Positions 1 through 64,000 of a stretch of 64,000 nucleotides of DNA are shown here, piece after piece. The translations under genes and the position numbers were made by a program. Below the pieces are notes generated by a model, which was not told the origin of the DNA, did no database searches, and saw only the letters and a list, made by a program, of their open reading frames with translations. Position 1 is the first letter of the stretch; each line of letters starts with the position of its first letter. Source of the DNA: Cellulomonas persica (GTDB taxonomy: Bacteria; Actinomycetota; Actinomycetes; Actinomycetales; Cellulomonadaceae); contig NZ_BJUA01000005.1 in assembly GCF_007989825.1 (NCBI RefSeq), positions 62,001-126,000 of the forward strand, read 5' to 3'.

Positions 1-3000
1 CGTGCCCGTGCACGTCCAGTCGTCGGTCGAGGTGACGCCGCCCGCGAACGTCAGGCCCGTGGGCAGGTCGTCGGTCACGACGACGCCACGCGCGAGCGAC
101 GGGCCGTCGTTGCGGACCGCGATCGCGTACGAGCCGGTCGAGCCCGCGACGAGCGTCTGCGCGATCGTCTTGGTGATGTGCAGGTCCTCGGCGTGCGCGA
201 TCGCCGTGCTGGTCGAGTCCGCGTCGTCGTACGTGTCGTCGCCCTGACCGGTCACCGGGACCACCTCGGCGGTGTTCACCAGCGGGCCGTCGGCGGCGAC
301 GAGCGCCGCGTCGAGGCGGCCCGTGACCTGGACCTGGAACGACGCCCCGCTCGCGAGGTCGGTCGTCCGGCGGCAGGTGAGCTCCGTGCCGTCGGGCTCG
401 TCACACACCGCGCCCACCGGCGAGACGTCCGTGACGGTGACCCCCTGCGGCAGCGTGTCCGTCACGACGACCGGCGCCGCGACCGTGGCGCGCGAGACGG
501 ACGGTCCGCGGTTCGTCACCGTGACGGTCCACGTCGCCGGCGCACCCGCAGCCACGGACGCCGGGCCCGTCTTGACCAGCTCGAGGTCGGCGACCGTGGT
601 GACCGTCGCCGTGCTGCTCGCCTCGTTGTCGTCGGGGTCCGGGTCGAACGTCGCGGACGTGACGGTCGCCGTGTTCGCGACCTGCGTCCCCGCCGCGACG
701 CCGGAGTCCACGCTCATCGTCACCGTGAGGGTCGCGGACGCGCCCGACGCGAGCGCGGTGCCCCGGGTGCAGGTCGCCTCGCCCGCGGCGGCGTCGACGT
801 CGCACGTGAAGCCCGTGCCCGCGACGGACACCAGCGAGACGCCGTCAGGAAGCGTGCCCAGCACGTCCTGCACGACCACGCCGACCGCCGGGTCGGGGCC
901 GGCGTTCGTCACCCGCACGGTCCAGGTGTTCGTCGACGAGCCGGCGACCCACGTCGAGGCGGTCTTCGTCACCGACAGGTCCGCCGCGTGGATGCGCGCG
1001 GTCGCCGAGCCACCCGTGCCGAGGTACGAGCCGGTCCCGCCGTCGTACGAGTCACCCCCGAGGCGGTCCGTCACCCCCGTCACGTCGACCGTGTTCGTGT
1101 GGGCGGCGGCCGAGCCCGCGGACGAGGCGGCGGCCGCGGTCGGCGTCGCGACGTACCGCAGCACGGCCTCGGCGCCGGGCGCCAGGCTCACCCCGCTCGG
1201 CAGCACGTCGGACCACACCAGGGTGCCGGTGCCCGACGGGTCGGCCAGGGCGACCGCAGGGGTCGACCCGACCTGGATCGTCGCGCTCCCGGCCACGTAC
1301 TCCCAGCTCGCCGGCAGGGTGTCGGTCACCCCGACCGACGCCGCCGTGCCGCCGCCCGCGTTGGTCAGGGTCACGGCGTACGAGACCTCCTGACCGACCG
1401 TCACGGGGTTCGTCGTCGTCTGCGCCTTGGTCGCGTTCACCCGCGGGTACACCGGGGTCACGTCGACCGTCGCCGGCGTGCTCGGGCCGTAGGAGCGCCC
1501 GTCGGCCGCGAGCGAGGACCACGAGGCGACCCGAGCCGTGTTCGTCAGCGTCGCCGCGGTCACCGCGTCCGCGTCGACGATCATCGCGGGGACCGCGAGC
1601 GTCGAGCTCGCGCTCGCGGCGAGCGAGGTGAGCGTCCAGGTGATCCGTCGCGTCGTCGCGTCCCACGCGCCGCCGGAGGCCGTCGTGCCGAGGTCCGCCA
1701 CGGGGTCGCCGTCCGCGTCGAGCGGCTCGACGCCGACCGGCACCGTGTCGGTCACCGTGATGCCGTACGCCGTGGCCTGGCGGTTCGCGGCGGTCGCCGA
1801 CGAGACCTTGACAGAGTAGGTGAACACCTGACCGGGCTCGGGCGTGCTGTCGTCGACGGTCTTGGTCACCGTCAGCAGCGGCTCCCGGACGGCGACGCTC
1901 ACGGTGCCGAGCGTCGGCGCCCGGTCGAACGTCGTCGTCGTGGTCACCGTCCGGCTCGCGTCCGTCTGGAACCACCCGATGCCGTGCGCGTTCGTCGTGG
2001 AGGTGCCGGCCGCCGTGGAGCCCGCGGGGTCGATCGTCGCGGGCAGCGTGATCGTCACGACGCGCTCGCTGGTCAGCGCCGGCAGGTCGCCGAGCGGCCA
2101 CACGACCCGCGTCGTCGTCGTGCCCGTGTACGTCGCCGACACCGGGGTGCCGGCGCACGTCGCCTGCCACGTCGCGTCGCCACCCGTGCACGTGACGGTC
2201 GCGTTCGTCAGGTCGGGCTCGACGCCCGCGGGCAGCACGTCGATCACCGCGGAGTCGTAGTAGTTCGCGTTGGCCGGCAGGCGCGACGTCAGCGTGTAGG
2301 TCACGACCTGACCCGGCACCGCCCACGTGACGTCCGCGGTCTTGGTGCCCGTCGGGCTCGCGAGCTGCACCGTGCCCGTGTCGGACGCGGTGAACGAGCG
2401 CTCGGTCGTCGTGCCGTTCGCGCCGTCCTCGATCGTCGACGCCGTCAGGGTCGCGGTGTTCACGAGCGCGCTCGAACCCGCGGAGTCCGCCGGGACGGTC
2501 GCCTGGTACTCCACGACGCTCTCGCCCGTCGCGGCGAGGTCGCCGAGGTCCCACGTGATCTGCTTGCGCGTCGAGGCGCACGGGCTGCCCGTCCCGTCCT
2601 GCGTGGTCAGGCCCGCCGGGAGCGGCGTCACCGGCAGCATCCCCACGGGCAGGCAGTCGACGACGACCGCGTCGTGCGCCGTCGGGCGCGTGCTCGACGA
2701 CTGCGCGGCCGTGAGCCGGTACGTCACGACCTGGCTGGTCCCGACGGTCAGGGGGTCGACGGGCGCGTTCGAGCCGTTCAGCGGAGCCTTGACGAGCGTG
2801 ACCGCCGGCAGGACCACGTTCACCGTCGCGCTGGCGGTGCCGCGCGTCACGGGCGTCGTCGCCGTGGCCGACGGGTGGCTGGTCAGGGTCGCGGTGTTGA
2901 CCAGCGTCGAGGCGTGCGTGTTCGCCCCGGCGTTCGCCACGCGCGCGGAGACCGACACGGAGAACGTCTGCGCGGACGCGGTCGAGTTCGTCACGACGGG

Positions 3001-5910
3001 CGGCAGGGACAGCCTGCCCGTGGTCTGGTCGACGCACGCGGTCGTCCCCGTGGGCGTGCAGGTCTCCCCGTCGCCCGACGAGAAGCCCGTCGTCGTCAGC
3101 CCCGGTGCGGCCGACGAGTGCACGGTCAGGTCGGTGAGCCGCCCTCCGCCGGGCAACGCGTCGCTCAGCACGCCGTGGAAGATCGACGACTTCGCGGGCA
3201 GCTCGATCGAGTAGACGTAGGAGACCCGCTCACCGATCGTCGCCTGCGTCAGCTCGTCGTTGCCCGCCTCGACGACGCTCGTCGTGCTGACCCTCTTGGC
3301 GACCACGGCGTTCGGCAGCGTGACGGTCGCCGACGCGTTCGCGGCGGGTGCGTTGCCGTCGGTCGGGTCCGCGAGCGAGTCGCTCGGCCGGTAGACCGCC
3401 TCCGTGGCGCCCGGGCGTCCGTCGGTCGTGGGCACCGTGTACTCGACGACCGAGGCGTCGTTGCGGTGCGAGGACGCGATCGACAGCGGCGACGGGATGC
3501 GGACCTGGAGGTCGAACGTCGCGGTCTCGCCCGCGGTGAGCACCGCGTCCCCACCCAGGGCCGCGCCCTGCAGCGTGGTCGTGACGACGCTGCGGCCCGT
3601 CGTCGACGTCGTCGTCCCGGGTGCGCACGTGACGGCCGAGACGACGTCCGCGCACGTGAAGCCGCTGGGCAGCGCGTCCCACAGCTCGACCGAGCTCACA
3701 GGGTGGTCGCTCGCGTCGGCGGCCGTGCCGTCCTGCCGCACGGTCAGGCGGTAGGTCACGACCTCGCCCTCGCCGACGCGCTGGCTCGTCGAGGTGCCGC
3801 TCGCCGCGGTCACGGTCTTGGTCAGCGACAGCGGCGCCGCGGGGGCGACCACGAAGTCGACCTGCGTGCGCTGCGCCGCGATCCGGTTGTCCGCGTCCCG
3901 CCAGCGCATCTTCGCGAGGTTGCCGAGGATGTCCTTGCCGGTCGGGTTCGTGTCCGTGACCTGCGCGAGCACCTGGAACGTCGCCGAGGCGCCCGCGGGC
4001 AGGTAGCGCGACGAGCCGATCGTGTCGCCGATCGTCCACGCGGGCTGCCCGGGGATCTGCGTCACCGCGAACGACGACGAGGTGTCCACGACGTCCGCGT
4101 CGACGTACTCGGTGCCGACGGGCACGAAGTCCCGCAGCGCGACGTCACGCAGCGCGACGCCGCTGTGGGCCCGGAGCGTGATCTGGAAGCACACGAGGTC
4201 CCCGAGCCGCACGACGGGCTGGGCGCTCGTCGACCACAGCGGGCTGGTGACGTCGGGGCAGGACGCCAGGCCGGCGATCGGCGACCGGGACGCGTTGGGC
4301 CAGACCTGCTTGACGAGCGTCGGGCCGTCGGAGGCCACCACGGCCGACGAGCCGTTCGCCACGTGGCGTGAGCCGGTCTCGGGCGATCCGGCGACCGGGT
4401 TCGTCGTCGCGCTGAGGGCCGCGGTGTTCGTGAAGGTCTCACCCGTCGCGGTCGGGGAGCCGTCCGCGTGGGTCGCGCGCATGTACGCGTCGTAGGTGAC
4501 GCGCGCGGTCCCGTTGGCCGGCACGTCGGGAAGCTCGAACGTCAGCGTCGTGCGGCCGTCCCCCAGGACGTCCGCACCGAGCAGCGTCGCACCCGAGACC
4601 GGGCGTCGGTCCAGGCCCGCACAGTCCGCCGGCCAGCCCGCCGGGACGGCGAACCCGGCGGGCAGGTACAGGCACACGCCGTCGGGCAGGGTGTCGGTGA
4701 CGACGATCGCCGAGGCGTCCGTGTACTGGCCGACCCGCACGTCGAGGGTGTAGCGCACGGTGCTGCCGCCCGCGAAGCTGCCCGTGTCGGCGGACTTGGC
4801 GAGCGCGACGTCCAGCACCTGCACCGTGTGCTGGGTGCTCGCGTCGACGGCGCGGTCCGCCGCGGTGAGCACGGCACCCCCGTAGGTGCCGGTCACGGTG
4901 GCGGTGTTCACGGCCTCGGTGCCGGACGGGCTCTGGCGCAGGGAGGTCCCGTCGAACGCCCCGGTCTCGGTCAGCGCCTGGTACCCCGCCGCGGCGCGGT
5001 AGCGGATCGTCGTCGTGCTGCCCGCAGGGAGCGTCCCGAGCTCCCAGCGCAGCTCGGTCATCGCCCCCGACGGGCTCGACACCACGGACTGCCCCGCGAA
5101 CAGCGCGCACCCGTCGACGGTGCTCACCGACTCGCAGCCCAGGAACTGCAGCGGTGCCGGGAGCATGTCCCGCACCACGACGCCCTCGAGCGCGCCGGCC
5201 TGCGCGACGCGCACCGTGAGCGTGTACGTCGTCTGCTGGTCCTGCAGGCCGCGCAGCAGCTCGCTCTCCGACGACGGCTCGGACTTCGTGATCTCGACGG
5301 GCGACACGCGCGTGACGGCCGTGTCCGACGCGTCCACGGTCGCGTTCGCGACGGACGAGACGCCGGTGGTCCCGAGGGTCACCGTGGGCACCATGCGCTC
5401 GTCGTCGCTGCCGAGCACGAGGCTCGGGACCTCGACCGTGCTGCCCGCGGGGAACCGGGCCGGGTCGAGCGCGAGCTCGAAGCCGAGCGTCGCCGTGCCC
5501 CCGGCGGGCACGTCGGTCACGTTGGACCACTCGAGGACCCAGAAGTCGGTGGAGGTGTCGGCCGGGTTCGGCGTCACCTTCGTCGCCTGGGGCTCACCCG
5601 GCGAGCCGGGGCCCGAGGCGGGCGTCGCGGAACCGGCGACGTAGGTCGCACCCGGGGGCAGCGTCGCGACGAACGACACGTTGTACGCGATGTCCTCGGA
5701 CGCCCCGGCGTGCCGCGCCTCGAGGGCGATCCGGGCGTTCTCGCCCGCGAGCACGGTGGCCGGCGTCGCGTCGTGGTCGAGGCTCAGCGTGCCGGTGGCG
5801 GCGGCTGCGGGAGCGGGCGGTGAGGCGACCGTGACGACCGCCCCCATGCCGAGGACGAGAGCCAGGCTGAGCAGCGCGGCGAGGCCCCTGCTGGGGCTGC
5901 GGTGACGCAC
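1..5910 (-). CDS. Giant secreted DUF11-repeat protein (C-terminus outside window)
   Basis: The minus frame is open from a GTG at 5910 to the window edge, 1970 codons without a stop, so the C-terminus is missing. GGAGG (5916-5920) lies 5 bases before the GTG and fixes the start. Residues 1-38 form a signal peptide: basic RHRSPSR, a hydrophobic core, then an Ala-rich cleavage region. The rest is about 13 units of roughly 145 residues, each with the DUF11/conserved-repeat pattern (N-x-G-P-S, then VTD-x-LP-x-G, then a W-x-C or T-C strand). The LP loops fall near 5630, 5165, 4690, 4125, 3670, 3150, 2640, 2230, 1740, 1316, 850, 455 and 70. DUF11 proteins are surface or secreted beta-sandwich arrays; adhesion or cell-wall structure is inferred. 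Whether it ends in a sortase or other anchor cannot be seen. The repeats differ from each other, so they are old rather than recently copied. Confidence 0.9.
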   Translation of the reverse strand, partial: MRHRSPSRGLAALLSLALVLGMGAVVTVASPPAPAAAATGTLSLDHDATPATVLAGENARIALEARHAGASEDIAYNVSFVATLPPGATYVAGSATPASGPGSPGEPQATKVTPNPADTSTDFWVLEWSNVTDVPAGGTATLGFELALDPARFPAGSTVEVPSLVLGSDDERMVPTVTLGTTGVSSVANATVDASDTAVTRVSPVEITKSEPSSESELLRGLQDQQTTYTLTVRVAQAGALEGVVVRDMLPAPLQFLGCESVSTVDGCALFAGQSVVSSPSGAMTELRWELGTLPAGSTTTIRYRAAAGYQALTETGAFDGTSLRQSPSGTEAVNTATVTGTYGGAVLTAADRAVDASTQHTVQVLDVALAKSADTGSFAGGSTVRYTLDVRVGQYTDASAIVVTDTLPDGVCLYLPAGFAVPAGWPADCAGLDRRPVSGATLLGADVLGDGRTTLTFELPDVPANGTARVTYDAYMRATHADGSPTATGETFTNTAALSATTNPVAGSPETGSRHVANGSSAVVASDGPTLVKQVWPNASRSPIAGLASCPDVTSPLWSTSAQPVVRLGDLVCFQITLRAHSGVALRDVALRDFVPVGTEYVDADVVDTSSSFAVTQIPGQPAWTIGDTIGSSRYLPAGASATFQVLAQVTDTNPTGKDILGNLAKMRWRDADNRIAAQRTQVDFVVAPAAPLSLTKTVTAASGTSTSQRVGEGEVVTYRLTVRQDGTAADASDHPVSSVELWDALPSGFTCADVVSAVTCAPGTTTSTTGRSVVTTTLQGAALGGDAVLTAGETATFDLQVRIPSPLSIASSHRNDASVVEYTVPTTDGRPGATEAVYRPSDSLADPTDGNAPAANASATVTLPNAVVAKRVSTTSVVEAGNDELTQATIGERVSYVYSIELPAKSSIFHGVLSDALPGGGRLTDLTVHSSAAPGLTTTGFSSGDGETCTPTGTTACVDQTTGRLSLPPVVTNSTASAQTFSVSVSARVANAGANTHASTLVNTATLTSHPSATATTPVTRGTASATVNVVLPAVTLVKAPLNGSNAPVDPLTVGTSQVVTYRLTAAQSSSTRPTAHDAVVVDCLPVGMLPVTPLPAGLTTQDGTGSPCASTRKQITWDLGDLAATGESVVEYQATVPADSAGSSALVNTATLTASTIEDGANGTTTERSFTASDTGTVQLASPTGTKTADVTWAVPGQVVTYTLTSRLPANANYYDSAVIDVLPAGVEPDLTNATVTCTGGDATWQATCAGTPVSATYTGTTTTRVVWPLGDLPALTSERVVTITLPATIDPAGSTAAGTSTTNAHGIGWFQTDASRTVTTTTTFDRAPTLGTVSVAVREPLLTVTKTVDDSTPEPGQVFTYSVKVSSATAANRQATAYGITVTDTVPVGVEPLDADGDPVADLGTTASGGAWDATTRRITWTLTSLAASASSTLAVPAMIVDADAVTAATLTNTARVASWSSLAADGRSYGPSTPATVDVTPVYPRVNATKAQTTTNPVTVGQEVSYAVTLTNAGGGTAASVGVTDTLPASWEYVAGSATIQVGSTPAVALADPSGTGTLVWSDVLPSGVSLAPGAEAVLRYVATPTAAAASSAGSAAAHTNTVDVTGVTDRLGGDSYDGGTGSYLGTGGSATARIHAADLSVTKTASTWVAGSSTNTWTVRVTNAGPDPAVGVVVQDVLGTLPDGVSLVSVAGTGFTCDVDAAAGEATCTRGTALASGASATLTVTMSVDSGVAAGTQVANTATVTSATFDPDPDDNEASSTATVTTVADLELVKTGPASVAAGAPATWTVTVTNRGPSVSRATVAAPVVVTDTLPQGVTVTDVSPVGAVCDEPDGTELTCRRTTDLASGASFQVQVTGRLDAALVAADGPLVNTAEVVPVTGQGDDTYDDADSTSTAIAHAEDLHITKTIAQTLVAGSTGSYAIAVRNDGPSLARGVVVTDDLPTGLTFAGGVTSTDDWTCTGT

Positions 5911-6081
5911 GGTGACCTCCGGGGGTGTAGTCACCGCGGAGCGTATGGGACACATCGACCCAGGTCAGGGCATCATTTCGGACTTGTCACGACGAACTGT
6001 CACAAAGAGAGGGGTGGCCGTCCCGCCAGTTGGACAGATGTTCATGTTCGGCCCCGCGCGCGTTCACCCGTACGTGCGCGG

Positions 6082-6087
6082 TAGCGT
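6082..6087 (+). promoter_or_regulatory. -10 hexamer TAGCGT, near-leaderless start
   Basis: TAGCGT sits 8 bases before the ATG at 6096 and no Shine-Dalgarno sequence intervenes. This fits a leaderless or nearly leaderless transcript, and the same layout recurs before several genes here. Prediction from position only. Confidence 0.4.
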
Positions 6088-6095
6088 CGGCGACC

Positions 6096-6353
6096 ATGGC
6101 AGACAAGCCCTCCACCCCGCTCCTCGCGAAGCTCGTCGGACTGGCCGCGGCCGGCCTCGCCGCCTTCGTCGCGACCCAGGTCGTCAACCAGTCCTGGCAG
6201 GCCGCGCGCGGCCACAAGCCGCCCAAGGCCGAGGACCCGGGCGACTCCGGGCTCGCCGAGATCGTCGTCGCGGCCGCGCTCACCGGCGCCGCGGTCTCCA
6301 TCGCGCGCGTGTTCGCCACGCGCGGCACCGCGAAGCTCGCCGCGCGCTCCTGA
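6096..6353 (+). CDS. DUF4235 family small membrane protein
   Basis: This is an 85-residue protein with two hydrophobic helices (about 8-27 and 51-70) separated by a short charged segment (GHKPPKAEDPGDSG). Length and pattern match DUF4235, a small actinobacterial membrane family of unknown function. An upstream in-frame ATG exists at 6030, but the one at 6096 starts the conserved part and lies just after a TAGCGT -10 element, so 6096 is preferred. It stands alone, divergent from the DUF11 gene and convergent with the FAD oxidoreductase, only 21 bases from its end. Confidence 0.8.
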   Translation: MADKPSTPLLAKLVGLAAAGLAAFVATQVVNQSWQAARGHKPPKAEDPGDSGLAEIVVAAALTGAAVSIARVFATRGTAKLAARS

Positions 6354-6374
6354 CCGGCCCGGCGCTCGCCCTGA

Positions 6375-7898
6375 TCAGGGCCGCAGGTCGGGCACCGCGG
6401 TGATCCCGAAGACCTCACGCATGGCGCGACGAGCCGCGAACCACCCGCCGAGCCCGTGCACGCCCGGCCCCGGCGGGGTCGACGACGAGCACAGGTACAC
6501 GCCCTCACGCCCGGTCGCGTACGGGTCGGGGCGCATCGTCGGCCGCGCGAACATCTGCCGGATCGAGACCGCACCCGCCGAGATGTCGCCGCCCACGTAG
6601 TTCTGGTTGTGGCGCGACATCTGCGACGCCGGGACGCACCGGCTCGCGACGACGACGTCGCGGAAGCCCGGCGCGAACTCCTCGATGTGCGCCGTGACGG
6701 CCTCGGTCACGTCCACGTCCGAACCGGCGGGCACGTGCGCGTACGACCACAGCGGCCGCAGCCCGCCCACGACGCGCGTCTCGTCGACCACCGACGGGTC
6801 GCTCACCAGCGTCATCGGCCGCTCCGCGTGCCTGCCCGCCGCGACCTGCGCCTCCGCGGCCGCCATCTGCGCGCGCGTCCCGCCCACGTGCACCGTGCCC
6901 GCACGCGCGAGCTCCGGGTGCGTCCACGGCACCGGACCGGACAGCACGAAGTCGACCTTCGCGGCGCCGTCGCCGTACCTGAAGTCCCCGAGCGCCCGCC
7001 GAGCACGCGCGGGCAGCTCGTCGCCGAGCACCTCGACGACCGTGCGCGGCGTCGTGTCGAACAGGTACGCGTGCGCGTGCGGCAGGTCCGCGACCGAGCG
7101 CACCGGCCGGCCCGTGAGCACCGTCCCGCCGTGCGCCTCGAGGTCCGCGCGCAGCGCGTCGGTGATCGCACCCGACCCCCCGCGGGGGATCGACCAGCCC
7201 TCGCCCGCGTGCGCGAGCGAGCCGAGCAGCAACGCCGTCCCCGCGGCCGCGAACGACGGCAGCGGCGTGATCGCATGCGCCGCGACACCCGTCAGCAGCG
7301 CCGGTGCGACGTCCCCCTGGAAGCGCCGGTCCCACGCGCGCGTGCCCTGCTCGAGCACCGCGAGCCCGAACGCGACCGCGGTCGGCACACCCCGCGGCAC
7401 CAGCCCCGGCGGGATGCTGCGCTTGTCGCCGAGCGCGACCCGCACCACGTCCGGCCAGTGCTCCGAGAGCCGTCCGACGAGCGAGCGCCACGCCGGCCCG
7501 TCGACCCCGAGCTCGTCGACCGTGCGGTCCAGGTCCCGGTACGCCAGGCCGGCCCGGCCGTCGGGCAGCGGCTGCCCGTACGAGATCTCCGGCGTCAGCA
7601 GCTCGACCCCCCGCGCGCCCAGGTCGAACGCGCGGAAGAACGGCGACGCCCACGCCATCGCCTGCACCGCCGAGCAGACGTCGTGCACGATGCCGTCGGC
7701 CAGGCCCAGGTCGAGCGTGCGCGCGCCACCGCCGGACGTCGGCTGCGCCTCGAGCACGGTGACCTGCAGCCCCGCGCGTGCGCACGTCACCGCCGCGGCG
7801 AGCCCGTTGGGTCCCGCGCCGACGACGACGACCTCCGTGTGCCCCTCGCCGTGGCCCCGCACCCTGCCTCCCGGCTGTCGACTCGTCTCCGCGCCCAT
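6375..7898 (-). CDS. FAD-dependent oxidoreductase, phytoene desaturase (CrtI/COG1233) type
   Basis: A 507-residue protein. The N-terminus has the dinucleotide-binding fold: VVVVGAGPNG at 23-32 and the ribose-binding Glu at residue 50 (VTVLEAQ). The C-terminus carries the family signature SSTPPGPGVHGLGGW, which closes the FAD site. The family includes carotenoid desaturases and isomerases, but many actinobacterial members act on unknown substrates, and no other carotenoid gene (crtB, crtE) is visible nearby, so a pigment role is not shown. The ATG at 7898 is chosen; a GTG 13 codons further in would also keep the whole fold. It stands alone, divergent from the next gene. Confidence 0.85.
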   Translation of the reverse strand: MGAETSRQPGGRVRGHGEGHTEVVVVGAGPNGLAAAVTCARAGLQVTVLEAQPTSGGGARTLDLGLADGIVHDVCSAVQAMAWASPFFRAFDLGARGVELLTPEISYGQPLPDGRAGLAYRDLDRTVDELGVDGPAWRSLVGRLSEHWPDVVRVALGDKRSIPPGLVPRGVPTAVAFGLAVLEQGTRAWDRRFQGDVAPALLTGVAAHAITPLPSFAAAGTALLLGSLAHAGEGWSIPRGGSGAITDALRADLEAHGGTVLTGRPVRSVADLPHAHAYLFDTTPRTVVEVLGDELPARARRALGDFRYGDGAAKVDFVLSGPVPWTHPELARAGTVHVGGTRAQMAAAEAQVAAGRHAERPMTLVSDPSVVDETRVVGGLRPLWSYAHVPAGSDVDVTEAVTAHIEEFAPGFRDVVVASRCVPASQMSRHNQNYVGGDISAGAVSIRQMFARPTMRPDPYATGREGVYLCSSSTPPGPGVHGLGGWFAARRAMREVFGITAVPDLRP

Positions 7899-8156
7899 CC
7901 AACCACCGCCCCACCCCACCCCGCCCACGACCCAGCGGACGCTCCGCGTTCTCGAGCGGTGGGCCCGAGCGGGCGCACGGTCCTCGCGGCGGTGTGCGCG
8001 GCGGTGTGCGTGGCGGCGGGCGTGGTCCCGGCGAGGCCTGCTGGCCTGCGGGTTCGCCGGGTTGTGTGAAGGTCGTGACGATGCGCCCGCAGGCCCGGCC
8101 GGGTCTGGCAGAGTGCCGCCGAGGGGCGCACGCCCGCGGCAGGAGGCAGGGGAGCG

Positions 8157-8726
8157 ATGGGGGACACGGGGGCGACCTCGCGCGGGCCGTCGGCCGACGA
8201 GCACACGGCGGGCTCAGGGGTGTCCGACGAGCACGCGATGGGCGCTGCGGTCGACGACGAGCAGGCTGCGGGCCAGGCAGGCGACGACGGTGCCGCGGCC
8301 GGTGCGGCCGGGCGGGACCGCCGCGTGGCGCGCGTCGTGACGTGGGGCGCGGTCGCGGTGATCCTGCTCGGGGCCGCTGTCGAGATCGAGGCGTGGCCGG
8401 TGACGTCGTTCCGCCTGTTCAGCACCATGCGCACCGCGGACGGTGCGACGACGAGCCTCGTCGCCATCGCGCCGGACGGCACCCAGACCCCCGTGCCGAT
8501 CCCCGAGCACCAGGTCCTCGCGACCACGAGCCACCAGCTCGTCGAGCTGCGCGACCAGTCCCCGCGGCAGCAGCGCGCCGAGGCGGTCGCGTGGCTGGAG
8601 CTTGCCGGGCTCGACCCGCAGGACTTCGTCGCGGTGGCCGTCGACCGGTCCGCGTGGACGATGGACCCCGACACGCGTGAGCGGCACGTCCGGAGCACGA
8701 CGCGGCTCGTGGAGGTGCCGCTGTGA
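8157..8726 (+). CDS. Uncharacterised single-pass membrane protein, coupled to HTTM-like gene
   Basis: A 189-residue protein whose family I do not recognise. Residues 1-55 are acidic, low complexity and probably disordered. One hydrophobic helix spans about 57-78 (VVTWGAVAVILLGAAVEI). The remaining 110 residues look like a small extracytoplasmic domain (WPVTSFRLFSTMRT onward). The ATG follows AGGAGGCAGGGGAG, a strong ribosome site. The stop overlaps the next start (GTGA at 8723), so the two proteins are made together and probably work together. Partners of this kind, a small FRLFS-type protein beside an HTTM protein, recur in actinobacteria as far as I recall. Confidence 0.75.
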   Translation: MGDTGATSRGPSADEHTAGSGVSDEHAMGAAVDDEQAAGQAGDDGAAAGAAGRDRRVARVVTWGAVAVILLGAAVEIEAWPVTSFRLFSTMRTADGATTSLVAIAPDGTQTPVPIPEHQVLATTSHQLVELRDQSPRQQRAEAVAWLELAGLDPQDFVAVAVDRSAWTMDPDTRERHVRSTTRLVEVPL

Positions 8727-9706
8727 CGCCGACACCCACCCCGGGCCGCGCGGCGACGAGCACGCCGCCAGGCGCCGCCGCGACCGGCACGGAACCCGCG
8801 ACGGCGGCCGCCGCGCAGGTGAGGCACCCGGGCCGCGTGACGCGGTTCGTGCGCGGCATCGACGCGCGTCTGACCGCCCCCGGGCCGGGCTTCCGGCTGC
8901 TGGAGGTGCACACGCTCGTCGCGCTCGTCATCGGGCTGCGGCTCGTGGCGCGGGACTGGAGCGCGGTCGCCGACCGGCCCGCGGCACTGACCGACGGCCT
9001 CACGTTCGTGTCCTGGCTCCCGCCCCACGTGCCGGACCGCGTGCTCGTCGCGCTCGCGGTGGTCGGGGTGGCGGGGGTCGGGCTGGTCGTCGCGCGGCGC
9101 CGCGCGCAGCTGGGCTTCGTCGTCGCGTGGACCGCCTACGCGGTGCTGTGCGCGCTGTGGGGCTCGTCGGGCAAGGTCATGCACAACGACGTGCTGACCG
9201 TGTGGGTCGGCTTCGTCCTGCTGTTCGCGCGCGTGCCGCAGCGCGGTCGGGACGACGAGCGCACGGTCGCGTTCGGGTGGCCGCCTCGGGCGGCGCTCAC
9301 GGTGCTCGCGGTCGTGTACTGGCTGACCGGCGTGCAGAAGGTGCGGCACTCCGGGTTCGACTGGGCGTTCTCCGACAACATGTCGTGGATCCTGCGGCAG
9401 GGCGGCCAGGCACCGGCGACGGGGCTCGCGCACTGGGTCGCGGACCACGGCCTGCTCGCCGGGGCGCTGGCCACGGGTGCGCTGCTGCTCGAGCTGACCG
9501 CTCCGGTGTGGCTCGTGTGGCGGCGGACGCGGGCGCTGTTCGCGCTCGCGGTGGCGGTGATGCACACGAGCATCTGGCTGTTCCTGGGGCTCGACTACTC
9601 GGCATGGGTGCTCACCGCGGCGGCTGTCGCGGTGCCCATGAGCCTGGCCCCGACGCGCCGACTGGGTGATATGCGGCGATTTGGGACCATTTCCACGGCG
9701 CCCTAA
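8723..9706 (+). CDS. HTTM / vitamin K-dependent carboxylase-like membrane protein
   Basis: A 327-residue multi-pass protein with about seven to eight hydrophobic helices. The core RLLEVHTLVALVIGLRL, VYWLTGVQKVRHSG and the late LLLELTAPVWLVWRRTR and MHTSIWLFLGL segments match the HTTM (horizontally transferred transmembrane) domain, related to the membrane part of vitamin K-dependent gamma-carboxylase. Bacterial HTTM proteins have no established reaction. The first 45 residues are Ala/Thr/Pro-rich and likely cytoplasmic. It starts at a GTG that overlaps the preceding stop by 4 bases. Nothing in the pair reveals a substrate. Confidence 0.75.
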   Translation: MTPTPTPGRAATSTPPGAAATGTEPATAAAAQVRHPGRVTRFVRGIDARLTAPGPGFRLLEVHTLVALVIGLRLVARDWSAVADRPAALTDGLTFVSWLPPHVPDRVLVALAVVGVAGVGLVVARRRAQLGFVVAWTAYAVLCALWGSSGKVMHNDVLTVWVGFVLLFARVPQRGRDDERTVAFGWPPRAALTVLAVVYWLTGVQKVRHSGFDWAFSDNMSWILRQGGQAPATGLAHWVADHGLLAGALATGALLLELTAPVWLVWRRTRALFALAVAVMHTSIWLFLGLDYSAWVLTAAAVAVPMSLAPTRRLGDMRRFGTISTAP

Positions 9707-9823
9707 TCGTTGAAGTTGGACGCATCGCCACAATTCGCCCGTCAGGATGCCACGCAAGCGGGTAGCCCCCTGCCCCCGCGAACCGCTGACCGCCGCACTC
9801 CCCATGCACCGCTGCGAGGCGCC

Positions 9824-10510
9824 ATGTCTGTGCTCTCCGCCTGCGACGTCGTCGCTCGCGCCGGATCCCCCGCCGAGCTGCTCGGCGCCAGTCTCGACGT
9901 CGCCGAGGGCGAGTCCGTCGCGCTGCTCGGCCCGCCCCGGTCCGGCACCACGACGATGCTCCAGTGCCTGGCCGGCCTCGCGAAGCCCACCGCCGGACGC
10001 GTGCGCCTCGACGGCGTCGACCTGGCCCGGCTCGAGCCGCACGAGCTCGCGGCCACGCGCCTGCGGTCGCTCGGGCTCGTGTTCCCGGGCGACGAGCTGC
10101 TGCCCGAGCTGACGCTCGTCGAGAACGTCGAGCTCCCGCTGCTGCGCATGCAGATCCCCGCCGACCTCGCGCGCGAGCACGCCGCCGAGCTGCTCGCGCG
10201 CCTGTTCGTCGGCGCGGGCGCCAACCGCGTGCCCGACGCGGTGTCCGTCGGGCAGCGTCAGCGCACCGCCGTCGCGCGGGCGCTCGTGCACCAGCCGCGC
10301 GCGGTCCTCGCCGACGACCCCACCGCGGGCCTCGACTCGTGGCATGCGCTCGCGCTGTTCGGGCTGCTCGTCGCCACCGCGCGCGACGCGGGGATCGCGG
10401 TCGTCGTCGCGACGCACGACCTGGAGCTCGCCGAGCTCGCGGACCGCGTCGTCGAGCTCAAGAACGGCCGGCTCGTCGCCCGCCCGTCCACGCGGACGTC
10501 CATCCGCTGA
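9824..10510 (+). CDS. Orphan ABC transporter ATPase with decayed catalytic motifs
   Basis: A 228-residue protein of the LolD/MacB subfamily by overall layout. Almost every catalytic motif deviates. Walker A reads GPPRSGTTT, with the essential Lys replaced by Thr (codon ACC at that place). The Q-loop reads GLVFPGDELLP, with Gln replaced by Pro. The signature is SVGQRQR instead of SGGQ. The catalytic Glu after Walker B is Asp (LADDPTAGLD). The switch His remains (ATHDLEL). No permease gene is adjacent. The exporter ATPase at 47831 has all motifs intact, which makes the contrast clear. The reading frame is undamaged, so this looks like a maintained pseudo-enzyme (for example a regulatory or nucleotide-free partner) rather than a fresh pseudogene. 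The ATG at 9824 is the natural start of the ABC fold. Confidence 0.75.
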   Translation: MSVLSACDVVARAGSPAELLGASLDVAEGESVALLGPPRSGTTTMLQCLAGLAKPTAGRVRLDGVDLARLEPHELAATRLRSLGLVFPGDELLPELTLVENVELPLLRMQIPADLAREHAAELLARLFVGAGANRVPDAVSVGQRQRTAVARALVHQPRAVLADDPTAGLDSWHALALFGLLVATARDAGIAVVVATHDLELAELADRVVELKNGRLVARPSTRTSIR

Positions 10511-10607
10511 CCGCGTCGTCGGCGCGGACGTCCGTCCGCCGACCCTCGTCGCTGACGTGCGCAAGCGCCGTTCGTCGGCGACGTCTGGTCGCCGACCGCT
10601 CGTCGGC
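10492..10607. repeat. Spacer repeat cluster between convergent genes
   Basis: A 21-bp direct repeat occurs at 10492-10512 and 10524-10544 with 19 identities; the first copy contains the stop codon of the ABC gene. TCGTCGGC occurs at 10516, 10572 and 10600, with a variant at 10546, a step near 28. The inverse GCCGACC is at 10538 and 10591. GTCGGCGAC and GTCGCCGAC (10574-10582, 10588-10596) form a 9-bp stem with a 5-base loop. It probably also serves as the bidirectional terminator for the ABC gene and mrpG. Confidence 0.6.
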
Positions 10608-10630
10608 CCGGCCACGGACCGCCGACGCCG

Positions 10631-10999
10631 TCAGGTCTCGTCGCGCGTGCGCGCCTCGGCGAGGTCGCGCGTGAGCTCGTCGGTCACCAGCAGGTCGCTG
10701 CGCACCTTGCCGGTGCGGTACCCCGCACGGCCCACCATGTGCGCCGCGACGGGCGCCGTGAGCAGGCCGAAGACGGCGACGAGCACGAGCGCCCACACGG
10801 CACCGCCCGAGCGCAGCCGCAGGCCCAGCCCCACCAGCACGAGGATCAGCCCGAGCACCTGAGGCTTCGTGCCCGCGTGCATGCGCGCGAGCAGGTCGGG
10901 AAACCGCAGCACGCCGACGCCCGCGGCGAGCACCAGGAACGACCCGCCGAGCATGCAGATGATCGAGACGACGTCCGCGACCGTGTCCCACGTGCTCAT
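10631..10999 (-). CDS. mrpG: Mrp Na+/H+ antiporter subunit G
   Basis: A 122-residue protein with three hydrophobic helices and the MrpG/PhaG signature: VLRFPDLLARMHAGTKP after the first helix, then LLTAPVAAHMVGRAGYR. It is the last gene of the Mrp operon. Its ATG at 10999 overlaps the stop of mrpF by 4 bases, so translation is coupled. MrpG is a small membrane subunit needed to assemble the antiporter, which exchanges cytoplasmic Na+ (or K+) for protons at high pH or salt. Confidence 0.9.
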   Translation of the reverse strand: MSTWDTVADVVSIICMLGGSFLVLAAGVGVLRFPDLLARMHAGTKPQVLGLILVLVGLGLRLRSGGAVWALVLVAVFGLLTAPVAAHMVGRAGYRTGKVRSDLLVTDELTRDLAEARTRDET

Positions 11000-11388
11000 C
11001 GGACCTCCCCCTCCGCCGGCCCACCGTGCTCGGGACCTTCGAGCCCCGCCCGCAGCTCGGCCTCCTCGGCCTCCCGCCGCGCGGCCTCCTCGGCGGCAAC
11101 CTCCTCGCGCGTGCGCACCCGGCCCTCACCCTCGGGCTCGACCGCCGCGAACCGTGCGACCGTCACCGACCCCACGAACCCGACGAGCGACAGCACGACC
11201 AGCACGGGCACGACGTCGGTGCGCCGCTGCGACGCCGCGTACAGCGCGAACGCCGCGATCACCGCGGTCACCGTGACGTCCAGCGCGATGGTCCGGTCGA
11301 GCATCGACGGACCCTTCTCCGCCCGCACGATCGCGAGCGCCGCACCCGTGGTGATCATCACCGCGCACACGATCACGACCCACGTCAT
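10996..11388 (-). CDS. mrpF: Mrp Na+/H+ antiporter subunit F, with long charged tail
   Basis: A 130-residue protein. Residues 1-88 are the MrpF core with three helices and the conserved RAEKGPSMLDRTIALD loop. The last 40 residues are an acidic, Glu- and Ala-rich tail (TREEVAAEEAARREAEEAE), absent from short MrpF proteins such as that of Bacillus; it is likely a cytoplasmic helix. The ATG at 11388 overlaps the mrpE stop by 4 bases, which settles the start over longer upstream reading. It is part of the membrane antiporter complex. Confidence 0.9.
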   Translation of the reverse strand: MTWVVIVCAVMITTGAALAIVRAEKGPSMLDRTIALDVTVTAVIAAFALYAASQRRTDVVPVLVVLSLVGFVGSVTVARFAAVEPEGEGRVRTREEVAAEEAARREAEEAELRAGLEGPEHGGPAEGEVR

Positions 11389-11948
11389 GAGCGCACCCCC
11401 GTCCGGCCGGTCGTCAGGCCCGCCGCGCGCTGCTCGGCGTCGGAGCCGAACGCGCGCAGCACGCGCTCCTCCTGGTCGAGCACCGCCTGGCGCGCGGCCT
11501 CGATGCCGCCCGCCGCCTCGACGTCCAGCACGTGCAGGTAGAGCCGGCCCGTCAGGCGGTGGGCCTCGACGACGAGCGAGCCCGGCACGAGCGAGCAGAG
11601 CTCGGCCGTCATCGTCAGGTACAGGTCGGAGTGGCTGCGCAGCTGCACGCCGATCACCGCGCCGCGCGGCGTGTAGCCCGGGCGCAGCGCGATGGCCGCG
11701 ACCTCGAACGACGCGCGCACGAGGTCCCAGCCGAACCGCGCGAACAGCCGCACGACGCCCCACGGCCTGACCTGGCCGTGGAAGTCGACGGGCGTCATCC
11801 GCAGCCCGAGCGTGACGAGCAGCGCGAGCCCCGCGCCGGCGAGCACGTTCGCGACCGACAGGTCGCCCCACAGGAACACCCAGACCACCGTCAGCCAGAC
11901 GACCGTCCCCCACGGGAGTCGTCGTGCGCGGCGTGCGTGCAGGCTCAT
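11385..11948 (-). CDS. mrpE: Mrp Na+/H+ antiporter subunit E
   Basis: A 187-residue protein with the MrpE/MnhE pattern: an N-terminal helix pair (WLTVVWVFLWGDLSVANVLAGAGLALLV), then a soluble domain with ALRPGYTPRGAVIGVQLRS and LTAELCSLVPGSLVVE, which are family hallmarks. It overlaps mrpD and mrpF by 4 bases each. The C-terminal 40 residues, with DVEAAGGIEAARQAVLDQEERVLRAFG, form the conserved amphipathic helix followed by a variable tail. Confidence 0.92.
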   Translation of the reverse strand: MSLHARRARRLPWGTVVWLTVVWVFLWGDLSVANVLAGAGLALLVTLGLRMTPVDFHGQVRPWGVVRLFARFGWDLVRASFEVAAIALRPGYTPRGAVIGVQLRSHSDLYLTMTAELCSLVPGSLVVEAHRLTGRLYLHVLDVEAAGGIEAARQAVLDQEERVLRAFGSDAEQRAAGLTTGRTGVRS

Positions 11949-13579
11949 GCGTCGTCACCCGCCTCGTCGGCCGGTCCCCCGGCGGGTGCACCCGCCGGGT
12001 CGCCGGCCTGTCCGCCAGCCGGTTCGTCGTGCTCGCCGGCCTCGTCCTCGCTCACGTCGGCGGACTCGCCCTCGCCGCGCTCACCGTCGGGCAGGACCGC
12101 CCAGACGTACGTCGTGCGCAGCGTCAGCGAGCTCGCGGCGCGCTCGGTGTACGCGTAGAGCGGCCCGGCCGCGAACGTCAGCACGAGCCCGACGACGATC
12201 AGCGCCGCGGTCGGGCCGACCATGCCGAACGGCATGCTCACCGGCCGCGGCTCGTCCTGCGGCGACTGCCAGAACGCCTTGTTCCACGCCTTGACCAGCG
12301 CGTAGAGCGTCAGCAGGGACGTCACCACCGAGCCGACGACGAGCACGTACGCGAGCGGTGTCCCGGCGTCGACGCCCGCCTGCAGGAGACCGAGCTTGCC
12401 GAGGAACCCGGACAGCGGCGGGATGCCGCCGAGGTTCATGGCGGGCACGAAGAACAGGATCGCGAGCACGGGCGCGATCTTCGCCAGACCGCCCAGGCGC
12501 GTCAGCGACGTCGAGCCGCCGACGCGTTCCACGAGGCCCACGACCAGGAACAGCGCGGTCTGGACGGTGATGTGGTGGGCCACGTAGTAGATCGCCGCGG
12601 CCCAGCCCGCCTGCGACGACAGTGCGATACCGAACAGCATGAAGCCGATGTGGCTGACGAGCGTGAAGGACAGCAGACGCTTGATGTCGTCCTGCGCGAC
12701 GGCGCCGAGGATGCCGATGACCATCGTCGCGAGCGCGGCCCACATGAGCACGTCGTCGAGCCTGCCGTCCGGGAACAGCAGCGTCTGCGTGCGGATGATC
12801 GCGTACACGCCGACCTTGGTGAGCAGGCCGGCGAACACCGCGGTCACGGGTGCCGGTGCGGTCGGGTAGGAGTCCGGGAGCCACGCGGACAGCGGGAAGA
12901 TGGCCGCTTTGACGGCGAACGCGAGCAGCAGCAGCACCTGCAGCGTCAGGCGCGTGCCCGGGTCGATCTCCGGCAGGCGCAGCGCGAGCTGCGCGAGGTT
13001 CACCGTGCCCGTGGTCGCGTACACGGCCGCGAGCGCGACGAGGAACAGCACCGACGACAGCAGTGCCACGACGATGTAGATCGTCCCGGCGCGGATCCGG
13101 TCGCGCGTCCCGCCGAGCGTGATGAGCACGAACGACGCCGCGAGCAGGATCTCGAACCCGACGTAGATGTTGAACAGGTCGCCCGAGAGGAACGCGTTCG
13201 CGACGCCCGCGGACAGCACCAGGAACGTCGGGTGGTAGATCGAGACGGGCGCGGACTCCTCGTCGTCGTCCCGGCCCTGCGCGAGCGAGTACAGCAGGAC
13301 GCACAGGGTGACGGCCGACGAGACGCTCAGCATGAGCGCCGAGAGCCGGTCCGCGACGAGGTTGATCCCGACGGGCGCGGCCCAGCCGCCCACGTCGACG
13401 ACGAGCGGGCCGTCGTCCGCCAGCACCAGCAGCGTGACCGACGAGAGCAGGACCAGCACGAGCGCGCTCACCGAGACGACCGGCTGCACGCGCGGGCGGC
13501 GCCACAGGGCGAGCGTCAGGCCGGCGGCGAACAGTGGGATGACGACCGGCAGCGGCACGACCCAGGTCCAGTCGCTCAC
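11945..13579 (-). CDS. mrpD: Mrp Na+/H+ antiporter subunit D
   Basis: A 544-residue protein related to complex I NuoN/NuoM with about 14 membrane helices. The proton-channel family signature is clear: the conserved Glu in GFEILLAASFVLI, the Lys in FAVKAAIFPLSAWLPDSYPTAP and the Lys in GLLTKVGVYAIIR. The last 55 residues are an acidic Gly/Ala/Pro-rich tail. The GTG at 13579 overlaps the mrpC stop by 4 bases (GTGA), which decides the start against longer upstream reading. With MrpA it forms one of the two large ion-translocating modules. Confidence 0.93.
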   Translation of the reverse strand: MSDWTWVVPLPVVIPLFAAGLTLALWRRPRVQPVVSVSALVLVLLSSVTLLVLADDGPLVVDVGGWAAPVGINLVADRLSALMLSVSSAVTLCVLLYSLAQGRDDDEESAPVSIYHPTFLVLSAGVANAFLSGDLFNIYVGFEILLAASFVLITLGGTRDRIRAGTIYIVVALLSSVLFLVALAAVYATTGTVNLAQLALRLPEIDPGTRLTLQVLLLLAFAVKAAIFPLSAWLPDSYPTAPAPVTAVFAGLLTKVGVYAIIRTQTLLFPDGRLDDVLMWAALATMVIGILGAVAQDDIKRLLSFTLVSHIGFMLFGIALSSQAGWAAAIYYVAHHITVQTALFLVVGLVERVGGSTSLTRLGGLAKIAPVLAILFFVPAMNLGGIPPLSGFLGKLGLLQAGVDAGTPLAYVLVVGSVVTSLLTLYALVKAWNKAFWQSPQDEPRPVSMPFGMVGPTAALIVVGLVLTFAAGPLYAYTERAASSLTLRTTYVWAVLPDGERGEGESADVSEDEAGEHDEPAGGQAGDPAGAPAGGPADEAGDDA

Positions 13580-14136
13580 GGTGTCACCTCCTCGTCGCCA
13601 GGCTCGTCGCCGTGCTCGTCGCCCTGCTGGGCCTCGTCGTGCTGGTTCCCCTCGGGACGGCCCTCGCGGACCAGGCCGTCGTCGACCTCGTCGCGGGCCT
13701 CCTCGGCCTCCTCGTCGAGCGACTGACGGGTCGCCTCGGTGTCGGCGTCCGCGGTCGCGCGCTCGTCGATCGCCGCGAGACGCGCGATACGGCGGTCCTC
13801 GACGTCGTCCTGCACCTCGTCGTGCCGCTGCAGCTGCCACGAGCGGTAGGCCATCGCCAGCAGGAACGCCGTCATGCCGAGCGTGATGACGATCGCCGTG
13901 AGCACCATCGCCTGCGGCAGCGGGTCGGACATGCGGCGCTCGTCGGCGAGCCCGACGATCGGCGGGCGCCCGGCGCGTCCCCCGGCGACGAGGAACAGCA
14001 GGTTGGCGCCGTTGCCGAGCAGGATCACGCCGATCAGCACGCGCGACAGCGACCGCTCGAGCACCAGGTACACGCCCGCGGCGAACAGCACGCCGATCGC
14101 GACGACGAGCGTGATGTTGGGGGCCATGTCGATCAT
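13576..14136 (-). CDS. mrpC: Mrp Na+/H+ antiporter subunit C
   Basis: A 186-residue NuoK-like protein. The first 115 residues hold three helices with the conserved YLVLERSLSRVLIGVILLGNGANLL and DPLPQAMVLTAIVITLGMTAF segments, which include the membrane Glu and the LTAIVI motif shared with NuoK. A charged C-terminal tail of about 70 residues (Asp/Glu-rich, ending GDEEVTP) is an actinobacterial extension. The ATG at 14136 overlaps the mrpA stop by 4 bases; an internal ATG at 14127 is less likely for that reason. Confidence 0.93.
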   Translation of the reverse strand: MIDMAPNITLVVAIGVLFAAGVYLVLERSLSRVLIGVILLGNGANLLFLVAGGRAGRPPIVGLADERRMSDPLPQAMVLTAIVITLGMTAFLLAMAYRSWQLQRHDEVQDDVEDRRIARLAAIDERATADADTEATRQSLDEEAEEARDEVDDGLVREGRPEGNQHDEAQQGDEHGDEPGDEEVTP

Positions 14137-17100
14137 CGCGACGCCCCTTCCCCGACCCGCGGCACGGCGCCGTCGAACGGCGGGTCGTCGCCGATCTCCG
14201 CGCGCCGGTCGAGCTCGGCGCCGAGCGAGCGCAGGATGTCGAGCACGAGGCCGACGACGACGAGGTACACGCCGATGTCGAAGAACAGGCTCGTGACCAG
14301 GTGCACGTCGCCGAGCAGCGGCACGTGCAGGTCGACGATCCACGAACGCAGCACCGACCCGCCCGCGAGCAGCCCGACGAGCCCCACGCCCGCGGACAGG
14401 AACAGGCCCGTGCCGAGCAGCAGACCGGGCTGCACGGGTGCGGCCTCGCCGAGCTCGTACCGACCGCCCGCGAGGTAGCGCACCGTGAGCGCGATGCCCG
14501 TGACCAGGCCCGCGGCGAACCCGCCGCCCGGCTGGTTGTGCCCGCTGAACAGCAGGAACACCGAGTACACGACCATCGTGTGGAACAGCAGCCGCACGAC
14601 GACCTCGAAGATCACCGAGCGTCGCTGCGGCGCGAGCGTCGAGCCGGCGCGCAGCCACTCGCGGTTCGTCGTCGGTGCGTTGATGCGCGCCTCGTCCGTC
14701 CCCCGCCGCAGCGCCGCCATCGGGTCGAGCCCCGCCCACACCGCCCGCTCGGGCGCCGCGTCCCGCGCCCGGAAGATCTGTCCCGTGCGCCGCGAGAGGA
14801 AGACGAGCGACGCGACGCCGGTCGCCGCGACCAGCAGCACCGAGATCTCGCCCATCGTGTCCCACGCGCGGATGTCGACGAGCGTCACGTTGACGATGTT
14901 CTTGCCGCCGCCCCAGCTGACCGCCTCCTCGGCGAAGTGCTCCGTGACGGGCGGGTGGATGCGCGCGGACGGTGCGACCAGGGCGATGCCGGCGACCGTG
15001 AACCCGACGGCCAGGCCGATCGCGAGACGCAGCCAGCGCGATGCGACCAGGGGACGGTCGGAGAAGTACGGCGGGATGCGGCGCAGCACGAGCACGAACA
15101 CGACGAGCGTGACGGTCTCGGTGAGCACCTGCGTGAGCGCGAGGTCGGGCGCTCCCTGCAGCAGGAACAGACCCGCGACCGCGTAGCCACCGATGCCGAG
15201 CAGGATGACGGCCTTGAGGCGCCGGCGGGCGCGCGCGACGAGCACCGACGAGGCGATCACCGCGGCCGCGAACACGACCTGCGCGGGGTGGTCCCACGCG
15301 GTGACGTCGGTGGGCCACGTGCCGCCGACGAGCAGGCTCGTGCCCACGCCGACGACGAAGACGACGAGCACGACGCCGACGTACAGCGGCAGCGAGCCGC
15401 GCTGCGTCGCGGCGGTCACGTCGGCGGCGAAGTCGTCGAGCCGGCGCATGAACCGGCGGTAGATGCGGTCGGCGTCGGGGCCGCGGTACGTCAGACGCGC
15501 CTGCACCGTCTCGATGCGCTCCCGCACCGCGAACAGCGCGGCACCGGCGACGAGGATCACCACGGTGAGCAGGAGCGTGGGCGTGACCCCGGCCCACAGC
15601 GCGAGGTGCCCGGGCTCGCCGACGTGCAGCGTGTCCGCGTACGGCTCGAGCAGGTGCTCGCCGAGCTGCGGCAGGAGCGCCACGGCGAGTCCCAGGACGC
15701 CGAGGATCATCGCGGGCCACACGAGCAGCAGCGACGGGTGCGAGATCGCGGCGGGCTCGGCGTCCGGCTGCGTCGCCACGCGGCTCGTCGACCCCGGGCT
15801 GCGCGCGCCGTCCGCCTGCGTCGCGACGGCCTCGTGCGCGATCGCCGACTCGGGGATGACCGCGCGCTTCGTCGCGAACGCACCCCACCACAGCCGCAGC
15901 CCGTACGCGACCGTCAGCACCGACCCCACCGCGACGCTGACCAGCACGATCAGCCCGACGGCGTTGTCCTGGAGGTGCTCGATCGCCTCGAGCCCCGCCT
16001 CCTTGGCGACGTACCCCGCGAACGGCGGGAGGCCGATCATGCTCGCCGTCCCGAGCGCACCCGCGAGCGCCGTGAGCTTGAGCTCCTTGCCGACGCCCGA
16101 CAGGCGCCGCAGGTCACGCGTACCCGTCGCGGCGTCGACCACGCCGACGACGAGGAACAGCGTCGCCTTGAACATCGCGTGCGCGCCGAGCATCGCCAGA
16201 CCCGCGAGCGCCGTGGCGCGCGTGCCCAGGCCGACGAGCAGCGTGATCAGCCCGAGCTGGCTGACCGTGCCGAACGCGAGGACGAGCTTGAGGTCGTGCT
16301 GCCGCAGCGCGCGGTACCCGCCGAGCAGCAACGTCCCGCACCCGAGCACGACGACGGTCCACCGCCACAGCTCGTGCTGCGAGAACGCGGGCGCGAACCG
16401 CGCGACGAGGTACACCCCTGCTTTGACCATCGCCGCCGCGTGCAGGTACGCCGAGACGGGCGTCGGCGCGGCCATCGCGGCGGGCAGCCAGAAGTGGAAC
16501 GGCAGCAGCGCGGACTTCGTCGCCGCACCCGCGAGCAGGCACGCGATCGCGGCGGTCGCCGCGGCGCCCGTCGGCGGGTGCGCGATCACCTCGCTGAGCC
16601 GGTACGTCCCCGCGGACTCGCCCAGGAGCACCACGCCGACGAGCATCGCCAGGCCACCCGCGGTGGTGATGACGATCGCCTGCATGGCCGCGCGACGGCT
16701 CGCCTTGCGGTCGCTGTAGTGGCCGATCAGCAGGTAGGAGGTGACGGTGGTCAGCTCCCAGAAGATGAACATGAGGACCATGTCGTCGGCCGTGACCAGG
16801 CCGAGCATCGCGCCCGCGAACGCGACGAACACCCCGCCGAACCGGCCGAGCCCCTGCGCCGAGACCGAGAAGTACGCCGCGCAGTAGATCAGCACGAGCG
16901 CACCGACCCCACCGACGACGAGCGTCATGAGCCACGCGAGCGTGTCGAGCCGGAACGTCAGGTCCAGCCCGAGCGCCGGGATCCACTGCACGCTCTGCAC
17001 GGGTCCGTCCCCGCGCTGCACCTGCGACGTCCAGCTCAGCGCCCAGATCGCGGCCGAGGCCGGAGCGGCGGCGAGCACCCAGAACGCCTTGCGTCCCCAC

Positions 17101-17195
17101 AGCCCGACCAGCGTGGGCGCAACGAGGGCTGCTGCGAGATGGATGAGAAGCAGCAGCAGCACGCGTGCGGGCTCCGTCCTGTCGGGGCGCAGCAC
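14133..17195 (-). CDS. mrpA: Mrp Na+/H+ antiporter subunit A fused to subunit B
   Basis: A 1020-residue protein, first gene of the operon. The N-terminal 500 residues are NuoL-like (LMFIFWELTTVTSYLLIGHYSDRK, LPFHFWLPAAMAAPTPVSAYLHAAAMVKAGVY in pieces), with the channel Glu and Lys residues. A second antiporter-like helical block follows. From about residue 850 on, the sequence is MrpB: VIFEVVVRLLFHTMVVYS and LFSGHNQPGGGF. This explains why no separate mrpB exists and gives gene order A(B)-C-D-E-F-G, common in actinobacteria. The complex expels Na+ in exchange for protons and supports pH and salt tolerance. Upstream lies the long repeat-bearing spacer with no obvious promoter I can defend. Confidence 0.93.
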   Translation of the reverse strand: MLRPDRTEPARVLLLLLIHLAAALVAPTLVGLWGRKAFWVLAAAPASAAIWALSWTSQVQRGDGPVQSVQWIPALGLDLTFRLDTLAWLMTLVVGGVGALVLIYCAAYFSVSAQGLGRFGGVFVAFAGAMLGLVTADDMVLMFIFWELTTVTSYLLIGHYSDRKASRRAAMQAIVITTAGGLAMLVGVVLLGESAGTYRLSEVIAHPPTGAAATAAIACLLAGAATKSALLPFHFWLPAAMAAPTPVSAYLHAAAMVKAGVYLVARFAPAFSQHELWRWTVVVLGCGTLLLGGYRALRQHDLKLVLAFGTVSQLGLITLLVGLGTRATALAGLAMLGAHAMFKATLFLVVGVVDAATGTRDLRRLSGVGKELKLTALAGALGTASMIGLPPFAGYVAKEAGLEAIEHLQDNAVGLIVLVSVAVGSVLTVAYGLRLWWGAFATKRAVIPESAIAHEAVATQADGARSPGSTSRVATQPDAEPAAISHPSLLLVWPAMILGVLGLAVALLPQLGEHLLEPYADTLHVGEPGHLALWAGVTPTLLLTVVILVAGAALFAVRERIETVQARLTYRGPDADRIYRRFMRRLDDFAADVTAATQRGSLPLYVGVVLVVFVVGVGTSLLVGGTWPTDVTAWDHPAQVVFAAAVIASSVLVARARRRLKAVILLGIGGYAVAGLFLLQGAPDLALTQVLTETVTLVVFVLVLRRIPPYFSDRPLVASRWLRLAIGLAVGFTVAGIALVAPSARIHPPVTEHFAEEAVSWGGGKNIVNVTLVDIRAWDTMGEISVLLVAATGVASLVFLSRRTGQIFRARDAAPERAVWAGLDPMAALRRGTDEARINAPTTNREWLRAGSTLAPQRRSVIFEVVVRLLFHTMVVYSVFLLFSGHNQPGGGFAAGLVTGIALTVRYLAGGRYELGEAAPVQPGLLLGTGLFLSAGVGLVGLLAGGSVLRSWIVDLHVPLLGDVHLVTSLFFDIGVYLVVVGLVLDILRSLGAELDRRAEIGDDPPFDGAVPRVGEGASR

Positions 17196-17348
17196 CGGTG
17201 ACCGAATCGTTCTGGTCGACGGCGTGCCTGGGCAGGGGATCGGTCAAGACTCTACCAACCGACATCCCCGCACCCGGCTCCCGATCCCGAACCGTGACCA
17301 CCCTCACGGACCCCTGGCCCCCTCCCCTCCCACCGCGGCACCCCGCGT
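17196..17348. other. Spacer upstream of mrpA, no gene
   Basis: The divergent spacer between mrpA and the Fe-S protein runs from 17196 to 17664. This first part has no open frame with family features. TTGACC occurs on the minus strand around 17245-17250, but I see no convincing -10 at the right distance, so I do not call a promoter. The remainder of the spacer holds the repeat arrays listed next. Confidence 0.5.
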
Positions 17349-17440
17349 CGAACGCGCCAGATCCACCCCGAGCGCGGTCCTCCCTGACAGGCGCTCGCGT
17401 CCGATGACCCGCGCTCGCGGACCAGCACCCGCGCTCGCGC
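17349..17440. repeat. Inverted word array, copy 1 (20-bp step)
   Basis: CGAACGCG (17349) and CGAGCGCG (17369) are 20 bp apart. After a jump of 23 bp the inverse word CGCTCGCG follows at 17392, 17412 and 17432, again 20 bp apart. The 88 bases 17353-17440 recur at 17507-17594 with about 73 identical positions and no gap. The paired words could fold into alternative hairpins. It lies in a divergent intergenic region. Function unknown. Confidence 0.8.
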
Positions 17441-17502
17441 ACGCACGGACGCCTGACCACTCGGACCACGCCCGCACGCCCCCACGCCCAACGCCCTGAC
17501 TC

Positions 17503-17613
17503 CGAGCGCGCCAGATCCGGTCCGAGCGCGGGCCTGCTCGAGCCGCGCTCGCGGCCGATCACCCGCGCTCGCGCACCAACGCCCGCGCTCGCGCGGGTGG
17601 GCCGGCGCTCGTG
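17503..17613. repeat. Inverted word array, copy 2 (20-bp step)
   Basis: Same design as the copy 154 bp upstream: CGAGCGCG at 17503 and 17523, a jump of 23 bp, then CGCTCGCG at 17546, 17566 and 17586 and the variant CGCTCGTG at 17606. Word, step (20) and jump (23) are the same as in copy 1, though the filler between words has diverged. The array ends about 50 bp before the Fe-S protein gene. Confidence 0.8.
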
Positions 17614-17651
17614 GGATGTGGGCGTATGGGTGGGGGTGCCGGGTGGGTGGG

Positions 17652-17657
17652 TAGGTT
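17652..17657 (+). promoter_or_regulatory. -10 hexamer TAGGTT, leaderless start
   Basis: TAGGTT ends 7 bases before the GTG at 17665, placing the expected transcription start at or next to the start codon. There is no ribosome site, which supports 17665 as the start rather than the upstream ATG at 17611. Confidence 0.45.
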
Positions 17658-17664
17658 GTGCGGC

Positions 17665-19848
17665 GTGAACGGGGTGCAGTGGGCGTGCCTGGTCGTCGTC
17701 GTCGCGACGACGGTCGTCGGCGTGTGGTTGTTCGCCCGCGGGGCGACGAGGATCACGCGCACGGTCGGCATCGGCCGGCCCGCTCCGGGGCGGCTCAAGC
17801 CCGTCGGGCAGCGGCTGGCCACGCTCGCGCGCGAGGTGCTCGGGCACGGTCGGTTCCAGCACCGGCCCGTCGTGCGCGCGGCGCACTGGGTGGTCATGGT
17901 GTCGTTCCCGGTGCTCGCGGTGACGCTCGCGACCGGGTACCTGCAGGTCGTCTCCCCGAGTGCCGCGCTGCCGCTGATCGGGCACCTGGTGCCGCTCGAG
18001 TGGGCGGTCGAGCTGCTCGCGTGGACCTCGCTCGTCGGGATCGTCGCGCTCATCGTGCTGCGCCTGCGGATCCGGCCGCGCGCCTCGCAGCCGGACGACG
18101 TCCAGCGTCGGTCGCGGTTCTTCGGGTCCACGCAGTGGCAGGCGTTCTACGTCGAGGCGACCGTGCTCCTCGTCGTGCTGGCCGTGATCGTCCTGCGCGG
18201 GCTCGAGTACGCGCTCGCGGCCGCGGCCGGTGAGGGCACCGCGTCCGCGTTGCACTTCCCGCTCACCGCGTGGCTGGGGCAGGCCTGGCAGGGCGCGACG
18301 ACGAGCACGCTGGAGACCGCGGTCGTCGTCGTGGCCACGGTGAAGATCGTCGTCTCGATGACGTGGCTCATGGTGATCGGCCTGCAGCCGACGATGGGCG
18401 TGGCCTGGCACCGGTTCCTGGGCCTGGTCAACGTGTACGCGCGGCGCGAGCCGGACGGCGCCCCCGCGCTCGGACCCCTGCAGCCGCTGACGCTCGCGGA
18501 CGGCTCACGCGTCGACCTGGCCGCGCTCGAGGACCTGCCCGACGACGCGCGCCTGGGCGTCGGCGCGATCGAGGACTTCACCTGGAAGGGTCTGCTCGAC
18601 TTCGCGACCTGCACCGAGTGCGGCCGCTGCCAGGACCAGTGCCCCGCCTGGGCCACGGGCAAGCCGCTGTCCCCCAAGCTCGTCACGCTCGCGCTGCGCG
18701 ACCACGCCGCCGCGACCGCGCCGTACCTGCGCGCACCGGACGGCACGCGCAACCTCGACGACGAGCACGCGGGCCTCGACCTGATCGGCACGGGCGTGAT
18801 CGACCCCGACGCGCTGTGGGCGTGCACCTCGTGCGGTGCGTGCGTGCAGCAGTGCCCGGTGGACATCGAGCACGTGGACGCGATCGTCGACATGCGCCGC
18901 TACCAGGTGCTCATGGAGTCCGCGTTCCCCAAGGAGCTCGGCGGCACGTTCACCAAGCTCGAGCGGCAGGGCAACCCGTGGGGTCTGCCCGCCCGCGCGC
19001 GGCTCGACTGGGCCAAGGGGCTCGACTTCGAGGTCCCGGTGGTCGGCGCGGACGTGGAGTCCGCGGCCGACGTCGAGTATTTGTTCTGGGTCGGCTGCGC
19101 CGGGGCGTACGAGGACCGCGCCAAGCGGACGACGAGGGCCGTGGCCGAGCTCCTGCACGCCGCCGGGGTGAGCTTCGCGGTGCTCGGCGACGGTGAGACG
19201 TGCACCGGCGACCCGGCCCGCCGAGCGGGCAACGAGCTGCTCTACCAGATGCTCGCCGCGCAGAACGTCGAGGTGCTCAACGAGGTCGGCGCGCAGCGCA
19301 TCGTCGTGACGTGCGCGCACTGCTTCAACACCATCAGCCGCGAGTACCCGCAGCTCGGCGGCCGGTACGAGGTGGTCCACCACACGGTCCTGCTCGACCA
19401 GCTCATCTCCGACGGTCGCCTCACGCTGCTGCCCGCGGACGACGAACGCACGGTCACCTACCACGACCCCTGCTACCTGGGCCGGCACAACCAGGTCTAC
19501 TCGCCGCCGCGCGAGCTGCTCGGCGCGATCCCGGGTGTGCAGGTCACCGAGATGCCGCGCTCCGGTGCGGACTCCTTCTGCTGCGGCGCGGGCGGCGCAC
19601 GCGTGTGGATGGAGGAGTCCATCGGCACGCGCATCTCCACGGCCCGCGCAACCGAGGCGATCGCCACCGGCGCCGACGTCATCGCCACCGCGTGCCCCTA
19701 CTGCACGGTCATGCTCACCGACGGCGTCGCCGCCGCGAGCTCGGCGGACACGGCGTCGTCGTCCGCCGCGCAGCCTGGCGCCGCCGTGGGCGTCCCGGAG
19801 GTCACCGACATCGCCCTCCTCCTCCGCGACCGCCTCGCCACCCCCTGA
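17665..19848 (+). CDS. Membrane-anchored heterodisulfide-reductase-like Fe-S oxidoreductase
   Basis: A 727-residue protein. Residues 1-260 hold about five membrane helices with a heme-b-type gamma-subunit look (HRPVVRAAHWVVMVSFPVLAV). Two 4Fe-4S motifs follow: CTECGRCQDQCP from Cys316 and CTSCGACVQQCP from Cys387. The C-terminal half has two CCG (cysteine-rich, DUF224) domains: CAHCFNTISREYP, and CCGAGGARVWMEE with ACPYC. The layout matches the essential mycobacterial protein Rv0338c and other HdrD/GlpC-like quinone-linked reductases. Substrate is unknown; it probably moves electrons between the quinone pool and a thiol or organic donor. The last 50 residues before the end include a low-complexity Ser/Ala insert. 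It stands alone. Confidence 0.88.
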   Translation: MNGVQWACLVVVVATTVVGVWLFARGATRITRTVGIGRPAPGRLKPVGQRLATLAREVLGHGRFQHRPVVRAAHWVVMVSFPVLAVTLATGYLQVVSPSAALPLIGHLVPLEWAVELLAWTSLVGIVALIVLRLRIRPRASQPDDVQRRSRFFGSTQWQAFYVEATVLLVVLAVIVLRGLEYALAAAAGEGTASALHFPLTAWLGQAWQGATTSTLETAVVVVATVKIVVSMTWLMVIGLQPTMGVAWHRFLGLVNVYARREPDGAPALGPLQPLTLADGSRVDLAALEDLPDDARLGVGAIEDFTWKGLLDFATCTECGRCQDQCPAWATGKPLSPKLVTLALRDHAAATAPYLRAPDGTRNLDDEHAGLDLIGTGVIDPDALWACTSCGACVQQCPVDIEHVDAIVDMRRYQVLMESAFPKELGGTFTKLERQGNPWGLPARARLDWAKGLDFEVPVVGADVESAADVEYLFWVGCAGAYEDRAKRTTRAVAELLHAAGVSFAVLGDGETCTGDPARRAGNELLYQMLAAQNVEVLNEVGAQRIVVTCAHCFNTISREYPQLGGRYEVVHHTVLLDQLISDGRLTLLPADDERTVTYHDPCYLGRHNQVYSPPRELLGAIPGVQVTEMPRSGADSFCCGAGGARVWMEESIGTRISTARATEAIATGADVIATACPYCTVMLTDGVAAASSADTASSSAAQPGAAVGVPEVTDIALLLRDRLATP

Positions 19849-19866
19849 CCCCCGACCCGGAGCCGA

Positions 19867-19926
19867 GTCGTCAGTGACGCGCTGGATCGTCAGCTACGAC
19901 TGACGACCCCGCGATGTCCTGACGAC
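19867..19926. repeat. Inverted word array GTCGTCAG / CTGACGAC (19-bp step)
   Basis: GTCGTCAG at 19867 and ATCGTCAG at 19886 are 19 bp apart; 14 bp further the inverse CTGACGAC starts at 19900 and repeats at 19919, again 19 bp. The outermost forward and first inverse words extend to a perfect 9-bp stem (GTCGTCAGT 19867-19875, ACTGACGAC 19899-19907). It lies between the convergent Fe-S gene and the 19950 gene, so it may act as a terminator, but the same geometry recurs at 42783-42861. Confidence 0.8.
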
Positions 19927-19949
19927 TGAGCGCGCCTGATCGGTGCGGG

Positions 19950-21086
19950 TCAGAGGTCGGCGGGGTCGATGAGGAAGTCGGCCTCGTCGGCGATCTCCCC
20001 GCCGACGGCGGCGTGGAGGGCCCGCGCGATCGCCTGCACCACGGGCGCGCTGCGGGTCCGTGCGACGCGGTGCTCGAACGACGGCTTCTCGAGCTCGAGC
20101 TCCTCGATGAGCAGCGGCTCCCAGCGCACCCGGTAGGCGACCACGCCGTCCTGCGTCCACGGCAGCCCCTGCAGCAGCGGCGGGAGGTCCTGCTCCTCGG
20201 CCGCCTCGACCACCACCATGCCGTCGACCCCGAGCTCGACGAGCACCCCGAACGACTCGGCCGCAGGCGGCGCCGCGAGCATGAGCTCGTCGAAGGCCGC
20301 GGCCTCCATCTGCAGGCGCCGACGCTCGTCGGGATCGAGGACCCCGTGCTCGAGCAGCGCGTCGCGCAGCCCCGAGCCGCCGGGCTCGGGCATGCCGGAC
20401 AACGCGTGCCCCTCGTACCGGCCGGCGCCGCGCATCGGGCCGTCCCACTCGCTCGTCGGGACGGACAGCCGCGCGCGCGGCGCCGCGCGCTGGACCACGG
20501 CGAGCGCCTCGGCGGGCTCGACCCAGTGGTCGGAGAACACGGTGAGGTCGATCGCGGACTCCATGTCGGGCTGCAGCACGACGCCCGTCTGCCCGGTCCG
20601 CACCGCACCGCCGAGCCGCCGCGCGGCCGCGACGAGCCACAGCAGGACACGCTCCTCCTCACGGTTCGGGTAGCCGTCGGGGAACGCGCGCTTGAGCCCG
20701 TGCCGGTCGCCGCCCGGGTAGGGCTTCGCGCCGCGGTCGCGCGGGCAGACGACGTCGAACGCGGTCGTCGTCGAGACGGGCAGGCCGAGGGTGAGGGCGT
20801 CCTCCTGCGTGACCGCGTACGGGCCGACGAGGGTGGAGTGGCGGTTCAGGCGCAGCACGCGCGCCTGCGGCCGCGCGCCGGACAGCCGCAGCCCGAACGC
20901 GGCGGTCAGCGGCCGGGAGCGCTGCGTGGGGGTGTCGCCCCCGGGCTCCTCCCAGCGCGCGTTGACGAAGCGGCTCGCGGCGAGGACCTCGACCTCGTCG
21001 GGCTCGACACCGTCGGGCAGCGCGAGCAGGTGACGCGTGCGCAGGCCGTCGTCGGACAGCGGTAGACGCGGCAGGTCGCGCGTCAT
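19950..21086 (-). CDS. Uncharacterised actinobacterial protein, paralogue of the 38875 gene
   Basis: A 378-residue soluble protein with no motif I can name. It shares architecture with the gene at 38875-39750: an early [HL]-V/L-LALP-x-G segment, and a C-terminal block AYRVRW then R-x-x-P-x-V-x-x-IA-x-ALH-x-A-x-GGE-x-x-DE-x-x-F-I-DP. The C-terminal block ends the protein in both. No signal peptide or membrane helix is seen. It lies 4 bases after dcd on the same strand, so the two are probably co-transcribed, but a nucleotide link is not established. The ATG at 21086 is the only good start. Confidence 0.7.
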   Translation of the reverse strand: MTRDLPRLPLSDDGLRTRHLLALPDGVEPDEVEVLAASRFVNARWEEPGGDTPTQRSRPLTAAFGLRLSGARPQARVLRLNRHSTLVGPYAVTQEDALTLGLPVSTTTAFDVVCPRDRGAKPYPGGDRHGLKRAFPDGYPNREEERVLLWLVAAARRLGGAVRTGQTGVVLQPDMESAIDLTVFSDHWVEPAEALAVVQRAAPRARLSVPTSEWDGPMRGAGRYEGHALSGMPEPGGSGLRDALLEHGVLDPDERRRLQMEAAAFDELMLAAPPAAESFGVLVELGVDGMVVVEAAEEQDLPPLLQGLPWTQDGVVAYRVRWEPLLIEELELEKPSFEHRVARTRSAPVVQAIARALHAAVGGEIADEADFLIDPADL

Positions 21087-21090
21087 GGGG

Positions 21091-21666
21091 TCATACCTCC
21101 GTGCGGTGGAAGTTCTGCCAGGAGCGGGAGGCGGTCGGGCCGCGCTGGCCCTGGTACCGGGAGCCGTAGCGGGACGAGCCGTAGGGGTGCTCGGCCGCGG
21201 AGGAGAGCCGGAAGAAGCACAGCTGGCCGATCTTCATGCCGGGCCAGAGCACGATCGGCAGCGTCGCGACGTTCGACAGCTCGAGCGTCACGTGCCCCGA
21301 GAAGCCCGGGTCGACGAAGCCCGCGGTCGAGTGCGTGAGCAGGCCGAGGCGCCCGAGCGACGACTTGCCCTCGAGGCGCGCGGCGATGTCGTCGGGCAGC
21401 GTGACCTGCTCGTACGTGGACCCGAGGACGAACTCCCCGGGGTGCAGCACGAACGACTCCCCCGCGGGGACCTCGACGAGCCGCGTGAGGTCGGGCTGCT
21501 CCGCGGCGGGGTCGATGAAGGGGTACTTGTGGTTGTCGAACAGCCGGAAGAACCGGTCGAGGCGCACGTCGATGCTCGACGGCTGGATCATCGCCGGCTC
21601 GTAGGGGTCGAGGGCCACGCGGCCCGACTCGAGCTCGGCCCTGATGTCACGGTCGGAGAGCAGCAC
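21091..21666 (-). CDS. dcd: dCTP deaminase (possibly bifunctional dCTP deaminase/dUTPase)
   Basis: A 191-residue trimeric pyrimidine deaminase. Visible hallmarks are LLSDRDI at the N-terminus, [26 protein letters not shown] (the nucleotide-binding Ser/Arg), and [19 protein letters not shown] with the catalytic Glu. It converts dCTP to dUTP; actinobacterial enzymes, as in Mycobacterium tuberculosis, often go on to dUMP, which supplies thymidylate synthesis. The GTG at 21666 is chosen because a TACCGT -10 element ends 6 bases before it, indicating a leaderless transcript. Reading could extend further upstream but without family sequence. Confidence 0.93.
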
Positions 21667-21672
21667 GCGCCC

Positions 21673-21678
21673 ACGGTA
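21673..21678 (-). promoter_or_regulatory. -10 hexamer TACCGT of dcd, leaderless
   Basis: On the minus strand TACCGT is followed by 6 bases and then the dcd GTG. No ribosome site lies between them. The spacing puts the transcription start on the start codon. Confidence 0.45.
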
Positions 21679-21778
21679 GTGCCCGTGGCGCCGGCTGCCC
21701 ACGCCCGTCCGTGGGAGGTCGACCGAGCGGCTGAGTCCTACGCGCGCGCGGTGGTTATCGTGTGCCCGCACGCCCCGC

Positions 21779-21784
21779 TATAGT
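21779..21784 (+). promoter_or_regulatory. Predicted -10 TATAGT of the cellobiose operon
   Basis: TATAGT at 21779-21784 is a strong -10 in a 74-percent-GC-like background. A weak -35 candidate, TTATCG, lies at 21755-21760 with an 18-bp spacer. Transcription would begin near 21791, giving a leader of about 117 bases that contains the operator below. Confidence 0.55.
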
Positions 21785-21802
21785 CCTGTCTCGTGAGGCG
21801 CA

Positions 21803-21816
21803 TGGGAGCGCTCTCG
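21803..21816 (+). promoter_or_regulatory. CebR/CelR-like operator
   Basis: TGGGAGCGCTCTCG matches the known CebR box of Streptomyces (TGGGAGCGCTCCCA) at 12 of 14 positions. CebR-type LacI repressors release DNA when they bind cellobiose. The site lies about 20 bases after the -10, where a bound repressor would block elongation or initiation. The repressor gene is not in this window. Confidence 0.75.
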
Positions 21817-21907
21817 CACCGACCAAGAGGGGCACCGACGGATCCGGACGCAAGGCAGCACCGGACCGCAGGAGCCCCGGCAACGAGCACCGCGAGAGGC
21901 CATCCCC

Positions 21908-24376
21908 ATGCGTTACGGGCACTTCGACGACGAGGCACGCGAGTACGTCATCACGACTCCGCACACGCCGTACCCGTGGATCAACTACCTGGGATCGGAG
22001 CAGTTCTTCTCGCTCCTGTCGCACCAGGCGGGCGGCTACTCGTTCTACCGGGACGCCAAGATGCGCCGTCTGACGCGCTACCGGTACAACAACATCCCCG
22101 CCGACGCGGGCGGCCGCTACCTGTACGTCAACGACGGCGGCGACGTGTGGACCCCGTCGTGGCTGCCGGTCAAGGCGGACCTCGACCACTTCGAGGCGCG
22201 CCACGGCCTGGGCTACTCGACCATCACGGGTGAGCGGGGCGGCGTGCGCGTCGAGACGGCGTTCTTCGTGCCGGTCGGCGAGACCGCCGAGGTCCAGAAG
22301 GTCACGGTCACCAACACCTCGGACGCCGACAAGACGCTCTCGCTGTTCTCGTTCGTCGAGTTCTGCCTGTGGAACGCGCAGGACGACCAGACGAACTACC
22401 AGCGCAACCTGTCCATCGGCGAGGTCGAGATCGAGCAGGACTCGCCGCACGGCTCGGCGATCTACCACCGCACCGAGTACCGCGAGCGCCGTGACCACTA
22501 CGCCGTGTTCGCCGTGAACACGAAGGCGGACGGCTTCGACACGGACCGCGACTCGTTCGTCGGCGCGTACAACTCGCTCGGCGAGGCGACCGTCCCGCTC
22601 AAGGGCGAGTCGACGAACTCGGTCGCGTCGGGCTGGTACCCGATCGGCTCGCACCAGGTGAACGTCTCGCTGGCGCCCGGCGAGTCGCGCGAGCTCGTCT
22701 ACGTCCTCGGCTACGTCGAGAACCCCGACGAGGAGAAGTGGGCCGACGACGCCCACCAGGTCGTCAACAAGGAGCGCGCGCACGCGCTGCTGTCGCGCTT
22801 CGCGACGGCCGAGCAGGCCGACGCGGCGCTCGCCGAGCTGCAGGAGTACTGGACGTCGCTGCTGTCGACGTACTCGGTCACCTCGACCGACGAGAAGCTC
22901 GACCGGATGGTCAACATCTGGAACCAGTACCAGTGCATGGTCACGTTCAACATGTCGCGCTCGGCGTCGTTCTTCGAGACGGGCATCGGCCGCGGCATGG
23001 GCTTCCGCGACTCCAACCAGGACCTGCTCGGCTTCGTCCACCTGATCCCGGAGCGGGCGCGCGAGCGGATCATCGACATCGCCTCGACGCAGTTCGCCGA
23101 CGGCTCGGCGTACCACCAGTACCAGCCGCTGACGAAGCGCGGGAACAACGACATCGGCTCGGGCTTCAACGACGACCCGCTGTGGCTGATCGCGGGCACC
23201 GCGGCGTACATCAAGGAGACGGGCGACTTCTCGATCCTCGACGAGCCGGTGCCGTTCGACAACGAGCCGGGCTCCGAGGTGCCGCTGTTCGAGCACCTGA
23301 CGCGCTCGTTCGAGTTCACGGTCACGCACCGCGGCCCGCACGGCCTGCCGCTCATCGGCCGCGCCGACTGGAACGACTGCCTCAACCTCAACTGCTTCTC
23401 CACGACGCCCGGTGAGTCCTTCCAGACCACCGAGAACCAGGAGGGCGGGGTCGCGGAGTCGACGTTCATCGCGGCGCAGTTCGTCCTGTACGGCGAGCAG
23501 TACGCCGAGCTCGCGGCGCGCCGCGGCCTGAGCGACGTCGCCGAGCGGGCACGCGGCCTCGTCGCCGAGATGCGCGACGCGCTCCTGACGGACGGCTGGG
23601 ACGGCTCCTGGTTCCTGCGCGCGTACGACTACTACGGCAAGCCGATCGGCACCGACGCGCACGACGAGGGCAAGATCTGGATCGAGCCGCAGGGCTTCGC
23701 CGTCATGGCGGGTGTCGGCGTGGGCGAGGGCCCGCAGGACACCGACGCGCCGGCCATCAAGGCGCTCGACTCGGTCAACGAGATGCTCGCGACCGACCAC
23801 GGCATGGTGCTGCAGTACCCCGCGTACACCACCTACCAGGTGCACATGGGCGAGGTCTCCACGTACCCGCCGGGGTACAAGGAGAACGGCGGCATCTTCT
23901 GCCACAACAACCCGTGGGTGATCATCGCCGAGACGGTCGTGGGCCGCGGTGCGCGCGCGTTCGACTACTACAAGCGCATCACGCCCGCCTACCGCGAGGA
24001 CATCTCCGACGTGCACCGGCTCGAGCCGTACGTGTACGCGCAGATGATCGCGGGCAAGGAGGCCGTGCGCCACGGCGAGGCGAAGAACTCGTGGCTGACG
24101 GGTACCGCTGCGTGGAACTTCGTCACCGTCTCGCAGTACCTGCTGGGCGTGCGGCCCGAGTACGACGGCCTCGTCGTCGACCCGCAGATCGGCCCCGAGG
24201 TCCCGTCGTTCACGGTCACGCGCGTCGCCCGCGGCGCGACGTACGAGATCGTCGTGACGAACTCGGGTGCCGAGGGTGCGCGCGGCCGGCTCGTCGTCGA
24301 CGGCACGCCCGTCGAGGGCAACACGGTGCAGTACGCGCCCGCCGGCTCGACGGTGCGCGTCGAGGTGACGGTCTGA
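21908..24376 (+). CDS. cbp: Cellobiose phosphorylase, GH94
   Basis: An 822-residue cytoplasmic enzyme that cleaves cellobiose with phosphate to alpha-glucose 1-phosphate and glucose, saving one ATP relative to hydrolysis. Length and most of the sequence follow the crystallised Cellulomonas gilvus enzyme as I remember it. The catalytic acid Asp490 is present in [11 protein letters not shown], and the phosphate-site region with THPG-like loops, the [17 protein letters not shown] substrate loop and [13 protein letters not shown] are intact. The protein has the usual N-terminal beta-sandwich, helical linker and alpha/alpha barrel. The gene follows a CebR-like operator and is followed 48 bases later by an aldose epimerase, consistent with use of imported cellulose breakdown products. 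No transporter is in the window. Confidence 0.97.
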
Positions 24377-24424
24377 GGTTGGTTCGCCCGGCGGTCGTCG
24401 GACGAGGGTGAGCAGGGGGCGACG

Positions 24425-25396
24425 ATGACCGCAGTCAGTGAACGTGCCGGGGCGCACGTCGAGCTCGACCCGCGTGTGCTGCGTCTGCGCAGCGACGGGT
24501 GGGAGCTCGACGTGCTGCCCGGCACGGGCGCCTCGGTCGCCGCGGGTCGCGTGCGCCTGGGCGACACGTGGGTGGACCTGCTGCGGCCGACGCCGTCGCA
24601 GCACCTGGGCTCGGTCGAGCACTGCGCGAGCTTCGCGATGGTCCCGTGGTCCAACCGCATCCGGGACGGCGTGCTCCGGTACGGCGGTCGCACCTGGCAG
24701 CTGCAGCACAACGGCGCGGACGGCACGGCGATCCACGGCACCACCGGCTGGGCCACGTGGGACGTCGTCGAGCGGACCGAGGGCGCCGTCACGCTCGCGT
24801 ACGACTCCACGAGGCTCGTCGGGGTGAACTTCCCGTGGCGGTTCGCCGCCGAGATCACGTACGCACTGTCCGGGAACCGCCTGTCGGTCACGACGAGCGT
24901 GCGCAACCTGGGCGCCGAGCCGTTCCCCGCCGGGTTCGGGCACCACCCCTACTTCCGGCGCACGCTCGTCCCCCCGGGGACGCTGCCGTCCGTGCACGGC
25001 GACCCGGTGCTGCACGTCCCCGCCGCGAAGGGCTTCCCCCTCGAGGCGGGCATGGCCGTCGGCCCCGCGGGCGAGATCCCGGCCCGCGCCGACTACCGCC
25101 GGCCGCGCCCGGTGGGCCGCGCGTTCGTCGACGACGTGCTCACGGACCTCGCACGCGACGAGCCCGTGCGGATCACGTACGACGAGGGCCTCGTCGTCGA
25201 GCTGCGCAGCGACCCCGTGTACGCGCACGTCGTGGTGTACGTGCCGCGGGGACGGTCGTTCTTCGCCGTCGAGCCCGTCACGAACGTCAACGACGGCTTC
25301 ACGCTGCACGACGCGGGTGTGGCCGGCACGGGCGTCGTCGTCCTGCAGCCCGACGAGCAGGTCACGGGCACGTTCACGGTCGACACCCGCGGCTGA
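24425..25396 (+). CDS. Aldose 1-epimerase (galactose mutarotase-like)
   Basis: A 323-residue beta-sandwich mutarotase family protein. The substrate site is visible: NRIRDG near the N-terminus, the His in GTAIHGTTG, the catalytic His in FGHHPYFRR and the catalytic Glu in FFAVEPVTNVNDGF. Mutarotases interconvert alpha and beta anomers of sugars. Sitting 48 bases after cellobiose phosphorylase on the same strand, it plausibly equilibrates the glucose released by that enzyme, or beta-cellobiose, before the next step. A ribosome site AGCAGGGGG lies before the ATG at 24425. Confidence 0.88.
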   Translation: MTAVSERAGAHVELDPRVLRLRSDGWELDVLPGTGASVAAGRVRLGDTWVDLLRPTPSQHLGSVEHCASFAMVPWSNRIRDGVLRYGGRTWQLQHNGADGTAIHGTTGWATWDVVERTEGAVTLAYDSTRLVGVNFPWRFAAEITYALSGNRLSVTTSVRNLGAEPFPAGFGHHPYFRRTLVPPGTLPSVHGDPVLHVPAAKGFPLEAGMAVGPAGEIPARADYRRPRPVGRAFVDDVLTDLARDEPVRITYDEGLVVELRSDPVYAHVVVYVPRGRSFFAVEPVTNVNDGFTLHDAGVAGTGVVVLQPDEQVTGTFTVDTRG

Positions 25397-25512
25397 CGGC
25401 ACCGGCCCGACGCGGGCGTGCGGCTCGATCCTGTGGGCGGCCCTGCGGTCGCGTCCGCCGCATGTGTCAGGATTGCCCGTCTGCCGTCACCGTCACAGGG
25501 GGAGTCCTTCTC

Positions 25513-26364
25513 ATGCGCGCCATCACCCGGATCGTGAGCGCTGCGGCCGCCGCGGCCCTCGCCGTCACGCTCACCGCCTGCAGCTCGTCGGACGAGAAGA
25601 CGCCCGACGACGCCAAGGCCACCGGCCAGGCGACCGCGTCCGAGAAGCCCGCGGACGACGCCGACAAGGGATCGTCCGGTGGCCTGACCGCCGAGAACTT
25701 CCACGAGGTGCTGGCCGCCTCGATCGCGGACGGGACGTCGTACCGCATGAGCATGTCGACGTCGTCGGACGCGGGCGCGGCCTCGACGATCGAGGGCGAG
25801 GTCGTGATCACCGACGCGGGTCCCGCGATGTCGATGACGACGAACGACGCGGGCGTCGACATGACGATCATCATGGTCGACGACGCCTACTACATGAACA
25901 TGGGCGAGATGACCCAGGGCAAGTTCGTGAAGATCGACCTGAACGACCCGTCGAACCCGCTGGGGTCCAGCGTCGGCTCGCTCAAGGACCTGACCGACCC
26001 GAGCAAGAGCCTGGAGATGTTCAAGGACTCGGTGAAGTCGGTCGAGAAGGTCGGCGAGGAGGACGTGGACGGCACGAGCGCGACGCACTACGTCGTGACC
26101 CTCGACTCCTCCGCCGTGAGCGACTCCCTCGCCGGGATCGACCCGTCCGCGCAGCCGTCGCTGCCCGCCGAGTTCGTCTACGACTTCTGGGTCGACGACG
26201 AGAACCGTCCGGTCAAGATGACGTCGGAGACCATGGGCACGACGTCCGACATCCGGTACTACGACTGGAACGACTCGAGCATCTCGGTGACGGCCCCGAG
26301 CGCCGACCAGATCTCCGAGCTGGACTTCTCCGAGCTGCTCGGCGGTGCCACCACCGAGGGCTGA
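25513..26364 (+). CDS. LppX/LprG-like lipoprotein (tandem copy 1)
   Basis: A 283-residue lipoprotein. The signal MRAITRIVSAAAAA ends in lipobox LTAC with the modified Cys at residue 23, then a Ser/Asp/Lys linker to about residue 57. The mature domain (EVLAASIADGTSYRMSMST onward) has the antiparallel beta pattern of the LppX/LprAFG family, whose mycobacterial members carry lipids such as DIM or triacylated glycolipids across the cell envelope. The ATG at 25513 follows CAGGGGGAG. The next gene is a paralogue with the same signal and fold. Cargo is unknown in Cellulomonas-like bacteria. Confidence 0.85.
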   Translation: MRAITRIVSAAAAAALAVTLTACSSSDEKTPDDAKATGQATASEKPADDADKGSSGGLTAENFHEVLAASIADGTSYRMSMSTSSDAGAASTIEGEVVITDAGPAMSMTTNDAGVDMTIIMVDDAYYMNMGEMTQGKFVKIDLNDPSNPLGSSVGSLKDLTDPSKSLEMFKDSVKSVEKVGEEDVDGTSATHYVVTLDSSAVSDSLAGIDPSAQPSLPAEFVYDFWVDDENRPVKMTSETMGTTSDIRYYDWNDSSISVTAPSADQISELDFSELLGGATTEG

Positions 26365-26387
26365 CCAGCCACACTCCGCAGGAGCGC

Positions 26388-26429
26388 ACGACGAGGGCGG
26401 GACCGCACGACGCGGCCCGCCCTCGTCGT
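26388..26429 (+). terminator. Stem-loop after lipoprotein copy 1
   Basis: A perfect 14-bp GC-rich stem (26388-26401 with 26416-26429) and a 14-base loop start 24 bases after the stop at 26364. No U-run follows, as usual for actinobacterial terminators. It should separate the two tandem lipoprotein genes into different transcripts. Confidence 0.7.
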
Positions 26430-26568
26430 CGTCCGGCGGCGTGGTGCCCCGCCCACCCGGCTCGTCGTCGTCCGTCCGGGTGACCGGGACCTCGTCCCCT
26501 TCGTCCGGCGCGGAACGGCTGCCAGGATCGGCCGACTCGTCACGACACAGCACACAGGGGGCCCGCTC

Positions 26569-27423
26569 ATGCGCGTCATCACTCGAACCCTCGCCGCCAC
26601 GGCGGGCCTCGCCCTGGCGCTCAGCCTGACGGCGTGCGGCTCGTCGCCCTCGCCGACTCCGGGCGCGGGGGCCAGCACGTCCGCGGCGGCGCAGACCACC
26701 GCTCCTGCAGACCCGACGCCCGAGGCCGAGCCCGGCGCCGGTGCGCTCACCGCGGAGACGCTGATCGACACGATGGTGGAGACGATGTCGAGCGCGACCG
26801 GCTACCGGTACGGCTCGACCGCCGTCACCGCCGAAGGGACCGTGACGTACGACGGAGTGGTCCAGATCGACGACGGTGTCCTGTCGATGTCGATCCACAC
26901 GGAGGCCCCGGGGACCACGATGGATGTGGTCGTGATCGACAGGACGATCTACATGAACCTCGGTGAGGCGTCCGAGGGCAAGTTCGTCGTCGCGGACCTC
27001 GACCGTGCGCTCGCCGAGATCCCGGGCTTCCCGGACTTCGGGGCGATCATGGACGTACGGAAGAGCTTCGAGCACCTCGACGGCTCGATCCTCGACGTCC
27101 AGCAGATCGGGCCCGAGGACGTCGACGGCGAGCCGGCGACGCGGTACGCCGTGACCATCGACACCGCGAAGCAGGTCGAGGCCATCGCGACGACGATGGG
27201 CGGCTCGGTCGCCGAGCTCATCGAGACGATGTCCCTGCCGCCCGCGCTGACGTCCGACTACTGGATCGACGCCCGGAACCGACCGCTCAAGCAGGTCGGC
27301 ACCATCGCGGGCACCACCACGACGAGCACCTGGTCCGACTGGGACAGCCCGAGCATCGTCGTCGAGGCGCCGCCCGCGGACCAGATCTCCGACATCGACC
27401 CGTTCGGGCCGAGCGACCAGTGA
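26569..27423 (+). CDS. LppX/LprG-like lipoprotein (tandem copy 2)
   Basis: A 284-residue paralogue of the preceding gene: signal MRVITRTLAATAG, lipobox LTAC with Cys23, then a longer Thr/Pro/Ala linker to about residue 60. The mature domain shares DAYYMN/TIYMN, GKFV, EDVDG-x-x-AT-x-Y-V-T and FW-x-D/YWIDARNRP segments with copy 1, and both end with A-P-x-ADQIS. Sequence identity in the mature domain looks moderate, so duplication is not recent. A stem-loop and about 200 bp separate the copies; the ATG follows a GGGGG run. The gene ends 21 bases from the convergent GNAT gene. Confidence 0.83.
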   Translation: MRVITRTLAATAGLALALSLTACGSSPSPTPGAGASTSAAAQTTAPADPTPEAEPGAGALTAETLIDTMVETMSSATGYRYGSTAVTAEGTVTYDGVVQIDDGVLSMSIHTEAPGTTMDVVVIDRTIYMNLGEASEGKFVVADLDRALAEIPGFPDFGAIMDVRKSFEHLDGSILDVQQIGPEDVDGEPATRYAVTIDTAKQVEAIATTMGGSVAELIETMSLPPALTSDYWIDARNRPLKQVGTIAGTTTTSTWSDWDSPSIVVEAPPADQISDIDPFGPSDQ

Positions 27424-27444
27424 CCCGATCCCCTCGCCGGACCG

Positions 27445-28047
27445 TCACACGGGCAGGGTGAGGACGCGGCCCCACTCGCGGCGCGCGTAGGTCGCGAAGC
27501 CGACCTTGGCGTAGAACGCGATCGCGCCGGTGTTGCGCTCGTCGACGCCCAGGTGCAGGCCGGCCACGCCGCGTTCGCGCAGCGCGTCGGCGAGGGTCGC
27601 GATCAGGCGCCGACCCCAGCCCTGCCCCTGCAGACGCGGGTGCAGGTCGATGTGCAGGTGCGCGGGGAACTCGTCGTACTGCGGCTCGGGCGCCGCGGAC
27701 CACGCGTGCATCCGGTCGATCAGCACGTGGTCCTGCGAGCCGTCGCCCGGGTCGGGCACGCGCGGGTACTGCGCGCGCAGCGTCGGCCACCAGTGCTCGT
27801 CGAGCCAGCGGGCGAACCCCAGGGAGTCCGCCGTGCCGACGACGTACCCCGCGATGCCCTCGTCGTCGGCGACGACGAACGTCAGGCTCGGGTCCGCGAC
27901 GGGGTACGGCCCGGCGTACAGGTGCCCGAGCAGGTCCGGATTCCGGTAGAGGCCGGACGCGTCGCCGCCCGCCTCGCCCGTGAGCAGGCACAGCCGGTAG
28001 ATCCCGGCGAGGTCGGCGGGATGAAACGGACGGATCTGGGTCGCCAC
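27445..28047 (-). CDS. GNAT family N-acetyltransferase
   Basis: A 200-residue acetyl-CoA-dependent acyltransferase. The acetyl-CoA loop is HPRLQGQGWGRRLI (motif A, Q/R-x-x-G-x-G/A), followed by a conserved GVDERNTGAIAFYAKVGF segment near the C-terminus. The N-terminus RPFHPADLAGIYRLC is the usual first strand and helix. Overall it resembles the O-GlcNAcase-associated/COG3153-like GNATs with an extra DEHWW-containing insert. The substrate cannot be deduced. It is a single gene, starting at GTG 28047. Confidence 0.85.
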   Translation of the reverse strand: MATQIRPFHPADLAGIYRLCLLTGEAGGDASGLYRNPDLLGHLYAGPYPVADPSLTFVVADDEGIAGYVVGTADSLGFARWLDEHWWPTLRAQYPRVPDPGDGSQDHVLIDRMHAWSAAPEPQYDEFPAHLHIDLHPRLQGQGWGRRLIATLADALRERGVAGLHLGVDERNTGAIAFYAKVGFATYARREWGRVLTLPV

Positions 28048-28154
28048 GTCCCGATCCCATCACGACGAGGGCGCGGCTGGGTCACGTCTGGACCGAACCC
28101 GCCCGCAAGGGGCGCGCGGACCGCGATCCTGTCTCGGGACGACGAGGGGGCGAC

Positions 28155-28985
28155 GTGACGACGAGGGCCGACGAGCGGGTGCGGGGCGTTGCGGGCGGAG
28201 TCCGCGCCGGTCGCGTGCGCGATCCGGAGCTGCGGGCGTCGCTCGCGTGGCTGACGCACCCCGTGACGGTCGTCGCGCTCGTCGTGCTGCTGCTCAACGA
28301 CCATGTGCTCAAGCGCGCGTACGGGACGTGGTGGACGGGCAAGCTCTCGGACGTCGCCGGCCTGGTCCTGGCGCCCGCGCTGCTCGCGGTGGCGATCTCG
28401 GGGGTCCGCGCGTGGGCTCGCCGTCCCGGATCATCGCCGGGCGCTCGGGGGTCGGTCCGTCACCCGCGCCGGACCGGCGCCGTCCGGCCGCGTCCGCGCG
28501 CGCCGTTCGGGGGGCTGACGACGATCGTCGTCGGCCTGGGCTTCACGTTCGTGAAGGCGACCGCCGTCGGCGCGACCCTGGCGTCGGCGGCGTGGACGGC
28601 GGTCGCCGGGCCGAGCGAGGTGCTCCGCGACACGACGGACCTGCTCGCGCTGCCCGCGCTGGCCGTCGCATGGTGGGCCGCGCGCGTCTCGTCGCGGCCG
28701 AGTCGCGTGCGGGCCGGGCGCCGGTGGGCGCTGGTCCTGCCGCTCGCGGTGCTCGCGACCGCGGCGACGTCGAGCATGGGGCCGACCGGGACCCTGACGG
28801 TGGACGTCGAGGACGGCGCGGTCCTCGTCGGCACGGGGTGGTCCGAGACGGACGTGAGGCTGCACCGGTCCACGGACGGGGTGACGTGGACGAGCGTCGA
28901 GCCGACCTACCCCCCGGGCCCCGGACCGTCCGAGGCCGCAGGTGCCGATCCGACGAGCCCTGCGGTCGAGGACGGCCGGCACTGA
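28155..28985 (+). CDS. Membrane protein with Asp-box domain, N-terminal part up to in-frame UGA
   Basis: 276 residues, GTG start at 28155 behind GAGGGGG. It has four to five helices; NDHVLKRAYGTWWTGKLSDVAGLVLAP is a recurrent signature of an unnamed bacterial membrane family. After the last helix (ALVLPLAVLATAATSS) an outer domain begins with LHRSTDGVTWTSVE, an Asp-box (BNR) motif. The frame stops at TGA (28983-28985), yet continues in the same phase without a gap as the next entry, which carries the second Asp-box. I read the two as one gene of 563 coding triplets plus one internal UGA. The stop may be a nonsense mutation, a sequencing error or a recoded codon. Confidence 0.7.
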   Translation: MTTRADERVRGVAGGVRAGRVRDPELRASLAWLTHPVTVVALVVLLLNDHVLKRAYGTWWTGKLSDVAGLVLAPALLAVAISGVRAWARRPGSSPGARGSVRHPRRTGAVRPRPRAPFGGLTTIVVGLGFTFVKATAVGATLASAAWTAVAGPSEVLRDTTDLLALPALAVAWWAARVSSRPSRVRAGRRWALVLPLAVLATAATSSMGPTGTLTVDVEDGAVLVGTGWSETDVRLHRSTDGVTWTSVEPTYPPGPGPSEAAGADPTSPAVEDGRH

Positions 28986-29849
28986 GTGCCCGATGAGCCG
29001 GACGTGTGCTTCCGTCCCGTCGCCGACGAGGGCGTCGGGGTCGAGCGCAGCGACGACGGCGGGCGGACGTGGCACGTCGACTGGGCGCTGACCGCCGAGC
29101 AGGTCCGCGTCCTGACCGAGCGGTGGGGCGACCCGATGCTCCTGCGCACGCACGAGGTCGCGGTGCTCCCGAGCGCGGACGGCTTCCTCGTGTTCGCAGC
29201 GAACGGTGGCGACGGCCTGGCGATGCGGCACGAGGACGGCCGCTGGGAGCGGCTCGGGACGACGTTCGAGGGCGGCTGGGTCGCGGCGCTGCCGGGCGAG
29301 CCGCAGGCCCGGACGTTCCCGTTGCCGCTCGGCGTGGTGGTTGGCGTGCTGGCGGGGCTGTTCGCGCTCGTGGTCGTCGGCCGACCCGCGCGGGTGGAGG
29401 TCGGAGCGGCGCGGCGCGGCGGGGCGTGGGCGTCGGGGCTGGGCGCGGGGGCGGTGGCCCTGGTGGCGGTGAGCGTCATGGAGCTGGGTGCGGTCTACGG
29501 TCCGTCCACCGGCGTGCCGGTCCCCCGCTTCGTGGTCACGGTGCTGCTCCTGACGGCAGCGGGTCTGACAGCTCTGGCGGTCGGGCTGGCTGGTCGTGAG
29601 ATGGCGGTGGGTGCGCTGGGCGGGCTCGTCGTCGGTGTCGTCGCAGGTGTCGCGACGGCCGTCACCCCCGTCGCGTGGACGGACCCGGGCAGCGTCTGGG
29701 TGGGTGTCGTCGTCGCGCTGGTCGGCACGTGGGGTGCCGCGGTGCTCGCGCGCCGCCGGCCGGACCGTGCCGCGCAGGTCGGACGCGCGCCGGATCTGCC
29801 GCCCTATCCGCCGGCGCCGTGGGACGTGGAAAACAAACCTACGCACTAG
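28986..29849 (+). CDS. Membrane protein with Asp-box domain, C-terminal part after in-frame UGA
   Basis: 287 residues directly following the TGA at 28983, same frame, first codon GTG. It opens with PDEPDVCFRPV and an Asp-box SDDGGRTW, the counterpart of the motif before the stop, then a second sensory-looking stretch, and from about residue 110 a run of five hydrophobic helices. The end is a Pro-rich cytosolic tail. As an independent gene it would begin mid-domain and lack a ribosome site, although TGAGTG could allow restart by the same ribosome. Its last bases and stop (29847-29849) abut the fadD operator. Confidence 0.65.
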   Translation: MPDEPDVCFRPVADEGVGVERSDDGGRTWHVDWALTAEQVRVLTERWGDPMLLRTHEVAVLPSADGFLVFAANGGDGLAMRHEDGRWERLGTTFEGGWVAALPGEPQARTFPLPLGVVVGVLAGLFALVVVGRPARVEVGAARRGGAWASGLGAGAVALVAVSVMELGAVYGPSTGVPVPRFVVTVLLLTAAGLTALAVGLAGREMAVGALGGLVVGVVAGVATAVTPVAWTDPGSVWVGVVVALVGTWGAAVLARRRPDRAAQVGRAPDLPPYPPAPWDVENKPTH

Positions 29850-29875
29850 TAACTTACGGTGGCGTAGGTTAGGCT
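29850..29875 (+). promoter_or_regulatory. fadD promoter with TetR-like palindromic operator
   Basis: A palindrome of 22 bases at 29850-29871 has arms TAACTTACG and CGTAGGTTA around a 4-base centre. Its right arm merges into the -10 TAGGCT (29870-29875), which ends 7 bases before the GTG of the acyl-CoA ligase. A repressor bound here would cover the promoter. Palindromes of this type are bound by TetR-type lipid regulators in actinobacteria; the actual regulator is unknown. Confidence 0.6.
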
Positions 29876-29882
29876 GACGAAT

Positions 29883-31562
29883 GTGACCCCCGCGCCGACG
29901 ATCACCGTCTCGCCGATCCCCCAGTTCGATGCGCCCGACGAGCCCTTGACCGCCGCCCTGCACCGCGCCATCACGGACCACGGCGAGCGCGTCGCCGCCG
30001 ACTTCCTCGGCGCGACCATCACCTACCGCGAGCTCGGCGAGCAGGTTGCGCGGGGCGCCGCCGCGCTCGTCGCCCTCGGCGTGCAGCCCGGCGACCGCGT
30101 CGCGATCGCGCTGCCCAACTGCACGCAGCACCTCGCCGCGTTCTACGCGGTGCTGCGGATCGGCGCGGTCGTCGTCGAGCACAACCCCACGTACTCGGCC
30201 GACGAGCTCGCGCACCAGCTCGCGGACTCCGGCGCGACCGTCGCGCTCGTCTGGACCAAGGCGGTGCCCGCGGTGCTCGAGGCGCGCGAGCGCACCGCCC
30301 TGCGCCACGTCGTCGCCGTCGACCTCGCGCACGACCTGCCGCTCAGCAAGCGGCTCGCGCTGCGCCTGCCCGTGGCGAAGGCGCGCCGCACCGCGGCCGC
30401 GATGCGCGGGCCCGTGCCCGCCGAGATCCCGCTGTGGCACCGCCTCGTCGCCGCCGCGAACCCGCTGCCCGCGAACCACCCGCAGCCCGCGCCGTCCGAC
30501 GTCGCGCTCCTGCAGTACACCGGCGGCACCACCGGCACCCCCAAGGCGGCCGTGCTCACGCACGCGAGCCTCGTCGCGAACGCCGAGCAGGGCCACCTGT
30601 GGACCCAGCACCGGCGCGGCCAGGAGACGGTCTACGGCGTCCTGCCGTTCTTCCACGCGTTCGGCCTGACGCTGTGCCTGTCGTACTCCACGCGGATCGC
30701 CGCGACGCTCGTCGTCTTCCCGTCGTTCGACCCCGCGCTCGTGCTCGCGGCGCAGCGCCGCCGCCCGGGGACCTTCATCCCGGCCGTCCCGCCGATGCTC
30801 GACCGGCTCGTGACCGCGGCCGAGAAGTCGGGCGTCTCGCTGCACTCGTTCACGCACGCGATCAGCGGCGCCATGGCGCTGCCGCCCGCGACCGCGCGCC
30901 GCTGGGAGGCCGCGACCGGCGGGCTCGTCGTCGAGGGCTACGGCATGACCGAGACGTCGCCCGTCGCGCTCGGCAACCCGTTCGACGCCAGCCGCCGCCC
31001 CGGCGCGCTCGGCGTGCCGTTCCCGGGCACCGAGGTGCGGGTCGTGTCGCAGACCGACGTCACGCTCGACGTCGCGCCCGGCGAGCCCGGTGAGCTCCTC
31101 GTCCGCGGACCGCAGGTGTTCGCCGGCTACTGGCAGCGGCCCGACGAGACCGCGCAGCAGCTCCTGCCCGACGGCTGGCTGCGCACCGGCGACGTGGTGC
31201 GCGTCGACGACGACGGGTTCGTCCTGCTCGTCGACCGCATCAAGGAGATGATCGTGACCGGCGGGTTCAAGGTGTACCCGTCGCAGGTCGAGGACCACCT
31301 GCGCGACATGCCGGGCGTCCAGGACGTCGCCGTCGTCGGCGTCCCCGGTGGTGACCTGGGCGAGTCCGTCGTGGCGGCGCTCGTGCTGCGCGACGGGCAC
31401 GACGTGGACCTCGCCGCGGTGCGCGAGTGGTGCGGGCGCAAGGTCGCGCGCTACGCGGTGCCGCGCCGGATCGTCGTGCTGCCGGACCTGCCGCGCTCGC
31501 AGGTCGGCAAGGTGCTGCGCCGCGTGGTGCGCGACCAGGTGCTCGCCCTGCCCGCCGCCTGA
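29883..31562 (+). CDS. fadD: Long-chain fatty acid-CoA ligase (AMP-binding)
   Basis: A 559-residue acyl-adenylate enzyme. The P-loop YTGGTTGTPKA starts at residue 212, the adenine motif GYGMTETSP at about 353, and the hinge and A8 region TGDVVRVDDDGFVLLVDRIKE with IVTGGFKVYPSQVE follow. The C-terminal Lys is in RSQVGKVLRR. It activates fatty acids with ATP and CoA for degradation or lipid synthesis. The GTG start is set by a -10 hexamer 7 bases upstream and lacks a ribosome site, so the mRNA is probably leaderless. Single gene; no beta-oxidation genes nearby. Confidence 0.92.
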   Translation: MTPAPTITVSPIPQFDAPDEPLTAALHRAITDHGERVAADFLGATITYRELGEQVARGAAALVALGVQPGDRVAIALPNCTQHLAAFYAVLRIGAVVVEHNPTYSADELAHQLADSGATVALVWTKAVPAVLEARERTALRHVVAVDLAHDLPLSKRLALRLPVAKARRTAAAMRGPVPAEIPLWHRLVAAANPLPANHPQPAPSDVALLQYTGGTTGTPKAAVLTHASLVANAEQGHLWTQHRRGQETVYGVLPFFHAFGLTLCLSYSTRIAATLVVFPSFDPALVLAAQRRRPGTFIPAVPPMLDRLVTAAEKSGVSLHSFTHAISGAMALPPATARRWEAATGGLVVEGYGMTETSPVALGNPFDASRRPGALGVPFPGTEVRVVSQTDVTLDVAPGEPGELLVRGPQVFAGYWQRPDETAQQLLPDGWLRTGDVVRVDDDGFVLLVDRIKEMIVTGGFKVYPSQVEDHLRDMPGVQDVAVVGVPGGDLGESVVAALVLRDGHDVDLAAVREWCGRKVARYAVPRRIVVLPDLPRSQVGKVLRRVVRDQVLALPAA

Positions 31563-31699
31563 CGCTCCTCGCCGCCTGACCCGGCCCCAGCCCGACCGCC
31601 GGTTGCGGCGCGGCCGCTCCCGGCCCACCGGTGCTCGTCCGTGCACATTCGCTCGTCGGGACGGTGCGCACGAGCCCGTGGGCCTGAGAGAGTTCCGCC

Positions 31700-32491
31700 G
31701 TGCGTCTTCCCCCGTTCTCGCGCGTCCCGGCGCTCGTCGCCCTGGGCGGGTTGATCGCGGGCGGGCTCACGGGCGCCTTCGCGGGGAGCGCACTCGCCGG
31801 CAGCCAGCCGGACGCGGGGCCCGCCGTGCCGACCGCGATCGCCGCGCCACGCGTGACGGTGCGGTACGACCCGCAGCACGTCGTCGGCGACCTCCTGGAC
31901 GCGCTGCGCCCCGCCGACTCCTACGCCTTCACGCTGACGCTCGACCCTCAGGCGCCCGCGCTCACCGGGGCCGCCGCGCGCGACGGCGACCGGTGGGACC
32001 TCGTCGGCCGCGTCGAGGAGGCCGAGACCGTCACCGAGGTCCGTCTCGTCGGCGACGACGCGTACGTGTACGTCTCCGGTCTCACCGACGGTTTCGGTCG
32101 CACGTCGCGCGACGAGCCCGGCGACGCGTTCGTCGCCGCGTACATCGCCTCGTTCGGACCCGCGCAGCTCGCCACCACGCTCCTCGAGACCCGCGAGGCC
32201 GTCGTCTCCGTCGCCGCGGGCGGCGCGTCCGTCGAGCTCGACCAGGTCCCCGCCCAGCCGTTCGACGTCGTCGTCGACCTGCGACGCGCCACCGGTGCGA
32301 TGGGCGCGCGCTTCACCACCGGAGCCACGACGAACCCCTACGCGATGATGCGCCTGTGGATCGGCCCCGACGGGCTCGTGCGCCGCTACGCCGAACCCGC
32401 CACCACGCTCCAGGTCGACTTCACCGAGTGGGGCGACGACGTGGCCATCGCGGCGCCCGACGACGCCGTCGAGCTCGACCTCGGAGGGTGA
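31700..32491 (+). CDS. Secreted or anchored LppX-like protein, diverged
   Basis: A 263-residue exported protein. The first 36 residues form a signal or anchor helix (ALVALGGLIAGGLTGAFAGSALA) with no lipobox Cys. The mature part (LLDALRPADSYAFTLTLD, VRLVGDDAYVYVSG, PFDVVVDLRRATG, MMRLWIGPDGLVRRYAEP, then VDFTEWGDDVAIAAPDDAVEL) follows the same order of strands as the two lipoproteins at 25513 and 26569, including the final W-D/W-G then I-x-x-P motif. I infer a third, more distant member of the LppX/LprG fold. The GTG at 31700 has no strong ribosome site. Confidence 0.65.
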   Translation: MRLPPFSRVPALVALGGLIAGGLTGAFAGSALAGSQPDAGPAVPTAIAAPRVTVRYDPQHVVGDLLDALRPADSYAFTLTLDPQAPALTGAAARDGDRWDLVGRVEEAETVTEVRLVGDDAYVYVSGLTDGFGRTSRDEPGDAFVAAYIASFGPAQLATTLLETREAVVSVAAGGASVELDQVPAQPFDVVVDLRRATGAMGARFTTGATTNPYAMMRLWIGPDGLVRRYAEPATTLQVDFTEWGDDVAIAAPDDAVELDLGG

Positions 32492-32592
32492 ACGCCCTCG
32501 TCGGGCGAGTTCGCCGGGCCGCTCACGCCCGCTATGATGACGACTGCTTGCCGCGGCACAGGCGTCCCCGACGCCCGTGATCGACGGTTCGC

Positions 32593-32666
32593 GCGGGTGT
32601 AGTTCAATGGTAGAACTTCAGCTTCCCAAGCTGACAGCGCGGGTTCGATTCCCGTCACCCGCTCCA
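32593..32666 (+). tRNA. tRNA-Gly(CCC)
   Basis: A 71-base cloverleaf plus encoded CCA (32664-32666). Acceptor GCGGGTG pairs with CACCCGC, the discriminator is T, the anticodon arm is TCAGC/GCTGA around loop TTCCCAA (anticodon CCC), and the T arm is CGGGTTCGATTCCCG. It reads GGG codons. It marks the left edge of an atypical gene pair, but I find no repeat of its 3' end downstream, so no attachment duplication is shown. Confidence 0.95.
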
Positions 32667-32919
32667 GGTGACGTGCAGGACGGTAGGCCGAACGGAACCC
32701 CGTCAGCGGCGGACCCCGCCCAGAACACCGCACTTGCCTACGCCACACCGCCTGACACGGCACGGGGCGTGGCCGCAATGTGCCGCCGCGCCCGCCCCAC
32801 GGCACGGCATGCCCAGACCGCGGGGGAATTCCTACGACCGTTTCGACCCGCAGCGGAGCTCCGGCGCGATACATTCGCCGACGACCGGAGAAATCCACCG
32901 TTCTGCAGGGGGCAAAACG

Positions 32920-33999
32920 ATGTCTAGCATTCGCATGCGCGCACTCATGGTCAGCGTCCTCGTCGCAGGCGGGCTAGCCGGCACGTCGAGCGCGACGGCG
33001 GCTGAGGCCGACGTCGTTCAATGCGCGACGGTCGACGGGCTGAAGTTCTGCACCGAAGTCGGCTTCACGAAGGAGTCCACCACGGCCATCCGCGCCAGGG
33101 TGCACCGGACCATGGCGTCCGCGAACACGGCATTCGCGGCGGGGCCTTTGGATACTGGCGACCTGACACCGGCCGAGCAGCTCGCTCAGCTGGCCGGGCT
33201 CACGCCGGAACAGCTCAAGGCGCGTCAGGATGCGCAACTGGCAGAAGCGCGCGACGCGGTCGGCCGCATGAAGCTGGTCGACTACGTCGACTCGGGCAAG
33301 CCCATCCCGGCAGGCTTCTTCGCGAAGTACCCGCAACTGCACGTGAAAGAGGGCAGCGCTCAGGCCAGGGCTCTGAGGGCCGGCACGTCGATGCGGTTCG
33401 CTGCGGCGAGTGGCAACTCGACGAGACTTGCCGTGTCGAGCGACCCGTCAAAGGACTATGAATACATTATGCCTAACGTCGCTCGCGACCAGAAGACGTC
33501 TTACTGGTGCGGGCCCGCGACGATGGAGATGATGGACTTGGGCGACGGCGGTTCGCTCCGTACGCAGGCCAAGTGGGCAGAACTCCTCGGGACCACGACC
33601 GATGGCACCGGCATCGGAGCGATGAAGGATGGCATGAACGCGTACACGACGTGGGACAACACGGCGGGCAAGTACGTCACCGTGGACCTGTCGGATCGGA
33701 CTGCTAGCTGGTTCTTCTCGGCGCATCGGACCCGGGTGGGCTTCACAAAGTCGCCGGTCGTCGAGCACGTCCAGCTGCTGATGAAGTACTTCTCGTACTT
33801 GAACTACAACCACGGCGGCCACTATCAGGTCGGCCGCGGGTACAGCAGCACGACCGGGAACGTGATCGGCATCATCGACCCGTACGACGAGCGTGACTAC
33901 CGCAGCGGCGGCGCCGCATCCGGCGGGTACCACGTCATCCCGCTGGACAAGATGTGGGGGGCGACGCTCGCCAACGTGAACCAGAACTTCTCCTACTGA
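32920..33999 (+). CDS. Secreted C39-like cysteine peptidase
   Basis: A 359-residue secreted protein with a signal peptide (MRALMVSVLVAGGLAGTSSATAA). A helical pro-region follows (about 30-185), with PAEQLAQLAGLTPEQLKARQ. The C-terminal domain matches the C39-like papain fold (Peptidase_C39_2): catalytic Cys197 in SYWCGPATM, His301 in GGHYQVGRGY and Asp320 in IIDPYDER. Targets are unknown; cell wall or secreted proteins are possible. Base composition is visibly lower in GC than neighbouring genes, with A/T-ending codons such as TAT, AAA and CAA, and it starts 253 bases after a tRNA gene, so acquisition is plausible. ATG at 32920 follows GCAGGGGGC. The next gene overlaps by one base. Confidence 0.82.
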   Translation: MSSIRMRALMVSVLVAGGLAGTSSATAAEADVVQCATVDGLKFCTEVGFTKESTTAIRARVHRTMASANTAFAAGPLDTGDLTPAEQLAQLAGLTPEQLKARQDAQLAEARDAVGRMKLVDYVDSGKPIPAGFFAKYPQLHVKEGSAQARALRAGTSMRFAAASGNSTRLAVSSDPSKDYEYIMPNVARDQKTSYWCGPATMEMMDLGDGGSLRTQAKWAELLGTTTDGTGIGAMKDGMNAYTTWDNTAGKYVTVDLSDRTASWFFSAHRTRVGFTKSPVVEHVQLLMKYFSYLNYNHGGHYQVGRGYSSTTGNVIGIIDPYDERDYRSGGAASGGYHVIPLDKMWGATLANVNQNFSY

Positions 34000-35153
34000 T
34001 GCGCCTACGAGTCGCGGTGCTGGCGAGCGTCGCCGTCATCGCACTGTGTGCGTGCACGGATGACGGGGTCGATCCCGCTCCGCCTCAGGTCGTCACGGCG
34101 AGCACCACCCCGTCCGCGAGCGCGACGACGGGCAGCGACCCCCAGGGGGACACCACCGTCGACGTGTCCGACGACAACAGCGAGTGGTCGAACGTCGATG
34201 TCCCCGACGGATACCTCGGGACGGTCGGGATCTCGAGCACGGGGAACGCCTATGCCGTGCTCCAGGACGCGAAGGGCATCCAGAGCCTCACGGTGGTCGG
34301 CGATGACACGGCCGCCCCCCTCACGATGAGGCCTGCCGAGATCGTCCAGAACGCACAGACTGCAGACGACGGGACCGTGGTCTACGGGCTCGGGGACGAC
34401 GACGACGGCGAGTTCTGGGTCAAGCAGTGGGACCCGGAAAGTGGCGAGCAATCCGTTCTGTACGAGTCGGTGGGTGTCGGAGCATCGTGGTCCGAGACAG
34501 CGCTGGTCGGTGACTCCCTGTACCTGACACGCCGACACGACGACGGGTCGGACTGCCTGGACGTGCTCACGCCCATTGCTGTCGGCGCAGGGACGACCAC
34601 GCTGGACTGCGCCAAGGAAGGCGAGACGCTGGACCACCTCCGCGCCGCTCCTGATGGGACGATCAGCTACCTGACACACCCGCAGGCGTCCGACTGCGGC
34701 GCACTCCACAAGGTCGCGCCGGGAGGCGCCCCGCAGACAGTGGCTAGCGGCGACTGCGTCTCTCGCGGCAACGCCGACGGCACCACGGTCGTCTGGACCG
34801 GTCTGCCGCCTACTGGCGACCTGGGCACGAACTACTTCGACGCGCCGCTCTCCGCGACCAGCAACGGCGTCGAGCGCGAGCTCGGCACCGCGGCCGCCGG
34901 TTCCACCCTCCTGTGCGAAGGCAGCGTGTACTGGCTCTGGGAAGACTTCACCCCTCCGGTGTCGCCGTCTGAGATCCGCCGCTGGACTCCTGGCAGCGAC
35001 ACCATCGAGGTCGTGTACCGGTCACCTGACGAGTCGGACCTGAACCGGTTCTCGACGTCGGCGCCGCAGTGCGGCGGGGACCGTCTGTGGGTCGAGCGCA
35101 TCGGCTGGCGGGGCGACTCGAAGCCAGAGCTGCTGACGCTGCCGCTGGACTAG
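33999..35153 (+). CDS. Lipoprotein with beta-propeller-like repeats
   Basis: A 384-residue lipoprotein: signal MRLRVAVLASVAVIA, lipobox LCAC with Cys19, then a Thr/Ser/Pro linker. The mature part has recurring blades such as GTVGISSTGNAYAVL, DGTVVYGL, GDSLYLTRRHD, DGTISYLTH and GTTVVWTG, which look like a six- or seven-bladed propeller; several Cys pairs could form disulfides. The start is decided by the TGATG overlap with the C39 peptidase gene (shared base 33999), so the two are translationally coupled and probably act together outside the cell. Base composition is atypical in the same way. Confidence 0.75.
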   Translation: MRLRVAVLASVAVIALCACTDDGVDPAPPQVVTASTTPSASATTGSDPQGDTTVDVSDDNSEWSNVDVPDGYLGTVGISSTGNAYAVLQDAKGIQSLTVVGDDTAAPLTMRPAEIVQNAQTADDGTVVYGLGDDDDGEFWVKQWDPESGEQSVLYESVGVGASWSETALVGDSLYLTRRHDDGSDCLDVLTPIAVGAGTTTLDCAKEGETLDHLRAAPDGTISYLTHPQASDCGALHKVAPGGAPQTVASGDCVSRGNADGTTVVWTGLPPTGDLGTNYFDAPLSATSNGVERELGTAAAGSTLLCEGSVYWLWEDFTPPVSPSEIRRWTPGSDTIEVVYRSPDESDLNRFSTSAPQCGGDRLWVERIGWRGDSKPELLTLPLD

Positions 35154-35230
35154 GGGTGCGCGGGCACCACGCCGCGCCCGTGCGCTGTGCAGGACCGGCC
35201 GCATCGCGTGACGGTGTGGGGGGCGAGCCA

Positions 35231-35263
35231 GGGGGTCGGCCCGTCCCCCGACGGCCGACCCCC
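35231..35263 (+). terminator. Stem-loop after the lipoprotein gene
   Basis: GGGGGTCGGC (35231-35240) pairs with GCCGACCCCC (35254-35263), extendable by one more pair inward, with a 12-base loop. It lies 77 bases after the stop at 35153 and separates the atypical gene pair from the ATP-grasp operon. Confidence 0.7.
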
Positions 35264-35352
35264 GTGGCAGAGAGGATCGCTAATCCGATCGATTCGGTCA
35301 AGTATTTGAGGGACCGGCCCACGATCTGAGACGCGAGCCGTTCGCCCTGGTC

Positions 35353-37905
35353 GTGCGTCAGACTCGGGCTGTGATCGACGTGCTCTCCTCCGCCGGCCCG
35401 AACGGCGCGCGCCCGGGGGGCACGTGGGACTGGCTGCCGGAGCAGGCCGCGACGCCCAGCGAGAGCGACCTCGCGCGGGCCCGCTCCGAGGCGGAGGGGT
35501 TGCTCGCCGACCACGGCGTCACGTACGGGGCCGCGGCGGAGCACGAGCCCTGGCGGCTGGACCCTGCGCCGGTCGTCATCGACGAGGACGAGTGGTCGCG
35601 GCTCGAGGCGGGGATCGCGCAGCGCGCGGAGCTGCTCGACGCGGTGCTGCAGGACCTCTACGGCCCGCGGCGGCTGCTCGCGGACTCGCTGCTGCCGCCC
35701 ACCGCGGCGGTCGCGCACCCCGGGTTCCTCCGGACCGTCGACGGGTTGCGCCTGCCGGGCGGCCGCGAGCTCGTCCTGACCGCGACGGACCTCGCGCGTG
35801 ACGACGACGGCACGTGGCTCGCGCTCGCGGACCGGACCCAGGCGCCCTCGGGGGCCGGGTACGCGATGGAGGGTCGGCGCGTCGTCGCGCAGGTGCTCGA
35901 AGGCGTGTACCGGCAGACGCCGATCCAGCGCCTCGGCCCGTTCTTCCGTGCCCTGCGCCAGACCCTGCACGACGTCGCACCGCCGTCCGCCCCGCAGCCG
36001 CGGATCGCGCTGCTCACGCCCGGGCCGGGCTCGGAGACGGCGTTCGACCAGGCGTACCTCGCCTCGATGCTCGGCCTGCCGCTCGTCGAGGGCTCGGACC
36101 TGGTGGTGCGCGACGGGCGGCTGTGGGTGCGCGGGCTGGGCGGGACGGAGCCGGTCGACGTGCTGCTGCGGCGCGTGGACGCCGCGTGGTGCGACCCGCT
36201 GGACCTGCGCGCGGGCTCGCGCCTCGGCGTGCCCGGCCTCGTGCGGGCGGTGCGCGCGGGGAACCTGTCCGTGGTGAACCCGCTGGGCTCGGGCGTGCTC
36301 GAGAACCCCGCGGTCATCGCCGCGCTGCCACGGCTCGCGCGCACCGTGCTCGACCAGGACCTGCTGCTGCCGTCCGCGCCCACGTGGTGGTGCGGCGAGC
36401 CGTCGTCGGCGTCGTACGTGCTCGAGCACCTGGCCGAGCTCGTGCTGGTCCCGTTGTCACGCGAGGACCACGGCGTGCTCGGCTGGACGCTCGACGCGAC
36501 GCAGCGCGACGAGCTCGCCACGCGGATCAGCGCGGAGCCGTGGCGGTGGGCGGGTCAGGCGCGCGTCGGCGGCGGGGCGCTGCTGGACGTCGCGGGCGAC
36601 GACGGCACCGGGCCCGGTGAGCAGGACCGCTCCGGCTCCGGGGTCGGGGTGCTACGGACGTTCGCGGTGGCGCACCGGGGCGCGTACACGGTCATGGCGG
36701 GTGGGCTCGCGCGGGTCGCCGACGGGCCCGTGGTGTCGTCGCGCACCGGGGCGGTCGCCAAGGACGTGTGGGTGCTCGCGGGGGCGAGCGAGCCGGCGGC
36801 CGAGCCCGCGGACGCCGGCGGCGAGGCGCCCGTCGCGCGTCGCACGGGCGTCGGGATCTCGTCGCGCACCGCGGAGAACCTGTTCTGGCTCGGCCGGTAC
36901 GCCGAGCGGGCCGAGGACCAGGCGCGTGACCTGCGCGTCGTCGTCGACCGGTGGGACGACTTCCACGGGCGCCCGAGGTCCGCGGGGGGACGTGCGCTCG
37001 CCGTGCTCGTCGGCGCGCTCGTCGACCCGGACGCACCCGCGGACGCCGCGCACGCCCCGACGCTGCGCGAGCTCGCGCTCGACCGGTCCCGGCCCGAGTC
37101 GATCGCGGCGTCGATCGCGGGGCTCGGGAACGCGGCCGCGGCGGTGCGCGACCAGCTCTCGACCGACACGTTCGGCCCGCTCGCTCGGATCGACCGCGCA
37201 CTGCGAGCCGAGCGTGCGCGGCAGCGGGTCCCCGAGCAGGGCCTCGACCTGGGCCGCTTCGACGACGCGCGTGCCGCGACCGCCGGGCTGCGGCCCGTGC
37301 TCGACCGCACGCTCGAGGGTCTTCTGGCGGTTGCGGGGATCGTCGCCGAGGGGCTCGTGCGCGATGTCGGCTGGCACCTGCTCGACGCGGGACGCCGCCT
37401 CGAACGCGCGCAGCACGTGGTCGCCGCGCTGCGCCGCACGCTCGTCGACCCGCTCCCGCGCACGGTCGAGGCGCACGTCGTCGACTCGGTCGTCCTCGCG
37501 CACGACTCCGCGATCACCTTCCGCCGCCGCTACCCCGAGGACGCGGGCGTCACCGCGGTGCTCGACCTGCTCCTGCTCGACGACGCCAACCCGCGCTCGC
37601 TCGCGTTCCAGATCGAGCGTCTGCGCCGCGACCTGTCGGGCGTCCCCATGCGCTCGCGCCCGACCGACGAACGCGACCGCCTGCTCGCCCAGCTCGGCGA
37701 CCTCGTCGTCGAGCTCGACCCGGCGGCCGCGAGCGCACGTGACACCGACGGCCGCCGCGTGCGCCTGGCCGAGACGCTCGACTCGATGCACTGGCGCCTG
37801 CTCGCGGTCGCCGACGAGATCGAGAAGGTGCACTTCGCACGGCCCGTCACCGCGCGAGCGCTCGACGACCCGTGGGACGCGGGCGACGAGGAGGTCGCAC
37901 CGTGA
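35353..37905 (+). CDS. Circularly permuted ATP-grasp (type 2) fused to alpha-E domain
   Basis: An 850-residue fusion. Residues about 60-480 are the circularly permuted ATP-grasp type 2 domain (HPGFLRTVDG, LALADRTQAPSGAGYAMEGR, LTPGPGSETAFDQAYLA, SRLGVPGLVRAVRAGN, NPLGSGVLENPAVIA). Residues about 500-835 are the helical alpha-E domain (ISSRTAENLFWLGRYAERAED, DVGWHLLDAGRRLERAQHV, DSAITFRRRYP). Elsewhere these are often two genes. Comparative genomics has predicted that this set, with a transglutaminase, ligates amino acids or peptides to unknown targets; no reaction is established as far as I know. The GTG at 35353 lacks a clear ribosome site; another GTG at 35371 is possible. The stop overlaps the transglutaminase start by 4 bases. 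Confidence 0.88.
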   Translation: MRQTRAVIDVLSSAGPNGARPGGTWDWLPEQAATPSESDLARARSEAEGLLADHGVTYGAAAEHEPWRLDPAPVVIDEDEWSRLEAGIAQRAELLDAVLQDLYGPRRLLADSLLPPTAAVAHPGFLRTVDGLRLPGGRELVLTATDLARDDDGTWLALADRTQAPSGAGYAMEGRRVVAQVLEGVYRQTPIQRLGPFFRALRQTLHDVAPPSAPQPRIALLTPGPGSETAFDQAYLASMLGLPLVEGSDLVVRDGRLWVRGLGGTEPVDVLLRRVDAAWCDPLDLRAGSRLGVPGLVRAVRAGNLSVVNPLGSGVLENPAVIAALPRLARTVLDQDLLLPSAPTWWCGEPSSASYVLEHLAELVLVPLSREDHGVLGWTLDATQRDELATRISAEPWRWAGQARVGGGALLDVAGDDGTGPGEQDRSGSGVGVLRTFAVAHRGAYTVMAGGLARVADGPVVSSRTGAVAKDVWVLAGASEPAAEPADAGGEAPVARRTGVGISSRTAENLFWLGRYAERAEDQARDLRVVVDRWDDFHGRPRSAGGRALAVLVGALVDPDAPADAAHAPTLRELALDRSRPESIAASIAGLGNAAAAVRDQLSTDTFGPLARIDRALRAERARQRVPEQGLDLGRFDDARAATAGLRPVLDRTLEGLLAVAGIVAEGLVRDVGWHLLDAGRRLERAQHVVAALRRTLVDPLPRTVEAHVVDSVVLAHDSAITFRRRYPEDAGVTAVLDLLLLDDANPRSLAFQIERLRRDLSGVPMRSRPTDERDRLLAQLGDLVVELDPAAASARDTDGRRVRLAETLDSMHWRLLAVADEIEKVHFARPVTARALDDPWDAGDEEVAP

Positions 37906-38822
37906 GCCGCACGTACGACCTCGTGCACCGCACGACGTACACGTACCCGCAGGAGGTCACCGACTCCTACGGCCGCACCGTCATGACCCCGCGCGACCTG
38001 CCCGGGCAGACGGTCCTGACCAGCGCCGTCGAGATCGACCCCGCGCCCGCGGACAGCGCCGTGCAGCACGACTACTTCGGCAACCGCACGACCTACTACT
38101 GCGTCACCGAGCCGCACACGCGGCTCGTCGTGACCGCCCGCTCGACCATCGAGATCACGCGCGTCCGGCCGGACCCGGCGAGCCTGCCGACCGTCGCGTG
38201 GGACGAGACCGCGACCTCGGTGCAGACGGGGTCCGCCGCGGCCGCGATGTCGCCCGACGCGCTCGTCGTGCTGCGCGAGATGGTGCTGCCCTCGGCGCAC
38301 GTGACGTTCGTCGACGAGGTGCGGCAGTGGGCGGCGCCGTCGTTCGCCCCCGGGCGGCCGCTCGGGGACGTCGTCGTCGACCTGTGCCACCGGATCCGGC
38401 ACGAGCTCACGTACCGCACCGGGTCGACGACGGTCAGCACGACCCAGCGTCAGCTCCTCGCGCAGCGCACGGGCGTCTGCCAGGACTTCGCGCACTTGAT
38501 GATCGCGGCGCTGCGGCTGCACGGGGTGCCTGCGCGGTACGTCAGCGGGTACCTCGAGACCCTGCCGCCGCCCGGCCGCGAGAAGCTGCGCGGGGCCGAC
38601 GCGTCGCACGCGTGGGTGTCGGTGTGGATCCCCGGCGCGGGATGGGTGGACGCGGACCCGACGAACGACCAGCTCGTCGACGACCGCTACGTGGTGCTCG
38701 GCTGGGGGCGCGACTACCACGACGTGCCGCCGCTGCGGGGCGTGATCTTCACCGAGGGCAGCGGTTCGAAGCTCTCCGTCCAGGTCGACCTGGTCCCGTC
38801 CGGCTCACCCGCGTTCGCCTGA
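37902..38822 (+). CDS. Transglutaminase-like cysteine protease of the ATP-grasp/alpha-E system
   Basis: A 306-residue protein with the bacterial transglutaminase N-terminal beta domain (YDLVHRTTYTYPQEV, about 3-85) and the catalytic core. The triad is visible: Cys193 in TGVCQDFAHL, His236 in SHAWVSVW and Asp252 in VDADPTND. This is the standard partner of the permuted ATP-grasp and alpha-E proteins. It may cut or transfer the peptide made by the ligase. Its GTG overlaps the preceding stop by 4 bases. The proteasome-like Anbu gene that accompanies the set in many proteobacteria is not here. Confidence 0.9.
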   Translation: MSRTYDLVHRTTYTYPQEVTDSYGRTVMTPRDLPGQTVLTSAVEIDPAPADSAVQHDYFGNRTTYYCVTEPHTRLVVTARSTIEITRVRPDPASLPTVAWDETATSVQTGSAAAAMSPDALVVLREMVLPSAHVTFVDEVRQWAAPSFAPGRPLGDVVVDLCHRIRHELTYRTGSTTVSTTQRQLLAQRTGVCQDFAHLMIAALRLHGVPARYVSGYLETLPPPGREKLRGADASHAWVSVWIPGAGWVDADPTNDQLVDDRYVVLGWGRDYHDVPPLRGVIFTEGSGSKLSVQVDLVPSGSPAFA

Positions 38823-38839
38823 ACCAGGGTGCGACCCCA

Positions 38840-38857
38840 GCCCCCCAAGCCGGGGGC
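38840..38857. terminator. Stem-loop between convergent genes
   Basis: GCCCCC (38840-38845) and GGGGGC (38852-38857) form a hairpin with a 6-base loop, enclosed by a second pair of arms ACCAGG (38823-38828) and CCTGGT (38870-38875). It lies between the transglutaminase gene and the convergent 38875 gene and can end transcription from both sides. Confidence 0.65.
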
Positions 38858-38874
38858 GGCACGGCCGCGCCTGG

Positions 38875-39750
38875 TCAGCGCGGCGGGACGGCCCGGCGGG
38901 TGAGCTCGGACGGCTCGACGACGAAGCCGCCCTCGTCGACGACCGTCCCGCCCGCCGTACGCCACAACGCCGCGGCGACCCGGGCGATCGTCGGCGCGAC
39001 GCGCTGGCGGGCGATCGCCGACAGCGGTGACTCCGGGTCCTCGCCGTCCGGCGGGTGCCAGCGCACGCGGTACGCCCAGGGCCCGTACTCGCGCCAGTCG
39101 AGCGTCGTGAGCACCGCGGGCACCTCCTCACCGCGCGACGAGCGCAGCGTGACCGCACCGTCGTACTCGAACTGCGCGGTCACGGCGCACAGCGGCGGAC
39201 CGTCGATCCCGGGCGGTGTCGGGAGCTCGGTCGGGGAGACGCGCGCGCCGATCATCGCGGGCCGCACGAGCGGCAGGACGTCGGCCGGCGCCAGGGGCAC
39301 AGGCGACCAGAGCGTGAGGCCGGGCGCGGCCTGCGGGTCCGGGACGACGACCTGCGTGCGCGTCGCCGGGACGAGCAGCCCACGCGCGTGCCGCGCCGCC
39401 GCGACGCACCAGGCGGTGAGCTGCGGCGAGGCGTCCCCGTCGATCGCGTACAGGTCGAGCCCGCCGTCGCCGCGCAGACCGGCGGCGCGGACCTCGTCGG
39501 CGGTCAGGGGGTGCGGGCCGACGACCGCGGCGTCGGCGACCGGGAGTCGCCCCGGTGCCGTCGCGGCGGTCTCCACCGCCAGGCCCCGGAACCTGGCTCC
39601 GGTCATGGGGCGCGCGACCGAGGCCGCGACGGGCTCTCGTTCCCAGGCGGCGTCCGGGAACCAGGCACGCACGAGCGTGAGCAGGTCCGTCCCTGCCGGG
39701 AGAGCGAGCACGTGCCTGCCGTCGAGAGCGGCGGGGAGCGTGGCGTCCAT
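38875..39750 (-). CDS. Uncharacterised protein, paralogue of the 19950 gene
   Basis: A 291-residue soluble protein with no recognised domain. It begins MDATLPAALDGRHVLALPAG, matching the N-terminus of the 19950 protein (HLLALPDG), and ends with the same block: YRVRW, R-x-x-P-x-I-x-x-VAAALW, GGTVVDEGGFVVEPSEL. The middle differs and is about 90 residues shorter. The ATG at 39750 is preferred to one at 39840 because it aligns with the paralogue and because TACCGT lies 6 bases before it. It converges on the transglutaminase gene; a functional link to it is not shown. Confidence 0.68.
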   Translation of the reverse strand: MDATLPAALDGRHVLALPAGTDLLTLVRAWFPDAAWEREPVAASVARPMTGARFRGLAVETAATAPGRLPVADAAVVGPHPLTADEVRAAGLRGDGGLDLYAIDGDASPQLTAWCVAAARHARGLLVPATRTQVVVPDPQAAPGLTLWSPVPLAPADVLPLVRPAMIGARVSPTELPTPPGIDGPPLCAVTAQFEYDGAVTLRSSRGEEVPAVLTTLDWREYGPWAYRVRWHPPDGEDPESPLSAIARQRVAPTIARVAAALWRTAGGTVVDEGGFVVEPSELTRRAVPPR

Positions 39751-39756
39751 GGCCGC

Positions 39757-39762
39757 ACGGTA
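39757..39762 (-). promoter_or_regulatory. -10 hexamer TACCGT, leaderless start
   Basis: On the minus strand TACCGT is followed by 6 bases and the ATG at 39750. It has the same hexamer and spacing as dcd. Confidence 0.4.
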
Positions 39763-39888
39763 GGGCCAGGATGCTGCCGGGATGTTTCGGTTTGCCGCCC
39801 TCTGTGGGTCTTGCGTCACGTGGTGCGCATGTGAATCCATTCACCTGCCGCTCCCGCCCGCCCCGCCGTCCACGGGTCGTGGGCGTCC

Positions 39889-39975
39889 GTCCACCGGTCT
39901 GCTCGCGGTTGTCCACAGGGCCGCGCGCACAGATACCCACGGGTGTGCAGAACCCTGTGGATGACCGGTGGACAG
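39889..39975. other. Nested inverted repeats with three DnaA-box-like sites
   Basis: TTGTCCACA (39909-39917) is a perfect actinobacterial DnaA box. On the minus strand TCATCCACA (39956-39964) and CTGTCCACC (39967-39975) each differ from the box consensus by one base. The same bases form two nested inverted repeats: GTCCACCGGT (39889-39898) with ACCGGTGGAC (39964-39973), and TCCACAGGG (39912-39920) with CCCTGTGGA (39953-39961). It could be a DnaA-binding cluster or a large transcriptional hairpin after the 39991 gene. Confidence 0.5.
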
Positions 39976-39990
39976 GGCGGACGACGCGCG

Positions 39991-40527
39991 TCAGGCGTGC
40001 ACGTCGTGCAGGTGGTGCACGACGTCGTGCAGGAAGTACTGCCCGAGCGTGCGGACGGTGAAGAACGAGCCGTTCGAGCGGCGGCCGGTGCGCTCCCACT
40101 CGTCGTCGCCGACGGCCTCGAACGCGGCCGCGGTGGCCTCCCCGGACGCGACCAGCTCCTCGGCGACGACCGCCGGGTCCTGCAGGTCGTACCGGTCCGC
40201 GAGCGCCGTCGCGTCCTGGTCCCAGTTCTCGAACAGCGGGTCCTCGTGGGCGAGCATGAGCTCGAGCCGGCCGCCGAAGATGCGGAACACGTCGCGCACG
40301 TGCGCGGAGTACTCCAGCGTGGACCACACGGTCGGCTCGGGGCGCACGCGCACGTCGTCGCGGTGCAGCGCCGAGACGTACCGCGGCAGCAGGTCGCGCA
40401 CGGTCGCGCCGATCTGCCGGGGGTCGACGTCGGCGGCGGTGAACCCGCACTCGCCGCACCGCTCGTGCAGGACCCAGGTCCAGTCCTTGTCGTCGGGAAC
40501 GATCGGGTCGGACGTGTCGGTCGCCAT
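39991..40527 (-). CDS. DinB-like (mycothiol S-transferase type fold) protein
   Basis: A 178-residue four-helix protein of the DinB/maleylpyruvate isomerase superfamily. It begins KDWTWVLHERCGECGF and has W-S-x-L-E-Y-x-x-H-V-R-D, an N-terminal metal His, and the C-terminal pair in LHDVVHHLHDV, giving three His ligands for a divalent metal. Actinobacterial members use mycothiol or act in thiol transfer, but this one is not assigned a substrate. ATG at 40527 is preceded by TAGCGT and 6 bases, so the start is well supported. Single gene. Confidence 0.8.
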   Translation of the reverse strand: MATDTSDPIVPDDKDWTWVLHERCGECGFTAADVDPRQIGATVRDLLPRYVSALHRDDVRVRPEPTVWSTLEYSAHVRDVFRIFGGRLELMLAHEDPLFENWDQDATALADRYDLQDPAVVAEELVASGEATAAAFEAVGDDEWERTGRRSNGSFFTVRTLGQYFLHDVVHHLHDVHA

Positions 40528-40533
40528 GCCCGC

Positions 40534-40539
40534 ACGCTA
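40534..40539 (-). promoter_or_regulatory. -10 hexamer TAGCGT, leaderless start
   Basis: On the minus strand TAGCGT is followed by 6 bases and the ATG at 40527, without a ribosome site. Confidence 0.4.
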
Positions 40540-40601
40540 GCAACGAGACGTGTCACCGCGGTGACGAACCGGACATCGCGTTCGTCGGACGAGCAGTCGC
40601 G

Positions 40602-41009
40602 TCACAGGACGCCCGCGGACTGCAGCTCGCGGAACTCGTCGTCGGTGAGCACGCGCGAGCGGATGAGGAACCGCACGCCCTCGGGGGCCTCGAGCGAGAA
40701 CCCCGCACCGCGCCCCGGGACCACGTCGATCGTCAGGTGCGTGTGCTTCCAGTACTCGTACTGCGCCTTCGTCATCCAGACCGGGACGACGACCGGGCCG
40801 CTCTCGCCGTCGCCGACGTCCAGGTCCCCGAGGTGCTCGTCGACGTCCCCGGTGAGGAACTCGCCCGCGGGGTAGCACATGGGCGACGAGCCGTCGCAGC
40901 AGCCCCCGGACTGGTGGAACATCAGCTCGCCGTGCTGCGCGCGCAGGGTGCGCAGCAGCTGCGCGGCCGCGGGAGTGACCGCGACGCGCTCGACCTGGGT
41001 GGTGGCCAT
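40602..41009 (-). CDS. DUF779 protein associated with aldehyde dehydrogenase
   Basis: A 135-residue protein with the DUF779 hallmarks: VTPAAAQLLRTLRAQHG, FHQSGGCCDGSSPMCYP (three Cys, possibly a metal or redox site) and YEYWKHTHLTIDVVPGRGAGFSLE. DUF779 genes are nearly always next to an ExaC-type aldehyde dehydrogenase, and here it lies 123 bases after one on the same strand. Its role is unknown; it may help that enzyme. The ATG at 41009 follows GAAGGAGG, a strong ribosome site. Confidence 0.9.
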   Translation of the reverse strand: MATTQVERVAVTPAAAQLLRTLRAQHGELMFHQSGGCCDGSSPMCYPAGEFLTGDVDEHLGDLDVGDGESGPVVVPVWMTKAQYEYWKHTHLTIDVVPGRGAGFSLEAPEGVRFLIRSRVLTDDEFRELQSAGVL

Positions 41010-41132
41010 GGGCAGGCCTCCTTCCTCGTCGTCGTCCTGCCAGCATGCGCCGCGGGACCGCGCGCCGCCCGACGAGGCAGGGGCGCGCGGTCCGCGGCGG
41101 TCAGGTCACGTGCCGGTCAGAAGCCGTGCCGG

Positions 41133-42656
<1,524 letters not shown>

Positions 42657-42782
42657 GCGGCCGCTCCCTCCGGGGTGCGCGGGCGCCGGCGGGGGCCGTG
42701 GCGCCCGGGCGCGGCGTCGTTGCCGCGCTTCGTCCCGACGCTAAGCACCCGAGGTTGCATCACCGTTGCAGCGCCGTGATGG

Positions 42783-42861
42783 GTCGTCAGGCGCGCGCTG
42801 GGTCGTCAGGCGCGCGGTGGGTCGTCAGGTCGTGCTGACGACCCACATGCGGTCTGACGAC
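42783..42861. repeat. Inverted word array GTCGTCAG / CTGACGAC (19-bp step), three forward copies
   Basis: GTCGTCAG at 42783, 42802 and 42821 (step 19), then after 14 bp the inverse CTGACGAC at 42835 and 42854 (step 19). The filler after the word is CGCGCTGG-like, as in the locus at 19867. The central part forms a perfect 12-bp stem, GTGGGTCGTCAG with CTGACGACCCAC, and a 6-base loop. It lies between the aldehyde dehydrogenase start and the end of nfo. Confidence 0.85.
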
Positions 42862-42877
42862 CTGCCTGCGCCCGCTG

Positions 42878-43639
42878 TCAGCCTGCGAGCGCCGCCCGCA
42901 GGAAGGCGATGTCGTCGGCCTGGCCCTCGGCCGGGGTCTCGACGATCGCGTCGCAGCCCGCCTCGCGGACCACGTGCGCGATGAGCTCGGGCGGAATGGT
43001 GCCGTGCGCGAAGTTCGCGTGGCGGTCCCGGTTGGAGCCTGCCTCGTCGCGCGAGCTGTTCGCGTGGACCAGGTCGATCCGGCCGGTGATCGCGGTGATC
43101 TGCTCGACCACGGTCTCCAGGTCGAGGCCCGACGCCCACGCGTGGCACGTGTCGAGGCAGAAGCCGACGTCGTACTGGCCGATCGCGTCCCAGAGCTGCG
43201 CGATGCGGTCGAGCGTGCGCGCGCACGCATTCTCGCCGCCCGCGGTGTTCTCGACGAGCACGCGCACGGGGTACGTCGCGCGCTCGAACGTCTTGCGCCA
43301 GTTGTCGACGCCCACCGCGATGTCGTCGCCCGCGCCCACGTGCCCGCCGTGCACGATCAGCCCGCGCGCGCCGAGCGTCGCGGCCGCGGCGCTGTGCTGG
43401 GCGATCATGGTGCGGCTCGGGATGCGGATGCGGTTGTTGGTCGACGCGACGTTGACCAGGTACGGCGCGTGCACGTAGACCCCGAGGCCGCTCGCGACGA
43501 TCGCGTCGGCGTCCGGGCGCGGCTCGGGCTTCTTCCAGCCCTGCGGGTCGGCGAGGAACACCTGCACCGCCTGCGCACCGGTCTCGGCGGCGGCCGCCAC
43601 CGGGTCGTCGCCACGCGTGTGAGCACCGATCAGCACCAC
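42878..43639 (-). CDS. nfo: Endonuclease IV (AP endonuclease)
   Basis: A 253-residue TIM-barrel repair enzyme that cuts DNA at abasic sites. The zinc ligands are visible: His in VYVHAPYLVN, His in LIVHGGHVGAG, Glu in VLVENTAGGEN, Asp and His in FCLDTCHAW, His in LVHANSSRDEAGSNRDRHAN with the Asp/His pair, and Glu in IVETPAEG. Slightly shorter than the 280-residue E. coli protein, as usual for actinobacteria. GTG at 43639 follows GACGAGGG; a second GTG is next to it. The upstream 100 bases are a Gly/Glu/Asp-codon-like GACGAG tandem run with no other feature. Its place within the aldehyde cluster looks incidental. Confidence 0.9.
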   Translation of the reverse strand: MVLIGAHTRGDDPVAAAAETGAQAVQVFLADPQGWKKPEPRPDADAIVASGLGVYVHAPYLVNVASTNNRIRIPSRTMIAQHSAAAATLGARGLIVHGGHVGAGDDIAVGVDNWRKTFERATYPVRVLVENTAGGENACARTLDRIAQLWDAIGQYDVGFCLDTCHAWASGLDLETVVEQITAITGRIDLVHANSSRDEAGSNRDRHANFAHGTIPPELIAHVVREAGCDAIVETPAEGQADDIAFLRAALAG

Positions 43640-43744
43640 GTCGTCACCCTCGTCCTCGTCGTCCTCGTCGTCCTGCGTCTGGCCGTGACCTGACCTGCGT
43701 GACGCTAGACGCCACGTGCGACAGGCGCCCGCGCTGTCCGCGGC

Positions 43745-44971
43745 TCAGCGCGGGCCGAGCGCGTGCTCGAGGCGGCGGAGCTGGGCGAAGGCGCGCAGCT
43801 GCGTGGCCGAGCCGGGGGCGCTCGTCGCTGCGAGCGCACGCCACGCGGCGTAGTCGTCGGCACCCTCGTCGGACGCGGCCCACCGCACGATCACGCGCGG
43901 GTCGCGGGACGCGAGGACGGCCGCGCGCACCTCGTCGGACACCGCGGCCCGCACGCGCTCGACCCCCGGCGACGACGAGCGGGGCAGCACGGGACCGGTG
44001 TACGAGCCGACGGCCTGCGCGACGTCCCCGAGCGCGAGCGCCTCACGGACCGCGTCGACGTCGGTCCGCACCGCGCGCGTCAGCCGGTAGGGGCGCGACT
44101 CGCTCAGCAGCGGCCCGACGACGCGGCGCAGGCGCGAGACCTCCGCGCGCACGGTGACGCCCGACAGCTCGGAGTCGCTCAGCAGCACCGCGACCTCGTC
44201 GGCGGTCAGTCCCGCGGGGTGCTCGGCGAGCAGCAGCAGGATCTCGGCGTGCCGGCCGGAGAGCCGGTGCGCGGTGCCGTCGAGCACGAGCGTGCCGCCC
44301 TGGCTGCCGAGCACGCGCAGGGTCGGCGCGGGCGGTCCGGCGGGCGTGCTCGTCGTGATGCGCCCGACCGTCGCCTCGACGGCCGTCGCGGTCGCGCGGA
44401 CGAGCTGCATCGCGAGCCCGGACCCGACGACGGCTCCACCCGTGATGTCGAGGACGCCCAGCACGCGGCCGTGCGCGTCGTGCACGGGTGCCGCCGCGCA
44501 GCTGAACGCGTGCACGGGCCGCGCCCAGTGCTCGGTGCCGATCACCTGCACCTCGCGGTTGGTCGCCAGCGCGGTCCCGGGCGCGTTGGTGCCCGCGCAG
44601 TCCTCGCTCCACACGGCCCCCTCGACGAACCCGACGCCGCCGACGGCTCGTCGGACCTGCGCGTTGCCCTCGACCCACAGCAGGCGGCCGGACGCGTCCG
44701 TCATCGCGGCCACCCACTGGGGGTCCGTGTCGAGCAGCAGGCGGCGCACCACGGGCAGCGCGTCGGTCAGGGGTGTGGCGCGGCGCAGGTCGGCGAGGTC
44801 GTTGGCGGAGACGTCGATGCGCGGCGCGGGGTGCTCGGGGTCGACGCCGCTGCGGCGGCTGCGCCTCCAGGACTCCGCGACCAGGCGGCGCACGGAACCG
44901 GCGAGGCGGCCGGTGCTGACGAACGTGTCCTGCGCGGCGCGGACGTCGGCGGGCTCGGTCGTCGTCGACAC
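43745..44971 (-). CDS. GAF-domain transcriptional regulator of the aldehyde dehydrogenase unit
   Basis: A 408-residue regulator. An AcoR-like N-terminus (VRRLVAESWRRSRRSGVDPE) leads into a GAF domain (about 65-205: VEGAVWSEDCAGTNAPGTAL, HAFSCAAAPVHDAHGRVLGVLDITG), as in sigma-54 activators of acetoin or aldehyde genes. Instead of an AAA+ domain it has a winged-helix-like segment (about 225-310: LSGRHAEILLLLAEHPAGLTADEVAVLL, VTVRAEVSRLRRVVG). Such proteins regularly neighbour ExaC and DUF779 genes in actinobacteria. It probably senses the substrate or product and controls that unit. GTG at 44971 has GGGAGG 8 bases upstream. Confidence 0.85.
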   Translation of the reverse strand: MSTTTEPADVRAAQDTFVSTGRLAGSVRRLVAESWRRSRRSGVDPEHPAPRIDVSANDLADLRRATPLTDALPVVRRLLLDTDPQWVAAMTDASGRLLWVEGNAQVRRAVGGVGFVEGAVWSEDCAGTNAPGTALATNREVQVIGTEHWARPVHAFSCAAAPVHDAHGRVLGVLDITGGAVVGSGLAMQLVRATATAVEATVGRITTSTPAGPPAPTLRVLGSQGGTLVLDGTAHRLSGRHAEILLLLAEHPAGLTADEVAVLLSDSELSGVTVRAEVSRLRRVVGPLLSESRPYRLTRAVRTDVDAVREALALGDVAQAVGSYTGPVLPRSSSPGVERVRAAVSDEVRAAVLASRDPRVIVRWAASDEGADDYAAWRALAATSAPGSATQLRAFAQLRRLEHALGPR

Positions 44972-45149
44972 GGGCACCTCCCGTCCTCGGGGGGTCGGCG
45001 CGCGCTCACCGTCGGCGCCGACGGTGAGGCCGAGTCTAGGGACGAAAGGCCTGTACCGGAATCGGAGCGGTCCCCGCCGGGCGCGCACGGCCGTGGCCTG
45101 CGGGTCCGCCCCTGGTCGTGGCCACCATGCCCGCGGGATGCGGGGATTC

Positions 45150-45164
45150 TGACATGTTGTGTCA
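45150..45164 (+). promoter_or_regulatory. Palindromic operator before TetR gene
   Basis: TGACA and TGTCA are arranged around 5 bases (TGACATGTTGTGTCA), 10 bases before the ATG at 45175, with another half-site TGTCA just after. Position suggests autoregulation by the TetR protein. Confidence 0.5.
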
Positions 45165-45174
45165 GACTGTCAGC

Positions 45175-45912
45175 ATGCCCAAGATCATCGGCGGGTCACT
45201 GCACGAGCACCGCGAGCAGACCAGGCTGAAGCTGTTCGGCGCGCTCTCGACCCTCATGGTCGAGCGCGGGTTCGACGCCGTGACGCTCGCGGAGATCGCG
45301 CACGCCGCCGGTGTCGGGCGTACCGCGGTCTACAACCACTTCCCCGACAAGGAAGCGCTGCTCCTCGGGTTCATCACGCACGAGACCGAGCAGTACGCCG
45401 CGGTGCTGCAGAGCTCGCTCGACGACCTCGACGACCCCGTCGAGCGCCTGCGCACCTACGTGAGCCAGCAGATCCAGCTCAAGCGCATCTACCACGTGGC
45501 CCCCGGCCCCGAGCTGCGCAGCGTGCTCTCCCGCCAGACGCAGCAGCGCGTGCGCGAGCACGTCGTGATCGTCGAGCGGATCCTGCGCGACATCCTCACC
45601 GACGGCATCGCGTCCGGCGCGTTCCCCGAGCAGGACCTCGACACCACCGTCCCGCTGGTCAACGCGTGCCTGACCGGCCGTGGCGTCCCCGAGGACGGCC
45701 CCGAGCGCGAGCGGGCGATCGAGCAGACCGTCGCGTTCGTGCTGCGTGCCGTGGGGGCGGCCGAGACCGCCTCCGCACCGCAGTCGTCCGACGAGGCCGC
45801 GGCTGACGAGACCGCCGCCACGTCCGGGTCCGACCAGGCGGCGTCCGCCGCGACCGGCGAGGGCATCCGCGTCGACGACGAGGCCGCGCTGCTGTCCGCG
45901 GTCTCCGCCTGA
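45175..45912 (+). CDS. TetR family regulator with acidic C-terminal tail
   Basis: A 245-residue regulator. The helix-turn-helix is typical: GFDAVTLAEIAHAAGVGRTAVYNHFPDKEALL (about 32-64, given here by its ends VTLAEIAHAAGVG and YNHFPDK). The ligand domain follows to about residue 195. The last 45 residues are an unusual Ala/Ser/Glu/Asp-rich tail (SSDEAAADETAATSGSDQAA), likely disordered. An upstream in-frame ATG at 45127 exists, but the palindrome at 45150 lies between it and the ATG at 45175, which is therefore preferred. The next gene begins 8 bases later, so they probably share a transcript. Confidence 0.85.
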   Translation: MPKIIGGSLHEHREQTRLKLFGALSTLMVERGFDAVTLAEIAHAAGVGRTAVYNHFPDKEALLLGFITHETEQYAAVLQSSLDDLDDPVERLRTYVSQQIQLKRIYHVAPGPELRSVLSRQTQQRVREHVVIVERILRDILTDGIASGAFPEQDLDTTVPLVNACLTGRGVPEDGPERERAIEQTVAFVLRAVGAAETASAPQSSDEAAADETAATSGSDQAASAATGEGIRVDDEAALLSAVSA

Positions 45913-45920
45913 CCCGCCGC

Positions 45921-47177
45921 GTGCCACCGTCCCGGCGCGGCCGTCCGCCGCACCCCGACCGTTCCGGCGGCTTCTCCGGAGGGCGCGGCCGTCCGGGCAG
46001 CGGGTCGCGCCAGGATGACGCCGCGCCGCGCGGCGGTCGCAGCTCGTCGCCGCGCCACGGCCACGGCCGTCCGGCGCGCGACACGGCACGGCAGCCGAGC
46101 CGCGCCGGCCACCGCCCGACGCGCGTCGAGCTCACGTACCTGCCCGGCCTGGGCGACGTCCTGGCCGACGAGGTGCGCGAGGTCCTCGAGGTCGCGCCCC
46201 GACCCGTCGCGGGACGTGACGACGCGCTCGTCGTCGACCTGCCGACCGACCGGCTCGCCCAGGTGCGCCGTCTGCGCACGGCCGTCGCGGCGTTCGTCGT
46301 GCTGCACCACGACGTCCCGCGTCCGCGCTCGCTGCTGTCCGGCGAGCACCTGACGCGGATCGTCGAGGCCGCGTACGCCTCCTTGCGGGTGGCGGGGTCC
46401 TCGACGTTCCGGTTCGAGGCCGCCGGCGCGGACTCGCCCACCTTCCTGCGGCTCGGCGACGAGCTCGCGCGCGCCACGGGTCTCAAGCACGATGCGGCCG
46501 ACGGCGAGCTCGTCGTGAAGGTCCGGCGCGGTGCGCGTCGCGCCGACGACGCCGACCCGGGGTGGGACGTGCTCGTGCGGATCGGGCCGCGGCCGTTGTC
46601 GGCCCGCACGTGGCGCGTCACGGACTTCCCGGGCGCCGCGAACGCGACGATCGCCGCCGCGATGGTGCGCCTCGCGGGCGTGCGCGACGACGAGCGCGTG
46701 CTCAACCTCATGTCCGGCTCGGGGACGCTGCTGATCGAGCGGCTGCTCGCCGGTCCCGCGGCCGCGGCGGTCGGGATCGACCTGTCCGACGAGGCCCTGG
46801 CCGCCTCGCGCGACAACCTCGAGGCCGCGGGCCTGACCCGGCGCGCGTCGCTCGTGCAGGCCGACGCACTCGCGCCCTCGTCGTGGTCGACGGGTCCGGC
46901 GACCGACGTCCGACCGGCCGACCTGGTGCTCGCCGACCCGCCGTGGGGCACGCTGCACGGCTCGCACGCCTCCGCTGCGCAGGTCCACGCGGGGCTGCTG
47001 CGCGCCGCGCACGAGGTCGCGGCTCCCGGCGCGCGCCTCGTCGTGCTCACGCACGAGGTCAAGGTGATGGAGGCGGCCGTGCGCGACGCGGCGACGCTGT
47101 GGACCCCTCGCCCGGCCGTGCGCGTGTTCGCCAAGGGCCACCACCCGCGGATCTGGGTCCTCGACAAGGTCTCCTGA
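45921..47177 (+). CDS. THUMP domain class I RNA methyltransferase
   Basis: A 418-residue protein. Residues 1-65 are Arg/Gly/Pro-rich and probably bind RNA without fixed structure. A THUMP-like domain spans about 100-200. A Rossmann methyltransferase follows: motif I VLNLMSGSGTLLIE, acidic GIDLSDEA and motif IV LVLADPPWG, typical for N2-guanine methylation (RlmL/TrmN/Trm14 group, UPF0020). It probably methylates rRNA or tRNA using S-adenosylmethionine. Start is a GTG 8 bases after the TetR stop. The gene converges on the second TetR gene. Confidence 0.85.
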   Translation: MPPSRRGRPPHPDRSGGFSGGRGRPGSGSRQDDAAPRGGRSSSPRHGHGRPARDTARQPSRAGHRPTRVELTYLPGLGDVLADEVREVLEVAPRPVAGRDDALVVDLPTDRLAQVRRLRTAVAAFVVLHHDVPRPRSLLSGEHLTRIVEAAYASLRVAGSSTFRFEAAGADSPTFLRLGDELARATGLKHDAADGELVVKVRRGARRADDADPGWDVLVRIGPRPLSARTWRVTDFPGAANATIAAAMVRLAGVRDDERVLNLMSGSGTLLIERLLAGPAAAAVGIDLSDEALAASRDNLEAAGLTRRASLVQADALAPSSWSTGPATDVRPADLVLADPPWGTLHGSHASAAQVHAGLLRAAHEVAAPGARLVVLTHEVKVMEAAVRDAATLWTPRPAVRVFAKGHHPRIWVLDKVS

Positions 47178-47215
47178 CCGCCGGCCGCGACCGCCGGCCG
47201 CGCCCCGTGCGGTCA
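47175..47215. terminator. Stem with tandem 13-bp repeat between convergent genes
   Basis: TGACCGC (47175-47181) pairs with GCGGTCA (47209-47215). Inside are two perfect adjacent copies of GACCGCCGGCCGC (47176-47188, 47189-47201), each partly self-complementary. The stem contains both stop codons and probably ends both transcripts. Confidence 0.55.
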
Positions 47216-47818
47216 GTCGGTCGCGGGGAGGCCGAGGTACGGGCCCAGCACACGCCGCAGCGGCGCGAGCGCGGCCGCGCGGTCGTCGATGCCCACCTCG
47301 GGGTGCTGGGCACCGCGCAGCTGCGACGTCGCACTGAGCAGCATGGCGTCGACGAGGTCCGCGACCGCGTCCGGGGCCGGGTCCCCGAGCTCGCGCAGCG
47401 CCTCCCGCAGGGGCTCCTGCAGCGCGGTGTGGAACTCCTGCATCGGCCCGTGCAGGATCGCCGGGTCGACCACGGAGCCCAGCGCGCGGGCGACCCGCTG
47501 CTCCGAGCCGGAGAAGAACGCGACGTTGCTCTCGACGTACGCCCACACCTTCTCGGCCGGCGTCGGAGCCTGCGCGATGGCCGTCCGGATGCGGTCGGCC
47601 CAGCCGGGGAACACGTCCGCGACGACCGCGGCCATCAGGTCGTCACGCGACCGCGCGTACTCGTAGACGCTGGACCGCGCGAGACCGGCGCGCTTGCCCA
47701 CCTCGGCGAGAGAGGGTGCCTGGCCGGTCTCGGCGAGCAGGTCGCGCGCGGCGTCCAGGACGGCGCGGCGCTGCAGAGCGCGGTGCTCGGCGACGGTCGC
47801 AGCGTTGATCCGCGGCAA
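47213..47818 (-). CDS. TetR family regulator of the adjacent ABC exporter
   Basis: A 201-residue regulator with helix-turn-helix APSLAEVGKRAGLARSSVYEY (about 34-56, quoted ends APSLAEVGKRAG and SSVYEY). It starts at TTG 47818, supported by GGAGGT 5 bases upstream. It lies 12 bases after the ATPase gene on the same strand, so it closes a permease-ATPase-regulator operon. The tandem operators at 49670-49733 before the permease are its likely targets. Inducer unknown; by analogy with similar sets, a membrane-active drug or peptide is possible. Confidence 0.87.
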   Translation of the reverse strand: MPRINAATVAEHRALQRRAVLDAARDLLAETGQAPSLAEVGKRAGLARSSVYEYARSRDDLMAAVVADVFPGWADRIRTAIAQAPTPAEKVWAYVESNVAFFSGSEQRVARALGSVVDPAILHGPMQEFHTALQEPLREALRELGDPAPDAVADLVDAMLLSATSQLRGAQHPEVGIDDRAAALAPLRRVLGPYLGLPATD

Positions 47819-47830
47819 CGGGACCTCCTG

Positions 47831-48526
47831 TCAGGCGGTGTGGGGCAGCAGCTGTCCGTCCATCATCTCCAGAACGCGGTCGCAGTGGTGCAGCACGTCG
47901 TGATCGTGCGTGACCATGACGGTCGCGACGCCGTGCTGGTGCGCCTCGCGGGCCAGCAGCGCGACGACCTCCTGGCTGCGAGCACGGTCGAGCGCGGCGG
48001 TCGGCTCGTCGACGAGCAGCAGGCGCGGGCGGGTCATGAGCGCGCGGGCGATGCCGACGCGCTGACGCTCACCTCCGGAGAGCTGGTGCGGGCGGCGCTT
48101 GGCGCGCTCCGCCATGCCGACCTCCTCGAGCAGCTCCATCGGGTCGCGCGGGTCCGCGACCTTCCCGAACTGCAGCGGCAGGCGGAGCTGGTCGACGGCC
48201 GTCAGGGCGGGGACGAGGTTCCCGCTCTGGAACACGAAGCCGATCTCGGTGCGGCGGATCGCCGCGAGCTGGCGACGGGACGCGGCGACCAGGTCGGCCG
48301 CGCCGACGCGCACCTGACCCGAGTCCGGGCGGGTCAGGCCGCCGGCCACGGCGAGCAGGCTCGACTTGCCGGCACCCGACGGCCCGACGACCGCCAGGAG
48401 CTCGCCGGGCTCGACGGTCAGCGAGACGTCGTCGAGCGCTGTCACGACGCTGTCGCCGTCGCCGTGGGTGAGGGTCACACCGACCATGACGAGGCCCGTG
48501 GTCGTGGTCACCGGGTGGGCGGTCAT
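47831..48526 (-). CDS. ABC exporter ATPase, LolD/MacB type
   Basis: A 231-residue ATPase with all motifs intact: Walker A GPSGAGKSS, Q-loop GFVFQSGNLVP, signature LSGGERQR, Walker B and catalytic Glu LLLVDEPTAALD, switch His VTHDHD. It powers the permease encoded just upstream, with which it overlaps by 4 bases (ATG at 48526). The type drives mechanotransmission rather than classic transport: export of drugs or peptides, or release of lipoproteins. Confidence 0.92.
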   Translation of the reverse strand: MTAHPVTTTTGLVMVGVTLTHGDGDSVVTALDDVSLTVEPGELLAVVGPSGAGKSSLLAVAGGLTRPDSGQVRVGAADLVAASRRQLAAIRRTEIGFVFQSGNLVPALTAVDQLRLPLQFGKVADPRDPMELLEEVGMAERAKRRPHQLSGGERQRVGIARALMTRPRLLLVDEPTAALDRARSQEVVALLAREAHQHGVATVMVTHDHDVLHHCDRVLEMMDGQLLPHTA

Positions 48527-49653
48527 CGGTTGCCTCCGAGTGCGGTCAGGGGGTCGACGCGGGTGATGCGGGTGACGGCCGACGCGGCGCCGACCATGCC
48601 GAGCACGACGAGCAGGGCGCTCGCGCCCACGATCGGCGAGGCCTCGAGGGCGAACGGCATGTCCGTCCCGGAGATGCTCGCGCCGAGCAGGAGCCCGATG
48701 CCCACGCCGATCGCGGTCGAGACGACCAGCAGGATCGCCGACTGGGTGAGGCTGTCGCGCAGCAGGTAGCGCGTGCTGGCGCCCATGGCCCGCAGGACCG
48801 CGATCTCGTGCTTGCGCTGGATCGTCACGACAGTGAAGAACGCGCCGACGACGAGCGCGGAGATCGCGTAGAGGAAGACCTGGATGAGCTGCAGCGTGGA
48901 CGTCTCGGCGGTGAAGCCGGGCGACGCGCCGAACGACTGCGTGAGCGTCAGGGACGTGGTCCCCGCCTCGGCGTCGACCGCCGCGAGGTCGGGCGACGCA
49001 CCGTCGGCGGCGAGCACCGCGATCGCGCTGACCTCCTGGTACGCGTGCTCGGGCACGTTCTCCCCCGGACGGACCCCGGCGCGGACCTCCTGCCACGTGC
49101 GCAGGTCGACGTAGCCGACGTCGACGTGGCCGAACGTGTGCTGGCCGTCGATGAAGCCGACGACCTCGAGCTCGGTGCCGACCTGGTCGATGGTGACGAC
49201 GTCACCCACGGCCACGCCCTCGTCGCGCAGCGTGCCCGGCAGGACGATCTGACCCTCGTCGGCCAGCGCGGTGCCGGTGGCGACCTGCGGCGCCAGCCAC
49301 GAGTCGCGCTCGACGCCGAACAGCGCCAGGTCGAGGTCGAGACCGCCGTCGGTGCGGGTGTTGACGAGCGTCAGGCCGAACGGACCGGCCTCGGCGACGC
49401 CGTCGGCCGCGGCCCACGTCTGCGCGGTGTCGACGTCGACGACCGAGCGCGTGAACGCGGCGCTCGTGTCGACGTCGCGCTCGAAGGCGAACGAGGAGAC
49501 GGGGAGCTTCTGCAGCCCGGAGACGCCGTCGTTGACCAGGCCCACGGACAGTCCGGACAGCAGGACCATCAGCACGCCGATCAGCGCCACGACCGAGCCC
49601 ATGAGGGCGAACCGACCGCGGGCGAACGAGAGCTCACGCAAGGCGAGGAACAC
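48523..49653 (-). CDS. ABC exporter permease, FtsX/MacB type
   Basis: A 376-residue permease with four membrane helices: one after the N-terminal amphipathic helix (FLALRELSFARGRFALMGSV), a large external domain (about 45-245), then three helices with the conserved coupling segment VVTIQRKHEIAVLRAMGAS and the end VTRITRVDPLTALGGN. This is the DevC/FtsX family pattern. GTG at 49653 is chosen because the family begins with V-x-L-A-x-R-E-L; longer reading upstream would run through the operators. Works with the 47831 ATPase. Confidence 0.87.
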   Translation of the reverse strand: MFLALRELSFARGRFALMGSVVALIGVLMVLLSGLSVGLVNDGVSGLQKLPVSSFAFERDVDTSAAFTRSVVDVDTAQTWAAADGVAEAGPFGLTLVNTRTDGGLDLDLALFGVERDSWLAPQVATGTALADEGQIVLPGTLRDEGVAVGDVVTIDQVGTELEVVGFIDGQHTFGHVDVGYVDLRTWQEVRAGVRPGENVPEHAYQEVSAIAVLAADGASPDLAAVDAEAGTTSLTLTQSFGASPGFTAETSTLQLIQVFLYAISALVVGAFFTVVTIQRKHEIAVLRAMGASTRYLLRDSLTQSAILLVVSTAIGVGIGLLLGASISGTDMPFALEASPIVGASALLVVLGMVGAASAVTRITRVDPLTALGGNR

Positions 49654-49669
49654 GACTACCCACCCACTC

Positions 49670-49733
49670 TTGTCGACATCATGTCGGTAAGCGTAGGTCG
49701 GTTCCGGCTGTCTTGTCGACACGATGTCGGCAA
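49670..49733 (-). promoter_or_regulatory. Tandem palindromic operators and promoter of the ABC exporter operon
   Basis: Two related 21-base palindromes occur at 49670-49690 (core CGACAT-C-ATGTCG) and 49713-49733 (core CGACA-CGA-TGTCG). Both begin TTGTCGACA and end TCGG, T or C, AA, and their starts are 43 bp (about four helix turns) apart. On the minus strand TCGACA and TACGCT, 18 bases apart, form a possible -35/-10 between and within them. The TetR protein encoded at 47213 is the likely ligand. Confidence 0.75.
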
Positions 49734-49738
49734 TGTGA

Positions 49739-50770
49739 TCAGGCGGACTCCTCACGCGCCGCGATCCACTCGTCGATCCCGCGCCAGTGCTCGAACAGCC
49801 ACGCCTCCTGCGAGGACCCGTCGCGCGGCACGTCCTCGGGCAGCAGCGACCACCCCTTCATGACGATGGACTTGTCCATCGGCAGCTCACGCCAGATGTC
49901 CCGCACCGTCACGAGCTTGTCGAGCCCCGTGTGCGCGACGAAGACCACGCCCGCCTGCGGTGCCGCGTCCAGCGCCGACAGCAGCCCACCCGCGTGCGGC
50001 GCCATGACGTTGACCATCTGCTCCGCCTGCGCGGCGAGCTCGACGCGGCCCGCGCTGCGCAGCGCCTCGATACGGCCCAGCCGCCGGCGCGGGGTCACGT
50101 TGCCGCCCTCGGGGAAGATCAGCAGCGCGTCGTCGCCGTCGAGACCCAGCGCCAGGTCGCCGACCGCGTCCGACAGCCGCGGGGCATCCGCGCGGCGCGC
50201 GCTGCGCGGGGTGATGAACTGCGACGGCAGCCGGTTGAGCAGCACGTCGATCGCCGGGTCCCACTGCAGGGTGTCCTTCAGGACGATGCGCGGCTCCCGG
50301 TCGAACCAGTTCAGCAGCGCGTGGACCAGGATGAACGAGTCGCCCGGCCCGGCGTGCCGGCTCGCGACGACGATCGGCCGGCCCCGCAGCACGTTGCCCA
50401 GGTCCGCGTCCTCGACGTCGATCCTCAGCCGCAGCGTCTGCGTGATCTGCCAGAACAGCACGCGCAGCATGAGGCCCGCGAACCGGTAGTGCGCCCGCTG
50501 GAACGCGGGCCGCCGCAGATGGAGGCCGAACCCGCTGCCCACCCACAGCGCGAAGCACACGACCAGCACCACCGCGTCCCAGTACAGGTAGAAGACCGCC
50601 ATCCAGATCGCCCGCAGGACCCGCAGGCGGCCCGGGAGCAGCCACGTGAGGACCGCGCCGACGAAGGCCGCGAGCAGCACGCCGATCGGCAGCACGACGA
50701 GCGCGACGAGCAGCAGCGCCGGGGAGAGCACGGCGCGCCGCACCCACCGCGGCGGCAGGCGCCAGCTCAC
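49739..50770 (-). CDS. 1-acylglycerol-3-phosphate acyltransferase-like (PlsC) protein
   Basis: A 343-residue membrane-bound acyltransferase. Two N-terminal hydrophobic stretches (about 12-45 and 52-80) precede the PlsC domain: block I VVASRHAGPGDS (catalytic His and Asp, H-x4-D), block III LLIFPEGGN. The C-terminal 100 residues have the extra region typical of actinobacterial long PlsC proteins. It esterifies a lysolipid with an acyl group. The GTG at 50770 overlaps the patatin stop by 4 bases, so lipid acylation and deacylation are encoded together. Confidence 0.85.
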   Translation of the reverse strand: MSWRLPPRWVRRAVLSPALLLVALVVLPIGVLLAAFVGAVLTWLLPGRLRVLRAIWMAVFYLYWDAVVLVVCFALWVGSGFGLHLRRPAFQRAHYRFAGLMLRVLFWQITQTLRLRIDVEDADLGNVLRGRPIVVASRHAGPGDSFILVHALLNWFDREPRIVLKDTLQWDPAIDVLLNRLPSQFITPRSARRADAPRLSDAVGDLALGLDGDDALLIFPEGGNVTPRRRLGRIEALRSAGRVELAAQAEQMVNVMAPHAGGLLSALDAAPQAGVVFVAHTGLDKLVTVRDIWRELPMDKSIVMKGWSLLPEDVPRDGSSQEAWLFEHWRGIDEWIAAREESA

Positions 50771-51585
50771 GAGCCCGCCAGGTATGCGCTCGTCGCGGCG
50801 TGCGCGGCCTCCATGCGCGCACGCACCGTGTCCATGCGGCGGTACGAGCTGAGCTTCTCGTCGCCCTTCGTCGGACCACCGCTCGGCAGCACGTGCACCG
50901 ACACCCCCTCGGGAACCTCGTCGATCTCGCGCGCGAACCGGTGCCGCCGCGCGATCTCGAAGCTCACCCGCGCGACGTCCGACGGCCTGTCCGGCGCCAC
51001 GAGCGCCTCCTCGATGCGTCCCACCTGCAGCACGTACACCGTCGTCGCGCCGCGTCGCCACGCCTCACCGAGCGGGATCGAGTTCACGAGCCCGCCGTCG
51101 ACGAAGTGCTCGTCTCCGATCTCCGTGGGCGGCAGGACCCCCGGGACGGACGCCGAGGCCATCACCGCGGGCACCACCGGACCGGTGTCGAACCACCGTT
51201 CCGCCGCCCGCTCGATGCACGCCGCCGCGACCGCGAGCGGCACCGTCAGGTCCTCGAAGCGCGTCTCCGCACCGACGATCCCCTCGAGGAGCTCGCGCAG
51301 CGGCGTCGGGTCGTTGAGGTGGGTGCGCGACTTGGCGAGCCGCGCGAGCTGCTTGGGCCACGAGTCGCCGTAGACCGCGGACGCGGCCGGCGACGCCCAC
51401 GCCTGCGCGAGCCGCTCGACGACGTCCGGCGTCGGGTCCGCCGCGACCGCCGACCCGTTGATCGCCCCGATCGACGTCCCGACGACGAGGTCCGGCCGGA
51501 TCCCCGCGTCGAACAGCGCACGCAGCATCCCGACCTGCACGGCCCCGCGGACCCCGCCACCACCGAGCACGAACCCGACGCTCAC
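50767..51585 (-). CDS. Patatin-like phospholipase
   Basis: A 272-residue cytoplasmic lipase-fold protein. Catalytic features: oxyanion loop GGGGVRGA, nucleophile Ser in GTSIGAING, and Asp in VDGGLVNSIP. The family hydrolyses acyl chains from phospholipids or other lipids. The gene is first of a two-gene operon with the PlsC-like protein. It starts at GTG 51585, divergent from the thioredoxin-NHL gene with 171 bases between them. Confidence 0.9.
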   Translation of the reverse strand: MSVGFVLGGGGVRGAVQVGMLRALFDAGIRPDLVVGTSIGAINGSAVAADPTPDVVERLAQAWASPAASAVYGDSWPKQLARLAKSRTHLNDPTPLRELLEGIVGAETRFEDLTVPLAVAAACIERAAERWFDTGPVVPAVMASASVPGVLPPTEIGDEHFVDGGLVNSIPLGEAWRRGATTVYVLQVGRIEEALVAPDRPSDVARVSFEIARRHRFAREIDEVPEGVSVHVLPSGGPTKGDEKLSSYRRMDTVRARMEAAHAATSAYLAGS

Positions 51586-51756
51586 GCCCCGATCGTGGCA
51601 GATCCCCCCGACCCGGGCTATCGCTCATGTCCCCCGCCCAGCGCAGTACCGGGTCGTCGAGAGAGGACTCGACCCCGCGGACACTCGGGCCACGTATCAG
51701 GTTGGCCGGAGCAGGTGCTGGGTCGTGGCGCGGGGTCGGCGGGGAGGGGGTGGATC

Positions 51757-53742
51757 GTGTTCACTACGTTCGTGACTGGGTCGACTCGCCGCCTGCCGCG
51801 TGTCCGTGCGTCCGAGCTCGTCGGGCGCGGGTGGTTGAACACCGGAGGCCGCGACATCAGCCTCGCGGACCTGCGCGGCAAGGTCGTCGTGCTGGACTTC
51901 TGGACGTTCTGCTGCATCAACTGCCTGCACGTGCTCGACGAGCTGCGTGAGGTGGAGGCGGAGTTCTCCGACGTGCTCGTCGTGATCGGCGTGCACTCCC
52001 CGAAGTTCGTGCACGAGGCCGACCCGGTCGCTCTCGCGGCGGCGGTCGAGCGCTACGAGGTGCACCACCCGGTGCTGGACGACCCGCAGCTGCAGACGTG
52101 GCAGGCGTACGCCGCGCGGGCCTGGCCGACGCTCGTCGTGATCGACCCCGAGGGGTACGTCGTCGCGCAGATGGCCGGCGAGGGGCACCGGCACAACCTC
52201 GAGATCCTGGTGCGCGAGCTCGTCGCGGAGCACGACGCGAAGGGGACGCTGCACCGCGGCTCGGGCCCGTACGTGCCACCGCCCGCCACGCCCGGGACGC
52301 TGCGGTTCCCGGCCAAGGCGGTCGCTCTGCCGAACGGGAACCTGCTGGTCGCGGACGCGGGCCACCACTCGCTCGCCGAGCTCGCGCCCGACGGCGAGAC
52401 GCTGGTCCGCCGGATCGGCTCGGGAGAGCGCGGGTTCGTCGACGGCGGACCCGACGAGGCGCGGTTCAGCGAGCCGAACGGCCTGTGCCTGGTGCCCGAC
52501 GAGCTGCGGCCGTGGCTCGAGTACGACGTGCTGGTCGCGGACACGGTGAACCACGCGCTGCGCGGCGTACGTCTCGACGACGGCACGGTGACCACGGTCG
52601 CCGGGACCGGAGAGCAGCTCATGGTCGGGGCGTCGGACAACGTGTCCGCGGCGTTCGGCGGCGGAACGGGGCTGGGCTTCGCCGGGCCCGCGCAGGCGGT
52701 GCGGCTCTCGTCGCCGTGGGACGTCGCGTGGTCGCAGGAGTGGGGCGCGTTCGTCGTCGCGATGGCCGGCAACCACACCCTGTGGGCGTTCGACGACAAG
52801 GAGGGCTCGATCGCGCACGTGGGCGGGACCATGAACGAGGGCCTGGTCGACGGGCCGCTGGCCGAGGCGTGGTTCGCGCAGCCGTCGGGGCTGGCCGTCG
52901 GGCCGGACGGGCGGATCTGGCTCGCGGACTCCGAGACGTCCGCGCTGCGCGTGGTGACGCCGGTGCACGCGACCATCGGCGACGGGACGGTGCGCACGGT
53001 CGTCGGCGAGGGCCTGTTCGACTTCGGGCACCGCGACGGCCCGGCCGACGAGGCGCGGCTGCAGCACCCGCTCGGCGTCGCGGTCCTGCCCGACGGCTCG
53101 GTCGCCGTCGCGGACACGTACAACGGCGCGGTCCGTCGGTACGTGCCGCCCGCCGACGAGTCCGGCGCGGGCATGGCGGGCGAGCGCGTGTCCGGGGCCG
53201 GTGTCGGGTCCGGCGCCGGCGAGGTCACGACGATCGCGACCGGTCTGGCCGAGCCGAGCGGGCTCGTCGTGCTCGGCTCCGGACGGGACGCGACGCTGCT
53301 CGTCGTCGAGTCCGCGGCCCACCGGATCACGCGCATCCCGCTCGCGGACCTGGCCGCCGAGGCCGTCGACGGCGGCGTGCACCGCACGCAGCGGCCGGTG
53401 ACGGACCTCGCCGAGCGCGTGCGGCTCGACGTGGTGTTCACGCCCGCGACGGGTCAGAAGTACGACGACCGGTTCGGGCCGTCGACGCGCCTGCAGGTCT
53501 CGTCGACCCCGCCCGGGCTGCTGCTCGCGGGTGCGGGCGACGACGTCCCGTTCGAGCGCGAGCTCGTGCTCGACCCGACCGTCGGCGAGGGCGTCCTGCA
53601 CGTCACCGCCCACGCCGCGTCGTGCGACGACGACCCCGCGGTCGAGTACCCCGCGTGCCACCTGAACGCGCAGGACTGGGGCGTGCCGGTGCGCGTCACC
53701 GCGGACGGCGAGACCACCCTGACGCTCCCGTTGCACGGATAG
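51757..53742 (+). CDS. Thioredoxin-like / NHL-repeat protein (NHLRC2 type)
   Basis: A 661-residue protein. Residues 15-160 form a thioredoxin/TlpA-like domain with the redox motif FCCINC (Cys53 and Cys56 form the pair, Cys52 precedes it). From about 175 to 500 several NHL propeller blades follow (LRFPAKAVALPNGNLLVADAGHHSL, LSSPWDVAWS, AQPSGLAVGPDGRIWLADS, LQHPLGVAVLPDGSVAVADT). A C-terminal beta-sandwich closes the protein. It is the bacterial counterpart of human NHLRC2; its substrate is unknown. No signal peptide, so cytoplasmic. Start GTG 51757 follows GGGGAGGGGG; the upstream frame is open but without family sequence. Confidence 0.88.
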   Translation: MFTTFVTGSTRRLPRVRASELVGRGWLNTGGRDISLADLRGKVVVLDFWTFCCINCLHVLDELREVEAEFSDVLVVIGVHSPKFVHEADPVALAAAVERYEVHHPVLDDPQLQTWQAYAARAWPTLVVIDPEGYVVAQMAGEGHRHNLEILVRELVAEHDAKGTLHRGSGPYVPPPATPGTLRFPAKAVALPNGNLLVADAGHHSLAELAPDGETLVRRIGSGERGFVDGGPDEARFSEPNGLCLVPDELRPWLEYDVLVADTVNHALRGVRLDDGTVTTVAGTGEQLMVGASDNVSAAFGGGTGLGFAGPAQAVRLSSPWDVAWSQEWGAFVVAMAGNHTLWAFDDKEGSIAHVGGTMNEGLVDGPLAEAWFAQPSGLAVGPDGRIWLADSETSALRVVTPVHATIGDGTVRTVVGEGLFDFGHRDGPADEARLQHPLGVAVLPDGSVAVADTYNGAVRRYVPPADESGAGMAGERVSGAGVGSGAGEVTTIATGLAEPSGLVVLGSGRDATLLVVESAAHRITRIPLADLAAEAVDGGVHRTQRPVTDLAERVRLDVVFTPATGQKYDDRFGPSTRLQVSSTPPGLLLAGAGDDVPFERELVLDPTVGEGVLHVTAHAASCDDDPAVEYPACHLNAQDWGVPVRVTADGETTLTLPLHG

Positions 53743-53771
53743 CGACCACGCTCACCCCGCGGGGCGTGCAC

Positions 53772-53812
53772 CGGGTGGGCTTCCGCTCGCTCAGCGAGCG
53801 CAGGTCCACCCG
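53772..53812. terminator. Double stem between convergent genes
   Basis: Inner stem CGCTCGC (53784-53790) with GCGAGCG (53794-53800) and a 3-base loop, outer stem CGGGTGG (53772-53778) with CCACCCG (53806-53812). It lies between the thioredoxin-NHL and GGDEF genes and can stop both transcripts. Confidence 0.65.
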
Positions 53813-53871
53813 ATCCGCAGCCCGGGCGCGGCGCACCGCGACGGCGGTGCGGGCGGCCGGCCGTGGTGGGG

Positions 53872-55281
53872 TCAGGAGGCGCCCTCGACCGCGACCGCGG
53901 CCAGTGCGTGCAGCGCGGTGGTCACCGCGGGGCCGGCCGCCGCGTGCGGCGACGCACCGATCTCGACGAGCCACACGCCGTGCGTCACCTGCGTGACGAT
54001 CTGCTCGTGGTCCACGTCCGCGGGGCTGCCGCCGCGCGCGACCGCGGACGCGGTGCCGTCGCGCTGCATGAGCACCGCCCACGCCGACCCGCCGAGCGTC
54101 TCGGTGGTGGCCGCGGCCATCGCGCACAGCCGCGGCACGACGCCGGACTGCGCCGCCGTGATCGCCGCGGCACCCGCGACGACCACGCGCTCGGCGGTGA
54201 CCGCCGGATCGGCGATCGGCACCGCGGACTGACGGGCGCGTGCGCGGGCGCGCTTCACGCGGTACTGCGCGATGTCCGCGCGGCGGAACAGGTGCCGCGC
54301 GGAGATCTCGCCCGTGATCGCGGTCGAGGCCAGGCCGTAGGAGATCGCGGCGCCGTGCGGCAACGGCGACTCGAGCGTCGTCGAGAGCATGACCTCCGCG
54401 ACCTCGGCCCGGTGCTGGCCGACGGTCACGAGGCAGAACTCGTCGCCACCCAGACGCGCCGCGGTGCTGCCCGGCAGCCGCTCGACCGCGCGGCGCAGGA
54501 CGTCCGCGACGCTGCGCAGCAGGTCGTCGCCCACGTCGTGACCCAGCTCGTCGTTGACGCGCTTGAGGCCGTCGACGTCGCACATGACGATGCAGACCTC
54601 CTCGCCGGACTCGAGCGCGGCCTCGGCGGCGTTGTCCGCGACGCGGCGGTTCGCGAGGCCCGTCAGCGGGTCGTCGGCGACGAGGTGGCGGATCTGCTCC
54701 TCGAGGTCGACGCGCGCGATCGCGCCGGCCGTGAGCGCGGCGATCACCTCGGCGCACGCCTGGTCGTCGAGCGTGAACAGCCCGTCGTCGGGCCCGCGCA
54801 GCGCGAACACCGCGCCCCACACGACACCGTTCACGACGATCGGCGCACCGAGCGAGCTCGCCGCACCCACCTCGAGCAGCTGCGCGACCTCGACCGGGTC
54901 CCCCGCACCCTCGTCGCCCGGGCGGGTGGGCTGGCCCGTGACGTCCTGCGCGTGCGCGACCCAGCTCTCCCGCTCGCGGATGAGCCGACGCAGGGCGGGG
55001 CGGTCGTCGGCGCGGTAGGTCGTGAGCAGGCGCCAGGCGTGCCGCGGGTCCGACGACGGCTCGTGGTGCAGCACGCGCATCGTCTCGTGCTCGATCCGGC
55101 AGATCGCCGCGAGCTTGCCCTGCAGCATCTCGGCGGCGAGCGCGGCGGCGGTCTGCACGACCTCGTCGAGCGAGCGTGCGCTCTCCAGCCGGTGCGCCGC
55201 GAGCGCGAAACCACGCGCGCCACTGAGCGCCGCAGCGGCCCGTCGGCCTCTGCGAGCTCCGGCCGTCACCCGTGGCGTCAC
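53872..55281 (-). CDS. GAF-GGDEF diguanylate cyclase with second sensor domain
   Basis: A 469-residue cytoplasmic signalling protein. A GAF domain spans about 25-190 (EVVQTAAALAAEML, GAPIVVNGVVWGAVFALR). The GGDEF domain follows (DPLTGLANRR, then RLGGDEF with the active motif at 278-282 intact). The product-binding RxxD site five residues before it is not present (RLPG instead). A further GAF-like domain fills about 360-469. It should make cyclic di-GMP in response to an unknown signal. No EAL partner is near. GTG start at 55281. Confidence 0.87.
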   Translation of the reverse strand: MTPRVTAGARRGRRAAAALSGARGFALAAHRLESARSLDEVVQTAAALAAEMLQGKLAAICRIEHETMRVLHHEPSSDPRHAWRLLTTYRADDRPALRRLIRERESWVAHAQDVTGQPTRPGDEGAGDPVEVAQLLEVGAASSLGAPIVVNGVVWGAVFALRGPDDGLFTLDDQACAEVIAALTAGAIARVDLEEQIRHLVADDPLTGLANRRVADNAAEAALESGEEVCIVMCDVDGLKRVNDELGHDVGDDLLRSVADVLRRAVERLPGSTAARLGGDEFCLVTVGQHRAEVAEVMLSTTLESPLPHGAAISYGLASTAITGEISARHLFRRADIAQYRVKRARARARQSAVPIADPAVTAERVVVAGAAAITAAQSGVVPRLCAMAAATTETLGGSAWAVLMQRDGTASAVARGGSPADVDHEQIVTQVTHGVWLVEIGASPHAAAGPAVTTALHALAAVAVEGAS

Positions 55282-55396
55282 GGGGACATCATCGCCTGCC
55301 GAGGCCGCCTGCGGACACCGGCGGCCGAGGAATCACCTGTTCCGCACGAATCACCCGCTCGCGCAGGTCAGCGCGCACGATCGGCGCGGACCGAGC

Positions 55397-56053
55397 TCAG
55401 TTGTGCAGCGCGCCGAGCTCGGCGAACACCGCCTGGTTGAGCCGGAACGCGACGCGCGCCTCCTCGACGGTCGCCGCGAGCTGCGCGTCGTCGAGCCCGA
55501 GACCGTCCAGCCGCTCGCGGTAGACGTCCTTGAACGGCTTGAGCTTGTGGATCTGCGGGAAGTCGTAGAAGCCGACGCCCTCGTCCGGCACGCCGTAGTG
55601 GCGCTGCACCATGCGCTTGACGACCTGACCGCCCGACAGGTCGCCGAGGTAGCGCGTGTACGCGTGGGCGGCGTAGAGCGACAGGTCCGACGAGCACGCG
55701 ACGAGCCGCTGGGCGTACTCCTGGGTCGCGGGCAGGAACGTCACCCGCGCCGCCCAGTCGGCGCCGAGCAGGAACGCGAGGTCGCTCTCGATCGCCGGGA
55801 CGCGCGTGAGCTCGTCGAAGACGAGCCCCTGGTCCGCACCCGCGGCGCGCAGCTGAGCGCCCGCGGCCTCGAGCGCCGTGTAGATCGCGAGCTGCTGGAC
55901 CGCGAGCGCGGTGTACGCCTCGCGCGAGAGCCGGCCGTTGACGAGGCCGTCGATGAACTCCATGCCTTCGGCCTGGCTGTGCTGCTCGCGCGTGCCCTCG
56001 CGCAAGCAGGACGAGAGCGTCGTGGGGGCCGTCGGAACGGAGGTGGTGGTCAC
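55397..56053 (-). CDS. Heme oxygenase (biliverdin-producing)
   Basis: A 218-residue helical enzyme that opens heme to biliverdin, CO and iron. The proximal His is in LREGTREQHSQAEG, and the distal helix is YTRYLGDLSGGQ. The late FYDFPQIHKLKPFKDVYRERLD segment is also typical. A DtxR/IdeR box lies upstream, so the gene is turned on by iron shortage to release iron from heme. Start: GTG 56053 with GAGAGAG in front is preferred to GTG 56080. No heme importer is adjacent. Confidence 0.93.
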   Translation of the reverse strand: MTTTSVPTAPTTLSSCLREGTREQHSQAEGMEFIDGLVNGRLSREAYTALAVQQLAIYTALEAAGAQLRAAGADQGLVFDELTRVPAIESDLAFLLGADWAARVTFLPATQEYAQRLVACSSDLSLYAAHAYTRYLGDLSGGQVVKRMVQRHYGVPDEGVGFYDFPQIHKLKPFKDVYRERLDGLGLDDAQLAATVEEARVAFRLNQAVFAELGALHN

Positions 56054-56103
56054 AGGCGTCTCTCTCGTCGCGGTCAGCACGTTGGTGACGTGGCGTCAGG
56101 AAG

Positions 56104-56133
56104 ATCGTAGGGCATGAGGTTAGGCAAACCTAC
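56104..56133 (-). promoter_or_regulatory. DtxR/IdeR iron box and -10 of heme oxygenase
   Basis: TGAGGTTAGGCAAACCTAC at 56115-56133 matches the 19-base DtxR/IdeR consensus (TTAGGTTAGGCTAACCTAA) at 16 positions. On the minus strand a -10-like TACGAT (56104-56109) lies just downstream, so an iron-loaded repressor would cover the -35 region. Confidence 0.85.
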
Positions 56134-56302
56134 CCTCCGACCACGATGCGAGCATCGGGCGACGCCCCGCGGCCGGAACCGGATGGCCTCGCGCCGGTCT
56201 CCCGGGCCTGGCACGACGAACGCCGCGCAGCTCGTCGGCCGCGCGGCGCTCGTCGTCATCCCTCGGGATCACTCCACCACCGGGATCGCACCACCACCGG
56301 GA

Positions 56303-56524
56303 TCACACCACCGGCGGCGGCGTCTCCCGGTGCTCGACGACCGCCGTGTGCGACGTGTTGGACCGCTGGGCGTTGACCACCAGCGCCAGGATCAGCATCA
56401 GCGCACCGGCGCCCATGCAGATGTACCCGATCAGCCCCAGGTTGACCCCGTCGATCGCGTCGCTGACCGCGAACGACAGGATGGCGCCGATCACGAGCAG
56501 CGCGATACCTCCACCGATACCCAT
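56303..56524 (-). CDS. DUF6458-like small membrane protein
   Basis: A 73-residue protein with two hydrophobic helices: GGIALLVIGAILSFAV (about 4-20) and LIGYICMGAGALMLILALVV (about 30-50), separated by DAIDGVNL, then a hydrophilic tail. Length and layout fit the DUF6458 group common in actinobacteria; function unknown. ATG at 56524 follows GAGGGAG. Its final codons lie in a short tandem repeat (CCACCACCGGGATC units at about 56273-56311). Confidence 0.72.
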   Translation of the reverse strand: MGIGGGIALLVIGAILSFAVSDAIDGVNLGLIGYICMGAGALMLILALVVNAQRSNTSHTAVVEHRETPPPVV

Positions 56525-56699
56525 GCTTGCTCCCTCTCGTCGGTCGGCCGTGGTGGCCGGTCTCAGATGAGGGAGTCTTGCCGCGACCGCTCGTGACCGC
56601 GCGTCGAACGTCCGTTTCGTCCGGTTCTGGGCGGGCTTGCGGGGGTCGCCCGTCACTCGGACGAGCGACCCCGCGTCAGCCTCGGCTCGGCGCGGCTCC

Positions 56700-58826
56700 T
56701 CAGCCCAGCGTGTCCGGGTACGGCACCGCGTCGTCGCCCGTGCGACCCAGCACGTGCTCGGCGAGGAACGCCTCGACCACCTGGTACCAGACGATCGCGT
56801 GCTGCGGCGAGAGCACCCAGTGGTTCTCGTCGGGGAAGTACAGGAACCGGTGCGGCGTGCGGCCCTCGTCGTCCGCGGGGAGCCCCGACTTCGCGAGGAG
56901 CTCGTACCAGAGGCGCAGGCCCTCGCCGATCGGCACGCGGTAGTCCTTGTCGCCGTGCACGACGAGCATGGGCGTCACGATCTGCTCGACGAACCGGTGC
57001 GGCGAGCTCTCGAGCGCCATCTCGGCGGTCATCTCCCGCTGCCAGTAGAAGGAGGCGTCCGTCGTCGGCCCGAACTGGTCGAGCGCCCACAGGCTCGCGT
57101 GCGTCACGATCGCGCGGAACCGGTCCGTGTGCCCCGCGACCCAGTTCGCCATGTAGCCGCCGAACGACCCGCCCATCGCGGCCGTGCGCGACTCGTCGAC
57201 CGCCTCGTGCTGCTCGGCGACGTCCGTGACCGCCATGAGGTCCGTGTACGGCGCCCTGCCCCACGCGCCCCACCCGGCCTGGACGAACTCCTGCCCGTAG
57301 CCGGTGGACAGCGCCGGGTCCGGCAGCAGCACCGCGTACCCGCGCGCGACCAGCAGCCACGGGTTCCAGCGCCACGACCACGCGTTCCACGAGCCCAGCG
57401 GACCGCCGTGGATCCACAGCAGCAGCGGCGCCGGGTGAGCGGCGTCCGCGCCGTCGGGCAGCGCGAGCCACGCCCGCACGCGGCGGCCGTCCTCGACGGT
57501 CGTCTCGACCTCCTCGAGGCGCCCGGGCAGCTCGGGCGTGGGCGCGGGGGAGCGCAGCGGCACCGCCTGCGTCGGCACGCTCGTCAGGTCCACCCGGACC
57601 GGGTGCGCCGGGGCCAGGTACGACGAGCGCAGCGCGTACGCCGTGCGGCCGTCCGGGCTGACCTGCACGTCCGTGAAAGCCGCGTCGTCGCTGGTCACGC
57701 GCGTGACCCGGTCCTCGCCGCCGTCGGTCGCGAGGTCGATCCGGAAGATCGGCGCGCGGCCTTCGTCGTCCGCGACGACGAGCAGACCCGAGGAGTCCGG
57801 CAGCCACACCGGGCTGCCCGGCCAGCGGTCCCACCCCGGCGCGACGACGCGCGCCTGCCCACCCGCGAGCGGCACGACCGCCAGGCCGGACCGCGGCGCC
57901 TCGTGCGGCGTCGAGATGGTCTCGTACCCGTAGACGACCCACGCGCCGTCGGGCGAGACGACCGGCGACCACGCGTCGATCGCGTCGTCCTCGACGAGTG
58001 TGCGGCGCTCACCCGTGGCGACGTCGATCGCGACGAGCCGGCTGCGCTGGTCCGCGCGTCCCCGCAGCTGCGTCCAGCCGGTGACGATCGTCGTGCCGTC
58101 CGGGGAGATCGCCGCGTGCTGCTCGACGAGCGCGCCACGCGCGTCGGGCGTGCGGTCCGTGAGCTCGAGGCGCGGGTCGTCCTGCCCGGCGAGCAGAGCG
58201 GCCGGCTCGTCCGCCCCGTCTGCCTCGGACGTCCCGGCGCTCGCGAGGCCCGCCGCCCGCAGGTCCGCGGTGAACAGGTGCGGGAGGTCCGGGCCGAGGT
58301 CGTGGTCCCAGTACCGGACCGGGTAGCCGTCGTGCAGGATCGCCGCGACCTTCTTGTCCTTGCGGTCCTTGCGCAGCTTGTCGTCGCCCTCGGCGTCCGC
58401 GGCGCGCGGCAGCACGTCACCCGTCAGCAGCACGGTGTCCGCGTCCGTGGCGGTGGTCACCCCGCCGAGCCCGCCCGTGCGCGCCGCGACCACGCGCGCC
58501 TCGGCGCCGTCGCGCGGCAGCAGCCACAGCGCGGCCGGGGCCTCGTCGTCCGGCTCCTTCGCCGCCGGGTCCGGGCGCGCGCTCGTGAACAGCAGGTCGC
58601 CGTCGCGCGTGAACACCGCGCCGCCCTCGGACTTCGCCGACCGCGTCAGCCGCCGTGCCGGCTTCTCACCCGCGGGGTCGACCTCCCACAGCGCCGTCAG
58701 GTACCTGGTCTTCTTCGTGTCGAGCGTCGACACCGCCACGACGAGCCGCTCGCCGTCCTGGGAGAGCGTGAGCCCACCCACCCGCGGGATGCCGACGTAC
58801 TCCTCGAGGTCACCGATCTTCACCAT
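56700..58826 (-). CDS. S9 family (prolyl oligopeptidase-type) serine peptidase
   Basis: A 708-residue cytoplasmic peptidase. The N-terminal 430 residues are beta-propeller blades (SPDGTTIVTG, SPDGAWVVYG, DVQVSPDGRTAYALRS). The C-terminal alpha/beta hydrolase has nucleophile Ser554 in GGSFGGYM, Asp in HGDKDYRVPIGEGL and His in FPDENHWV. LWIHGGPLGSWNAW is the oxyanion region. The S9C-like type removes acylated residues or splits short peptides. The ATG at 58826 is 6 bases after TAGGAC, another possibly leaderless start. Single gene. Confidence 0.93.
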   Translation of the reverse strand: MVKIGDLEEYVGIPRVGGLTLSQDGERLVVAVSTLDTKKTRYLTALWEVDPAGEKPARRLTRSAKSEGGAVFTRDGDLLFTSARPDPAAKEPDDEAPAALWLLPRDGAEARVVAARTGGLGGVTTATDADTVLLTGDVLPRAADAEGDDKLRKDRKDKKVAAILHDGYPVRYWDHDLGPDLPHLFTADLRAAGLASAGTSEADGADEPAALLAGQDDPRLELTDRTPDARGALVEQHAAISPDGTTIVTGWTQLRGRADQRSRLVAIDVATGERRTLVEDDAIDAWSPVVSPDGAWVVYGYETISTPHEAPRSGLAVVPLAGGQARVVAPGWDRWPGSPVWLPDSSGLLVVADDEGRAPIFRIDLATDGGEDRVTRVTSDDAAFTDVQVSPDGRTAYALRSSYLAPAHPVRVDLTSVPTQAVPLRSPAPTPELPGRLEEVETTVEDGRRVRAWLALPDGADAAHPAPLLLWIHGGPLGSWNAWSWRWNPWLLVARGYAVLLPDPALSTGYGQEFVQAGWGAWGRAPYTDLMAVTDVAEQHEAVDESRTAAMGGSFGGYMANWVAGHTDRFRAIVTHASLWALDQFGPTTDASFYWQREMTAEMALESSPHRFVEQIVTPMLVVHGDKDYRVPIGEGLRLWYELLAKSGLPADDEGRTPHRFLYFPDENHWVLSPQHAIVWYQVVEAFLAEHVLGRTGDDAVPYPDTLG

Positions 58827-58901
58827 CCCCCCGTCCTATCACCCACGTCCCCCAGACCTGCGCGGTTCCGCACGGCACGTGCTCAGCCCTGGGCGGACGG
58901 G

Positions 58902-60965
58902 TCAGTCGTTGAGGGACTTGAGCATCTCGTTGTAGGCGTCGAGCTCGGGGTCCTCGTCGCGGGTGCGGCGGTCGCGCTGGCGCGCGGTGCGGTCGTCGTC
59001 GCGGGACCACGCCAGGGCGACGCCGATCGCCAGCGCGAGGGTCGGCAGCTCACCGATGCCCCAGGTGATCGCGCCGCCCGTCTGCTGGTCGGCGATCGCC
59101 GACGCGCCCCACGGGCGGCCGAGCAGCCCGAACCAGTCGGCGACGAGCAGCGAGTCGCCCGAGACGAGCGAGACGCCGAAGAACGCATGGAACGCCATGG
59201 TCGCGAACAGCGTGAGCAGGCGCTGCGGGTAGCCGAGCCGCCGGGGACCGGGGTCGATGCCGACGAGCGAGTTGACGAACAGGTACCCGACGAGCGTGAA
59301 GTGCACGACCATGAACAGGTGGCCCACGCTGCTGCGCAGCGACCACTCGAACAGGCCCGTGTAGTAGAAGAGCAGCATCGAGGCGACGAAGTTGACCGCC
59401 GCCACCACGGGGTGCGCGAAGAACTGCCCGAGCCGGCTGTGCACGAGCACCAGGAGCCACTCGCGCGGTCCGCGCGACACGTCGCCCGACAGCGTGGTGG
59501 CGCGCACCGGCAGCGCGCGCAGGGCGAGGGTCACGGGCGCGGACAGCGCGACGAACACGGGCACGACCATCGCGAGCACCATGTGCTGGATCATGTGGGC
59601 GCTGAACAGGACGTGCCCGTAGGTCGCGGGGCCGCTGTTCGTCGTCCAGAAGAACAGGACCAGCCCGGCCGTCCACGACGCGGTGCGCGCCCACGGCCAC
59701 GCGTCGCCGCGGCGGCGCAGCCGGCGCACCCAGCGCCAGTACACGACGACGCCCGCGGCCGCGGCGAACGCGAGCAGCAGGTCCCAGCGCCACTCGGTGA
59801 ACCACCGCACGGCCGTCAGCTCGGGCGGCAGCGGGTGGCCGGTGACGAGGTACGCGGGGGTCGGGTCGGCGGGTGGGGTCTCGGGGACGGGCGGCGAGCT
59901 CGACGCGAGCGCGACGGCGACGCCCGAGACCGCGCCCATGACCGCGAGCTCGACGAGCACGAGCCGCCAGAACAGCCGCGTCGCGCCCGCGGGCGTGCCG
60001 TGCGAGCCGGGGTCGTCGGCCGTGCGGGCGGCCATCGCCGAGACGGTCCGGCGGCGGTGCCACAGGCCGAGGCCGGCGAGCGTGACGAGCAGGACCACCT
60101 TCGCGACGAGCAGCGTGCCGTACCGGGTGTCGAGCCCGGCGAACGAGCCGAGGCGCAGCCACCCGCTCACCAGGCCGGACACCGCGACGGCCGCGACGCA
60201 CCAGCCCGCGATCACCGAGTAGCGCGCGACCGCGGGAGCCACGTCGCGCCCGAGGGCCCGCACGAGGACCGCGAGCGCGGCGAGCGCGCCGATCCACACC
60301 GCGGCACCGACGAGGTGCACGAACAGCGCGGAGGTCGCCAGGTCGTGGCCCGCGGCGCCGGCCGCGTGGCCCAGCTGCGCGAGCTGCCACAGCGCGACGA
60401 CCCCGAGCACAAGCGTCCACGCGGCGCCGGTCGGGGTGCGCACGACCATCGACAGCGCGGTGACCAGGGCCGCGACGACGACGACGGACCCGAGCGTCCG
60501 GCCGAGCGAGATCTGCGTGACGTAGAGCCACAGCTCGTCGCCGAAGCTCGGCGCGGTCACCGAGGTCCCGGCGACGTTCGCGTACGACAGGACGAGCTGC
60601 GCGACTGCGGCGAGCGTCCACGCACCCGCGGCCCACGCGGCGACGAGCAGCGAACGCGGGTAGGCGGTGCCGTCCGCGACGGGTCCGGTGCGTGCGGGGC
60701 GACGAGCGCCCGACGCGCGTTCCTCACGCCGCGGGAGCACGCACACCGCGAGGACGAGCGAGCCGATCGTGGTCGCCGCCGCGACCTGCACGAACGTCTC
60801 CGCGACGGGCAGGCCCCACCGCACGAACGGGCCGGGGTCCAGCACGAGCGCGGGCAGGGCCGCCCCGGAGAACCACACCCCGAGGACGACGGTGAGGACG
60901 GCGGCGCCGACGAGCGTCGCGGCCCGCCAGGGGCCGGGACGCCGGGGCTCGGTCGTGGCGGTCAT
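58902..60965 (-). CDS. CopD-CtaG fusion: copper import / cytochrome oxidase assembly protein
   Basis: A 687-residue membrane protein with about 16 helices. The first half has the CopD pattern (about 130-330: LFVHLVGAAVWIGALAALAVLV, GTLLVAKVVLLVTLAGLGLWHRR). The second half is caa3-type CtaG (about 390-665: FSAHMIQHMVLAMVVPVFVALS, VHFTLVGYLFVNSLVGIDPGPRR). The His-rich helices bind copper. The fusion is standard in actinobacteria and supplies copper for cytochrome c oxidase. ATG at 60965. The following 225 bases up to the drug exporter hold no gene or clear site. Confidence 0.9.
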   Translation of the reverse strand: MTATTEPRRPGPWRAATLVGAAVLTVVLGVWFSGAALPALVLDPGPFVRWGLPVAETFVQVAAATTIGSLVLAVCVLPRREERASGARRPARTGPVADGTAYPRSLLVAAWAAGAWTLAAVAQLVLSYANVAGTSVTAPSFGDELWLYVTQISLGRTLGSVVVVAALVTALSMVVRTPTGAAWTLVLGVVALWQLAQLGHAAGAAGHDLATSALFVHLVGAAVWIGALAALAVLVRALGRDVAPAVARYSVIAGWCVAAVAVSGLVSGWLRLGSFAGLDTRYGTLLVAKVVLLVTLAGLGLWHRRRTVSAMAARTADDPGSHGTPAGATRLFWRLVLVELAVMGAVSGVAVALASSSPPVPETPPADPTPAYLVTGHPLPPELTAVRWFTEWRWDLLLAFAAAAGVVVYWRWVRRLRRRGDAWPWARTASWTAGLVLFFWTTNSGPATYGHVLFSAHMIQHMVLAMVVPVFVALSAPVTLALRALPVRATTLSGDVSRGPREWLLVLVHSRLGQFFAHPVVAAVNFVASMLLFYYTGLFEWSLRSSVGHLFMVVHFTLVGYLFVNSLVGIDPGPRRLGYPQRLLTLFATMAFHAFFGVSLVSGDSLLVADWFGLLGRPWGASAIADQQTGGAITWGIGELPTLALAIGVALAWSRDDDRTARQRDRRTRDEDPELDAYNEMLKSLND

Positions 60966-61190
60966 CCGCTCACGCCCCGGGAGACGTCGTCACGTGCAGC
61001 ACCCGTCCAGCATCCCCCACGGCGCACGGTCGTCCGCCCGGCGAGACACACCCTGTGACCGGGAACACATGCATGGACGCACATTGTTGATGACGTGCGC
61101 GTGCTCGGGGCGTGATCGTCGTCCCCGAGGACACCGGCGAAACCGGCGCCGTGACCACCCGCCCGTCCGCCCTACGTCGATCGAGGTCAG

Positions 61191-63113
61191 ATGACGCAGC
61201 ACGACGCCAGGTCCGAGGACACCGAGCAGCGCGAGCACGGTCAGGCTCCCGCCGCCTCGGCCGACGTCGGCACGACTGCACCGGACCCGGTCCAGGAACC
61301 GCAGCCGGACCCCACGCAGGACCCCGTGCAGGGGCCCACGCACCGCGAGATCGTCGCGATCCTCGGTGGCCTCATGATCGGCATGTTCCTGGCCGCGCTC
61401 GACCAGACCATCGTCGCGACGTCGATGCGCACCATCGGCGACGACCTGCACGGCCTGTCGCTGCAGGCGTGGGTCACCACGGCCTACCTGCTCACGGCGA
61501 CGATCTCGACGCCGCTGTACGGCAAGCTCTCCGACGTCTACGGCCGCAAGCCGTTCTACCTCGCGGCCATCAGCATCTTCGTCGTCGGGTCGCTGCTGTC
61601 CGGCACCGCGGACTCGATGTACCAGCTCGCGGTGTACCGCGGCGTGCAGGGCCTGGGGGCCGGCGGCCTGATGTCGCTCGCGATCACGATCCTGGGCGAC
61701 CTGGTCCCACCACGCGAGCGCGCCCGCTACCAGGCGTACTTCCTCGCGGTGTTCGGCACGTCGTCGGTGCTCGGACCGGTGATCGGCGGGTTCTTCTCGG
61801 GCGCCGACGAGATCCTCGGGCTCGCCGGGTGGCGCTGGGTGTTCCTCGTCAACGTCCCGCTCGGCATCCTCGGGCTCGCGGTGGTCTCCCGGGTGCTGCA
61901 CCTGCCGCCCGTGCGGCGCGTCGACCACCGGATCGACTGGCCCGGGGCGCTCGCGCTCGTCGTCGCGCTCGTGCCGCTGCTCGTCGTCGCCGAGCAGGGG
62001 CGCTCGTGGGGCTGGACGTCCCCGCGCGCGGTCACCGCCTACGTCGTGGGCGGCGTGGGACTCGTCGCGTTCTGGCTGTGCGAACGGCGGGCCGGCAGCG
62101 ACGCGATCCTCCCGCTGCGCCTGTTCCGCCTGCGGGTGTTCTCGATCGGGGCCGCGGCCAACGTGGTGATCGGCCTGGCGATGTTCGGCGGGCTCGCGGT
62201 CCTGCCGCTGTACCTGCAGATCGTGCGGGGTCAGTCGCCCACCCAGGCCGGGCTGACCCTCATCCCGTTCACCGTCGGGATCATGTCCGGGTCCGTCATC
62301 GCGGGCCAGACCACGTCCCGCACGGGCCGGTACAAGATCTTCCCCGTCCTGGGCACGGTCCTGATGATCGTCGGCTGCCTGACGTTCGCGACGCTCGACG
62401 TGGACACCCCGTTCGCCTGGATCTTCGCGTTCTCCGTGGTGTTCGGGCTCGGCCTGGGATTCACGATGCAGCCGCTGGTGCTCGCGGTGCAGAACGCGGT
62501 CCCCGTGCAGGACATGGGGGTGGCGACGTCCTCGTCGCTGTTCTTCCGGCAGATGGGCGGCACGCTCGGCACCGCGCTGTTCCTGTCGGTGCTGTTCTCC
62601 ACGGTCGTCGGCAACATCTCGGAGGCGTTCACCCGCGCGGCCGCGACACCGCAGCTGCAGGGCGCGCTCGCGGACCCGGCGGTGCGCGCCGACCCCGCGA
62701 ACGCGCACGTGATCGAGCTGCTCGAGACCGGCCGGACCGACGGGCTGAGCATCGACGACTCGTCGTTCATCTCGGCGCTCGACCCGCGCCTGGCCCGGCC
62801 GATCCTCGAGGGCTTCGCCGCATCGATCGACCTGGTCCTGCTGCTCGCGGGCATCGTGATGATCGCCGGCGTGGTGCTGACGGTGCTGCTCCCCGAGCTG
62901 CCGCTGCGCACGGTGTCCGGCATCCAGGGCCGCCTGGCCGACGAGGCTGCCGCGGACCGGGCGGCAGCCGCAGCCTCCACCCGAGACGACGGCGACGAGC
63001 CGCCGCAGGCACCCGGACCGCCCGACGACGAGCGCGCGACCGACGACGCAGAACGATTCCGCCAGGGGTCGACGCACGTCACGACGCAGACGACACACAG
63101 CCTCGACCGCTAA
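61191..63113 (+). CDS. DHA2 family MFS drug exporter (EmrB/QacA type)
   Basis: A 640-residue transporter with 14 predicted helices. Signature segments: FLAALDQTIVATSMRTI (motif D1), GKLSDVYGRKPFY (motif A) and YRGVQGLGAGGL, GTSSVLGPVIGGFF (motif C of antiporters). Between helices 13 and 14 there is a long loop (EAFTRAAATPQLQ to LSIDDSSFISALDP). The C-terminus is acidic and disordered. It should expel cationic drugs or dyes against protons; the true substrate is unknown. ATG at 61191. The Rieske gene follows after 68 bases, possibly in the same transcript. No regulator gene is adjacent. Confidence 0.92.
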   Translation: MTQHDARSEDTEQREHGQAPAASADVGTTAPDPVQEPQPDPTQDPVQGPTHREIVAILGGLMIGMFLAALDQTIVATSMRTIGDDLHGLSLQAWVTTAYLLTATISTPLYGKLSDVYGRKPFYLAAISIFVVGSLLSGTADSMYQLAVYRGVQGLGAGGLMSLAITILGDLVPPRERARYQAYFLAVFGTSSVLGPVIGGFFSGADEILGLAGWRWVFLVNVPLGILGLAVVSRVLHLPPVRRVDHRIDWPGALALVVALVPLLVVAEQGRSWGWTSPRAVTAYVVGGVGLVAFWLCERRAGSDAILPLRLFRLRVFSIGAAANVVIGLAMFGGLAVLPLYLQIVRGQSPTQAGLTLIPFTVGIMSGSVIAGQTTSRTGRYKIFPVLGTVLMIVGCLTFATLDVDTPFAWIFAFSVVFGLGLGFTMQPLVLAVQNAVPVQDMGVATSSSLFFRQMGGTLGTALFLSVLFSTVVGNISEAFTRAAATPQLQGALADPAVRADPANAHVIELLETGRTDGLSIDDSSFISALDPRLARPILEGFAASIDLVLLLAGIVMIAGVVLTVLLPELPLRTVSGIQGRLADEAAADRAAAAASTRDDGDEPPQAPGPPDDERATDDAERFRQGSTHVTTQTTHSLDR

Positions 63114-63181
63114 CGTCGCTGCACCGGCCTTCCGGCCGAGCCGTGGGACGACGAGCCATACCGACCACCCGGAGGCACGCG

Positions 63182-63724
63182 ATGACCAGCACCACGACAC
63201 GAGGCCCCGTCGGGACGACCGCTCCCGACCCGGACACCCAGCCGACGCACGACCACCGCTCCTGCGCGGGCTGTCTCGACCGCCGCCAGCTCCTCACGCG
63301 CGCCGGCGGGGTGGGCCTGGCCGTCGCCGGCGCGGCCGTCCTCGCCGCGTGCGGGAGCTCGGCGACCCCCGGCGGCGGCTCGTCCGACGCCGCGAGCAGC
63401 GCAGGCGCCGCCTCGTCCGGCGACGGCGCGACGAGCCCGCTCGCCCAGGTCGCCGACGTGCCCGTGGGCGGTGCGCTGCTCGTCGACAGCGGCGGCCAGA
63501 AGATCCTCCTGGTCCAGGAGTCGCAGGGCACGATCACCGCGGTCAGTGCGATCTGCACCCACCAGGGCTGTACCGTCGCGCCCGGCGAGGGCGACCTGCG
63601 CTGCCCGTGCCACAACTCCGTGTTCGCGCTCGACGGCGCCACGGTGTCCGGGCCCGCCGAGAAGCCCCTCCCGAGCGTGGAGGTCCACGTGAAGGACGGG
63701 GCTGTGTTCTCCGGGGCGGCATGA
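63182..63724 (+). CDS. Tat-exported Rieske 2Fe-2S lipoprotein
   Basis: A 180-residue protein. The first 32 residues precede a twin-arginine signal (DRRQLLTRAGGVG), which ends with lipobox LAAC. A Ser/Ala/Gly linker leads to a Rieske domain: ligands Cys125 and His127 in CTHQGC, Cys141 and His144 in CPCHNS, with Cys130 and Cys143 as the disulfide pair. Such small Rieske proteins act as external electron carriers; the partner is unknown. Its stop lies one base before the ATG of the next gene, a membrane protein, which may be that partner. Confidence 0.92.
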   Translation: MTSTTTRGPVGTTAPDPDTQPTHDHRSCAGCLDRRQLLTRAGGVGLAVAGAAVLAACGSSATPGGGSSDAASSAGAASSGDGATSPLAQVADVPVGGALLVDSGGQKILLVQESQGTITAVSAICTHQGCTVAPGEGDLRCPCHNSVFALDGATVSGPAEKPLPSVEVHVKDGAVFSGAA

Positions 63725-63725
63725 C

Positions 63726-64000
63726 ATGACCACCGCACCGCACGCCGCACCGGTCGGCACCACGCGCTCGGTCGCGTGGCTCTGGCGGGTCCTGACCGCC
63801 CTCGTCGTCGCGATCTCCGGGGCGGTGCACGTGTACCTCGTCGCCGTGGAGGACTACGGCGGCGGCGACGGCAACTGGCTCGCGACGGCGTTCTGGTTGC
63901 AGGGCATCGGCGGGCTCGTGCTCGCGGTGCTCGTGCTCACGTGGCGCTCGCCGCTGCCCCTGCTCGGGGCGGTGGCGTTCGGCCTGAGCACGCTCGTCGG
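63726..64000 (+). CDS. Membrane protein, partial (runs off window)
   Basis: The first 91 codons of a gene that continues beyond the window. It starts at ATG 63726, one base after the Rieske stop; the ATG at 63721 would stop at once. It has helices at about 15-40 (VAWLWRVLTALVVAISGAVH) and 55-90 (FWLQGIGGLVLAVLVLTW and the following hydrophobic run), with the loop VEDYGGGDGNW between. I do not recognise the family. The tight spacing suggests it works with the Rieske lipoprotein. Confidence 0.75.
   Translation, partial: MTTAPHAAPVGTTRSVAWLWRVLTALVVAISGAVHVYLVAVEDYGGGDGNWLATAFWLQGIGGLVLAVLVLTWRSPLPLLGAVAFGLSTLV

What the first reader, a model, noticed from the sequence alone, without database searches (positions are those of the whole stretch)
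19867..19926. Word array with 19/14/19-bp geometry, matched exactly by a second locus
Seen directly: GTCGTCAG-type words start at 19867 and 19886, inverse words CTGACGAC at 19900 and 19919. The steps are 19, 14, 19. At 42783-42861 the last two forward and the two inverse words have exactly the same steps (42802, 42821, 42835, 42854), and the filler after the forward word is CGCGCTGG in both. Two spacers 23 kb apart in unrelated gene contexts (convergent here, tandem there) share word, order and geometry, so this is a defined element rather than chance palindromes. A 19-bp step is nearly two helix turns, which suits cooperative protein binding on one face; alternating hairpins are another option. 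I know no named element of this form.
Basis: seen in the sequence. Interest (0 to 1): 0.82.

Follow-up and report, generated by a model that had tools for sequence, protein, structure and literature searches.

The report
Nuclease-paired four-word DNA repeat arrays
Two gaps between genes in this bacterium carry the same four-word DNA pattern, with words stepped 19 letters apart, that also sits on both sides of one of its genes, predicted to encode a DNA-cutting protein that likely reads those words; most of the related genes checked also have such arrays beside them, usually with a different word, which points to an apparently undescribed family of paired genes and scattered repeats.

Summary
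In detail: the 19/14/19 pattern occurs at both places and never in 100 shuffles, and its half-pattern occurs 31 times in the genome against 0 in the reversed control. Arrays lie at gene 3' ends (90 of 97 between convergent or tandem genes, 2 divergent). About 20 kb outside the window, two of them flank a gene whose 97%-identical homologue models as an AbiEi-antitoxin-like half plus a Vsr/homing-endonuclease-like half. Of 90 homologous loci scanned, 69 carry such arrays beside the gene, 45 on both sides; the word differs between genes while the step is 19 or 20 bp. A word read beside the gene in two other species recurred about 60 times in each of their genomes, 0-1 times in eight others. The window's genome has at least three such genes and three matching array populations, the third match looser. 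I read this as a nuclease-plus-repeat system that works like REPIN/RAYT but with an unrelated enzyme and repeat. Recognition is strongly inferred; copying by the nuclease is untested.

The parts
19867..19926 (.). Array A: half-sites at 19867-19874 and 19886-19893 (forward), 19900-19907 and 19919-19926 (inverted); steps 19/14/19
   Evidence: an array lies at the matching convergent gene end in G171 (L217): the two downstream genes are 88% and 93% identical, the upstream neighbour was not matched
42783..42861 (.). Array B: three forward half-sites (42783, 42802, 42821) and two inverted (42835, 42854), period 19
17665..19848 (+). Gene whose stop lies 19 bp before array A: iron-sulfur protein with CCG cysteine-rich and Fer4 domains
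   Evidence: start chosen by a home-made gene caller
19950..21086 (-). Gene whose stop lies 24 bp after array A: 378 aa, no Pfam match
41133..42656 (-). Aldehyde dehydrogenase gene; its start lies 146 bp before the array-B core at 42803
42878..43639 (-). Xylose-isomerase-like TIM-barrel gene (AP_endonuc_2); its stop lies 17 bp after array B
17550..17607 (.). Probable third array, period 20, word of the CGAGCGCGG type; resembles arrays near a third nuclease gene on contig C21
   Evidence: score 39; 10 shuffles of the window gave 2 period-20 hits at the threshold of 37, so this is weaker evidence

Best explanation
The two window arrays belong to a repeat family whose members also flank, on both sides, a gene about 20 kb away that is predicted to encode an AbiEi-like DNA-binding protein fused to a Vsr/homing-type nuclease; this protein likely recognises the words and probably copies the arrays to new sites. 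Shown: the shared word and geometry; the flanking; the gene-specific words; the scattered populations that match a gene's word in the genomes tested; the placement at gene 3' ends; the 19- or 20-bp step. Inferred: each array is a cluster of four half-sites bound by two or more protein molecules. Inferred: the array before the gene lets the protein control its own expression, as AbiEi proteins are known to do. Inferred and untested: nuclease cutting with repair spreads arrays, and gene 3' ends are where such insertions do least harm. On this reading the system works like REPIN/RAYT but arose independently.
Confidence: 0.6

Rival explanations
1. The protein binds the arrays as a host regulator or end-of-gene factor (transcription roadblock, insulator or chromosome organiser). 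Sites are kept by host selection and the nuclease fold does not spread them.
For: Strong bias to gene 3' ends and convergent gaps (divergent against rest p 7e-11; nearest stop median 33.5 bp, n 90). Shared gene-end positions between species. The gene recurs in at least five shared gene neighbourhoods, which suggests vertical inheritance. No phage record and only weak partial plasmid matches.
Against: A site of four words cannot easily arise dozens of times by point mutation when the word changes from gene to gene. Catalytic-type acidic residues are invariant. REP elements show the same gene-end bias (PMC3733652), so the bias alone does not show a host role.
Confidence: 0.22
2. The arrays are titration sites for a toxic nuclease. 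Chromosomal copies hold it inactive, and loss of arrays or invading DNA would free it, as in an addiction or defence module.
For: AbiEi-type N-terminal half and nuclease-like C-terminal half. Array populations matched to a gene's word.
Against: No direct evidence; the genes next to the G000 gene, read by eye from their translations, look like a peptidase and a nucleoside kinase, not a toxin partner.
Confidence: 0.1
3. The arrays are mainly RNA hairpins that act as bidirectional terminators, and the link to the nuclease gene is incidental.
For: Strong predicted folds (-42 and -55.8 kcal/mol, z -6.5 and -7.8). The inner stem flank covaries (z 5.3). In arrays beside genes the outer pair is the most alike of the six comparisons (0.87 and 0.89 in the word). 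Placement at gene ends.
Against: 0 terminator-like sites with a T run around array A. In dispersed arrays word letters do not compensate and the outer pair does not covary. Direct and cross comparisons, which pairing does not need, share the word almost as well (0.80-0.83), though the scan itself asked for some likeness of direct repeats. Shared words beside 69 of 90 homologous nuclease genes would be unexplained.
Confidence: 0.08

Closest known systems
REPIN/RAYT (REPtron) systems
   Same: A gene flanked by the repeats that also form a dispersed extragenic population; gene-specific repeat classes; RAYT phylogeny largely congruent with species; repeats downstream of genes (PMC3116915 passages; PMC3733652 abstract and passages)
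   Different: The enzyme is predicted to be AbiEi plus Vsr/homing-type nuclease, not a Y1 HUH transposase; the unit is four words in two direct and two inverted copies at a 19- or 20-bp step, not a tagged hairpin pair
AbiEi antitoxins / Rv2827c
   Same: N-terminal half has the same predicted fold; those proteins bind inverted repeats in the promoter of their own operon (PMC7319586 passages)
   Different: No AbiEii-type toxin seen beside the G000 gene (by eye); fused to a nuclease-like domain; arrays dispersed through the chromosome
Vsr and homing endonuclease I-Bth0305I; Pfam MTES_1575 / DUF559
   Different: Extra AbiEi-like half; flanked by word arrays
CGTC-tagged REPs
   Same: Short palindromic repeats downstream of genes, described as lacking a dedicated transposase (PMC3733652 abstract)
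   Different: CGTC in the window's word is incidental: other words of the same system lack it (GAGATAGG, GATGAGCA); the terms Cellulomonas, Actinobacteria and Micrococc do not occur in that paper's main text

Membership tests
REPIN/RAYT | Partner gene encodes a Y1 HUH (IS200/IS605-type) transposase | tested here: not met
   A 97%-identical homologue of the gene between arrays models as AbiEi plus Vsr/homing nuclease; Pfam scans of the gene and homologues gave only AbiEi_4, MTES_1575 and DUF559, or nothing
REPIN/RAYT | Partner gene flanked by the dispersed repeat | tested here: met
   45 of 90 loci both sides, 24 one side, 21 none
REPIN/RAYT | Unit is two REPs with a GTAG or CGTC tag forming one hairpin | tested here: not met
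   Four words in two direct and two inverted copies; words differ between genes
REPIN/RAYT | Repeat moves with help of the partner enzyme | not testable with these tools
   Needs an experiment; empty sites were not available
AbiE type IV toxin-antitoxin | AbiEi-type fold | tested here: met
AbiE type IV toxin-antitoxin | Adjacent AbiEii (DUF1814) toxin gene | tested here: inconclusive
   In G000 the gene stands alone between arrays; the neighbours were read by eye only, no family search was run on them, and other loci were not checked
Vsr/homing-type nuclease | Fold of the catalytic domain | tested here: met
Vsr/homing-type nuclease | Nuclease activity | not testable with these tools
   Invariant E198, D229, E240, D242, K246 in 63 sequences fit activity but do not show it
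Intrinsic terminator | GC stem followed by a T run | tested here: not met
   Stem predicted; 0 terminator-like sites at 19700-20100 (array B not scanned)
Rfam RNA families | Match to a curated family at the gathering score | tested here: not met
   Only a tRNA in the window
MITE / DNA transposon | Terminal inverted repeats with target-site duplication | not tested
   No empty sites were available to read duplications

The most novel reading that the evidence does not exclude
Actinobacteria carry an independent counterpart of REPIN/RAYT: an AbiEi-homing-nuclease gene, kept at a few syntenic sites, that maintains a private vocabulary of four-word arrays at gene ends. Protein and vocabulary turn over together between species while the 19- or 20-bp step stays fixed, much as PRDM9 and its hotspots do in animals (recalled comparison). 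The nuclease writes its own arrays into the chromosome by homing-like copying.
Probability: 0.45. Interest if true: 0.93.

Novelty: categorically new. Interest (0 to 1): 0.86.

Why it matters
A class of solitary proteins annotated as 'DUF559', 'very-short-patch-repair endonuclease' or 'AbiEi antitoxin' (107 of 396 genomes sampled across the phylum match the family alignment) would gain a DNA target that can be read straight from the sequence beside many of the genes. That makes binding and cutting testable at once. It would add a second, unrelated answer to how short palindromic repeats persist in bacterial chromosomes, a question so far tied to RAYT transposases. It also gives many natural protein-word pairs for learning how such proteins read DNA.

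Tried and rejected
RNA element: Rfam gave nothing but a tRNA, and pairing alone does not explain the shared word. Chromosome-domain site: in G160, 12 of the 13 arrays listed lie within about 1 Mb of parS-like sites, but G194 shows no such clustering, and G165, G186 and G198 gave no parS match, so this was dropped. Locating word-reading residues: inconclusive. Corresponding gene ends with changed words: none among 20 arrays compared with the 97. PDB profile search: one irrelevant weak match. NCBIfam: no match for the G000 protein. Plasmid and phage search: 2 weak partial plasmid matches, no phage match. Phylum-level loci: at a stricter threshold, period-19 arrays (8 arrays) lay beside 7 of 29 genes scanned, 1 more had a period-18 hit and 1 a period-27 hit; the rest showed none, and all eight genes with a period-18 or -19 array are from the window genome's own class. 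Literature: the listings of ten searches show no description of arrays beside this gene family; the library lacks most subscription journals. Papers seen: PMC3733652 (abstract, outline, passages), PMC7319586 (passages), PMC3710099 (two passages), PMC3116915 (passages), PMC8049555 (abstract, outline); all others in listings only.

Corrections to my own work. One search compared half-sites of arrays with odd centre lengths one letter out of register; one search repeats it in register. The claim that period-20 arrays have more alike direct repeats than pairing partners was an artefact and is withdrawn; the hairpin rival was raised from 0.06 to 0.08 for that reason. The words printed for period-20 loci and the Mantel values are replaced by those; the counts of loci with arrays are unaffected. 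The residue test used the words and was not repeated. A note called the second G000 gene decayed; one search shows its TGA is the ordinary stop. A note says period-19 arrays flank 8 phylum loci; it is 8 arrays at 7 loci. In the filler test five rows of one tandem G153 array were left out, and only exact matches were used (26 of 31 in G153, 33 of 33 in G201).

Full report
What was claimed and whether it is there. One word of array A is a letter off, and the shared filler CGCGCTGG belongs to the first of the three forward words of array B. The full 19/14/19 pattern has 2 matches in the window and none in 100 shuffles. In the whole genome (3,663,627 bases, 44 contigs; the window is contig C5:62001-126000) TCGTCAG-N12-TCGTCAG has 31 matches at 16 places against 0 for the reversed control, and TCGTCAG...CTGACGA pairs have 28 against 0. 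A sequence-only model from 19 arrays matches 63 of 81 genomes of the genus at E 0.01 or better, with dozens of matches in some and none in 18. Both strands are searched and the arrays are nearly symmetric, so most arrays are counted twice. Exact three-word matches in named records are Cellulomonas hominis, C. fimi HM71, C. pakistanensis, Cellulomonas sp. Leaf395, an Actinotalea MAG, a Micrococcales MAG and an Actinomycetota MAG (12 stretches).

Anatomy. The half-site is about 13 bp, GCGAGGTCGTCAG in this genome. Two stand in one direction 19 bp apart and two in the other, around a 6-bp centre; fillers vary. I fetched stretches around model hits in nine genomes (G000 plus eight relatives, not every hit) and kept 97 arrays above a word threshold. 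By a home-made gene caller, 45 lie between convergent genes, 45 between tandem genes, 2 between divergent genes, 4 inside called genes and 1 is unclear. Gaps of 70 bp or more without arrays in the same stretches are 17 convergent, 147 tandem and 81 divergent, so the bias is strong (divergent against rest p 7e-11; convergent against tandem p 6e-12). The nearest stop codon is at a median of 33.5 bp (n 90), and 43 of 45 tandem cases lie nearer the upstream stop than the downstream start. Arrays often occupy corresponding gene ends in different species, including an array at the convergent end matching array A in G171.

Hairpin or protein site. Both window arrays would fold strongly as RNA. Among the dispersed arrays, within genomes, the flank of the inner pair covaries beyond permutation (z 5.3 after dropping two odd arrays), but the outer pair does not (z 0.7), two of the direct or cross comparisons that need no pairing also exceed it somewhat (z 3.8 and 2.6), and word letters are not compensated (same trend). 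In arrays beside genes, in register, word identity at period 19 is 0.83 and 0.83 between direct repeats, 0.79 and 0.87 between inner and outer pairing partners and 0.82 for both cross comparisons; at period 20 it is 0.82, 0.82, 0.80, 0.89, 0.80 and 0.80. So the word is shared by all four half-sites, as expected for a protein that reads half-sites, with some extra likeness in the outer word and the inner flank that could reflect pairing. The scan asked for likeness of direct repeats and of partners, but not of cross pairs. In the first word-free scan, nested palindromes with like direct repeats were concentrated at period 19.

The partner gene. In G000, G194 and G160 a homologous gene of about 300 codons lies between two arrays. 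In G000 it is C5:41606-42541, ending about 19.5 kb before the window starts. Homologues occur in 71 of 81 genomes of the genus at E 1e-6 or better. I scanned 90 homologue loci: 30 returned by the tool, 40 more of the stronger matches and 20 weaker ones, chosen from the list; several listed hits and all unlisted ones were not scanned. The scan ignores the word and scores only nested repeats. It found 91 arrays at period 19, 39 at period 20 and 15 at other periods (14-18, 24, 25); three rounds of shuffles gave none at 19 or 20 and 3 at other periods. Of the 130, 122 lie within 450 bp of the gene. Of 70 close loci, 36 have arrays on both sides, 21 on one and 13 on none (some cut by contig ends); of 20 distant loci, 9, 3 and 8. 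The 5' array lies a median of 134 bp from the matched start (n 63) and the 3' array 59 bp from the matched end (n 59).

Each gene has its own word. Words beside different genes differ widely, for example GAGATCGTGG, GAACTCGTCGG, GATGAGCAC, GAGTTGGGC, AAGGCAAGGC and GAGATAGGGCC. Half-sites of the two arrays beside one gene agree (0.72 at period 19, 0.71 at period 20) and those of different genes do not (0.44 and 0.48). Genes in the same gene neighbourhood in different species often carry different words. Protein identity and word similarity correlate over 51 period-19 loci (Mantel r 0.23, p 0.011), but the C-terminal half does better (0.31, p 0.002) than the N-terminal half (0.11, p 0.10), which does not fit a simple picture in which the N-terminal domain alone reads the word. 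The step, 19 or 20 bp, follows the protein tree (6 changes over 69 loci; shuffles 16 on average, minimum 12).

Prediction tests. GAGATAGG, taken from the arrays beside the gene in G153 and G201, recurs at the 19-bp step 62 and 59 times in those genomes, once in G041 and not at all in seven others. Of 20 distinct arrays read from these hits, 13 are convergent, 3 tandem, 2 divergent and 2 unclear. TCGGCAG, the word beside a second G000 gene (intact), gives 21 against 7 in the reversed control in G000, 19 against 5 in G164 and 29 against 7 in G198, where two hits lie either side of a gene match at C1:1349422-1349985. G194 is also raised (18 against 5) without a known gene, while G160, G153, G186 and G093 are near their controls (5/5, 4/4, 8/3, 3/8). 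The period-20 word GCGCGGTA, read beside the genes of G204 and G212, gives 17 and 24 there, 20 in G000 and 0-2 in five others, controls 0. The third gene seen in G000, on C21, is on the same branch; its nearest strong period-20 array is about 1.2 kb away, with weaker ones closer (scores 35 and 34), so the third match is looser. One search counts four matches in G000; the fourth was not listed.

How it most likely works. AbiEi-type proteins bind inverted repeats beside their own genes (PMC7319586), so the simplest reading is that this protein binds the words, several molecules per array, and controls its own gene from the 5' array. A population of four-word sites for every new word is hard to build by point mutation, so some copying process is likely, and the nuclease is the obvious candidate. 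Against a recent burst, fillers are not duplicated beyond chance in G153 and only slightly in G201, and no empty sites were available. A host role at gene ends remains possible.

Known or new. The logic matches REPIN/RAYT (PMC3116915, PMC3733652), but the enzyme superfamily and the repeat differ, so it is not a member. CGTC-tagged REPs were described as lacking a dedicated transposase; the window's word contains CGTC, but other words of this system do not. The listings of ten paper searches show no account of this pairing, in a library that lacks most subscription journals. I rate it categorically new with that caveat.

Noticed in passing
window 17550-17607: A weaker period-20 array of the CGAGCGCGG word type between divergent genes 14133-17162 (-) and 17665-19848 (+); it resembles arrays near the third nuclease gene of this genome (contig C21).
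   Followed up: partly
G160 contig C1 and G194 contig C1: In G160, 12 of the 13 arrays listed lie within about 1 Mb of parS-like sites, with none at 0.98-2.85 Mb; G194 shows no such clustering. Unexplained.
   Followed up: partly
G153:C48:187472-187593: Seven direct copies in a row of the GAGATAGG half-site at the 19-bp step, unlike the usual two plus two; tandem growth of arrays may occur.
   Followed up: no
G000:C4:214828-215065 (L149): Two degenerate TCGTCAG-type arrays within about 240 bp, in a wide gap between convergent genes.
   Followed up: no
L290 (G000:C10:93443-94354): The second nuclease gene carries an insertion of about 45 residues in its N-terminal half relative to relatives, read by eye from its translation.
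   Followed up: no
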